Below, one piece after another: positions 1 through 34,326 of a stretch of DNA of 34,326 bases. The translations under genes were made by a program, and so were the position numbers. Below the pieces are notes generated by a model. It was not told the DNA's origin. It saw nothing but the letters and a program-made list of their open reading frames with translations, and did no database searches. Source of the DNA: a virus; IMG/VR virus record IMGVR_UViG_3300021961_000319, positions 1 through 34,326 of that record; one strand, 5' to 3'. Every line of letters starts with the position of its first letter. Position 1 is the first letter of the stretch.

Positions 1-52
1 TCCGTCACCATGCGTCACTGTCGATTGGCGCAAGAACAATTCTGTTTTTGTC

Positions 53-100
53 CAAGCCCACTCTTGGTTGCTAGCCGCAAGGGGCTTGACCTATTTTTTT
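53..100 (+). terminator. Hairpin followed by seven T; terminator-like
   Basis: CAAGCCC (53-59) pairs with GGGCTTG (82-88). Inside it CTTG (63-66) pairs with CAAG (78-81), separated by a three-base bulge. Seven T follow at 94-100 after a five-base gap. It could be an intrinsic terminator or the first domain of a longer structured RNA. The gap before the T run lowers confidence in termination. The same structure recurs in the right terminal repeat. Confidence 0.45.
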
Positions 101-114
101 GTCAGCAGTAAGGT
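86..114 (+). promoter_or_regulatory. Possible sigma70-type promoter before the hairpin-rich region
   Basis: TTGACC (86-91) is followed by a 17-base spacer and TAAGGT (109-114). The -35 box matches consensus at five of six positions, the -10 box at only three. Transcription would begin near 121, at the foot of the first stem of the candidate RNA. The element overlaps the T-rich tail of the 53-88 hairpin, so it may be chance. Moderate to weak support. Confidence 0.3.
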
Positions 115-410
115 GGCCGAGGGCTAGTGTATGCAGCACGAAAGGGAAGCCTTGACACCTTCCTTGCCCCATCTCCCTCCGTGTCATCAGCCTGGTCAGG
201 GCTGCCCCTCCTGACTCGGACTCCAGCCGTTACCAAGGGCCTCGTTGTGGCCGCGTGGAACTAAAGCAACATCAAAAGAGGGGAGCACGGTCCCACCCTG
301 ACCGCCCCGACGGTGACACGCTGAAACCCCAGCGAGTCCTCGAAACGGAAGAATGACCGGGCAAGGCTCATCGCCTTGTGTAGACAGTAAAACTCAGAGA
401 AAAGAGTTTT
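110..410 (+). ncRNA. Candidate structured non-coding RNA (multi-hairpin region)
   Basis: There is no credible gene here. Successive pairings can be drawn by eye: 110-115 with 156-161 enclosing 120-125 with 148-153; 195-200 with 210-215; 280-283 with 290-293; 301-304 with 311-314; 315-323 with 330-338 (one A-A mismatch); 361-367 with 373-379; 389-395 with 404-410. Alternative pairings also exist: 153-158 with 181-186, and 188-192 with 200-204. I could not match it to tmRNA, RNase P, SRP, 6S or a tRNA. The strand is inferred from the upstream terminator and the downstream rightward genes. It could instead be a packaging or replication signal. No covariation has been tested. Confidence 0.4.
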
Positions 411-466
411 GAAATCCTGTCACCGGAAAATGGGTGGGTTGTGCCTGAAAAAAATAAGGGGTTGGA

Positions 467-793
467 ATGTCATCATCGGAAATGCTGAAGCTCAAAGTGA
501 GGCGCACGATGTTGCTCCGAAACTCGATTCTTGCTGAGCATGTCGAGAGTCGAATTGCACAGATGGAAGGGTTAAGCCGAGAGGAATCTGAGAGGGCGGT
601 CCTTTTGGAGATGCACATCTTCCATCCTGACGATGAAACCCTTCTGAGGCGCTGGCTTACCAAAATTGATTTTGAGGGCTCTCACCCGGACTCTGACGGG
701 GTTGAGGACTTGATTGCCAAAGCAAGGTTTGACGAACAAGCTCGGGAATACTTTTTGGACCGAGCAAAGAAGGAGGTGGGTCATGTTGGATGA
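467..793 (+). CDS. Hypothetical protein, first gene of the rightward early operon
   Basis: The product is 108 residues, charged and predicted helical, with many Arg/Glu pairs in its first half and an acidic second half. No family is recognised. The ATG at 467 has an AAGGGG-type ribosome binding site just upstream. The 3' end overlaps the next gene by 11 bases, and the strong AAGGAGG site of that gene lies inside this reading frame, so the two are probably co-translated. Being first after the structured non-coding region, and ahead of replication and nuclease genes, it may belong to early DNA metabolism; that is inference only. Confidence 0.7.
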   Translation: MSSSEMLKLKVRRTMLLRNSILAEHVESRIAQMEGLSREESERAVLLEMHIFHPDDETLLRRWLTKIDFEGSHPDSDGVEDLIAKARFDEQAREYFLDRAKKEVGHVG

Positions 794-1091
794 TGAAATG
801 TGGGCAGATTTTGTGCAGCACCGGAAGGAAATCAAGAAGCCGCTCACGGCAGTTGCTCAGAAACGCATGAGGATGCGGCTGGAACGATTCGCGCAGGAAG
901 GGCAGGATGTGAATGCCCTGCTGGAGAAATCCATCCTGAACGGCTGGCAGGATGTGTGGCCCGACAAGGGCGAGGCCAGGCCAGCATCTCACAAGCTTTA
1001 TGTGGACAGCTCTGCGACGACGACAACGCCCGAAGTGGCCCGCTCGGCCGTCCGGGACTCAATGCAACTTCTCAGAGGTGGGAAAAAATGA
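783..1091 (+). CDS. Small protein resembling the C-terminal domain of phage replication proteins
   Basis: The product is 102 residues. Residues near 5-60 follow the pattern seen at the C-terminus of phage replication organiser or helicase-loader proteins: a 'W..FV.HRKEIKKPLT' stretch, a helix with KRMRMRLERFAQEG, then 'VNALLEKSILNGWQDVWP'. The rest is a Ser/Thr-rich tail. In larger phages this segment ends a bigger protein; here it stands alone. The ATG at 783 has a near-ideal AAGGAGG site. It may recruit host helicase or initiator, but that is inference from the family resemblance. The 3' end overlaps the MazG gene as ATGA. Confidence 0.6.
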   Translation: MLDDEMWADFVQHRKEIKKPLTAVAQKRMRMRLERFAQEGQDVNALLEKSILNGWQDVWPDKGEARPASHKLYVDSSATTTTPEVARSAVRDSMQLLRGGKK

Positions 1092-1414
1092 ATATCAATG
1101 ACTATCAGGCCGCAGTGGCCGACTTTGCGATTTACGAACATGCAGGCACCGGAAACGACCAGGAGCTCATGTACCTAGGCTTAGGGCTGGCGAGCGAGGC
1201 TGGAGAGGTGGCAGGGAAAATCAAGAAGCTTTACCGGGACGGGGTGCTGTTCAACGAAGACGTAGCCAAGGAGCTAGGCGATTGCTTCTGGTATCTCGCC
1301 ATGCTCTGTCGGGCGATTGGATACTCTGCGGATGATGTGCTAGCCATGAACTATGAGAAACTGGCCGCACGCAAAGCCAGAGACACATTGGATGGTGAAG
1401 GCGACAACAGATAA
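1088..1414 (+). CDS. MazG-like nucleotide pyrophosphohydrolase
   Basis: The product is 108 residues and carries the MazG-type metal-binding pattern: EAGE near residues 37-40 and ELGD near 61-64, each on a predicted helix, as in all-alpha NTP pyrophosphatases. Enzymes of this family hydrolyse NTPs or dNTPs to the monophosphate and pyrophosphate. Phage copies are thought to clean the nucleotide pool or lower (p)ppGpp; which substrate applies here cannot be read from sequence. The start at 1088 overlaps the preceding stop (ATGA). Single-domain length is normal for phage MazG-like proteins. The family assignment is good; the physiological role is open. Confidence 0.85.
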   Translation: MNINDYQAAVADFAIYEHAGTGNDQELMYLGLGLASEAGEVAGKIKKLYRDGVLFNEDVAKELGDCFWYLAMLCRAIGYSADDVLAMNYEKLAARKARDTLDGEGDNR

Positions 1415-1682
1415 CTGGGTCAAGGTCAGCAACTACTGCATCAGGTGGGGTGAATGGACAATCAGCAAAAACGGACAGACGTACGCAGCGTACTTGCGAA
1501 AGCGGGTTATGTGGGTCGGGAGCGACCCGAAACAAGCCCGGAAGTGGGTGAAGGAGGCCTCCCAGACGAGCGAAGAGTTGAGCGGGCGCTCGACTTTCTT
1601 TGCAGAACTGACGGACCCTATGCTAGGGCCACCGCCCGGCTTGCGGCTGCAGAACTCCGAGTCAAGCAAGCCCGAGAAATAG
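1392..1682 (+). CDS. Hypothetical protein, heavily overlapped by the next gene
   Basis: The product is 96 residues. The first 55 form a Trp- and Lys-rich compact segment (two Trp near the IRWGEW motif, then a Lys/Arg-rich helix) that resembles short proteins common in phage early regions. The last 40 are low in structure and rich in Pro and Ser. The frame begins inside the MazG gene (23-base overlap) and shares 229 bases with the frame at 1454-1873. The N-terminal half looks like a real protein; the C-terminal half may simply be read-out in the shadow of the next gene. No function is proposed. Confidence 0.55.
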   Translation: MVKATTDNWVKVSNYCIRWGEWTISKNGQTYAAYLRKRVMWVGSDPKQARKWVKEASQTSEELSGRSTFFAELTDPMLGPPPGLRLQNSESSKPEK

Positions 1683-1873
1683 CCTTTCTGGAGGCTGACG
1701 GGACCCAAGGGGAGCGGGCGGCCAAGGCCCTCTCTAGCGACGGGGTGAAAGAAGCATCAGAAGCCCTTGAGAAGGCCATAGAGCAGAAGGAGCTGCTCAA
1801 GGCCCAGAGGACTACTGCAACTGTGGTCATTGAGGTCTGGCGCTCCCTGAACGCGAACCAGAGGCGGTCATGA
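1454..1873 (+). CDS. Conserved-type phage hypothetical protein, helical
   Basis: The product is 139 residues from the ATG at 1454, which has a good GGTGGGG site upstream. Residues from about 42 onward are a long, charged, predicted coiled-coil region ending 'VIEVWRSLNANQRRS', a pattern I recall from phage early regions upstream of nuclease genes. The first 40 residues look unstructured and coincide with the overlapping gene at 1392-1682, so the functional start may be a later GTG (near 1511 or 1544). The stop overlaps the DUF1364 gene start. Its biochemical role is unknown. Confidence 0.75.
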   Translation: MDNQQKRTDVRSVLAKAGYVGRERPETSPEVGEGGLPDERRVERALDFLCRTDGPYARATARLAAAELRVKQAREIAFLEADGTQGERAAKALSSDGVKEASEALEKAIEQKELLKAQRTTATVVIEVWRSLNANQRRS

Positions 1874-2187
1874 AGCCGTACCGCAATCGGAAATATCTGA
1901 ACGAGGTTGCGGGCCTGATGTGCTGCCAGTTGTGCGGGGTGATGGACGGCACCATCGTCCCGGCACATTACAGCGGGCTTTACTCAAACAGCATTGGCAA
2001 AGGCATGGGCCAGAAGGCGGCTGACCACTGCGTAGCGGCCCTCTGTGCTCGGTGTCATGCCGACTTTGACGGGTATCACGCTGGCAACAATGACGAGCGG
2101 GCAGCCAGGTTCATGACAGCAATTCTGAAAACACAGCACGCACTTTTGCAGAACGGGGTCTCAATTGAGGCGCGTCGCGAAGACTGA
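1870..2187 (+). CDS. DUF1364 / YbcO-like HNH-type nuclease
   Basis: The product is 105 residues. It has a CxxC pair near residues 18-22, an 'AHYSG' His-containing stretch, the 'GKGMGQKAAD' loop and a CxxCH near 58-62 followed by 'ADFDGYH'. This order matches the DUF1364 (YbcO-like) family, small zinc-containing nucleases found near phage recombination and crossover genes. The family is believed to cut DNA, possibly at recombination intermediates. The ATG at 1870 overlaps the previous stop. With the VRR-NUC gene directly after it, it forms a two-nuclease pair. The assignment rests on motif order, not on a database hit. Confidence 0.8.
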   Translation: MKPYRNRKYLNEVAGLMCCQLCGVMDGTIVPAHYSGLYSNSIGKGMGQKAADHCVAALCARCHADFDGYHAGNNDERAARFMTAILKTQHALLQNGVSIEARRED

Positions 2188-2458
2188 CAAGAATCAGCAG
2201 GAAATCATGGACGCTCTGCGGCAGGCTGGGGCGGAGGTGACAAGCCTCCACCAAGTGGGCGGTGGGGTGCCTGATTTACTGGTAAGCTTCCGTAATAAAT
2301 GGCACCTTTTGGAGGTTAAGGACGGCAGCAAACCGCCAAGTGCCAGGATGCTGACCGACGACCAACGGCAATGGATGGTTAAACAGAGGGCCTCAGTGTG
2401 GGTGGTCAAGTCCCCAGAGGAGGCTCTGGATGCGATAGGAGCACCACAATGCCCATGA
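2165..2458 (+). CDS. VRR-NUC / Holliday-junction-resolvase-like endonuclease
   Basis: The product is 97 residues from a TTG start. It carries the core of the VRR-NUC fold in order: an N-terminal helix, 'GGGVPDLLV' near residues 32-40, then 'WHLLEVKDG' with the catalytic Glu-x-Lys, and a final strand 'VWVVKSPEEAL'. VRR-NUC proteins belong to the PD-(D/E)xK superfamily and act as structure-specific nucleases, probably on recombination or replication forks here. Stand-alone phage copies are usually about this length. The TTG start is chosen because it precedes the conserved N-terminal helix and overlaps the upstream stop by 23 bases, like its neighbours. Confidence 0.85.
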   Translation: MRRVAKTDKNQQEIMDALRQAGAEVTSLHQVGGGVPDLLVSFRNKWHLLEVKDGSKPPSARMLTDDQRQWMVKQRASVWVVKSPEEALDAIGAPQCP

Positions 2459-2589
2459 AAAAAGGCTCAAGCCAAAAGACAATATCCAAAAACATCAAGA
2501 TGGAAATGGGTAAGGGCTATCCGCAGAAGCAAGCAGTCGCCATGGCCCTGAACGCTGCTGGAAAATCCAAGAAAAGCAAGAAAAAATGA
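2449..2589 (+). CDS. Small lysine-rich phage protein
   Basis: The product is 46 residues and very basic, ending in a Lys/Ser run. The central motif (SKNIKMEMGKGYPQKQAVA) is one I recall from many phage genomes as a short conserved protein of unknown function. The ATG at 2449 overlaps the VRR-NUC stop by 10 bases. It is the last gene before the terminator at 2610. A nucleic-acid-binding role is plausible from charge alone. At least four other small basic proteins occur in this genome. Confidence 0.75.
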   Translation: MPMKKGSSQKTISKNIKMEMGKGYPQKQAVAMALNAAGKSKKSKKK

Positions 2590-2609
2590 GGTATCCTTAG
2601 GCCAACCTT

Positions 2610-2631
2610 GGGCCGTTTGCGGCCCTCTTTT
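2610..2631 (+). terminator. Intrinsic terminator after the early rightward operon
   Basis: GGGCC (2610-2614) pairs with GGCCC (2621-2625) around a six-base loop and is followed by TCTTTT. It lies 21 bases after the stop at 2589 and 13 bases before the next gene start at 2644. This spacing leaves little room for a separate promoter, so the hairpin may be a partial terminator that sets the early-to-late ratio. Confidence 0.75.
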
Positions 2632-2643
2632 AAGGGTAAAACG

Positions 2644-3099
2644 ATGGACATTCCGAAACTCAAGGTTTTGTTGCAGACGCCGCCCTACGACACCATGACG
2701 GACGATGAGCTTGTCGTGGCGCTGAATTCCCCCACGGTGAAGGTGCAGGGCAACATAAGCAAGGCCACCCTTCTCCAGTGGGCGGGCGCGAATGCGGGGT
2801 TTACAGCCATTAACTCCGCTGCCACTTATTCGGCGGGGACCCCGGAACAAAACATCGCTGTTCAGAATGCGGGGATGGCCGCGCAAGCTTTGTTCAATGG
2901 CGGAGATGTTCCTGAGTTCAATACGGGTAGTTTCGAGAATCAGTCGATGCTCTCTCTGTTCGTGATGGTAGGGCTTATGACCCAGGCCGAGATGGACTCA
3001 CTGATTTCTCTGGGCGCTACAATGCAAACCCCCGAGGAGGTGGCGGGAGTCGGCGGATACGTGAACTACGGCGATATTGCCGAGGCGAGGGCTTCGTAA
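2644..3099 (+). CDS. Hypothetical virion-module protein
   Basis: The product is 151 residues. It has an N-terminal charged helix with 'MTDDELVVALNSP', a middle segment resembling a short helical domain around 'ATLLQWAGANAG', and a C-terminus rich in Gly and Ala. The ATG at 2644 has an AAGGG site. It is the first gene after the terminator and is followed by surface-type virion proteins, overlapping the next start by one base. It resembles small proteins next to tail-fibre genes in podoviruses, but I do not recognise a defined family. Confidence 0.7.
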   Translation: MDIPKLKVLLQTPPYDTMTDDELVVALNSPTVKVQGNISKATLLQWAGANAGFTAINSAATYSAGTPEQNIAVQNAGMAAQALFNGGDVPEFNTGSFENQSMLSLFVMVGLMTQAEMDSLISLGATMQTPEEVAGVGGYVNYGDIAEARAS

Positions 3100-3611
3100 T
3101 GGCGACTACTACGACGAATTATGGGTCGAATACTACCATTACGATGGACTTGGCCAACCTCGGTTCAAGTTCGACTTTTGTAGCGGGGTATGAGAGTGCG
3201 CAGATAGACAATACTACGAACAAGTTTCTCGATGCTATTGTTCAAGGCGCAGTTTCTGTTGGCACCACTCCTACAACCAATACGTCCATCAATGTATATG
3301 TTTATGGCTCTAACACCAGCCTAGCAACTACCCCGATTGATGTGTTGGACGGCACTGCGTCTGCCGAAACACTCACTAATACAGGTGTTCTGTATTCCGC
3401 GCTTCGGCTCGCTGCGGTAATCAGCGTGCTTGCGAATACCTCTGATGTCGCCTACGACGTCGCTCCTTTCTCAGTTGCCCAGCTTTTTGGCGGAGTGCTT
3501 CCAAAGTATTGGGGGCTCTATGTAGCGCACAACACGGGCGTCAATCTTCGTAATACTGCGGTAAACACAGACGCCTTCAGTTACTACGGTGTCAAGTACG
3601 ACATCGCATAA
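3099..3611 (+). CDS. Hypothetical virion protein, beta-rich
   Basis: The product is 170 residues, dominated by Thr, Ser, Asn and Ala with very few charged residues, typical of beta-rich phage surface or tail-associated proteins. It starts with a Thr-rich strand region ('MATTTTNYGSNTT'), has a central beta region and ends in an aromatic segment. It is translated from the ATG at 3099, overlapping the stop of the previous gene. Its place just before a LamG-like protein and a fibre suggests a decoration, fibre-accessory or receptor-related role; this is inference. Confidence 0.7.
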   Translation: MATTTTNYGSNTTITMDLANLGSSSTFVAGYESAQIDNTTNKFLDAIVQGAVSVGTTPTTNTSINVYVYGSNTSLATTPIDVLDGTASAETLTNTGVLYSALRLAAVISVLANTSDVAYDVAPFSVAQLFGGVLPKYWGLYVAHNTGVNLRNTAVNTDAFSYYGVKYDIA

Positions 3612-3620
3612 GGCGAGACC

Positions 3621-4445
3621 ATGGCCGCTTATTTTGACGGGTCAACGTCTTATGGTTACGAGGCAGGGCTTCTGCCGTCCACGGCATTACCGTTTACTTT
3701 ATCTTGCTGGATTAAACCAGATTCAACTACGGGGTCTGACCGAGGGCTAGTCCGGCTTGGGTCTCTTGCTTCAGCAGCCGCAAACAGAGAATGTGCTCGC
3801 CTTTACCTTCAGAGTACCGGCCGTCTAGCATTTCAAATTGCTAACAATAGCGGTGTCAACAACGCTTTCGGCGGCACAGTCAATGGAGGGCAATGGAATC
3901 ATTGTTTAGGGCTTTATCCCCAGTTGAACTTAAAACTTGCGTACTTAAATGGAACCCCAGGCTCACCAAATACTGGCATTAGGGCGCTCCCTACCGACAC
4001 TACAAATCTTGCAATTGGGGCGTCCGTTTATAACTCACTTGGGACCATTGACGAATACTTTGCCGGGGCTATAGCCCACGTTGCCATTTGGGATGAAGCC
4101 CTTTCCACCGGAGAAATAGTCGCGTTGGCCTTGGGGAGCGCGGACCCGAAAACCATTCGTCCTAACGCACTTAGGTATTACAACCCGCTTGTTACGCCCA
4201 TAAACGCGCCCTCCGAAACCGTAGTAGACCATGCGTGGTCTTCGTGGAATCAAGCAAAATATCCATACATTAACGGAGACCCTGGGTCCCAAAGTTTTGT
4301 AAACATCGCCCGCACGAGTGATAACCCACACATCGTACTTCGCCACCCTCTACGGCAAGAAACAAAAATTGCATTTGAGCCGGCAGCGCAGAATAATTCG
4401 CCAATCTTCTATCATCAGCGACAGCAACAAGGGATGGCCTCATGA
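3621..4445 (+). CDS. LamG / concanavalin-like jelly-roll virion protein
   Basis: The product is 274 residues. Residues about 1-170 read as a LamG-type beta sandwich: 'YFDGSTSYG' start, 'PFTLSCWIKPDS' strand, a 'GGQWNHCLG' centre with the conserved Trp, and 'FAGAIAHVAIWDEALSTGEI' end. This is the usual order for laminin-G/concanavalin domains in phage and bacterial surface proteins, which bind carbohydrate. The last 100 residues are less ordered and end in a Gln-rich tail. In a receptor-binding module it may bind host glycans. The stop overlaps the fibre gene (ATGA). Family confidence is good; ligand unknown. Confidence 0.75.
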   Translation: MAAYFDGSTSYGYEAGLLPSTALPFTLSCWIKPDSTTGSDRGLVRLGSLASAAANRECARLYLQSTGRLAFQIANNSGVNNAFGGTVNGGQWNHCLGLYPQLNLKLAYLNGTPGSPNTGIRALPTDTTNLAIGASVYNSLGTIDEYFAGAIAHVAIWDEALSTGEIVALALGSADPKTIRPNALRYYNPLVTPINAPSETVVDHAWSSWNQAKYPYINGDPGSQSFVNIARTSDNPHIVLRHPLRQETKIAFEPAAQNNSPIFYHQRQQQGMAS

Positions 4446-5719
4446 TTTTCCTGAAGCAAAGCACAGCCTCCCAAGAAGTCCCGCTTGGCTATTTTGTTGA
4501 CTCGACGGACGGCAACACTGAAGAGACTGGGCTGACCATCGCGAACACGGACATCAAGGTCTGGAAAACCGGCGCTACGACCCTGGCGAACAAGAACAGC
4601 GGTGGCGCTACGCACATCTCCAATGGCATCTACTACGCGGTCCTTGATGCCACGGATACGGATACTCTCGGGCCTCTGGTCATTTTTGTGCATGTTTCAG
4701 GGGCTCTAACAGTCCGACTCGAATGTTGTGTGCTGGCCGCGAATGTATATGACTCCCTCGTGGGCGCAACAGATAAGCTGGACGTAAATACGGCAGAAAT
4801 CGCGGGGTCCAATGTTTCGACAAGTTCGGCTCAGATTGGCGTCAATGTGGTCAACGCTGGCGGCACTGCTTGGGCTTCTGGCGCAATCACTTCTGGCGTG
4901 TTTGGTTCTGGTGCTATCACTGCCGCTGCTATTGCTGCTGATGCTATCGGGGCGTCCGAGTTGGCGGCGGATGCGGTCACAGAAATAGCCGCAGGCGTCT
5001 GGAACTCTGCTAGGGCGACTTACACCTCCGCAGGAAGCTTTGGCGAGGGCGTGGCGAGCGTGCAGGGCAACGTCACTGGTTCTGTCAACAGCGTTACGAC
5101 TGGCGTGACGGTCACGACCAACAACGACAAAACCGGCTACAACCTGACCCAGTCCTTCCCAACCAACTTCGCTGCGCTTTCCATCACCGTAGGCGGGGAG
5201 GTGACGGTTGGAACAAACAATGACAAGACTGGCTACACCCTAACGGTCACACCCCCGACTTCCGCAGACATTGCTGATGCGGTTTGGAATGAAGATTTGT
5301 CGGGCCATGCGACAGCCGGAAGCGCAGGCAAGGCATTGTCTGACGCGGGCGCTGCTGGAGACCCGTGGAGCACTGCGGTGCCAGGTGCTTATGGCGCAGG
5401 AACGGCTGGCTACGTCCTTGGTACCAATGTTGATACTACAATCAGCAGCAGAAGCACCCTGACTGCCGCAGCCGTCAACACTGAGGTTGTTGATGCCCTG
5501 AATACAGACACCTATGCAGAGCCGGGCAGCGGAGCCCCTGGCGCCACAATCAGCCTGGCCCAGAAGATTGGCTACCTCTACAAGGCTTTCCGCAACAAGG
5601 TCACGCAAACCTCGACCGAATACACCTTGTACGCGGACGACGAATCCACTGCGCACCAGAAGGCTACGGTCAACGACGACGGCACGACCTTCACCCGAGG
5701 TGAAGTTGGCGGCCCCTGA
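4442..5719 (+). CDS. Tail fibre / collar-type structural protein
   Basis: The product is 425 residues. The N-terminal 100 residues form a beta domain with 'EVPLGYFVDSTDGNTEETGL', a pattern I know from podovirus fibre or baseplate proteins. The centre is Ala/Gly-rich low-complexity sequence. Two copies of 'TNNDKTGYxLT' occur near residues 225 and 260. The C-terminal part has 'ADAVWNEDLSGHATAGSAG', a recurring phage fibre or collar motif, and a final compact domain. It overlaps the LamG-like gene upstream and the 152-residue gene downstream. It is likely part of the host-recognition apparatus; which trimer or collar it forms is not visible. Confidence 0.75.
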   Translation: MIFLKQSTASQEVPLGYFVDSTDGNTEETGLTIANTDIKVWKTGATTLANKNSGGATHISNGIYYAVLDATDTDTLGPLVIFVHVSGALTVRLECCVLAANVYDSLVGATDKLDVNTAEIAGSNVSTSSAQIGVNVVNAGGTAWASGAITSGVFGSGAITAAAIAADAIGASELAADAVTEIAAGVWNSARATYTSAGSFGEGVASVQGNVTGSVNSVTTGVTVTTNNDKTGYNLTQSFPTNFAALSITVGGEVTVGTNNDKTGYTLTVTPPTSADIADAVWNEDLSGHATAGSAGKALSDAGAAGDPWSTAVPGAYGAGTAGYVLGTNVDTTISSRSTLTAAAVNTEVVDALNTDTYAEPGSGAPGATISLAQKIGYLYKAFRNKVTQTSTEYTLYADDESTAHQKATVNDDGTTFTRGEVGGP

Positions 5720-6177
5720 TGGATACGCCAAGTAAACGATTTAGCGCCATACACATCGCCCTCCCCTTTCGTGGGGCGGGCTACATCCCTGACGGCACGA
5801 CAGACAGGCAAGCCGTTGCCTTCTTGTACGAGGGCATCTCTGCGATTCCCCCCGCCCCGCCAGTCCCTGTTGCCAAGCCGGGCGGTATCGGCCATGGGAA
5901 GAAGGCAAAATATCCGAAACGTGTATCTGTCAACGGGAAGGTTTACACTGTCCGCAGCGTGGCCGAGGAGCGTCGGTTACTTGAAGAGATTGCAGCTCAG
6001 AATCGAGAGCAGGCCGCAATCCTCAAGGCGCTGGGCGACGAGGTTTCTGCCAAACGGGCTGAAAAAAAGGCCGTGGCAGTCCAAGCCAGAGTGGACACAG
6101 TCGCAATTGCACACGAGCAATGGCTCGCAAAACTGCGGCAGGATGATGAAGAACTGCTTTTGTTGCTGACAGCGTAA
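5719..6177 (+). CDS. Hypothetical protein with Pro-rich linker and coiled coil
   Basis: The product is 152 residues. After a short N-terminal domain (to about residue 40) there is a Pro-rich linker ('PPAPPVPVAKPGG'), a basic beta segment with 'KVYTVRSVAEE', and a C-terminal coiled coil of about 70 residues. The start overlaps the fibre stop by one base. Coiled-coil proteins directly after fibre genes are often fibre-assembly or attachment proteins, but no family is recognised here. Confidence 0.7.
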   Translation: MDTPSKRFSAIHIALPFRGAGYIPDGTTDRQAVAFLYEGISAIPPAPPVPVAKPGGIGHGKKAKYPKRVSVNGKVYTVRSVAEERRLLEEIAAQNREQAAILKALGDEVSAKRAEKKAVAVQARVDTVAIAHEQWLAKLRQDDEELLLLLTA

Positions 6178-6189
6178 AGGAAAATAAAC

Positions 6190-6705
6190 ATGGCAATGAA
6201 CATTCCGAACTATCTTTCGGGGCCGTACCAAGGCGGCTACCACGTTCGATTTCAGGAAATGGGCACCCCCCAAGCCAAGAATTTTTACAACATTGACCCC
6301 GCAACCTTTCCGTTCTGGAGAATGCGCAATCAGCTTGATGCGCCAGGGATTTACACGCCCGGCCGGCCCAAGTACACGCCCTACCAGAACGTACACCAAG
6401 AGAGCCCGGCGGGGATTTTTATGCCAAGCGGCCGAAATCTTTACCCAATTTCAGACGCTACGGGCTGGCCCCAGGACCCGCTTTCTCAAGAAGGGCTTGC
6501 CAATAGCTATTTGACGCAAAGCTTTCCCCGTAAGATGCCGGACGCATCAAATTTTGAGGGCCGCCCCGGCGCTTACAATCGCGCTATGCGACGCTACGCG
6601 ACTGCCGCAGAAAATTATGGCATTCCGATGATTGCCTACTATCACCCTCGATTTTCCGCCCCGAGAAGGGTTTCGGCCCAAACCGGCGGATTGCTGGGCG
6701 TCTAA
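6190..6705 (+). CDS. Hypothetical virion-module protein, aromatic and Pro-rich
   Basis: The product is 171 residues, rich in Tyr, Phe, Pro, Gly and Asn, with no clear helix or membrane segment. It has repeated short motifs of the form 'YxxPxF' and a C-terminal 'TGGLLGV' tail. Such composition fits a structural or extended-binding virion component. A purine-rich site lies just before the ATG at 6190. The next gene begins one base before this stop. No family is recognised. Confidence 0.7.
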   Translation: MAMNIPNYLSGPYQGGYHVRFQEMGTPQAKNFYNIDPATFPFWRMRNQLDAPGIYTPGRPKYTPYQNVHQESPAGIFMPSGRNLYPISDATGWPQDPLSQEGLANSYLTQSFPRKMPDASNFEGRPGAYNRAMRRYATAAENYGIPMIAYYHPRFSAPRRVSAQTGGLLGV

Positions 6706-6980
6706 TGCCGGGACTGCTCGACAAAGATGTGATGCCCTGCAACAAACCTCGCAGGACTCCGTCACATCTTAAGAAGAGCCATGTGGTCAAAGCCTGCTAC
6801 GGCGGGCAGGAGAAACTCATCAGATTCGGTGAGCAGGGCGCGAAGACGGCAGGGAAGCCCAAGGCCGGAGAGTCAGAGCGTATGACGCAGAAGCGCAAAA
6901 GCTTCAAGGCCAGGCACGCCAAAAACATTGCCAAGGGCAAAGGGTCTGCGGCGTACTGGGCGGACAAGGTGAAGTGGTGA
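6705..6980 (+). CDS. Small basic phage protein (KARHAKNIAKGK motif)
   Basis: The product is 91 residues and strongly basic. The C-terminal 30 residues contain 'KSFKARHAKNIAKGKGSAA' followed by 'YWADKVKW', a motif I recall as frequent in phage structural regions, always in small uncharacterised proteins. The N-terminus has two Cys. A DNA- or RNA-binding role is plausible from charge but not shown. It ends the accessory virion block; a tiny convergent membrane ORF follows directly on the other strand. Confidence 0.75.
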   Translation: MPGLLDKDVMPCNKPRRTPSHLKKSHVVKACYGGQEKLIRFGEQGAKTAGKPKAGESERMTQKRKSFKARHAKNIAKGKGSAAYWADKVKW

Positions 6981-7076
6981 CTACATCGTCGATGTTTCGA
7001 TGGCAATGCTGAACATCACCAGCCAAGCGCCAATGAAAACGACAGCAGCAAGCAGCTCGACAAGCAGTTTATTCAT
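6981..7076 (-). CDS. Predicted 31-residue single-pass membrane peptide
   Basis: On the minus strand the ATG at 7076 opens a 31-codon frame with a charged start (MNKLLVE), a hydrophobic span of about 20 residues containing Ala, Val, Phe, Ile and Trp, and a short polar end. A purine-rich GGGGGAT stretch lies 5-10 bases upstream. Its stop abuts the stop of the basic protein at 6980 with no gap. It is the only minus-strand candidate gene within the rightward late region. It could be a small membrane effector or a chance ORF. Confidence 0.45.
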   Translation of the reverse strand: MNKLLVELLAAVVFIGAWLVMFSIAIETSTM

Positions 7077-7091
7077 GACCATCCCCCACAA

Positions 7092-7143
7092 AAATGTCGA
7101 GAGAGGATAGCACTTAACGACAAAAGTGCAAGACATTTCTCGA
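7092..7143. promoter_or_regulatory. Nested dyad symmetry in the gap before the packaging genes
   Basis: AAATGTC (7092-7098) pairs with GACATTT (7132-7138), enclosing GCACTT (7110-7115) with AAGTGC (7124-7129). An alternative outer pair is TCGAGA (7097-7102) with TCTCGA (7138-7143). The element sits about 55 bases before the small terminase gene, in the only sizeable non-coding gap in the late region (7077-7197). It could be a packaging recognition site, an operator or an RNA processing hairpin. There is no T tract, so a terminator is unlikely. I found no convincing promoter in the rest of this gap. Confidence 0.45.
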
Positions 7144-7197
7144 TAGTAAAATGATGCCAAATTATGTTGAATAAAAATGAGTTGAGGATTGACACAA

Positions 7198-7455
7198 ATG
7201 GGCGCGCCACTCGGAAACAAGAACGCAGTCAAGAACCGCATCTGGAGTGATGCCATTCGCAGGGCAGTGCTTCAGGGCAAGCGGTTGGACAAACTTGCAG
7301 AGGCCATCATCACGGCAGCAGAGGGCGGCGACATCACTGCCTTGAAGGAAATCGGAGACCGGCTGGAGGGCAAGGCGACACAGGTGATGGCTGGAGAGAA
7401 CGGCCCTGTCGAGCTTGTCATCACTTGGGCGAAGGAAGCGCAGAAGGCGGAATAG
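7198..7455 (+). CDS. Terminase small subunit-like protein
   Basis: The product is 85 residues. It begins 'MGAPLGNKNAVKNRIW', a start seen in a family of small phage proteins immediately upstream of large terminases, followed by a helical segment and 'ALKEIGDRLEGKATQ'. Small terminase subunits bind the packaging site and regulate the large subunit. The family is short and divergent, so the call leans on gene order: its stop overlaps the TerL start by one base. The ATG at 7198 has a GAGG site; an in-frame TTG at 7189 is possible. Confidence 0.75.
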   Translation: MGAPLGNKNAVKNRIWSDAIRRAVLQGKRLDKLAEAIITAAEGGDITALKEIGDRLEGKATQVMAGENGPVELVITWAKEAQKAE

Positions 7456-8723
7456 TGGTCATCACCATTCCCTACAGCCCTCGGGAGCTGCAGGCCGAGT
7501 ACCACGGCAGAACCCAACGCTGGGCCATGACTGTCTGCCATAGACGGTTTGGCAAGACAGTGATGGTCTTGAACGACCTCATCCGGGATGTGCTGACCTG
7601 CCCCAGACCGAATCCCCGAGCAGCTTACCTCGCGCCCTTGTACCGGCAGGCCAAGGCGGTCAGTTGGGATTATGTGCAGGAGTTCACGCGGGGCATACCT
7701 GGGATGACCTATAACCAAGCCGAGCTGCGGGCTGACTTCCCCAATGGCGGGAGGCTGAGCCTCTACGGCGCTGACAGTCCTGACAGTCTCAGAGGAATTT
7801 ACCTCGACGCCGTGGCCTTGGACGAATACGCCCAAATGTCCGGCAGGGTCTGGGAGGAAATCATCCGCCCTACCCTCAGTGACAGAAAGGGCCGGGCCAC
7901 CTTCATCGGCACTCCCATGGGCCATAACTCCTTCTATAAGCTCTTCGAGGCCCACAAGGACGACCCGGACTGGTTCATCCGAGTCCACCGAGCCAGTGAG
8001 ACCGGCTATGTGGATGCTGAAGAGCTGGCAGACGCCCGCAAGCAAATGTCCGAGGAGCGGTATGCGCAGGAGTTTGAGTGTTCATGGACTGCTGCGATTC
8101 AGGGCAGCTACTACGGGCGGCTCCTTGAGGAAGCTGAGACGAAAGGCCGCATTAGAACCATCAATGCTGACCCTGGTTATCCGGTCAGCACCGCATGGGA
8201 CTTAGGCATCGGGGATTCCACGGCAATCTGGTTCTTCCAGCACATCGGCCCCGAATACCGGTTCCTTGACTACTACGAGGCGTCCGGCGAGGCCCTCTCC
8301 CATTATGCTCAGGTTCTGCTGGAGAAGGCCCGCGAGAACCGCTGGACATATGGGGAGCACATTCTCCCGCATGATGCCCGGCAGCGGTCTTTGGACACCG
8401 GGAAGGCCCGAGTGGACACCCTCGCAGAACTGTTAGGCACGAGGCCAGTGGTGCAGGCTCAACATAAGATTGAGGATGGCATCGAGGCGGTACGCAAGAT
8501 GCTGCCAAACGCATGGTTTGACCGAGGGAACTGCTCGCACGGGCTGGATACCCTGAGGCACTATCGCGCTGAATATGACGAGGTCAGGCGGACATTCAGG
8601 TTGAGGCCAGTGCATGACTGGGCAAGCCATGGCGCTGACGCTTTTCGGGTCTGCGCAATGCACAAACCTGTCAAAGCCCAGCGGTGGGAGCCGCTCAAGT
8701 ACAGCAACAAAGGAATTTTGTGA
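7455..8723 (+). CDS. terL: Terminase large subunit (packaging ATPase and nuclease)
   Basis: The product is 422 residues from a GTG start. Residues 28-35 form a Walker A variant (CHRRFGKT). A Walker B with 'LDAVALDE' ends at D123-E124, and a coupling 'GTP' lies near 152-154. The C-terminal nuclease fold shows acidic positions in 'AWDLGIGDST' near 248-253 and in 'DWASHGADAFR' near 387-395, as in RNase H-like terminase nucleases. The enzyme translocates DNA into the prohead through the portal and cuts the concatemer. Length fits a compact TerL. The GTG overlaps the TerS stop and is preceded by GAAGGCGG. Confidence 0.92.
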   Translation: MVITIPYSPRELQAEYHGRTQRWAMTVCHRRFGKTVMVLNDLIRDVLTCPRPNPRAAYLAPLYRQAKAVSWDYVQEFTRGIPGMTYNQAELRADFPNGGRLSLYGADSPDSLRGIYLDAVALDEYAQMSGRVWEEIIRPTLSDRKGRATFIGTPMGHNSFYKLFEAHKDDPDWFIRVHRASETGYVDAEELADARKQMSEERYAQEFECSWTAAIQGSYYGRLLEEAETKGRIRTINADPGYPVSTAWDLGIGDSTAIWFFQHIGPEYRFLDYYEASGEALSHYAQVLLEKARENRWTYGEHILPHDARQRSLDTGKARVDTLAELLGTRPVVQAQHKIEDGIEAVRKMLPNAWFDRGNCSHGLDTLRHYRAEYDEVRRTFRLRPVHDWASHGADAFRVCAMHKPVKAQRWEPLKYSNKGIL

Positions 8724-8842
8724 ACGTCCAATATCTGGCCAAGCGCCTAGCGGAATTGCAAGCCCAGATTCAGGCGCTCATAATCCGCATTGACGCAATC
8801 GAAAAACGCAAGGGGCCGAGAAAAAATGGCAAAGCTGACTGA
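8720..8842 (+). CDS. Small coiled-coil protein between terL and portal
   Basis: This 40-residue frame opens with GTG at 8720, overlapping the TerL stop, and ends inside the portal gene, whose ATG is at 8826. It reads as a single amphipathic helix with regular Leu/Ile spacing (residues 5-32) and a basic tail. An AAGGA site precedes it. The overlaps on both sides fit the gene style of this genome and support it being translated. Function unknown. Confidence 0.6.
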   Translation: MNVQYLAKRLAELQAQIQALIIRIDAIEKRKGPRKNGKAD

Positions 8843-11300
8843 CTCAGAAATCCTGTCTCGGGCTCAGTCTGAAGTCACCTCCACCATCGGGCGGTGGGGC
8901 TCCGAAATCTCCAATGAGCGGGCGGCCGCCCTCGATTATTATCTTGGCGAGAAGTACGGCGATGAGGTGGACGGGCGCAGCCAGGTTATCACCCGCGAGG
9001 TTATGGAAACGGTTGAATGGATTCTGCCGAGCCTCATCCGTATTTTCTCCGACGCCGACAATATGGTGTCTCTTGACCCCGTGGGGCCAGAGGATGAGGA
9101 GCAGGCCGCACAGGAAACTGATGTGGTCAATTATGTTTTCTGGAAACAGAATAAAGGCTTCTACAACGTATACACCTTCCTGAAGGATGCACTTCTGTCC
9201 AAGACCGGCATCTTGAAGGTCTGGTGGGAAGACAGGGAAGAAGAGGAGCGCGAGGAATACGAGGGCATCGACCCTTTCGGCCTTGAGCAGCTTTTGGCAG
9301 ACCCCACCGTTGAGCGCGAGCCCATCGACATCAGTCAGGACGAAAACGGGGTCATCTCCGTTGCCTTCAAGACCAAGCGCAAACGCGGTCAGATTCGGAT
9401 TGAGCCCGTCGCCCCTGAAGACTTCGGCATCACGCGCGACGCCTCCAGCCCGTATGCAAAGGACGCCCGCTCCTGTTATCACCGGGTGCGCAAGACGAAG
9501 AGCGAACTGCTTGCGGCCGGATACGACCGGAACCTGGTCAACTCCCTACCCACCTCTGACGACGTTGAGACGCCGGAAGAGATTGCCCGCGACCGCTTGG
9601 ACGATGAGGGCATGGCCCCTGTCTATGTCCGAGACGAATACTGGATAACGGAAGTCTATTTCTCTGCCGACCGCAACGGCGACGACATGGATGAGCTGCT
9701 GAAAGTCACATACGCCGGAGACCCGGACGGCGGCGGCTCCGCAACCCTGCTGGACATCGAGGAAGTGGACCGCATCCCCTTCTGCACCGCCTCGCCCATC
9801 ATTCTGACCCACAAGTTTTATGGGCTCTCCATCGCTGACCTCACGATGGATTTGCAGCACATCAAGTCAACTCTGCTGCGTCAGGTACTAGACAACACCT
9901 ACCTTGCAAACAACTCCCGCACGGTGGTAAATGACGAATTTGTGAACATGGATGACCTGCTGACCTCGCGGCCGGGCGGGGTTATCCGGGTGCGGGGCGA
10001 GCAGCCAGTCGGCGCATACCTGACCCCGCTCCCGCACTCTTCGCTGCCTCAAGAAACCTTCCCGCTCATGGAATACATAGACGGGCAAATCAAGCAGCGC
10101 ACGGGTGTTGGCGATGAGGTTGCGGGGCTGGACAAGAACTCCCTTGCGAACGTAAACACCGGAGTTGCTGCGCTGGCGTATGACGCAGCGCGCATGAAGA
10201 TTGAGCTTGTCGCCCGCATCATGGCTGAAGTGGGCTTCGTGCCCCTGTTCCAAGACATCCATCAGCTCCTGAGCATGCATCAGGACCAGGCCATGACAGT
10301 CAAGCTGCGCAATCGCTGGGTTCAGGTAGACCCCGGCCGCTGGCGTGACCGTGTAGACATGACCGTGAAAGTCGGCATGGGCAACGTCTCCCGCGAGCGC
10401 AGGGTTATGGGCCTGCAGCAGGTGATTCAGCTCCAGCAGGGGCTTGCGCAAGCAGGCGCTATGGGCTCCCTCATCAACCCAGAGAATATGTGGATGGCCC
10501 ACAAGGAACTGATGGACGCAATGGGCCTTGAGCCAGAATTGTTCTTCATGGACCCCAAAACCGCTCCGCCCCCGCAGCCTCCGCAGCCTGACCCGCAGCT
10601 TGAAGTTGCCGCAATGCAGGCGCAGGCCATGATGCTTGACGCTCAGAGCAAGATGGCGCGGGCGCAGGTAGACGCCCAGAAGGCGCAGGCCGAGCAGCAG
10701 ATGGCGCAGGCGCAGATTGCCCTGAAGGCCCGAGAGTCCGAGCTGAAGAACCAGATTAGCCAGCTCGAAGTGCAGTTGAAGGGCATGCGAGACAAGTCAG
10801 ACTCTGACAACAAGATTCTGTCGATGGAAGTCGAAATGAAGCGTCGGGCGACCGAGAACAACCTGAAGCTGCTGCAGATTCAGTTGGCCGAGATGTCCAA
10901 GCAGAAGGACCGCGATTTGGACAAGTACAAAGCTGACCAGGACGCCTCGATTGAGCTGGCCAAGATGACCATGCAGGAGGCCAACGACATCCTGCCCGGC
11001 GGCATGCTGGTTGAGGATGATTCCCTGCGGAAGATGTTTGCATTCGGCGATGAGGAGCCGGAGACAATTGTCGAGGAGGTGATTACGGTTGAGCCAGAGC
11101 CAGAGGCCGCAGTGGTCATTGATGTGCCGGCTGAACCGCCTCCGCCCGCTCCCGCTGAAGTAGCCATGGCCTCCATGGTTGAAGCCCTTGTGGACCTCCA
11201 GAGACAACTGAACGACCTGCAAGGCCGCGAGGTTGAGCGTGTTGTGAACCGCGACAAGAACGGCCTGATTGTCTCCATCACGGAGAAGCGGCGTGCGTAG
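8826..11300 (+). CDS. Portal protein, P22-type, with long C-terminal coiled coil
   Basis: The product is 824 residues. The N-terminal part (about 1-560) matches the P22-type portal pattern: an early 'RWGSEISNERAAALDYYLGE' segment, an acidic wing region, 'ITHKFYGLSIADL' and 'QRTGVGDEVAGL' in the stem region. From about residue 590 to 720 there is a long Gln/Ala/Lys coiled coil, then an acidic Pro-rich tail. Portals form the dodecameric DNA gateway at one capsid vertex and the coiled-coil end can form a barrel inside the head. P22 portal is 725 residues, so this one is somewhat longer. The ATG at 8826 precedes the conserved N-terminus. Confidence 0.88.
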   Translation: MAKLTDSEILSRAQSEVTSTIGRWGSEISNERAAALDYYLGEKYGDEVDGRSQVITREVMETVEWILPSLIRIFSDADNMVSLDPVGPEDEEQAAQETDVVNYVFWKQNKGFYNVYTFLKDALLSKTGILKVWWEDREEEEREEYEGIDPFGLEQLLADPTVEREPIDISQDENGVISVAFKTKRKRGQIRIEPVAPEDFGITRDASSPYAKDARSCYHRVRKTKSELLAAGYDRNLVNSLPTSDDVETPEEIARDRLDDEGMAPVYVRDEYWITEVYFSADRNGDDMDELLKVTYAGDPDGGGSATLLDIEEVDRIPFCTASPIILTHKFYGLSIADLTMDLQHIKSTLLRQVLDNTYLANNSRTVVNDEFVNMDDLLTSRPGGVIRVRGEQPVGAYLTPLPHSSLPQETFPLMEYIDGQIKQRTGVGDEVAGLDKNSLANVNTGVAALAYDAARMKIELVARIMAEVGFVPLFQDIHQLLSMHQDQAMTVKLRNRWVQVDPGRWRDRVDMTVKVGMGNVSRERRVMGLQQVIQLQQGLAQAGAMGSLINPENMWMAHKELMDAMGLEPELFFMDPKTAPPPQPPQPDPQLEVAAMQAQAMMLDAQSKMARAQVDAQKAQAEQQMAQAQIALKARESELKNQISQLEVQLKGMRDKSDSDNKILSMEVEMKRRATENNLKLLQIQLAEMSKQKDRDLDKYKADQDASIELAKMTMQEANDILPGGMLVEDDSLRKMFAFGDEEPETIVEEVITVEPEPEAAVVIDVPAEPPPPAPAEVAMASMVEALVDLQRQLNDLQGREVERVVNRDKNGLIVSITEKRRA

Positions 11301-11550
11301 CCGGGAGCAGGAGATTGCCCGAGGGCATGAGGCTGAAAGAATCCTGCGCTCCCCTGTGTGGGAGGAAGCATGGACCTCGTATGAGGAAAAGCTCATGAGT
11401 GCTTGGAAAGGTTCCGGCTCTCAGGACGAGCAGAGCAGAGAAAAAATCTGGGTGGCCTACCAGGTCTGCCAGAAAGTGAAAAATCATGTCCAGTCCATCC
11501 TGATGACGGGAAAGCTGGCAATCAAACAAGTTGAGGAACTGAACAAATGA
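11293..11550 (+). CDS. Small helical protein between portal and scaffold
   Basis: The product is 85 residues from a GTG at 11293, overlapping the portal stop by 8 bases; GGAGAAG lies upstream. It is charged and predicted all-helical, with a Trp-rich middle ('SPVWEEAWTSYEEKL') and a C-terminal helix. Proteins of this size and location are common between portal and scaffold genes in podoviruses with SU10-type capsids, but their role is not settled. Its stop overlaps the scaffold start (ATGA). Confidence 0.75.
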   Translation: MRSREQEIARGHEAERILRSPVWEEAWTSYEEKLMSAWKGSGSQDEQSREKIWVAYQVCQKVKNHVQSILMTGKLAIKQVEELNK

Positions 11551-12563
11551 GCGAGCAAGCACCAACCCCCGAGCAGAGAATCGCCAACTTCCTGACGCCT
11601 GAGCCGCCCCCGAGGGAGGAAGCTGAGGTGAGCGAAGCGCCGGAGGCTTCTTACGACGAAGCCCCGCCAGAGGCTTATGCCGAGGCTTCAGAAGAGCCCG
11701 CAGAAGCTTCTGATGGCGAATCTTCCGAGGTCACCATTGAGGAATGGAACCAGCTTGCGGAGTACCTTGGCACCGACCCATCCGAGCTGTACAACCTGAC
11801 GGTCAACCTCGACACCCCGGAGGGGTCTGAGCGGGTTACGATTGAGCAGCTTAAGGACACCTATAAAGGGCAGCTTAAAATTCAGAAGGAAGCGCAGGCC
11901 ATTGAGCAGGCCCGTGCGCAGATGGAGCAGCAGTGGAGCCAAGCAGCAGCCCAGCTCCAGCAGAAGGAGCAGCAGGCTGCAGCCCTTCTGCAGTACGTGG
12001 AGAACAACTTCCTCGCAGAAATGGGAAGCGTGAACTGGGATTATTTGCGGCAGACTAACCCAGCAGAATTTGCAGCCCAACGGCTGCAGTTTCAGGAGAA
12101 GCAAAACCAACTTGCGAACCTGAAAGCGCAGGCGGCAATGAGATGGGACCAAGCGCAGCGGGAGCAAGCGCAGGTGCAGGCGAATCAGGAGCGGGAGCTT
12201 CTGGGTCGCGAAGCCAACCTTCTTTACAGCGCCATTCCAGAATGGAGAGACCCGCAAGTCGCAGCGAATGAAAAGCGCGAGATTGCACAGTTTCTCCTCA
12301 GTCGAGGTTATGACCCACAGTATGTGGCGTCCATGGCGAACCATCGTGAAGTTCTGCTGGCGCGGGACGCGATGCGGAGCGCCAAGGCGAAGCAGACCGC
12401 GATAAAAAACAAGGTGTTCAAGCTGGGGACCAAGACGCTCTCACCGGGCGCTCGCAGTTCAGCCAGCGACCAGGCACCAGATACGCGCAAGCTGCGCGCC
12501 AGCCTGAAGAAGTCTGGCAACTACAAAGATGCAGCGGCGCTTATTTCCAAAATGATTGGTTAA
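11547..12563 (+). CDS. Capsid scaffolding protein
   Basis: The product is 338 residues. The N-terminal 70 residues are extremely acidic and Ala/Pro/Glu-rich. Residues about 100-220 form a long Gln/Ala/Glu coiled coil, and a basic C-terminal helix-rich segment (about 270-338, many Lys and Arg) ends the protein. This order, helical rod plus basic C-terminal capsid-binding segment, and the position between portal and capsid genes, are typical of phage scaffolding proteins that direct prohead assembly and then leave. Assignment is by architecture and context. Confidence 0.8.
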   Translation: MSEQAPTPEQRIANFLTPEPPPREEAEVSEAPEASYDEAPPEAYAEASEEPAEASDGESSEVTIEEWNQLAEYLGTDPSELYNLTVNLDTPEGSERVTIEQLKDTYKGQLKIQKEAQAIEQARAQMEQQWSQAAAQLQQKEQQAAALLQYVENNFLAEMGSVNWDYLRQTNPAEFAAQRLQFQEKQNQLANLKAQAAMRWDQAQREQAQVQANQERELLGREANLLYSAIPEWRDPQVAANEKREIAQFLLSRGYDPQYVASMANHREVLLARDAMRSAKAKQTAIKNKVFKLGTKTLSPGARSSASDQAPDTRKLRASLKKSGNYKDAAALISKMIG

Positions 12564-12575
12564 GGAGTTTAGAGA

Positions 12576-13541
12576 ATGGCAGTCCCAACCGGAACTTATC
12601 AGCGTTATGCCGCAGTCGGCATGCGCGAAGACCTTGAAGACATCATCTACGACATTTCGCCCATGGACACCCCGTTCATGTCGAATGTCAGCCGCAAGAA
12701 GGCGACTTCGACCTTCCATGAGTGGCAGACGGACTCTCTGGATGCTGCGGTTTCGACCAATGCCCAGATTGAAGGCGACGACGCCAACACCAATACGGCG
12801 GTTGCGACCTCCCGTTTTGGAAACTATACGCAGATTCTGACCAAGGTTCCGCGTGTTTCCGGCACCCTGCGCAGCTCCGACACGGCTGGCCGCCGCGACG
12901 AACTAAGCTATCAGATTGCCAAGCGTGGCCGTGAGCTGAAGCGTGACATGGAAGCCTCTTTCCTTGGCACCCAGGCTGCGACTGCTGGCGCTGCGGCTTC
13001 TGCCCGCGTCATGGCTGGTGTGGCTTCGTGGCTGTTCGGCAACACCGTTGCCAATGGCACCGCCGCGACCACTGCCGTTGTCACCTCCGGCGCGCCTGTG
13101 ACGGCCCCGACCTCTGGTACGGCTGCGACCTTCAGCGAATCCATGCTGAAGAGCGTCATCAAGCAGTGCTGGGATGACGGTGGCAGCCCCAACCTGATTA
13201 TGGTTGGTTCCTTCAACAAGCAGATTGCCTCTGCGTTTGCTGGGATTGCGACCCAGTACCGTGACAACCAGCAGACTGGTCCTGCGACCATCATCGGCTC
13301 GGCTGACATCTATGTTTCCGACTTCGGTCAGCATCAGATTGTTGCCAACCGCTTCATGCCCTCTAACCAGGTATATGCGCTCGATATGGAGTATTGGTCT
13401 GTTGCTTACCTCCGCCCGATTCAGAATGTTGAACTGGCGAAGACGGGTGACTCCGACCGCAGCATGATTCTGGCTGAATGCACGCTGGTGGCCGACAACC
13501 CGAATGCCTCGGGCAAGGTCTACGCGGTCACGACCTCGTAA
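12576..13541 (+). CDS. Major capsid protein (SU10/DUF5309-like, HK97 fold)
   Basis: The product is 321 residues. The start 'YAAVGMREDLEDIIYDISP' followed by 'DTPFMSNV' is the signature of the SU10/DUF5309 family of major capsid proteins. Other family-like features are 'STFHEWQTDSL' near residue 50, 'KRGRELKRDMEASFL' near 117, and a C-terminal 'AYLRPIQNVELAKTGDSDR' segment. These subunits form the icosahedral shell with an HK97-type fold. An AAGGAG site precedes the ATG. A strong terminator follows 15 bases after the stop, consistent with a need for high, bounded expression. Confidence 0.88.
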   Translation: MAVPTGTYQRYAAVGMREDLEDIIYDISPMDTPFMSNVSRKKATSTFHEWQTDSLDAAVSTNAQIEGDDANTNTAVATSRFGNYTQILTKVPRVSGTLRSSDTAGRRDELSYQIAKRGRELKRDMEASFLGTQAATAGAAASARVMAGVASWLFGNTVANGTAATTAVVTSGAPVTAPTSGTAATFSESMLKSVIKQCWDDGGSPNLIMVGSFNKQIASAFAGIATQYRDNQQTGPATIIGSADIYVSDFGQHQIVANRFMPSNQVYALDMEYWSVAYLRPIQNVELAKTGDSDRSMILAECTLVADNPNASGKVYAVTTS

Positions 13542-13555
13542 GGAACCTCAACCTT

Positions 13556-13582
13556 GGGAGGGGGCAGCCCCTCCCCTTTTTT
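13556..13582 (+). terminator. Strong intrinsic terminator after the capsid gene
   Basis: GGGAGGGG (13556-13563) pairs perfectly with CCCCTCCC (13568-13575) around a four-base loop, followed by C and six T. It is one of the two strongest terminators in the window. Downstream genes continue in the same direction after only 12 bases, so it probably limits rather than stops late transcription, making capsid the most abundant message. Confidence 0.9.
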
Positions 13583-13593
13583 GGAGCAAGAAA

Positions 13594-13737
13594 ATGGCTG
13601 ACAAAGGCATGAAGAAAATTAAGTGGATGGACGGCGGCCGTAAAACGGTGACAAAGACCTACAAGGCCGGTAAAATGTTACCTGTTGATGGTCAGGGCTG
13701 TCAGAAGGGCGGGAAGCGTGGCAAGAAGGCTTATTGA
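13594..13737 (+). CDS. Small basic Lys/Gly-rich protein
   Basis: The product is 47 residues, very basic, with a 'MKKIKWMDGGRKTVTKTYKAGK' type composition, a single Cys near its end and a Lys/Gly tail. GGAGCAAG precedes the ATG. It lies just after the capsid terminator. Its 3' end overlaps the next gene in another frame. Function unknown; charge suggests nucleic-acid or head-interior association, which is inference. Confidence 0.65.
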   Translation: MADKGMKKIKWMDGGRKTVTKTYKAGKMLPVDGQGCQKGGKRGKKAY

Positions 13738-14074
13738 GCACGACCCTCTTTCAAAGACGAGCGTTTACCACTCCTACGATGACCTGACGAAAGAGACGGT
13801 CATCGAGGAGATTCAGGATGTATCTCACATTCTGGAGGTGAACAAGAACACCCAGAACCACGACGTTGGGGGTGGCGGCGGACTAAACGAGTATTCCCGC
13901 CAGGGAATCAAGAATGGCTGGTGGCACGTTGCCAGCATCCCAAATTCCGTCATCATGAAGTGGAAAAAAGAGCATGGCGTGGATGTGTTCAACAAGGACC
14001 ATACAAAAGCCATCACGCGACTACTGAATGACCCGGCATGGCGGTATCTGAGAACAGGAACGGGCCGAGTGTAG
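13718..14074 (+). CDS. Conserved-type phage structural-region protein
   Basis: Taken from the GTG at 13718 the product is 118 residues. It contains 'EHDPLSKTSVYHSYDDLT', 'IQDVSHILEVNKNTQN', a Gly-rich loop, 'WHVASIPNSVIMKW' and the end 'NDPAWRYLRTGTGRV'. This sequence order is one I recall in podovirus structural regions directly after capsid genes, without a known function. Upstream GTG, ATG (13688) and TTG (13685) starts are all possible; the true start is uncertain because the conserved part begins near 13733. It overlaps the first gene of the glycan cassette by 37 bases. Confidence 0.75.
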   Translation: MARRLIEHDPLSKTSVYHSYDDLTKETVIEEIQDVSHILEVNKNTQNHDVGGGGGLNEYSRQGIKNGWWHVASIPNSVIMKWKKEHGVDVFNKDHTKAITRLLNDPAWRYLRTGTGRV

Positions 14075-15390
14075 ATTTGCAGGTTGCAGAGCAAGCCTAT
14101 GCCCGTGGGGACTTACAGTTCGCCGGGCATACCTGCTCTCAATGCCTTTCCAAAAACCCAGAGGATGTCGAGGCGCTTTTGCTCATGGCAAAGGTGCTTA
14201 TGGACACAGAGAAATCACCTCTTGCGCTGGCTCTCTCTGAGAAAATCACGAAGCTAGCCCCTAAGGACTGGCGAGGCTGGCTGCTTCGCGGAATGTGCGA
14301 AACCTCTCTCCTGCCTGGCTCACCCATGGGGTCCATGCACAAGGCAGAAAGCCTAGCCCCAGACAACCCCGCCATTCTCCGCAGCATGGCCTTTGCGTAT
14401 GTCTCGTCTTTTGACTTCAAGAAGGCAGAATCCTATGCCCGACGCGCAATCCCTCTCGAAAATCACCCACAAGGTCACGTTGCCCTCGGCTTCGCCCTCC
14501 TGCACACGGAGCGATGGGGAGAGGGCTGGGACGAGTACGCTCACGGTATGGGGCACCAAGCTTTTCGAGAGAAGCAGGACTGGGGAATTCCTGAATGGAA
14601 TGGGGAAAAAGGGCGCCTGCTTGTCTATGGAGAGCAAGGGCTTGGGGACCAGATTGCCTACTGCTCAACCCTCCGAGACGCAAACGTCACACAGCTTGTC
14701 TGTCACCCCAAGCTCAAGGCCATGTTCACAGAAACCCTTGACTGCGAGGTGCATGGCGACCAGTTCAAGAAGGAGATTGACTGGCCTGTCCGGGCTGACT
14801 TTGCAGTGTCGATGTCCGGCTTGCAGCGATGGCACAGACGCAAGCGGGAGGACTTCACTGGTGAGCCTTACTTAGTCCCGCACCCCGGAAAACAGTTCCA
14901 GTGGAAAGCCCTTCTCAGAGCTTTAGGCAAGCGCCCCAAGATTGGGATTGCATGGACCGGAGGAACGGTAGGCGCCCACGGATGGTATTCCAGAAATATC
15001 ACCCTGATGGACCTGAAGCCCATCATCGAGGGCGTGGACGCGGATTTCATTTCGCTGGAGTACAAGGACCGCAGCGAGGAGATAGATGCGTCTGGGCTGA
15101 CTGTGCATGACTTTCCATGGGGCACGCAGACGGACAATTACGAAGACACCATCGCGCTTATCTCCTGCCTTGATGCAGTAGTGTGCGTCCCCACGACGGC
15201 TTACCATGCGGCCGGGGCTCTGGGGGTTCCGGCAATTGTCATGGTCCACGATACGCCCCACTTCCATGAATGCACGCCCTGGTGGAAATCTGTGCAGTTC
15301 TTGGACAGGAAGGGCGATTACATAACAAAAGTGTTAGAGAGGTTGAGGCAATGCGTATCTTTATCGGAGTCGACCCCCGTAGTCCCATAA
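14038..15390 (+). CDS. TPR-containing glycosyltransferase (GT-B, GT41/GT9-like)
   Basis: The product is 450 residues. Residues about 10-165 form three to four TPR-type helical repeats. The second half has the pattern of TPR-linked GT-B glycosyltransferases: 'LLVYGEQGLGDQIAYC' near 198-213, 'PKIGIAWTGG' near 300-310, 'LISCLDAVVCVPTTAYHAAGALGVPAIVMV' spread over about 378-407, then 'PWWKSVQFL'. In O-GlcNAc-transferase-like proteins the TPR part selects a protein substrate and the GT-B part transfers sugar from a nucleotide donor. Donor and acceptor are unknown. It opens a four-gene overlapping cassette. The start (ATG 14038, or TTG 14077) is not firm because no good ribosome site is visible. 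Confidence 0.8.
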   Translation: MAVSENRNGPSVDLQVAEQAYARGDLQFAGHTCSQCLSKNPEDVEALLLMAKVLMDTEKSPLALALSEKITKLAPKDWRGWLLRGMCETSLLPGSPMGSMHKAESLAPDNPAILRSMAFAYVSSFDFKKAESYARRAIPLENHPQGHVALGFALLHTERWGEGWDEYAHGMGHQAFREKQDWGIPEWNGEKGRLLVYGEQGLGDQIAYCSTLRDANVTQLVCHPKLKAMFTETLDCEVHGDQFKKEIDWPVRADFAVSMSGLQRWHRRKREDFTGEPYLVPHPGKQFQWKALLRALGKRPKIGIAWTGGTVGAHGWYSRNITLMDLKPIIEGVDADFISLEYKDRSEEIDASGLTVHDFPWGTQTDNYEDTIALISCLDAVVCVPTTAYHAAGALGVPAIVMVHDTPHFHECTPWWKSVQFLDRKGDYITKVLERLRQCVSLSESTPVVP

Positions 15391-16001
15391 GCTACAACGT
15401 CCTGCAGTGGTCCATCGTGCGGAATGCTTCCAAGCCCGTGCAGATTGTGCCGCTGGTCCTGCCGCAGCTCCCGATTAAGCGGCGAGGGCTTACCGACTTC
15501 ACGTTTACAAGGTATCTTCCCCCATACCTCTGCAACTATCGCGGCACCAGCATTTTCCTTGACGCCGACATGGTGGTTGAAGGGGACATTCACGAGCTGG
15601 CAAGCCACATGGACGGCAAGCACTCGGTCTATGTTGCGAAGCACCAGCAGCGTTTTGAGTGGCCCTCAATGATGGTGTTCAACAATGAAAAGTGCCAACG
15701 GCTCACCCCAGAGTACATCGAAGACGAAGATAACGCCCCTCAGTCTTTTGATTGGGCAGATTCTGTCGGGAACATACCCCCGGAATGGAACTTCTGTGTC
15801 GGGCACGATGACTATGCTCCAGGCGCTAAACTCATACACTTCACTCAAGGCATCCCGCATTTCGCGGAGTGCCGAGATTGTGATTACGCCGGAGCTTGGT
15901 GGTCCGCCTACAACGGAATGACGGCCAACTGCTCATGGCTTGAGCTGATGGGGAAGAGCGTTCACGCAGAGCCCGTCCTGAAGCGTCTGGGGGTCATGTG
16001 A
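15351..16001 (+). CDS. GT8-like glycosyltransferase (GT-A fold)
   Basis: The product is 216 residues. It begins with a 'MRIFIGVDPRSPISYNVLQWSI' type strand-loop-helix, followed by a metal-binding DxD motif in 'FLDADMVVEGDI' (about residues 66-77), and 'IHFTQGIPHF' near 164. This order fits GT-A transferases of the GT8 type that use a nucleotide sugar and Mn2+. It is shorter than most GT8 enzymes (250-350), so it may be a minimal domain. An AGAGGTTGAGG site precedes the ATG, which overlaps the previous gene by 40 bases. It probably adds one sugar in a pathway shared with its neighbours. Confidence 0.75.
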   Translation: MRIFIGVDPRSPISYNVLQWSIVRNASKPVQIVPLVLPQLPIKRRGLTDFTFTRYLPPYLCNYRGTSIFLDADMVVEGDIHELASHMDGKHSVYVAKHQQRFEWPSMMVFNNEKCQRLTPEYIEDEDNAPQSFDWADSVGNIPPEWNFCVGHDDYAPGAKLIHFTQGIPHFAECRDCDYAGAWWSAYNGMTANCSWLELMGKSVHAEPVLKRLGVM

Positions 16002-16603
16002 TACACCCCACCGCCGCTGTCCACCACACCGCCGTCATTGGCAAGCACACCTATATCGGCCCGTTCTGCGTCATCGGCCCTAACGTCACCATCGGCTCAA
16101 ACAATCGACTGATGGCCCATGTGTGCATTGGTCTGCCTGCCCAGTGGCGGGGCAAGGAATCCAAGGGCACGGTGCGCATAGGCAACAACAATGTGTTCCA
16201 CGAGCGGACTTCTGTCCACGCCGCCCCTGAGAAGGGCGAGAGCACTATTGTCGAGGATGACTGCTACGTCATGGCAGGGTCAGTCATCAACCACGACTGC
16301 TGGATTGAGGCGGGCGTCACCATCTGCGGGAACGTGAATGTGTCTGGGCATTGCCGGGTCATGGCTGGGGCGAATATCGGCATGAATGCGGTTATCCACC
16401 AGAAGCAGGTGATTGGCTCCTACGCCATGGTCGGCATGGGCGCTGTAGTGACCAAGCTTGCAAATGTGGAGCCTGGCTCCGTCTTTGCAGGGAATCCGGC
16501 TCGATTCATGAAAAAGAATGTGGTGGGGCTGAATCGGGCAAATGTGACGCTCGACAATCTGGAAGAAGAGACCCGCCGCTTCGAGGCTCTTCGACATGAT
16601 TGA
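15998..16603 (+). CDS. LpxA-like left-handed beta-helix acyltransferase
   Basis: The product is 201 residues from a GTG overlapping the previous stop. It shows hexapeptide repeats through residues 2-165 and family positions resembling UDP-N-acetylglucosamine O-acyltransferase (LpxA): 'TVRIGNNNVFHERTSVH' near 58-74, 'VINHDC' with the likely catalytic His at 99, 'IGMNAVIHQKQVIGSYAMVG' near 127-146, and 'GLNRA' near 177-181. LpxA enzymes move a hydroxyacyl chain from acyl carrier protein to a UDP-sugar. The usual 260-residue LpxA has a larger C-terminal helical domain, here reduced. Substrate is unknown; it may acylate a UDP-sugar used by the flanking transferases or compete with host lipid A synthesis. 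Confidence 0.78.
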   Translation: MIHPTAAVHHTAVIGKHTYIGPFCVIGPNVTIGSNNRLMAHVCIGLPAQWRGKESKGTVRIGNNNVFHERTSVHAAPEKGESTIVEDDCYVMAGSVINHDCWIEAGVTICGNVNVSGHCRVMAGANIGMNAVIHQKQVIGSYAMVGMGAVVTKLANVEPGSVFAGNPARFMKKNVVGLNRANVTLDNLEEETRRFEALRHD

Positions 16604-17834
16604 GAATCTCCTTGAAAACCTGAATTTGTATCTGAAAACGCGGGACAGGAGCTTCTATTCCCGCAAGTGGGAGCTGGTGACTAAGGCCGTCGAAGCCTTC
16701 AATAAAGTCAACTTTGAAGGCTTTGCATTTCTGTATAACGCTGCTTTCTCCTTGGCATGGCAGTTACAGGACGATTTCAAGCAGGACCAAGTCCTAATCC
16801 GGGACCGCATCATAAAGCCCGCACAAGCTTTCCTGAGCCCCGACCCGCTTCCGGGCGGACACAATACCGCTTGGCTGGTAAACAACGCACAGAGGGGCAT
16901 GTACGCGCCCTGGAAGCATGTGGAGGGATTCCTTGCCGGCCAGAAGCCCTGTTACGTCTACATCTTCTCCTACGCTGCCCCGGAGGCCGTCAAGGACATT
17001 GAGGCCATGGGTCACACGGTCAGGGTCTTTGAAGGCGAAACGGGGGAAAAAGTCGCTGGCATACGCGCGGCCTGTGAACTGGACAAGATTGGCACCTTGA
17101 TTGCAGAGACCTATACCGCCATCCCCTTGACTGTATTTGCTATGCGGTCGGCCCCCGTCCAGATGTACTTGTCCCCAGGCTTTCAGCTCTTCCCGGCGGA
17201 TGTGACCCTCATTCCCGAAACCCAAGATGTGATGGTCAAATCCTTTGAGATTGTCCCATCGCCCATGCGTCACGATGCCTTATTCCGGGCAGTAGAGCCC
17301 AAGGCCCGAGAATACCCCCTAATCTTTGGCTGCCTGTCCCGATACGAGAAAATGTCTGTGGACTACCTCGGGACCGTGGGCCAGATTTTAGACGCCACCG
17401 GCGGGGTATTTATGGCCTATGGGCGAGGAGACCTGCCCGACGTACACCCCAAAATCATCAAGTGCGGGATTGAGAAACCAGAGGTAGCTCTAGGGGCCAT
17501 GGATGTTTATCTGGACACCTTCCCGACCTGCGGAGGGGTGAGCGTCTGGGAAGCGATGGCCGCCCAGGTTCCCGTGATTACTTTGGCCTCGGAAACCATG
17601 CAGAGCTGGAACAACCTGAAACCTTATGTGACTGCCTCAAAAAAGCTGTACATTGAGGCTGCCATACAAGCGTCTAGTGAAACGCCACTCAGGAGGCTTA
17701 TAATTGAGCAAGGTCTTACTCAGGCCCGGAAGTTTGCAGATGTGCAAAAGGCCGGGGCGGCACTGGACAGGATTATAGATAAATGGCAATCACGAACTAT
17801 TCCGAACTCCAAACCGCCGTCTCCAACTGGCTAG
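16596..17834 (+). CDS. GT-B glycosyltransferase, OGT/HMW1C-like C-terminal domain
   Basis: The product is 412 residues. The N-terminal 90 residues are helical. The middle holds a Rossmann-like half ('YIFSYAAPEAVKDIEAMGHT' near 118-137). The C-terminal half contains the donor-binding pattern 'FGCLSRYEKM' near 246 and 'DVYLDTFPTCGGVSVWEAMA' near 303-322, which resembles GT41 (OGT, SPINDLY, HMW1C) enzymes. These glycosylate proteins in the cytoplasm. The gene overlaps the LpxA-like gene by 8 bases and the adaptor gene by 52 bases. With the TPR-GT it makes a pair of protein-type glycosyltransferases. Confidence 0.75.
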   Translation: MIENLLENLNLYLKTRDRSFYSRKWELVTKAVEAFNKVNFEGFAFLYNAAFSLAWQLQDDFKQDQVLIRDRIIKPAQAFLSPDPLPGGHNTAWLVNNAQRGMYAPWKHVEGFLAGQKPCYVYIFSYAAPEAVKDIEAMGHTVRVFEGETGEKVAGIRAACELDKIGTLIAETYTAIPLTVFAMRSAPVQMYLSPGFQLFPADVTLIPETQDVMVKSFEIVPSPMRHDALFRAVEPKAREYPLIFGCLSRYEKMSVDYLGTVGQILDATGGVFMAYGRGDLPDVHPKIIKCGIEKPEVALGAMDVYLDTFPTCGGVSVWEAMAAQVPVITLASETMQSWNNLKPYVTASKKLYIEAAIQASSETPLRRLIIEQGLTQARKFADVQKAGAALDRIIDKWQSRTIPNSKPPSPTG

Positions 17835-18436
17835 CGCGGTCGAGCCTCACGACTGCTCAGGTTTCCGAGTTTATCTCCCTAGCGGAGAGTCTTTTCAAGC
17901 GCCAGCCCCTGCCAAGAACCTCGCCGAATCTGGGAGGGGTGCGCGGCAACAAAACCCGCATGTCTGGCACCCTCACATCCGGCACCAATTCCCTTGCCCT
18001 CCCCGCAGACTTTGCGGAGATGGATGCCCTATCCCTGACCACTGACCCAGAGACGCCGCTTGTCTTTGTGTCCCCAGAGCAAGTCCGAAACTTCCGACGG
18101 CCTGGCACCGGCAAGCCCAACTATTTCAGCATCTCTGATGTGATTGAGTTTGATGTCACGCCCGACTCGGCCTATGCCTACGCCTTAAGCTATTGGCCGA
18201 GCATTGCGGCGCTCAGTAATTCCAACACCACAAACTGGCTGCTGACGAAGTACCCAGACGTCTATTTGTCTGCCTCAATGATGTGGGCGAACCGATATCT
18301 CATGGAAGATGAGCAGTCGTCAATGTGGGCCGGCCAGTACAAGGAAGCTGCCGCGATGGCCTCTCAGACATACTTCCGGTCCCGCCAATCCCAGGGGCCG
18401 ATTAGCATTCAACTGCAGGTGAAGCCTTATGAGTGA
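17783..18436 (+). CDS. Head-tail adaptor / tail-tube-A-like protein
   Basis: The product is 217 residues. It opens with 'NYSELQTAVSNWLARSSLT' and 'EFISLAESLFKRQPLPRT', then a beta region with 'ALPADFAEMDALSLTTD', and a C-terminal helix pair. This is the pattern of podovirus adaptor proteins (P22 gp4 / T7 gp11-like) that form the ring joining portal to tail nozzle. It follows the glycan cassette and precedes the fibre and nozzle genes. The ATG at 17783 lies inside the previous gene; a site is not obvious, suggesting coupling. Confidence 0.8.
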   Translation: MAITNYSELQTAVSNWLARSSLTTAQVSEFISLAESLFKRQPLPRTSPNLGGVRGNKTRMSGTLTSGTNSLALPADFAEMDALSLTTDPETPLVFVSPEQVRNFRRPGTGKPNYFSISDVIEFDVTPDSAYAYALSYWPSIAALSNSNTTNWLLTKYPDVYLSASMMWANRYLMEDEQSSMWAGQYKEAAAMASQTYFRSRQSQGPISIQLQVKPYE

Positions 18437-20147
18437 CGTACAAACTTGGTCAACGACTGCTGCTAGCAACAACTCTGCTGCGCCTAACGGCTTCCCTGAA
18501 GGCATGCCGCCAAGCGGCGTGAATGACGCTGCGCGCGAGGTTATGGCTGCTGTTGCCAGGTATCGCGAGGACACCGACGGCGTAAATACCAGTTCCGGCA
18601 CTGACACCATCACGCTCTCATCCAGCCGCACTATGACGGCCTACGCGCAGGGCGATATGTACACCTTCAAGGCCGGCGGAACCAACACCGGAGCCACCAC
18701 TTTGAACGTGGATGGCTTGGGGGCCAAGGATGTGCAGTTCAACGGCGCGGCCTGCACTGGCGGAGAGATTATCACCGACCTGATGTACACGGTCGTTTAC
18801 GACGGAACTCAGTTCCAGTTGATGAATGCTGCCTCGTACCCAGCCATTGACATTGAGACGCTGGAAGTCACAAACATCAAGGCCAAGGATGGAACGGCTT
18901 CCGCCACTATCGCGAACTCTACTGGCGTAATGACGATAGCCAGCTCGGTGCTTACAACCACAGACATTAACGGCGGAACGATTGATAACGCGACGATTGC
19001 AACCTCTGACATTACTGTGGGGGCCGGCAAAACGCTTGATGTCTCGGCCGGTGCTCTTACCCTTGCCAATGACCAAATCAGTGGAGACAAAGTAGAGGGC
19101 GGCACCATTGCGGCCACGACCATTACCACGCTGACTTCGACAACTGGCAACATTACTACGGTTAATGCTACCACTGTTGATACCACTAACATCGAAGTCA
19201 CCAACCTCAAGGCCAAGGATGGAACGGCTTCGGCCACTATCGCCGATAGCACTGGGAAGGCGACGTTTACAAATTTACTTACGGTTGACGTAAGCGCCCA
19301 AGGCAGCGGCTATCCCGGAATAGAAATTAAAAGCGGGCCGGATGACTCGGCAGGAATTAGGCTTAATTATGACGGCGTTGCCCATGCTTCATTTCATTCG
19401 TGGGGCTCTCTTGACGGTACATATTTAGGAACCCAGACCAGCACAAAACTTAAGTTGATGACAAATTCTACGGAAAAAGTTGTTATCGATGAAGTTGGCG
19501 GTGTTGGAATTGGCACAACTGCCCCCGCCACCCTTCTAGACATCGCCGCCAGCAACAACGGCCTGACCTCTGACACCGCAAACAACACGGTGCGGTTTAC
19601 TGATACTGATACGACGACTATCGCTAATCAGCCCATTGGCAAGATTGAGTTTTATACTTCTGACTCAGGGAATGCTGGAGTTGCTGGGCATATTTTAGCA
19701 ACTGCTCGCGGCAATGCTGGCGGCGGGAATATAATATTTGGTGCAGCCCCAAATGGCGGTTCTCCTTCCAACATTTTTCAAGTTACTAATCTTGGTGCGT
19801 TTATTTTAAACAGCGCCGCAACAATTGGCTATACCATTGGGGCCGGTGCTGCGGTTACGCAGACGACAAGTCGCACTACGGGCGTCACGATTGATGCCCC
19901 CTGCGGGGCCATTACGCTTGTATCAGCAGCTGGCTCAACAACTATTCAGTCTTTCACGGTCACAAATTCTGTTGTGAGTTCCACGGATACAATTATCGTC
20001 AATCAAAAATCAGGCACAGACCTTTATAGGATTTATGTCACAGCAGTAGGAACTGGAAGTTTCAGAATAAGCTATGCAACGCTTTCTGGCACGACTACAG
20101 AACAACCGGTATTTAATTTCTGTGTTATTGCGGGTCGCGCTTCATGA
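18429..20147 (+). CDS. Tail fibre / tail collar-like protein with internal repeat
   Basis: The product is 572 residues. Its N-terminal 130 residues resemble phage collar or fibre attachment domains ('SGVNDAAREVMAAVARYRED', 'TTLNVDGLGAKDVQF'). The centre is a long Thr/Ala/Ile-rich beta repeat region with two near-identical 20-residue segments containing KAKDGTASATIA. The C-terminus has 'GVGIGTTAPATLLDIA', common in phage and bacterial fibre heads. It likely forms trimeric fibres binding host surface. Note the separation from the other fibre at 4442-5719. The start overlaps the adaptor stop by 8 bases. Confidence 0.78.
   Translation: MSDVQTWSTTAASNNSAAPNGFPEGMPPSGVNDAAREVMAAVARYREDTDGVNTSSGTDTITLSSSRTMTAYAQGDMYTFKAGGTNTGATTLNVDGLGAKDVQFNGAACTGGEIITDLMYTVVYDGTQFQLMNAASYPAIDIETLEVTNIKAKDGTASATIANSTGVMTIASSVLTTTDINGGTIDNATIATSDITVGAGKTLDVSAGALTLANDQISGDKVEGGTIAATTITTLTSTTGNITTVNATTVDTTNIEVTNLKAKDGTASATIADSTGKATFTNLLTVDVSAQGSGYPGIEIKSGPDDSAGIRLNYDGVAHASFHSWGSLDGTYLGTQTSTKLKLMTNSTEKVVIDEVGGVGIGTTAPATLLDIAASNNGLTSDTANNTVRFTDTDTTTIANQPIGKIEFYTSDSGNAGVAGHILATARGNAGGGNIIFGAAPNGGSPSNIFQVTNLGAFILNSAATIGYTIGAGAAVTQTTSRTTGVTIDAPCGAITLVSAAGSTTIQSFTVTNSVVSSTDTIIVNQKSGTDLYRIYVTAVGTGSFRISYATLSGTTTEQPVFNFCVIAGRAS
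18864..18925 (+). repeat. Intragenic fibre repeat, copy 1
   Basis: This 62-base segment matches 19194-19255 with only scattered changes and encodes the motif VTN-(I/L)-KAKDGTASATIA. It lies within the fibre gene. The pair is 330 bases apart in the same frame, so the intervening beta repeat unit was probably duplicated. Confidence 0.8.
19194..19255 (+). repeat. Intragenic fibre repeat, copy 2
   Basis: Second copy of the segment at 18864-18925, in frame within the fibre gene. Changes are mostly silent or conservative, except near the 3' end. Recombination between copies would delete exactly 110 codons without a frameshift. Confidence 0.8.
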
Positions 20148-20434
20148 AGTTCCATGACCTAGAGCACCCGTTATACGCCCTTGTCGCGCAGGCCATTGTG
20201 GGCTTTTTGACGGGCGAATGGTTTTGGGGTGGCGTAGTGCCTGCTGCGTTTTTTATTGGCAGGGAGCATGCTCAGGCTGAGTACCGCTGGATTGAGCACT
20301 TTGCAAACGGTAAGCGCGCCAACATGCCTTGGTGGGCTGTATTTGATAAGCGCGTTTGGGATGTGCATTCCCTCTGGTGGAACCTGCTCTGCCCGATTGT
20401 CTGCGTGGCGGCGGTGAGCTTGGGGGTCGGCTGA
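20144..20434 (+). CDS. Small membrane-associated protein, two hydrophobic spans
   Basis: The product is 96 residues. One hydrophobic span covers residues about 12-40 and a second residues about 78-96. The middle is Trp/Arg/His-rich. The ATG overlaps the fibre stop (ATGA) and the stop overlaps the next ATG. Small Trp-rich membrane proteins at this position occur in related podoviruses but are uncharacterised. Lysis or entry functions are possible but unsupported. Confidence 0.7.
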   Translation: MKFHDLEHPLYALVAQAIVGFLTGEWFWGGVVPAAFFIGREHAQAEYRWIEHFANGKRANMPWWAVFDKRVWDVHSLWWNLLCPIVCVAAVSLGVG

Positions 20435-21921
20435 TGCCAGTTGTGAAACTGCAGTTTGGGCCGTGGCTCCCCGACCAAGGCGATTTGGGCAATCCTGGCG
20501 CCACTGTTGCGACCAACGTCATCCCGGATGCGGGGCTATTCCGCCCGTTTTACGGGCTCTCTCCATCAGCTTATACCTCCATCTCGGCCTATGCCAGAGG
20601 CGCAATCTCGGCAAACGGAAGCAACGGTTTCTACTACAATTTCGCCGGAGATGAGACAAAGCTCTACAGCCGCAGCAGTGCCTCAACATCTTCTGCAATG
20701 ATTGATGTCAGCAGGACCAGCGGGGCCTACGCCACGGGCGCTAACAACAATTGGGACTTCGTGAAGTATGGCGAAAAGATTATCGCCACGAACTACGACG
20801 ATTATCCGCAAATCATCACCCTTGGAGACGCAAATTTCTCAGACCTTTCTGGTAGCCCGCCCAAAGCCAAAACCGTTGCGGTGGTTGGCGATTTTGTGGT
20901 GTTCGGGAATCTGGATGAGGGCGGCAATAAAGACGTTCAGAAGTTGAAATGGTCAGGCTTCGGTGATGAAACCGCATGGACGCCCTCCCCCACAACGCAG
21001 TCAGATGAGCAGGTTCTGGGGGGAAACTTCGGAGCCATCCTGAGAATTGTCAGCGGTGATTTCGGCTCCATCTTCTGCGAGCGCGGCATCATCCGAATGG
21101 ACCGCGAGCCGCCGCCAACGGTTTTCGGATTGTACCCTGTCGAAAGGAAGCGCGGGGCCATAGCGTCTGGCGCAATTTGTGATGCTGGCAATGTCATGTT
21201 CTACATCAGCAACGATGACATCTACGTTTTCAACGGAAATGAAAGCCAGAACATCGGAGCGGGGAAGGTTGCGCGCACCATATTGGCTGACATGGACCCA
21301 GCGTACCATCACCGCATGAGTGCCGCTGCCGATGTGACGCGCTCGCTTGCAATGTGGTCTTATGCTGGCTCTGGCAACAACAACGGCCAGCCCAACAAGA
21401 TTCTGATTTACCACTGGCCTTCTGGAAGCTGGTCAATTGCTGAGATTGAGGCAAACTCAATCTATGCGTATATATCGCCAGGCTACACGCTTGAGGGACT
21501 TGATGAAATCTCATCGAGCCTCGATGCGCTTGGCGCATCTCTGGATAGCGCGACTTGGGCCGGCGGTGATTTGGGCATTGGCGCATTCAGTTCCAGCAAT
21601 GTGCCTAGCACATTCAACGGCAACGCACTGACAGCTGTCATCGAAACAAAAGAGTTCGAGTCCGCCACAGGCAGCTCTGGCCTTGTGGACCAATGCAGGC
21701 CAATAATTGAGGGCGACTCCTCGACCATCACCGTTCAGCACGGGACCAGAGATAGGCAATCTCAGAACACATCCTGGGGCTCCAGCTTCTCCGTGAACAA
21801 CGATGGCGCTTTTGATGTCAGGAAGGCGGCGCGCTATCACCGGCTCCGCTTCACCGTTGCTGGAGGTTTCACCAAAGCCCTTGGGGCGGACATCAGGGTA
21901 AAGCAGAATGGTAAGCGATAG
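20434..21921 (+). CDS. Tail nozzle / stabilisation-like protein (beta-propeller type)
   Basis: The product is 495 residues. It begins 'MPVVKLQFGPWLPDQGDLGNP' style, then 'NVIPDAGLFRPFYGLSP', and has repeated Gly-Asn-Asp beta blades, with 'WDFVKYGEKIIATNYDD', 'KTVAVVGDFVVFGN' and 'VMFYISNDDIYVFNG'. This resembles podovirus nozzle or packaged-DNA stabilisation proteins (T7 gp12 / P22 gp10 type). It forms the tail tip below the adaptor. The ATG at 20434 overlaps the previous stop by one base; an upstream frame extension to 20356 exists but would overlap the membrane protein gene and lacks support. Confidence 0.8.
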   Translation: MPVVKLQFGPWLPDQGDLGNPGATVATNVIPDAGLFRPFYGLSPSAYTSISAYARGAISANGSNGFYYNFAGDETKLYSRSSASTSSAMIDVSRTSGAYATGANNNWDFVKYGEKIIATNYDDYPQIITLGDANFSDLSGSPPKAKTVAVVGDFVVFGNLDEGGNKDVQKLKWSGFGDETAWTPSPTTQSDEQVLGGNFGAILRIVSGDFGSIFCERGIIRMDREPPPTVFGLYPVERKRGAIASGAICDAGNVMFYISNDDIYVFNGNESQNIGAGKVARTILADMDPAYHHRMSAAADVTRSLAMWSYAGSGNNNGQPNKILIYHWPSGSWSIAEIEANSIYAYISPGYTLEGLDEISSSLDALGASLDSATWAGGDLGIGAFSSSNVPSTFNGNALTAVIETKEFESATGSSGLVDQCRPIIEGDSSTITVQHGTRDRQSQNTSWGSSFSVNNDGAFDVRKAARYHRLRFTVAGGFTKALGADIRVKQNGKR

Positions 21922-22270
21922 GTCGCAACTCTTTGGTGGGAGGCTGGCAAATTTACATCCAGCCACAACCACTGTGCAGACACTGTTTACTGCGCAAGCA
22001 ACAACGGAAATCACGCGCATTCAAATTTGCAACGTGACCAACAACAACGTGGACTACAGCATTTTCCACGATTCAAGCGGCGGCACCTACGCAACGGCAT
22101 CGTCTCTGGTGTATTCCAAACAGGTCTCTGGAAGAGGAATTGAGGTGATTGAAGCCGCTTCGCAAGGCTCTGGCATCACGATGGCGAAGGGCGATTATCT
22201 CGGCGTGTCCACCTCCGCCGCAGACCATTTGGTTTTCAACGTCTACGGCATAGTCCAGAAAGTAAGGTAA
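21908..22270 (+). CDS. Small virion-associated protein, beta-rich
   Basis: The product is 120 residues, beta-rich, with many Thr, Ser and Val and few charges. It contains 'ITRIQICNVTNNNVDYSIF' and 'YLGVSTSAADHLVFNVYGI', a pattern seen in small phage proteins with a jelly-roll-like fold next to nozzle genes. The ATG overlaps the nozzle gene by 14 bases. It is probably a tail or decoration component; no named family is claimed. Confidence 0.7.
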   Translation: MVSDRSQLFGGRLANLHPATTTVQTLFTAQATTEITRIQICNVTNNNVDYSIFHDSSGGTYATASSLVYSKQVSGRGIEVIEAASQGSGITMAKGDYLGVSTSAADHLVFNVYGIVQKVR

Positions 22271-22274
22271 TACC

Positions 22275-24431
22275 ATGGGCGACAGATTGCGTGATTATGG
22301 GTTCATGAACCCTTTTCGGAGCCATGTTCACGGCTCTAATTACGATGCGTCCAAGGCTTATTTGTCTGGCGGCGGGATTGACCAGTGGCTTACTGATGTT
22401 TCCACCTACAATAAAATTCTGACCGATTTTGGTATTCAGTCACAGATTGAATACAAGCAGCCAGACGGTACTTGGTCTACAAATGCTCCTTCTAATTTTA
22501 AACCAACAAACCTTATCAAAAGCGCCTTTCAAGGCAAGGAAACCTATGAAGTAGACCAATGGGGCAATAAAGCGCAAAACGCATATCCAAATGCTGTTTT
22601 CCCAACTGTTCCAGAATATCGGTGGAAAATTACCGGAAATGTTGCTGGAGCTAACACCGCATTAAAAAATGCCGGGTTGCAAGGAAGCTATAAAGGCCCC
22701 AGAGGAGATTTATTTTACACCGGGGCATATATACCGCAAACAATAAACGGCACTAAAGTTCAGGGCGGTACAAAAACATCAGGTGTTGCTGGTACGTATT
22801 ATATAAACAGCCAAGACCCTCTTGGAGCAGGAATTAGTGGGGCATCTGATGTATTGGGCCGCTATAATGGTGAGTCTGCTCCTTCTTTTAGAATTGCACC
22901 AATTAGCGGTTCTAATAAGTGGAATGCTTCTGAGCCCAGATATATTGGTGGACATCTGAATGATGAATCTATAAATATCGCAAAAGAGTTTTTTGCAGAC
23001 CCTAATGTTGCGCCCCTGAGGACTGACCCGACACGGCTCAGCCAAGTATTATCTTCCACCCCACAAATACGCGACACCATTGGTACATATATCAATGACA
23101 CCGCCTCTTACTGGCGCTCACGCGATGACGGAGGCGGCGCTCTAGGGGTTATTGCAAGTGGCCTCAGCGGCGTAGCCCAATTTGCCTCTATGGCCGCAGG
23201 CCTTCATGGCCTTATGGCTGGCCTTGGCGGTCTTTTTAGTGGCGCCGGCCTCGAAGGCGCGTTCAACCTTGGACTGGAAGCCGCTGGCGGAATGCCGGAC
23301 ATCGGCGGTGTTGTGGGTGGCATTGCTGGCAGCCCTACGGTTGGCAATCTGGTCAACGTGGGCGTGGGCGGCATTGTTGGCGGAGAAGCGGGCGGCGTCC
23401 CAGGCGCTTTACTAGGCGCTGGCGGTGCTGCCATTGGCGCTGGGATTGACGAGGCCGGGGGTGTAACGGAATTTCTCAACAACCCCTTTGGCTCTTTGGG
23501 CGGGGCATTTGGGCTGACGAGTGGTAATACTGGCGGGCTTACTGCTGCGCAGATTTCCGCAATGGAAGAGGCCGCGCAAGTAGGCCCCGGAAGCATCGCG
23601 CAAGTTACCCCGGCCTCCAGCATCGGCCAGAACGTCATCAGCACTGACTACGCTGGCGGAATACCGCATGAAGTCGTTGAGGTCTTTGCAGACCCAGGCG
23701 ACATCTCGCAGCTTGCGGGTGGCGGCTTTGGGTCTGCGGCTGGCGGCGCTGCTGGCTCTACAATTGGACAGATATTGACTGGGAACGGAGCGGCAGGCGC
23801 TGGCTCGCTGGATGTGGGCGGGCTTTTGGACACTGGGGCGCCGGCTATCGGTTCTCCGGGCTCTCCGACAGGCAGCATTCAGTCCGTTGTGCCAGGCGCT
23901 GGAACTTCAATGGGCTCAGGGCAACCCGGCGCTACACCTTACGGCGAAGTCGGCTCAGAAGGATTGCCGACTGGGCAGCCCGGTCCATATTCAGATGCTT
24001 ACGGGGCCGGCATGACTGGCGGCCCACAAGGCGGACTCTTGACCGACATGACCAATGAGGAAATGCTTGCCGCTGCTGGCGCTGGTTTGCTCGGAGGCGC
24101 TGCTCTGCTTGGCGGTACTGGCTCCGGTGCCACAGGTTATGGAGCCACTGCGGCTCCTTATGGTGGCGAAGTTTACGGCACCACGGTTTATGGAGCGGGC
24201 GGCGATGGAATGGGCGGAGATGGAACCGGCGGAGATGGAACCGGCGGAGATGGGAACTTCAGGTTCAATTTCCCGAGTTTTGATTTTGGCGCGGCCCCGC
24301 AGGTGATGGGAGACCTCGGAGAGCTTCTGTCTGGCGGAAAAGTCGGCGCAAAAACCAAAGGCGGCAAATCGCCTTACAAACGGATAAAATCTCCGCCACG
24401 ACGACGCGGAATCACAGTGAGGAGAGCCTGA
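22275..24431 (+). CDS. Large internal virion protein with Gly/Ala-rich hydrophobic centre
   Basis: The product is 718 residues. Residues 1-280 are a polar mixed domain. Residues about 285-420 are very Gly/Ala-rich and hydrophobic ('GVIASGLSGVAQFASMAAG' onward), able to span a membrane. The last 200 residues are Gly-rich low-complexity with tandem Gly-Gly-Asp-Gly units and a basic end. Position after the nozzle and before other internal proteins, plus hydrophobic repeats, suggest an ejection protein that helps DNA cross the envelope. No catalytic motif was seen. The first 850 bases are noticeably AT-richer than the rest of the gene. Confidence 0.7.
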   Translation: MGDRLRDYGFMNPFRSHVHGSNYDASKAYLSGGGIDQWLTDVSTYNKILTDFGIQSQIEYKQPDGTWSTNAPSNFKPTNLIKSAFQGKETYEVDQWGNKAQNAYPNAVFPTVPEYRWKITGNVAGANTALKNAGLQGSYKGPRGDLFYTGAYIPQTINGTKVQGGTKTSGVAGTYYINSQDPLGAGISGASDVLGRYNGESAPSFRIAPISGSNKWNASEPRYIGGHLNDESINIAKEFFADPNVAPLRTDPTRLSQVLSSTPQIRDTIGTYINDTASYWRSRDDGGGALGVIASGLSGVAQFASMAAGLHGLMAGLGGLFSGAGLEGAFNLGLEAAGGMPDIGGVVGGIAGSPTVGNLVNVGVGGIVGGEAGGVPGALLGAGGAAIGAGIDEAGGVTEFLNNPFGSLGGAFGLTSGNTGGLTAAQISAMEEAAQVGPGSIAQVTPASSIGQNVISTDYAGGIPHEVVEVFADPGDISQLAGGGFGSAAGGAAGSTIGQILTGNGAAGAGSLDVGGLLDTGAPAIGSPGSPTGSIQSVVPGAGTSMGSGQPGATPYGEVGSEGLPTGQPGPYSDAYGAGMTGGPQGGLLTDMTNEEMLAAAGAGLLGGAALLGGTGSGATGYGATAAPYGGEVYGTTVYGAGGDGMGGDGTGGDGTGGDGNFRFNFPSFDFGAAPQVMGDLGELLSGGKVGAKTKGGKSPYKRIKSPPRRRGITVRRA
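24198..24257 (+). repeat. Four tandem 15-base repeats within the large internal protein gene
   Basis: The unit GGCGGAGATGGAACC occurs at 24213-24227 and 24228-24242, with imperfect flanking units at 24198-24212 and 24243-24257. Each unit encodes five residues of the GGDGx type. The array keeps the reading frame, so copy number can vary without breaking the gene. Confidence 0.85.
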
Positions 24432-24432
24432 C

Positions 24433-25335
24433 ATGGCAGAGATGGTCACAAGCACGCAGCAGCAAACCTCCAGCACAACGCCATGGAGCGTGCAGGCTCC
24501 GTACATCCAGACTGGTTTTGAGGAAGCGCAGAACCTTTACCAGAATCCGTTTGAGTTCTATCCAGGCAGGACTGTTGCCCCATTCAGCGGGGCAACACGA
24601 GGCGCGCTGCGTGACATTGTTTCACAGAGCCAGAACAACCCTTACTTGTCAGGCGCAACCGATTACTACAATCAGAGCGTCGGAGGCGGGTTTCTGCCCA
24701 CCCCGGACAATCAGTATTCCTTTTCCGGCGGCGGTGTCGGCGGCCCCTCAATGTCAAGCGGCAATCCGTACCTCGATGCCATGTATCAGGCGGGAACTGC
24801 GGCCACCACCCGCAATTTCATGCAAAACGTGGTGCCAGGCATTGGCAGTCAGTTCGGCATGTCCGGGCGCTCCGGGAGCCCCGGCATGATGAATGCCCTG
24901 CAGGCGGCATCCACCGGATACGGCGAGGGCATGGGCAATTTTGCAGCAAATCTCTATGGCACAGCTTACGAGAATGAGCGCCAGCGCCAGCAAGAAATGG
25001 CGATGTTTGCTCCAAATCTGATGGAAGCACAGCGCGCCTCAACCGCAGCAGCACTTGAGGCAGGCCAGTTGCGTGATGAGCAGCGCCAGCGCCTCATTAA
25101 CGCCCGCCGCGAAAGATTCGAGTTTGGGCAAGAAGAGCCTTGGAAGCGGCTAGAGCGTTACATGGGTGCGGTCGGCGGTCCATACGGCAGCGAGAAGACA
25201 GCCACAACAACGACGGAGCAGCCTGTTTACTCGCCGGAGTGGTGGCAGACCGCGCTTGCCGCTGCCGGTGCCGCTAGCGAATCGGGCCTGCTTGACGATA
25301 TTTACGAGCAAATTAAGAACATTTTCGGGGGCTAA
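24433..25335 (+). CDS. Internal virion / ejection-associated protein
   Basis: The product is 300 residues. It opens with a polar start, then 'APYIQTGFEEAQNLYQNP' and 'VAPFSGATRGALRDIV', a pattern I know from phage internal or tail-associated proteins. The centre has 'GNPYLDAMYQAGTAATTRNF' and a long Gln/Glu/Arg helix (about 175-235). The end is acidic and hydrophobic. The ATG at 24433 follows the previous stop by one base. It likely sits inside the head and enters the cell with the DNA; inferred from order and resemblance. Confidence 0.7.
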   Translation: MAEMVTSTQQQTSSTTPWSVQAPYIQTGFEEAQNLYQNPFEFYPGRTVAPFSGATRGALRDIVSQSQNNPYLSGATDYYNQSVGGGFLPTPDNQYSFSGGGVGGPSMSSGNPYLDAMYQAGTAATTRNFMQNVVPGIGSQFGMSGRSGSPGMMNALQAASTGYGEGMGNFAANLYGTAYENERQRQQEMAMFAPNLMEAQRASTAAALEAGQLRDEQRQRLINARRERFEFGQEEPWKRLERYMGAVGGPYGSEKTATTTTEQPVYSPEWWQTALAAAGAASESGLLDDIYEQIKNIFGG

Positions 25336-25337
25336 AG

Positions 25338-26519
25338 ATGGCCGGAATCTCTGACTCAATCAATCAGGGCCTGACTCGGCTCTCCCAGAGCCCGCTTGGG
25401 ATGGCGAGCATGGGCCTGCTGATGATGCCGCAAAAGTCTTTGGAGCCCATCAACCCCATGGAATATGCCATGCAAGGCATGCAGATGGGCGTGCAGAACC
25501 GGCAGAGGGCTCAGCTTCTGGAGCAGCAGCAGGCTGAGAATGCAAGGCGAGAAGCGCAATACCTCATGGAGATTCAGGAGTATCAAGACAGAGTCCTGAA
25601 AGCAAAACAGGAAGAAACCCAGCAGCAGCGCATGTTAGATGCAATTGGGGAATTCAGCATGGGCCTAGACCCCGTGCAGCGCCTTGCTTTTGATGCTTTG
25701 CCGCTTTCTGAGAAATCAAAGGTTATTGTTGCTCAGCAGTTCCCGACCACTCAAGAAGGGCGTCTTCCTGCTGCCAGCATTCAGGAATTTAATCTTGCAA
25801 GAGCGGAGGGCTATACAGGCTCTTTTAATGACTTCCTTGCCAGCAAGAGAACCCAGCCATCCCCTAACATGCAGTTTATTCCGACGGCTGAAGGAATTAT
25901 GGTTGGGAATACCCGCACCGGAGGCCTGACAATGGGCCAGCCGGGGGTTTTGCCTGCTGCAGTTGACCCAAGGCTTGCGGGACAGCAGGCGGAAGCGAAA
26001 GCAGGAGGGCAGGTTAGAGGCACAAGCGCGGCGCAGTCAGCCATTTCATTCCCAGAAGCGCAGGCCAAAGCCCAATACACGCTTAATCTAGTGGATGAGC
26101 TAGTGAACCATCCCGGGCTCTCCGGGGCGGTGGGCGCCCCTGGGGCTGGAAAGGTTGCTGCAAGAATCCCGGGCACCAAGGAAGCTGGCTTTATGTCCCT
26201 GCTGAATCAAATTCAGGGACGGCAGTTTTTGGAGGCATTTGAAAGCCTTAAGGGTGGCGGGCAAATTACTCAAATCGAGGGCGATAAGGCAACTCAGGCC
26301 ATCTCACGCATGAATACGGCGCAAAGCGAAGCCGAATTTAAAGCCGCAGCCAATGAATTTAAAGGCATTGTTTCCAACGCCATTCGCCGCTCTCAGGCAA
26401 AAGCCGGCGGGAATGCGACCATGACCCCGGGGGGCATGCCTGTCAATACTGATATGCAAAGTGGCGGATATCAGCTTTCCCCAGCAGGGCAAGCTGCATA
26501 TGAAAAGTACGCGCGATAA
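25338..26519 (+). CDS. Hypothetical internal virion protein, helical
   Basis: The product is 393 residues. A hydrophobic Met-rich start (residues 10-50) precedes a Gln/Glu/Arg coiled coil (about 55-100). The middle is mixed and Pro/Gly-rich. The C-terminal 150 residues contain a helical 'ARIPGTKEAGFMSLLNQIQG' type segment like a virion core domain. It starts two bases after the previous stop. I recognise no named family; context suggests an ejection protein. Confidence 0.65.
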   Translation: MAGISDSINQGLTRLSQSPLGMASMGLLMMPQKSLEPINPMEYAMQGMQMGVQNRQRAQLLEQQQAENARREAQYLMEIQEYQDRVLKAKQEETQQQRMLDAIGEFSMGLDPVQRLAFDALPLSEKSKVIVAQQFPTTQEGRLPAASIQEFNLARAEGYTGSFNDFLASKRTQPSPNMQFIPTAEGIMVGNTRTGGLTMGQPGVLPAAVDPRLAGQQAEAKAGGQVRGTSAAQSAISFPEAQAKAQYTLNLVDELVNHPGLSGAVGAPGAGKVAARIPGTKEAGFMSLLNQIQGRQFLEAFESLKGGGQITQIEGDKATQAISRMNTAQSEAEFKAAANEFKGIVSNAIRRSQAKAGGNATMTPGGMPVNTDMQSGGYQLSPAGQAAYEKYAR

Positions 26520-26540
26520 GCAAGTCAAGCGAGATAAATT

Positions 26541-28109
26541 ATGCCCACTTTGAAAGAGCTTGAATCCGCATTATTGAGGGCTGAAGCGGCTAATGACACG
26601 GAAGCCGCTATGGCAATAGCGCAGGACATGCGCGCAATGATGGGGGCGCCCGCCCCTGTAAGCACAGCCCCCACTGCCCCTCAGCCAAGCATGCTTCAGC
26701 AGGCGGGAGAAATGCTGGATATTCCTGACATCATGCGTGGCGCAGGCATTACGGCTAGAGGCGCTTTGCCTTATGCCGTCGGCGCTATGGCTGGCGCTCC
26801 TGCTGGCCCTCCGGGCGTTCTCGCAGGCTCAATGATGTTGCCTGCTGCAGAAGCCTTGACGCAAGCCACAAACGTAATCCTGCCAGAGCAATATCAAATC
26901 CCTTCTCCGACCATGGCGGCTGAGAACCTGATGACTCGTGCTGGCCTGCCTATGCCGGAAACCACGGCAGAACGTGCCATGCAGTCAGCCGCAGGAGCGG
27001 TGACGGGAGCAGGAACTCAGCTTCCAGCGCTTGCGAGGTTTGCCGGGACTGCGGCTTCTCCTGCCGCGCGAGAAACAGCCGCTATGCTTGCTCAGGCTCC
27101 CGGCAGGCAATTAGCCGCCTCTGCCCCCTCCGCAATGGCCGCACAAGCCACGACAGAAGCTTATGACAGCCCGGCGCTTGGGCTTCTGGCTGGCGCAGTC
27201 ACTGGCGCTCCGTTTGGCATGGGATACCGGCAAAGCAATGCGCCTTCTTCGGTAGAGCTTTCAAATATTGCAAAAGACGCTTACCGCCGCGCAGAAGAGG
27301 CTGGGGTTGCATTTGCTCCAGAAGCTTTCGCAGGCCGCATGAGCAGCATCGCCGCTGATTTGCGTAAAGAGGGATACCGCCCAGGAGCCTACCCCAAGAT
27401 TGATTCTGCGCTTGCGGAGCTGACAGACCCGAATGCGCCAAAGGACTTCACGGAGCTGACGACGCTGCGCAAGTTCATCCGTAATGCCCAAGCCAGCACA
27501 GACAACACGGAGCGCCGCATTGCATCAATGCTCAAAGATGAATTTGATGATTATGTTGCGTCTGCGCCCACCACTGATGTCATTGGCTCTGGCACTAAAG
27601 GAGGAATTGCTGCTTGGGAGCAAGCTAGACGCGCTTATTCAAAGGAAATGAAGGCAGAGATTTTTGAGGACATGCTGGCCAAGGCAGAGCTTGATAAAAC
27701 CAAGTTCGTGCAAGCCGGCCCTGAAAATTCCATGGCCCAAGAACTTAGAAAGCTTGCGTTAAATCCCAAGAAAATGCGTCTTTTCTCAAAGGCAGAGCAA
27801 GAAGAAATTAGGAAAGCCGCGAAAGGCACCAAAACACAAAATCTTCTTAAGTTTTTTGGGCGTTTTGCCCCCACCGGCCCTGTAAACATTATTCCCATGG
27901 GCGGTATGACTTTATATGACCCGACAATAGGGGCTCCTTTGGCGCTTGGCGCGATGGGCGCTAGGGTTGGCGCTACCGCTTTGCGCCAGCAATCTTTAGA
28001 GAGACTGGCTGACACTATGCGCATGGGCGGGCCTGTTACGGAATCCACTATGTTCCCAGCAATTACCGCAGGCCGTGGTTTGCTTTCACCTTATGTGCCG
28101 CCGCAATGA
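26541..28109 (+). CDS. Large internal virion / ejection protein with hydrophobic N-terminal region
   Basis: The product is 522 residues. After a helical start of 45 residues there are several Ala/Gly/Met-rich hydrophobic spans (about residues 70-105 and 145-240), followed by a charged helical C-terminal half with 'AWEQARRAYSKEMKAEIFED'. This hydrophobic-plus-helical architecture and position (last before lysis genes) is typical of podovirus ejection proteins. No peptidoglycan hydrolase motif was seen. An AGCGAGA site precedes the ATG. The stop overlaps the endolysin start. Confidence 0.7.
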   Translation: MPTLKELESALLRAEAANDTEAAMAIAQDMRAMMGAPAPVSTAPTAPQPSMLQQAGEMLDIPDIMRGAGITARGALPYAVGAMAGAPAGPPGVLAGSMMLPAAEALTQATNVILPEQYQIPSPTMAAENLMTRAGLPMPETTAERAMQSAAGAVTGAGTQLPALARFAGTAASPAARETAAMLAQAPGRQLAASAPSAMAAQATTEAYDSPALGLLAGAVTGAPFGMGYRQSNAPSSVELSNIAKDAYRRAEEAGVAFAPEAFAGRMSSIAADLRKEGYRPGAYPKIDSALAELTDPNAPKDFTELTTLRKFIRNAQASTDNTERRIASMLKDEFDDYVASAPTTDVIGSGTKGGIAAWEQARRAYSKEMKAEIFEDMLAKAELDKTKFVQAGPENSMAQELRKLALNPKKMRLFSKAEQEEIRKAAKGTKTQNLLKFFGRFAPTGPVNIIPMGGMTLYDPTIGAPLALGAMGARVGATALRQQSLERLADTMRMGGPVTESTMFPAITAGRGLLSPYVPPQ

Positions 28110-28450
28110 AGCTCAGCGAAAAGCAGCGCAGGTTCACCAAGCTGGTGGGCCTGCTGATAGAGTATGCTTACAAGAACGGCATGGAACTCACGCTCGGTGA
28201 CGCTTATCGTTCGCCCGAGCAGGCAAAACAGAATGCAGCAGCCGGCACAGGAATCGTTAACTCTCTCCATTGCGAACGGCTGGCAGTGGACTTTAACCTC
28301 TTTATTGACGGCGTGTATCAGACGGATTCTGCCGCCTATACTCAACTTGGGGAGTTCTGGGAAAGTCTCGGAGAGGACTGCGCCTGGGGCGGAAGGTTCA
28401 AGCGCCCCGACGGCAATCATTTTTCAATCAGACATGGCGGGAGAGCATGA
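28106..28450 (+). CDS. M15-family peptidase endolysin
   Basis: The product is 114 residues. It shows the M15/VanY-like zinc peptidase pattern: 'LTLGDAYRSPEQAK' near 30-44, 'SLHCERLAVDFNL' near 53-65 with the His and Asp ligands, and 'DGNHFSIRH' near 101-109 with the third His. Such enzymes cut peptide cross-links of cell-wall peptidoglycan, and small phage M15 endolysins are about this size. No signal peptide is present, so release needs the holin encoded downstream. The start overlaps the preceding gene and the stop is followed directly by the XhlA-like gene. Confidence 0.88.
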   Translation: MKLSEKQRRFTKLVGLLIEYAYKNGMELTLGDAYRSPEQAKQNAAAGTGIVNSLHCERLAVDFNLFIDGVYQTDSAAYTQLGEFWESLGEDCAWGGRFKRPDGNHFSIRHGGRA

Positions 28451-28657
28451 GTGGAATTGAGTCACGACGTGGTGCGCCACCAAGTCCAGATTGAAAACAT
28501 CCAGCGAGAGCTGCATGAGCTGCGAGAGGATGTGAAGCAAATCACCATCATCCTGAACAGGGCCGAGGGTTCGTGGAAAACAATGGTGATGGCTGGCGGG
28601 GTTGTGGCGGCCATGGGTGCTGGGGTTACTAAACTTCTTTCAATGCTTCACTCATGA
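28451..28657 (+). CDS. XhlA-like small membrane protein, holin-accessory
   Basis: The product is 68 residues from a GTG at 28451. The first 45 residues are a charged amphipathic helix ('IQRELHELREDVKQITIIL'), and the last 23 form a hydrophobic Gly/Ala/Met-rich membrane span. This is the architecture of XhlA-type proteins that act with holins. It starts directly after the endolysin stop and its stop overlaps the three-TM holin start. Lysis role is inferred from layout. Confidence 0.75.
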   Translation: MELSHDVVRHQVQIENIQRELHELREDVKQITIILNRAEGSWKTMVMAGGVVAAMGAGVTKLLSMLHS

Positions 28658-29058
28658 TTGCTGACGCCATTGCCGGAGTCATAGGCAAGGTCATTGACCG
28701 AGCCTGGCCAGACCCCACACAGAAGGCTCAGGCCCTGCTGGAGCTAGAAAAGCTCAAACTGGATGGGACATTCCGCGAAATGGAGCTGTCCATCAAAGCC
28801 ATCACGACGGAAGCGCAGAGCGCAGACCCGTGGACTTCTCGCGCTCGCCCTACTTTCATGTACGTCTTTTACGGCCTCATCATCTCTCTGGTGGTCATTG
28901 CTCCTGCCTTGGGCATCGCAGCACCTGACCAGATGAGTCAGTTCTTTGCGAACGTCAAAGCAGGCTTTGAGGCCATTCCAGAGGCTTTGTGGTGGACTTT
29001 CTCCGCCGGCTACCTTGGGTATACTGGGGCTCGGACATTTGAAAAGAGGGCAAAATGA
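28654..29058 (+). CDS. Holin of the three-TM / GTA-like superfamily
   Basis: The product is 134 residues. It starts with an amphipathic helix, then 'AWPDPTQKAQALLELEKLKL', 'DPWTSRARPTFMYVFYG', and two strong hydrophobic spans (about residues 68-90 and 110-126). This sequence matches the pattern of the GTA holin/3TM family. Holins open the inner membrane to let endolysin reach the wall at a set time. The ATG overlaps the upstream stop (ATGA). Endolysin, XhlA-like and holin together form a compact lysis cassette; no spanin pair was recognised. Confidence 0.85.
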   Translation: MIADAIAGVIGKVIDRAWPDPTQKAQALLELEKLKLDGTFREMELSIKAITTEAQSADPWTSRARPTFMYVFYGLIISLVVIAPALGIAAPDQMSQFFANVKAGFEAIPEALWWTFSAGYLGYTGARTFEKRAK

Positions 29059-29204
29059 AAGGTCTGTATGCAAACATTCATGCTAAACGTGAGCGCATCA
29101 AAGCTGGCTCTGGCGAGAAGATGAAGAAGCCTGGGGCCAAGGGCGCTCCGACAGCCAAGGCATTTAAGTCGTCAGCCAAGACCGCCAAGAAGGGGAAATA
29201 CTGA
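29055..29204 (+). CDS. Small basic phage protein (Lys/Ala-rich)
   Basis: The product is 49 residues and too short for ordinary ORF cutoffs. It opens 'MKGLYANIHAKRERIKAGSG' and continues 'EKMKKPGAKGAPTAKAFKSS', then a Lys-rich tail. I recall very similar short proteins in many phages near lysis or structural genes, always of unknown function. The ATG overlaps the holin stop (ATGA), and the stop overlaps the next start. Confidence 0.8.
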   Translation: MKGLYANIHAKRERIKAGSGEKMKKPGAKGAPTAKAFKSSAKTAKKGKY

Positions 29205-29356
29205 TGGCCGCCGGAATGAAGCACTATTACAAGGACGGGCGGGAGCACAAAGGCGCGACTCACAAGGACGCAAGCGGAAGACTGATGTCAGGGGCAAAGC
29301 ACACGGCCTCTAGTCAGTATTTGGTGCATAAAAAAGCGAAGCCTAAGAAAAAGTAA
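29204..29356 (+). CDS. Small basic phage protein (His/Lys-rich)
   Basis: The product is 50 residues, basic, with four or more His and many Lys and Gly. It opens 'MAAGMKHYYKDGREHKGA' and ends in a Lys run. The ATG at 29204 overlaps the previous stop by one base. Like its neighbour it looks like a member of a widespread short phage protein type without known role; nucleic-acid contact is plausible by charge. Confidence 0.75.
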   Translation: MAAGMKHYYKDGREHKGATHKDASGRLMSGAKHTASSQYLVHKKAKPKKK

Positions 29357-29357
29357 T

Positions 29358-30428
29358 TTGCAAAAGCCCGTCTCTGACGCCGACCTCAAGAAAACAGCAG
29401 AGGCCTTTCTTGAGCTGGGCGCCACTCAAGCATCAATAAAACTTCGCATCAGCAACAATGCGCTGCATAACCGCTTGCGTCGGTATGAAGAGCAGTTCGG
29501 CGTCATCCTCCCAAAGCAGACCAAATTTCGGAACAAGAACCGGCATCCAGAATTCAGTGTTCCAGACCTGCCTGAAGACGACATCCCCGTTGAAGAACTT
29601 CTAAAGCACCGCAAGCGCCAGTTTGCGCAGAAAGCCGCACACGAACAAGCCCGCAAGTTGATTCCTGTTGAGGTTCACCTTGAGGGCGCTATAGCCATTC
29701 TTCACCACGGCGACCCTCATGTTGACGATGACGGCACTGACGTTGTAGCTCTTGAGAGGAACCGAGAACTCTGCATCAAGACTGAGGGCCTCTTTTCAGC
29801 GAATGTTGGAGACCTCACCAACAACTGGGTTGGGAGACTCGCAAAGCTTTACGGCGACCAAGGGACAAGCGCCAAACACGCATGGGCACTTGCTGAGTGG
29901 TTCATCTCCGAGCAGCCGTGGCTGTACATGATTAGCGGGAACCACGACGCCTGGAGCGGAGAGGGCGACCCCATCAAGTGGATAGCCCGCCAAGCCAGGG
30001 CCCTTTATCAGTCTAGTGAGGTCAGGCTAGACCTCCGCTTTCCCAATGGCCGGAGTGTCAGAGTCAATGCCCGCCATGACTTTGCTGGGCATTCCCAATA
30101 TAACCCGGTGCATGGGCAAACGAAGGCGACACTGTTTGGGGTTCGCGACCACCTTGCCATTGCTGGTCATAGGCATACCTCTGGCTATGGAGTCTTGAAA
30201 GACCCACAGACAGGCATCATCTCGCACCTGGTTCAGGTGGCTTCATACAAGTTATATGACCGCTATGCTCGGGACAGGGGCTTCCGGGATATGCACCTCA
30301 GCCCCTGCGTGGTCACGACCATCAACCCAGACCTCCCTGAAGAACATCCAGACATGATTAAAATCTGGTGGAGCCCGGAGGCCGGGATTGACTACCTCAA
30401 GCATCTCAGGAAGAAGCGTCGCTCCTAG
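29358..30428 (+). CDS. Metallophosphoesterase with N-terminal helix-turn-helix
   Basis: The product is 356 residues from a TTG at 29358. Residues about 8-45 resemble a Fis-type helix-turn-helix ('AFLELGATQASIKLRI', 'NALHNRLRRYE'). From residue 115 the calcineurin-like phosphoesterase motifs follow in order: GDPHVDD (near 117), GDLTNN (near 151), GNHDAW (near 194), a His in HDFAGHS (near 240) and GHRHTSG (near 270). These bind two metals and act on phosphodiesters or phosphoproteins. The HTH suggests DNA as substrate or target. It ends the rightward late region and overlaps the leftward operon tail by 23 bases. Confidence 0.88.
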   Translation: MQKPVSDADLKKTAEAFLELGATQASIKLRISNNALHNRLRRYEEQFGVILPKQTKFRNKNRHPEFSVPDLPEDDIPVEELLKHRKRQFAQKAAHEQARKLIPVEVHLEGAIAILHHGDPHVDDDGTDVVALERNRELCIKTEGLFSANVGDLTNNWVGRLAKLYGDQGTSAKHAWALAEWFISEQPWLYMISGNHDAWSGEGDPIKWIARQARALYQSSEVRLDLRFPNGRSVRVNARHDFAGHSQYNPVHGQTKATLFGVRDHLAIAGHRHTSGYGVLKDPQTGIISHLVQVASYKLYDRYARDRGFRDMHLSPCVVTTINPDLPEEHPDMIKIWWSPEAGIDYLKHLRKKRRS

Positions 30429-30633
30429 GGTCTTTCCCGGCCAGCATCGAAGCGTAAAATAAAATCTTCTCCGCATCCCGCTCGCCCTTAAGGCCAAGCC
30501 TCCAAGTGTACTTCGCTATCTGGCCTCTGAGAAACCCTTGCCACTCCTCCTCCGTCAACTGCGCCCGGATGGCGTCGATGCACTCCACAGCACCCTGCGT
30601 GTAGTGGCTTGGGCTGATGACTTCGTCAGTCAT
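30406..30633 (-). CDS. DUF3310 small protein
   Basis: The product is 75 residues. It carries the DUF3310 pattern: 'SPSHYTQGAVECIDAI' at the start, 'FLRGQIAKYTWRLGLKG' in the middle, and 'RDAEKILFYASML' near the end. The family is widespread in phages and is sometimes annotated as a nucleotide-kinase-like protein, but its activity is not established. The ATG at 30633 has a GAGCGAGG site and overlaps the upstream gene. It is the last gene of the leftward operon and meets the metallophosphoesterase tail-to-tail. Confidence 0.85.
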   Translation of the reverse strand: MTDEVISPSHYTQGAVECIDAIRAQLTEEEWQGFLRGQIAKYTWRLGLKGERDAEKILFYASMLAGKDPRSDASS

Positions 30634-30853
30634 GCTTGCCTCGCTCCCGAATCTCAAACCCACACCGCCACGCCCCGCCAGCCGCCGAGACTTGGTCGTC
30701 GTACTGCAGTTCATCTTCCACCCAGTCACAAATCTCGGCGCACGCCTCACGGATAAAACCGGCAAAGCGTTCCAATTCATCAAGGGTCATGACCACATCC
30801 ACCGATGCTAACCCCGCTTCCTTCGCCAATCGCATGATGTCTTCCCTAGTCAT
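30626..30853 (-). CDS. Hypothetical protein, early leftward operon
   Basis: The product is 75 residues, starting at the ATG at 30853 which has a strong GGAAGGGGG site. It is helical in its first half ('EDIMRLAKEAGL') and acidic with Trp and Cys in the second half. A similar layout occurs in small phage early proteins; I do not recognise a family. It overlaps neighbours on both sides by 8 bases, consistent with operon translation. Confidence 0.7.
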   Translation of the reverse strand: MTREDIMRLAKEAGLASVDVVMTLDELERFAGFIREACAEICDWVEDELQYDDQVSAAGGAWRCGFEIRERGKHD

Positions 30854-31037
30854 TCTGCCCCCTTCCTGTAGGCCCGCCAACATTTTTGTAAGCATACCCG
30901 TGGAGCATTTTCCAAAAACTCCCGCCCCGCGATTTCATCCCGCACATTCGTGACGCGGCACGCTGGGAAATTCCTTTTTCCCACACCATGACCCGAATCT
31001 TCTCGACCTGCTCATCGGTGAATTTACGCTGATTCAT
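30846..31037 (-). CDS. Small HTH-like DNA-binding protein
   Basis: The product is 63 residues. Residues 5-35 look like a transposase/resolvase-type helix-turn-helix ('FTDEQVEKIRVMVWEKGIS' then 'QRAASRMCGM'), followed by a short basic Gly-rich end. This suggests a DNA-binding or regulatory role. An AGGTGG site precedes the ATG at 31037. It overlaps the upstream gene by 14 bases. Confidence 0.7.
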   Translation of the reverse strand: MNQRKFTDEQVEKIRVMVWEKGISQRAASRMCGMKSRGGSFWKMLHGYAYKNVGGPTGRGQND

Positions 31038-31350
31038 GTAACCACCTGTCGCGAGGTGTCAGGAAGTCCTTACCCCACTGCACCTGGTGCCGCCATGCCT
31101 GCCGGTATGCCGTTGCATGTTCATATTTGAGGCTTTCCAGCTTCCAGAGCCGCAGGCGCTCATACTCCTCAGCAGCGTGAGTGAACTGGTCAAACCATTC
31201 GGTGGCGTCCTCGGAGTCATCCTCCTGCCAGGCCTGCCACATCTCATCTTTTGATGGCTTGGCCTGCAGGGTCTTTGCAATCTCCCGCAGGCGCTTGTTC
31301 TCCTCCCGCAGCCTGACAACCTCATTCAGCAAGTTGTCGGCAATCTCCAT
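31024..31350 (-). CDS. Hypothetical protein with N-terminal coiled coil
   Basis: The product is 108 residues from the ATG at 31350, which overlaps the upstream stop by one base (TGATG). Residues 1-30 form a Leu-rich coiled coil ('LLNEVVRLREENKRLREIA'). The remainder is charged and Trp-rich, including 'EMWQAWQEDDSEDATEW'. No family is recognised. A longer frame upstream to 31479 is open but would overlap the previous gene entirely and is not supported by a ribosome site. Confidence 0.7.
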   Translation of the reverse strand: MEIADNLLNEVVRLREENKRLREIAKTLQAKPSKDEMWQAWQEDDSEDATEWFDQFTHAAEEYERLRLWKLESLKYEHATAYRQAWRHQVQWGKDFLTPRDRWLHESA

Positions 31351-31553
31351 CAGATGAGCTTGTCCAATCTCTGGGCATGCTCCTCGCACTTCTGTTTCGC
31401 TTCCGCACATGACACAAACCTCCCCAATTGCTCTCGCCAAATGACCCCTGAATTGCGCGGTTGCCATACCGCATCCCACTTCCCAGAGACGGGTCGTATT
31501 CTGTACGCCCCAGACTCCAGCCTTACTTTGTCCCGACTACGGACCCATTTCAT
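31350..31553 (-). CDS. Hypothetical small beta-rich protein
   Basis: The product is 67 residues. It has a basic start ('MKWVRSRDKVRLESGAYRIR'), a Trp-rich beta segment with 'GKWDAVWQ', and a helical end with two Cys. It resembles short early phage proteins but no family is recognised. The ATG overlaps the upstream HTH gene by 17 bases. It is part of the continuous leftward operon. Confidence 0.65.
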   Translation of the reverse strand: MKWVRSRDKVRLESGAYRIRPVSGKWDAVWQPRNSGVIWREQLGRFVSCAEAKQKCEEHAQRLDKLI

Positions 31554-31770
31554 TCTGGCCCACCGGGTTCACATTCCGTGGCGGGAGTGGGTTCTTGTGG
31601 CGCCTGACGGCCTCCAGAATCCTCACCCCCAGCCCGTACTTGGGTTCCGCCGTGTGGCCTGAAGCCAGCCTGGCGAACGTGTGCGCCTCGCACCCCACAA
31701 TCTGGGAAGCGCGCTTGGCGCTCCCCGTGGCCTCAATGAATTCAGAACAAATTTGTTTCCAGTCCATCAT
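31537..31770 (-). CDS. Small helix-turn-helix protein
   Basis: The product is 77 residues. Residues about 6-50 read as a helix-turn-helix with 'EFIEATGSAKRASQIVGCE' and 'AHTFARLASGHTAEPKYGL', as in small phage transcription regulators. The start ATGATG at 31770-31765 follows a GGGAG site and overlaps the stop of the 20-residue peptide upstream (ATGA). It may repress or time the early operon; target unknown. Confidence 0.75.
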   Translation of the reverse strand: MMDWKQICSEFIEATGSAKRASQIVGCEAHTFARLASGHTAEPKYGLGVRILEAVRRHKNPLPPRNVNPVGQNEMGP

Positions 31771-31829
31771 AGGGCTCCCAACAAAAATGTCAAGAATCCA
31801 AGCAAAAATCCAGCAGCTCCTGTGGTCAT
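31767..31829 (-). CDS. Predicted 20-residue hydrophobic membrane peptide
   Basis: This short frame has one of the best ribosome binding sites in the window: TAAGGAGGT six bases before the ATG at 31829. It encodes a Met-Thr-Thr start and a span of Gly, Ala, Phe and Leu long enough to cross a membrane, with no charged residue. Its stop overlaps the ATG of the HTH gene (ATGA). The strong site and exact coupling argue for translation. It could be a membrane micro-protein or a leader that couples translation of the HTH gene. Confidence 0.6.
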   Translation of the reverse strand: MTTGAAGFLLGFLTFLLGAL

Positions 31830-31839
31830 ATCAACCTCC

Positions 31840-32100
31840 TTAGAAGGGTACGTCTTCAAGCTTGTCGTCAATGAAATTGGATTGCACAGCCTGCCGGGCT
31901 TGTTGCATTCCCTGTTGGCGGGCTCCGTCCTTCTCCTTAAGCTTTAGGCTCATGTAGGTGGTGCCCTTCTTGCTCTTGGTGAGCCAAGCAGAGAGGTAAT
32001 ACTCCTCACCCCCAACCGTGACCTCTCCCCGGTAGTCCGGGTGCTTCTCGGTCTCCTTGCGCTCGTTCTTAAATAATGCGCCTGAATTGTCTTTGTTCAT
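31840..32100 (-). CDS. SSB-like / DUF736-like small protein with acidic C-terminal tip
   Basis: The product is 86 residues. The N-terminal 55 residues are beta-rich and resemble short phage proteins next to recombination genes ('GALFKNERKETEKHPDYRGE', 'YYLSAWLTKSKKGTTYMSLK'). The end is 'DDKLEDVPF', similar to the acidic, Phe-terminated tail that bacterial single-stranded DNA-binding proteins use to recruit partners. It sits directly after the Sak3-like annealing gene. An SSB-like role is inferred. The start at 32100 has AAAGGA upstream. Confidence 0.65.
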   Translation of the reverse strand: MNKDNSGALFKNERKETEKHPDYRGEVTVGGEEYYLSAWLTKSKKGTTYMSLKLKEKDGARQQGMQQARQAVQSNFIDDKLEDVPF

Positions 32101-32825
32101 GTTTTTTCCTTTACCTGTTTCAGCCACGTTTTTACATTCTGGTTGAGCACCGCCCAAACCAGCGCCTTACGTTCAGGGGTGGTCAGCTCGTCCATCAGTT
32201 GGATTGCGACCACTTCATCCTGGTTGTTGAATGCCTCCTCAAACATCCCCTGATACTCCAGTCGGGCCTGAGCCGCTGCCTGCTCCAGCTCCCGATGCAG
32301 AGCCTTCTGTTTGGTGTTTAGCCTGCTGAATGCCTGCTTAAACGCCCCCTCATCCTGTGCCTGTAGCGCAAGCAGAGGCCAGCCATCGAGCTTTGCCATT
32401 GCGTCCATGACTACCCCAAGGCCGTTAGCCTCAGAGGGCTCAGAACGCTCCTCAATCGGCAGGTCTTCTCCGGCATAGATGTAGAGCCCGAGCCCATGGA
32501 GCGCGATTGCCTTGACCAGGCACCGCTGGATACTTGTGTTGATGTGAAAGCTGTCCGGCTGGGCTATGGGCCTGTTTCGGTTGTCCAGAACCGGGTGGAG
32601 CTGGGACAGCGTCAGGCCGTCAACGGTCACCGCCACCTCGACAAAGTAACCGCACTCGGTCTTCAGGAACGGCAGGCCGTCAAACCGAATAACCTCCCAT
32701 GTTGCGTCAGGCGCCACCCGCCGAATCTCAGCGACGGCATAGGCCCAAGACAGGTAAGAAAACCCGTTCTTCTTCTCGATTTTGGCGCCGACATCAATGG
32801 CCGCCAAGGTTGTAAATGCGCTCAT
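32097..32825 (-). CDS. Sak3-like single-strand annealing recombinase (DUF1071)
   Basis: The product is 242 residues. Residues 5-125 match the DUF1071 pattern: 'LAAIDVGAKIEKKNGFSYLS' followed by WAYA, 'ATWEVIRFDGLPFL', 'YFVEVAVTVDGLT', and 'TSIQRCLVKAIALHGLGLYI'. This family (Sak3) anneals complementary single strands and is a phage homologue group related to Rad52/Erf-like annealers. The C-terminal 110 residues are helical. In this genome, which lacks a polymerase, it likely supports recombination-dependent concatemer formation with the SSB-like protein downstream and the nucleases at 1870-2458. A GGGGGAGGGGG site precedes the ATG. Confidence 0.88.
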   Translation of the reverse strand: MSAFTTLAAIDVGAKIEKKNGFSYLSWAYAVAEIRRVAPDATWEVIRFDGLPFLKTECGYFVEVAVTVDGLTLSQLHPVLDNRNRPIAQPDSFHINTSIQRCLVKAIALHGLGLYIYAGEDLPIEERSEPSEANGLGVVMDAMAKLDGWPLLALQAQDEGAFKQAFSRLNTKQKALHRELEQAAAQARLEYQGMFEEAFNNQDEVVAIQLMDELTTPERKALVWAVLNQNVKTWLKQVKEKT

Positions 32826-33238
32826 GCCCCCTCCCCCTGCTGTTCTTTTGTTTCATGCAACAATCCCAAGTCAGACACTTTTGAGAAAAGTGACCGTGCT
32901 TTATGCCGCGCCGGATGCGGGGACTGAAGAGCATGCAATGTCATTGCAAGCTCTCGGATGATTCCTTTTAAAAAATCAACCTCAGTTTTTTTCTGTGGAG
33001 GAGCATAGCTCTTAAAAAGCTCATCATTCAGGAGCGTAGAAAGCCGCCAACCTTTATCGCTGTGTAGGAGCCCAAATTCATACGGTGGCAGTTTGCCCTT
33101 ACGCTCCAATGCTCGAACGCTGTTTGGGTGTATTTCAAGCCAAGCCGCGACTTCTTTCACATTCAGGATAGGGTCTTGCGTGACATCGTGCGGGGTAAAC
33201 ATCTTGAACTCTATTTCGTAGAAAGTTTGCTTTTTCAT
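32822..33238 (-). CDS. Excisionase/MerR-like HTH protein
   Basis: The product is 138 residues. Residues about 22-70 resemble a MerR-like or HTH_17 excisionase fold: 'DPILNVKEVAAWLEIHPNSV' followed by 'RALERKGKLPPYEFGLLHSD' and KGWRLS. The C-terminal half is helical and charged. Such folds bind DNA as regulators or recombination directionality factors. No integrase is present, so a regulator role is more likely. The start at 33238 has a GGAGGGGG site and overlaps the upstream stop. Confidence 0.7.
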   Translation of the reverse strand: MKKQTFYEIEFKMFTPHDVTQDPILNVKEVAAWLEIHPNSVRALERKGKLPPYEFGLLHSDKGWRLSTLLNDELFKSYAPPQKKTEVDFLKGIIRELAMTLHALQSPHPARHKARSLFSKVSDLGLLHETKEQQGEGA

Positions 33239-33543
33239 ACCCCCTCCCTCTCCCACGCCACTTCTTTAAACACATGCTTGACCTCTGACCTGACCTGCCG
33301 ACGGATGATGTCCATCACGCAAGCGCCTACCGCGGCCTCCTTAGCCCCGCCCATGTGGCTTTGGAACGCCGCAGACAGAATGTCTGCCAGAATCATTGCG
33401 TCCCGTTCGATAGCCTCCCCGATGCCTGCTTGGTTCCACGGGCTAGACAGCCAGTGCACGCACAGCCTGGCAATCTCCTCCTCGGTCAGCATGTCCCAGT
33501 TGTCAGCGCCCGCGTCGTAGCACTTCTTGACTGCGTTCTTCAT
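33235..33543 (-). CDS. Hypothetical protein, first gene of the leftward early operon
   Basis: The product is 102 residues from the ATG at 33543, with GGAGGTGGG upstream. It is helical and mildly acidic, with a 'LTEEEIARLCVHWLSSPWN' segment and a basic C-terminus. It is about 29 bases downstream of the leftward promoter -10 box, so it is the promoter-proximal gene. No family recognised. A longer frame upstream to 33654 passes through the promoter and is rejected. Confidence 0.75.
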   Translation of the reverse strand: MKNAVKKCYDAGADNWDMLTEEEIARLCVHWLSSPWNQAGIGEAIERDAMILADILSAAFQSHMGGAKEAAVGACVMDIIRRQVRSEVKHVFKEVAWEREGV

Positions 33544-33571
33544 GACCCACCTCCATTGATTGACGGTTCTG

Positions 33572-33599
33572 ATTTTATAGACAGCTACACTTATGTCAA
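33572..33599 (-). promoter_or_regulatory. Leftward early promoter
   Basis: On the minus strand TTGACA (33599-33594) is a perfect -35 box, followed by a 16-base spacer and TAAAAT (33577-33572), five of six for the -10. Transcription would begin near 33565, just upstream of the gene starting at 33543. It is the best sigma70 match found in the window. The inverted repeat ACTT-N5-AAGT at 33589-33601 covers the -35 box and may be an operator. Confidence 0.8.
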
Positions 33600-33601
33600 G
33601 T
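33589..33601. promoter_or_regulatory. Possible operator overlapping the leftward -35 box
   Basis: ACTT (33589-33592), five bases, AAGT (33598-33601) forms a short inverted repeat exactly over the -35 box of the leftward promoter. The divergent HTH gene at 33614 begins 13 bases away, a classic layout for a repressor that controls its own region. A 4-base arm is short, so chance is possible. Only one copy was seen. Confidence 0.35.
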
Positions 33602-33613
33602 ACAATTTTACGC

Positions 33614-33799
33614 ATGACACGCACGGAACAGGCCAGAGCCTTCATCAACAGCAAGAAAGGTCAGTGGCCCGAGCTGTGCAGGCAATTGCAACTTGGTTAC
33701 GAATGGATGGGCAAGTTCTCGCGGGGACACATCAAGTACCCAAGCGCGGAGAAGGTGGACGCAATCATTGAGTTTGCGAGGAGGGAACGTGAGGAATGA
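33614..33799 (+). CDS. Small HTH (Cro/repressor-type) regulator
   Basis: The product is 61 residues. It has a helix 'EQARAFINSKKGQWPELCRQ', then 'LQLGYEWMGKFSRGHI' forming a Cro-type recognition helix, and 'KVDAIIEFARREREE'. This pattern is common in small phage HTH regulators. It is transcribed divergently from the leftward operon. There is no strong ribosome site, so low-level or leaderless translation is possible. The ATG at 33593 upstream is rejected because it lies over the promoter. Confidence 0.8.
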   Translation: MTRTEQARAFINSKKGQWPELCRQLQLGYEWMGKFSRGHIKYPSAEKVDAIIEFARREREE

Positions 33800-33881
33800 C
33801 TTCTTTTCAGGACTGGCCTACTGCATTCCGGCAGGCCTTGTATTGTGGGCAATCATCATCATTATTTGGGAGGCTCTATGA
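33789..33881 (+). CDS. Predicted 30-residue single-pass membrane peptide
   Basis: From a GTG at 33789 (GAGGGAAC site) the frame reads a short polar start (MRNDFFS), then a hydrophobic span of about 20 residues with an Ile run and two Trp, and a short end. It overlaps the HTH stop by 11 bases and the next start as ATGA. The tight overlaps and hydrophobicity support it as a real small membrane protein in the same operon. Confidence 0.6.
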   Translation: MRNDFFSGLAYCIPAGLVLWAIIIIIWEAL

Positions 33882-34072
33882 CACAGAAAGCACTTGTTTT
33901 GAAGGCCCTGCAGAAAGGGCAGAAGCTAACCCCGCTGGAGGCACTGAACAAAGGGATGGGCATGCGGCTGGGGGCGCACATCCACAAGCTCCGACAGCAG
34001 GGATACGACATCCGTCGAAACCTAGTCAAGCGCGGACCCTCGCGGGTTGCGCAGTACTACATGCCCTGCTAG
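33878..34072 (+). CDS. HTH_39-type small DNA-binding protein
   Basis: The product is 64 residues. It begins 'MTQKALVLKALQKGQKLTPL' and contains 'MRLGAHIHKLRQQGYDIRRN' and a final 'RVAQYYMPC'. This matches a helix-turn-helix domain (HTH_39 type) common in phages at the edges of early regions. The ATG overlaps the preceding stop (ATGA). It is the last gene before the terminator at 34141. Likely a regulator; target unknown. Confidence 0.8.
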   Translation: MTQKALVLKALQKGQKLTPLEALNKGMGMRLGAHIHKLRQQGYDIRRNLVKRGPSRVAQYYMPC

Positions 34073-34140
34073 GGTGGCCCTGCGCCTAGCCTGACCAGCG
34101 AACGAAGGACCACCCCACCTCCCCTCCTTCTGGCGCATCT

Positions 34141-34176
34141 AAAAGCCCGAGAGCCTCCTTCCTCGGGCTTTTTTTT
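34141..34176. terminator. Strong intrinsic terminator, likely bidirectional
   Basis: AAAAGCCCGAG (34141-34151) pairs perfectly with CTCGGGCTTTT (34162-34172), around a ten-base loop, and is followed by an eight-T run (34169-34176). The A-rich 5' arm would act as the T tract in the other direction. It ends the small rightward operon and isolates the non-coding region that continues into the terminal repeat. The 68 bases between the stop at 34072 and this terminator hold no gene that I can support. Confidence 0.92.
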
Positions 34177-34200
34177 GCCTGCAGGGCAGCCCCATGTCGA

Positions 34201-34326
34201 GGCGCAAGAACAATTCTGTTTTTGTCCAAGCCCACTCTTGGTTGCTAGCCGCAAGGGGCTTGACCTATTTTTTTGTCAGCAGTAAGGTGGCCGAGGGCTA
34301 GTGTATGCAGCACGAAAGGGAAGCCT
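34201..34326. repeat. Terminal direct repeat, right copy
   Basis: This is the exact second copy of bases 27-152 and runs to the last base of the window. Joining it to the left copy places the terminator at 34141-34176 immediately upstream of the hairpin-rich region at 53-410. The joined non-coding interval between the genes ending at 34072 and starting at 467 is then about 570 bases. Confidence 0.9.

Follow-up and report, generated by a model that had tools for sequence, protein, structure and literature searches.

A conserved glycan locus between the capsid and adaptor genes of SU10-like phages and its possible role in protein glycosylation

In the 34,326-nucleotide stretch of DNA analyzed here (the window), a 34-kb contig of an uncultured short-tailed phage, the slot between an SU10-type major capsid gene and an SU10-type adaptor gene holds a cassette of four genes for glycan enzymes (14038-17834), termed G1 to G4. 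G1 and G2 are the old core of this locus, which is retained across a clade of SU10-like phages, and the remaining genes are lineage-specific and swappable. We propose, with confidence and doubt about evenly balanced, that the products form a cytoplasmic, late-expressed pathway in which the tetratricopeptide repeat (TPR) domain of G1 would select a protein, most likely a virion protein, and a modified short glycan would be built on it.

Gene content of the capsid-adaptor slot

All four cassette ORFs are located intact on the plus strand and overlap, with 4 bp shared by G2 and G3, 8 bp by G3 and G4, and 52 bp by G4 and the adaptor gene. A sequence-only reading of this DNA had described an overlapping unit of four genes for glycan enzymes within the virion module, and this is borne out by the ORFs and by the flanking matches to SU10_MCP (E 1e-95) and SU10_adaptor (E 8e-29). 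The following features were used:

12576..13541, + strand: SU10-type major capsid protein, upstream flank (Pfam SU10_MCP, E 9.7e-96; PHROG 1328, E 1e-100)
13556..13575, + strand: terminator-like hairpin directly 3′ of the capsid gene (pattern scan, total count not above that in shuffles)
13685..14074, + strand: conserved small protein preceding the slot (PHROG 3982, E 1e-20)
14038..15390, + strand: G1, TPR repeats (~12-170) and GT-B transferase (~190-445), FlmG-type protein glycosyltransferase family (profile and fold)
15351..16001, + strand: G2, GT8-like transferase (GT-A, FLDADM motif; Pfam GT8, E 8e-4; profile match to a GT8 protein of known structure, E 0.003)
15998..16603, + strand: G3, short LpxA-like left-handed beta-helix acyltransferase, GTG start (Hexapep, E 2e-20; LpxA-like profile)
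16596..17834, + strand: G4, divergent GT41 (OGT/HMW1C-like) transferase (profile, profile-profile and fold search)
17783..18436, + strand: SU10-type adaptor protein, downstream flank (Pfam SU10_adaptor, E 7.7e-29; PHROG 2941)

Most G1-positive relatives likewise have a hairpin with a T-rich tail at this place behind their capsid gene (clear in about 14 of the 17 loci compared), its sequence differing between them. The small protein of PHROG 3982 gave 63 ORF matches among the fetched loci. Anti-phage-defence families gave no match.

Families of the four products

G1 carries a TPR domain (Pfam TPR_19, E 2e-7) followed by a GT-B fold. Its full-length profile matched TPR-GT proteins of 594-608 aa over both domains (E 1e-43 to 1e-51), and its GT domain aligned with the FlmG-like TPR-GT family (hhalign 99.9%, E 2e-33), this comparison being based on FlmG-like proteins encoded beside flagellin genes and not on Caulobacter crescentus FlmG itself. 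In three of four Phenylobacterium genomes, the FlmG-like matches are located 1-2 kb from flagellin genes. TPR-GT protein transferases were also matched in a fold search, in which GT41 structures were listed as well. Membership of G1 in GT41 was ruled out by profile comparison (hhalign 0.1% to a GT41 alignment), GT41 appearing only among the fold matches. The GT41 kinship attributed to the transferases by the sequence-only reading thus fails for G1, which belongs to a different family, and holds for G4 (see below). Judged by these profiles, G1 is a member of the TPR-GT family that contains the FlmG-like flagellin glycosyltransferases, with sugar transfer to a TPR-bound protein as its predicted activity. 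Since this family is large, with as many as 26 matches in one bacterial genome and few characterized members, membership does not fix the substrate.

For G2, the longest ORF spans 15270-16001, and the ATG at 15351 is the better start, as relatives align from there. With 19.4 bits it stays below the Pfam GT8 cut-off of 24.3, and its D71xD73 is invariant in the homologue alignment; G2 is probably a remote GT8-like transferase. G3 consists of hexapeptide repeats, has kept His99 at the catalytic position and matches the LpxA-like short acyltransferase in PDB 8e62_A (E 7e-29). It comprises 201 aa, lacking the larger part of the C-terminal domain of LpxA, and scores 132 bits against a curated LpxA cut-off of 226. 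The LpxA-like acyltransferase of the sequence-only reading was therefore recovered, though as a protein outside LpxA in the strict sense.

G4 matched TtOGT by sequence profile (E 6e-5) and the GT41 profile by hhalign (94.8%, E 5e-8), as opposed to 0.1% for GT9. A Pfam scan gave no match, Glyco_transf_41 (PF13844) included, and the GT41-type matches from wider profile searches for bacterial homologues covered the nucleotide-binding part in most cases (best E 4e-18). The structure model of G4 is of low confidence (pLDDT 62), and its Foldseek matches were TtOGT, ApNGT and AaNGT. Lys252 is invariant in six homologues and aligns on the GT41 lysine, which in SPINDLY (K665) is essential and binds phosphate. 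The LDTFP nucleotide-binding region is kept, the nucleotide-loop Thr is replaced by Val/Ser, and the N-terminal half, which matters for further active-site residues such as SPINDLY His495, is not alignable with GT41. By sequence comparison, G4 is a divergent GT41 (OGT/HMW1C) relative retaining the essential lysine. No match to G4 was found in a phage collection of 50,697 records, and a pattern scan of 84,980 genomes revealed no bacterial homologues. Taken over all four products, profiles and folds fit glycan enzymes.

Conservation and exchange of the cassette genes in relatives

Every cassette gene pair tested had a dN/dS of 0.04-0.19, indicating purifying selection on all four genes, and the cassette gene order recurs in other IMG/VR contigs; the cassette is therefore not a chance arrangement. 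Neither of the refuting outcomes named in the sequence-only reading occurred: the products did not turn out to have unrelated folds, and syntenic relatives have kept the cassette under selection. The view of that reading that the set is unfamiliar from described phages stands with regard to G4, for which the phage collection gave no match. The four genes are no fixed unit. Clade members with a readable slot have G1 in it, whereas the add-ons differ by lineage and comprise methyltransferases, FkbM proteins, GTs and an acyltransferase, but also unknown genes. Several phages that lack G2 in the slot encode a homologue upstream of the portal gene on the same contig. Altogether, the observation made in the sequence-only reading was confirmed and its interpretation is partly supported.

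In two relatives, L012 and L174, G3 and G4 form one protein, which suggests that acylation belongs with the reaction of the GT41-like enzyme and not with lipid A. Lipid A as target of G3 is also disfavoured by the largely missing C-terminal domain and the score below the LpxA cut-off.

A Thr/Pro-rich capsid loop (TTP...PT) is common to G1-positive phages and rare in G1-negative ones. As a candidate glycosylated site it is confounded, because the two groups split along deep branches of the capsid tree.

Possible targets of the pathway and comparison with known systems

In the pathway we infer, of which acceptor, sugar, activities, order of steps, timing and benefit are all predicted, an acceptor protein would be recognized via the TPR domain of G1, and the GT-B domain would attach the first sugar, as FlmG does on flagellin. 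The GT8-like G2 would add a further sugar, the GT41-like G4 would transfer a sugar either to the chain or to the protein, and the LpxA-like G3 would acylate either the donor sugar or what G4 has produced, the sugars being supplied from host nucleotide sugars. A capsid or tail protein of the virion, synthesized concurrently, would be the most likely acceptor, and each phage lineage would have its own glycan, diversified by exchange of add-on enzymes such as the acyltransferase, methyltransferases and extra GTs. Glycosylation of virion proteins is suggested by the position between capsid and adaptor genes, the overlaps including that with the adaptor gene, and the post-capsid hairpin upstream, furthermore by the kinship of G1 with FlmG-like proteins, the GT41 likeness of G4, the G3-G4 fusion, the conservation of the slot and the low dN/dS values. 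The position of a cassette can also reflect history rather than function.

Instead of virion proteins, the cassette might late in infection modify a host surface structure (flagellin, pilin, LPS or capsule), for example against re-adsorption of virions or against superinfecting phages. FlmG, the nearest characterized relative of G1, acts on flagellin (PMC7591256), and the profile-matching FlmG-like genes are found near flagellin genes. G3 resembles LpxA, and FkbM methyltransferases and GT9-like enzymes are among the add-ons in the slots of relatives. Both kinds of enzyme are also found in surface-glycan clusters. However, a late place behind the capsid gene, overlapping the adaptor gene, would be odd for surface remodelling before lysis, the fusion of G3 with a GT41-like enzyme argues against lipid A, and a Pfam scan of the cassette detected no membrane-bound transferase, flippase or ligase, so that we regard a host target as unlikely.

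Glycosylation of phage DNA bases, as a hypermodification against restriction, is very improbable. Phage glycosyltransferases acting on DNA bases are known (PMC12619734), and the slot of one relative (L092) contains a DNA methylase, but Pfam scans of the window ORFs, on a contig that may be incomplete, revealed no hydroxymethylase, base kinase or similar partner making a hydroxylated or otherwise activated base, and both the TPR acceptor-binding domain and the GT41 kinship point to protein acceptors. The widely varying slot contents, with this methylase and unknown genes among them, could also indicate a permissive site for horizontally acquired genes (morons) without common function, at which G1 and G2 persist by positional inertia. 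This seems improbable, since G1 occurs throughout a deep group, add-ons with family matches are mostly of the glycan type, purifying selection on each of the four genes is strong, and the G2 homologue upstream of the portal gene occurs in several phages lacking G2 in the slot.

Following the preferred reading of virion-protein glycosylation further, it is possible, and put forward here tentatively, that an SU10-like clade has a dedicated glycan locus in the virion module, whose core is FlmG-like and GT8-like and whose tailoring enzymes can be swapped, giving particle proteins a lineage-own (here acylated) glycan, and that in the LpxA-GT41 fusion a single polypeptide both acylates a sugar and transfers it. 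Were this true, tailed phages with glycan coats would not be confined to the mycobacteriophages; the coats would be an old trait that diversifies among environmental podoviruses, and the phage locus would behave as a miniature O-antigen cluster. It would also offer a simple testable system for the choice of protein acceptors by TPR domains and could supply compact protein glycosyltransferases, along with an enzyme in which acyltransferase and GT41 parts are fused, a combination that did not appear in the searched collections.

Among known systems, the C. crescentus flagellin O-glycosyltransferase FlmG (596 aa) binds flagellin with an N-terminal TPR domain and has a C-terminal GT-B domain (PMC7591256). 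G1 has the same domain order and significant full-length homology to FlmG-like proteins adjoining flagellin genes; in contrast, it comprises 450 aa, is phage-encoded within a virion module, and would act on a putative virion acceptor. With GT41 enzymes (O-GlcNAc transferase, SPINDLY, HMW1C/NGT), G4 shares the catalytic half including the essential lysine and the LDTFP region, but it has a short helical N-terminus without detected TPR, gives no Glyco_transf_41 match in Pfam and, in two relatives, forms part of a fusion with an LpxA-like domain. G3 has the left-handed beta-helix repeats and the catalytic-position His of LpxA and 8e62 and differs from LpxA in its length, the mostly missing C-terminal domain and the score. 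According to its deposited annotation, Manatee Spring phage MW202512 combines, in a position between capsid and tail genes, a TPR-GT with a GT8-like gene and an FkbM methyltransferase, though at only 30-38% identity and without G3 and G4. For mycobacteriophages such as Che8, the proposed role of phage-encoded transferases is glycosylation of capsid or tail proteins (Freeman et al. 2023, cited by PMC11256854 and PMC12619734). Here, too, the transferases are phage-encoded, and virion glycosylation is predicted from the genes; the phages are unrelated, the enzymes different, and the transferases of Maravista, a relative cited there, are located near the genome 3′ end instead of inside the head-tail block. 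The comparison suggests that the cassette represents phage-encoded protein glycosylation with a precedent in mycobacteriophage virions, built from different enzymes, and that it may provide a lineage-specific particle coating.

Arrangement of the cassette locus

The window spans an entire IMG/VR virus record (34,326 bases) from an uncultured phage; the contig is perhaps incomplete. Its virion genes are of SU10 type, as seen from Pfam matches of the portal (E 2e-187), major capsid (E 1e-95) and adaptor (E 8e-29) proteins. Between the capsid gene (12576-13541) and the adaptor gene (17783-18436) the following genes are located:

13685-14074, small conserved gene, PHROG 3982 match
14038-15390, + strand, G1, predicted TPR and GT-B transferase
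15351-16001 from the ATG (longest ORF from 15270), + strand, G2, predicted remote GT8-type protein
15998-16603, + strand, G3, LpxA-like protein
16596-17834, + strand, G4, GT41-like protein

G1 to G4 overlap one another and G4 shares 52 bp with the adaptor gene, an arrangement also present in the related contigs L171 and L172. No convincing promoter was found in the window sequence upstream of G1, and therefore the late transcript probably includes the cassette. A terminator-like hairpin lies 3' of the capsid gene (13556-13575) in a pattern scan whose total matches were not above those in shuffled sequences. A hairpin with a T-rich tail occurs at the same position, with different sequence, in about 14 of the 17 loci compared from phages with G1 (G1-positive); constant in place and changing in sequence, it gives the impression of selection on structure. 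A short lysine-rich ORF of 47 aa (13594-13737) also follows closely on the capsid gene, lying between hairpin and PHROG 3982 gene.

Compared with the related contigs L002, L171 and L172 (for G1 also L004), dN/dS ratios of G1 to G4 were 0.04-0.19, comparable to those of the capsid and adaptor genes, and thus the four genes are not decaying or accidental ORFs.

Predicted functions of the four gene products

G1 contains TPR repeats (Pfam), and its AlphaFold2 model (pLDDT 85) shows ten helices ahead of a GT-B fold. Top solved Foldseek matches were SPINDLY, O-GlcNAc transferases and relatives (E 1e-9 to 1e-6), with TM-scores by query length mostly of 0.3-0.45. By sequence profile, the transferase domain was ruled out as GT41 (hhalign 0.1%) and was not clearly GT9 (1%), while FlmG-like proteins matched it with 99.9% (E 2e-33). 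This comparison set consisted of Phenylobacterium TPR-GT proteins of 594-608 aa, retrieved from bacterial genomes by means of the G1 profile; their genes start 1-2 kb from flagellin genes in three Phenylobacterium genomes and about 15 kb away in a fourth. The published FlmG of Caulobacter crescentus, a protein of 596 aa, binds flagellin through a TPR domain at its N-terminus and has a GT-B domain at its C-terminus (PMC7591256). Of the 39 invariant columns of the G1 alignment, 36 fall between residues 150 and 450 and the other three within the first 150 residues, as would be expected for a conserved catalytic domain joined to a variable acceptor-binding domain.

G2 appears from its sequence to be a remote GT8-type protein: its Pfam GT8 match (E 8e-4) is below the cut-off, one solved GT8 structure was matched with E 0.003, and a DxD motif is invariant in the alignment. 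G3 carries hexapeptide repeats (Pfam) and is closest to the solved structure 8e62, a short UDP-GlcNAc acyltransferase (E 7e-29), followed by LpxA enzymes. In the alignment, its His99 takes the position of the conserved His-Asp-Cys histidine of LpxA, which is the catalytic one. With 132 bits against an LpxA cut-off of 226, G3 is therefore LpxA-like and not a true LpxA.

G4 had no Pfam or PHROG match. Three lines agree that it is GT41-type: a six-sequence profile matches Thermobaculum OGT (E 6e-5), profile-profile comparison with bacterial GT41 proteins gave 94.8% (E 5e-8, 256 columns) versus 0.1% for GT9, and a Foldseek search with a weak model (pLDDT 62) ranks TtOGT, ApNGT and AaNGT first. Lys252, invariant across six homologues, aligns with the GT41 lysine; from the N-x-x-x-K motif we read this as the equivalent of SPINDLY K665, which is essential (PMC9715652).

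The G4 search returned five contigs. G3 and G4 are separate genes in the window, L002 (G4 95% identical), L171 and L172 (73-74%); L003, an edge fragment, belongs to the same phage type. In two further contigs both parts form a single natural LpxA-like and GT41-like fusion protein:

L012:8119-10026, fusion of 635 aa
L174:2439-4271, fusion of 610 aa

This fusion is the best clue to the action of G3, which would be on the donor of G4 or on its product. Searching a 50,697-record phage collection gave no G4 homologue, nor did a pattern scan covering 84,980 genomes of bacteria and archaea, and in 563 genomes from two classes the profile searches gave GT41-type matches only. The closest cellular relative found is a 598-aa GT41-like protein (L286, 1189-2985; E 4e-18) in a genome of the same class as a Phenylobacterium; its gene lies near that of a repeat-rich protein, RTX-like by eye.

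Core and add-on genes in related phages

Relatives were collected by searches with the capsid protein and with G2 (80 contigs each). Among capsid relatives that fall outside the group of the window, most have a short capsid-adaptor interval (about 0.3-1.6 kb), which frequently holds one or two small genes; in one annotated relative, a gene in this interval is labelled glycosyltransferase. Within the group, G1 is present wherever the interval is readable, in most cases followed by G2, while the L040 and L117/L124/L139 groups carry the G2 homologue upstream of the portal gene instead. Behind or between these two core genes, lineage-specific genes encode several kinds of SAM methyltransferases, FkbM methyltransferases, and GT9-like and other transferases. 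A DNA N6/N4 methylase (E 7e-56) directly behind G2 was seen in one contig (L092:1396-2274). In Sinorhizobium phage phiM5 the capsid-to-adaptor region includes an SGNH hydrolase gene (L085, 7728-9038) whose product, according to the record, was detected in the proteome of the particle; proteins encoded in this region can therefore be particle-associated.

Probable acceptor and comparison with known systems

Judged from domain anatomy, the TPR domain of G1 would bind an acceptor protein and its GT-B domain would add the first sugar. G2 may then extend the chain and G4 transfer a further sugar, acylated by G3 before or after transfer. The cassette has no gene for sugar-nucleotide synthesis, so that host donors would be used. 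Virion proteins are the most likely acceptors, because the cassette overlaps virion genes and the G1-G2 core goes with the capsid lineage in the capsid tree. The main rival is flagellin or another host surface protein, as FlmG acts on flagellin. Glycosylation of DNA by the cassette transferases is unlikely, since scanning of window ORFs revealed no partner enzymes.

Among virion proteins, the major capsid protein has a Thr/Pro-rich loop (about residues 160-185, TTP...PT) common to G1-positive phages and mostly absent in G1-negative relatives; as a glycan site it is only a lead, confounded by shared ancestry along deep branches of the capsid tree. Two long, repetitive Thr/Ser/Ala-rich proteins without Pfam matches (4442-5719 and 18429-20147) are probably of tail-fibre type and possible acceptors.

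Virion glycosylation encoded by phages is already known: in mycobacteriophages, Che8 among them, the capsid and tail proteins bear glycans (Freeman et al. 2023, as cited in PMC11256854 and PMC12619734). Full-text searches of an open-access library found no description of a cassette of the present make-up. The closest annotated phage cassette is that of Manatee Spring phage MW202512, where genes for a TPR-GT, a GT8-like protein and an FkbM methyltransferase separate the capsid gene from the tail genes. In contrast to the mycobacteriophages, the predicted system described here belongs to another phage group and lies inside the head-tail block, and its enzymes are FlmG-type, GT8-like, LpxA-like and GT41-like. 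New are thus this group, position and enzyme set, together with the LpxA-GT41 fusion protein and the pattern of tailoring genes that are swapped around a constant core.
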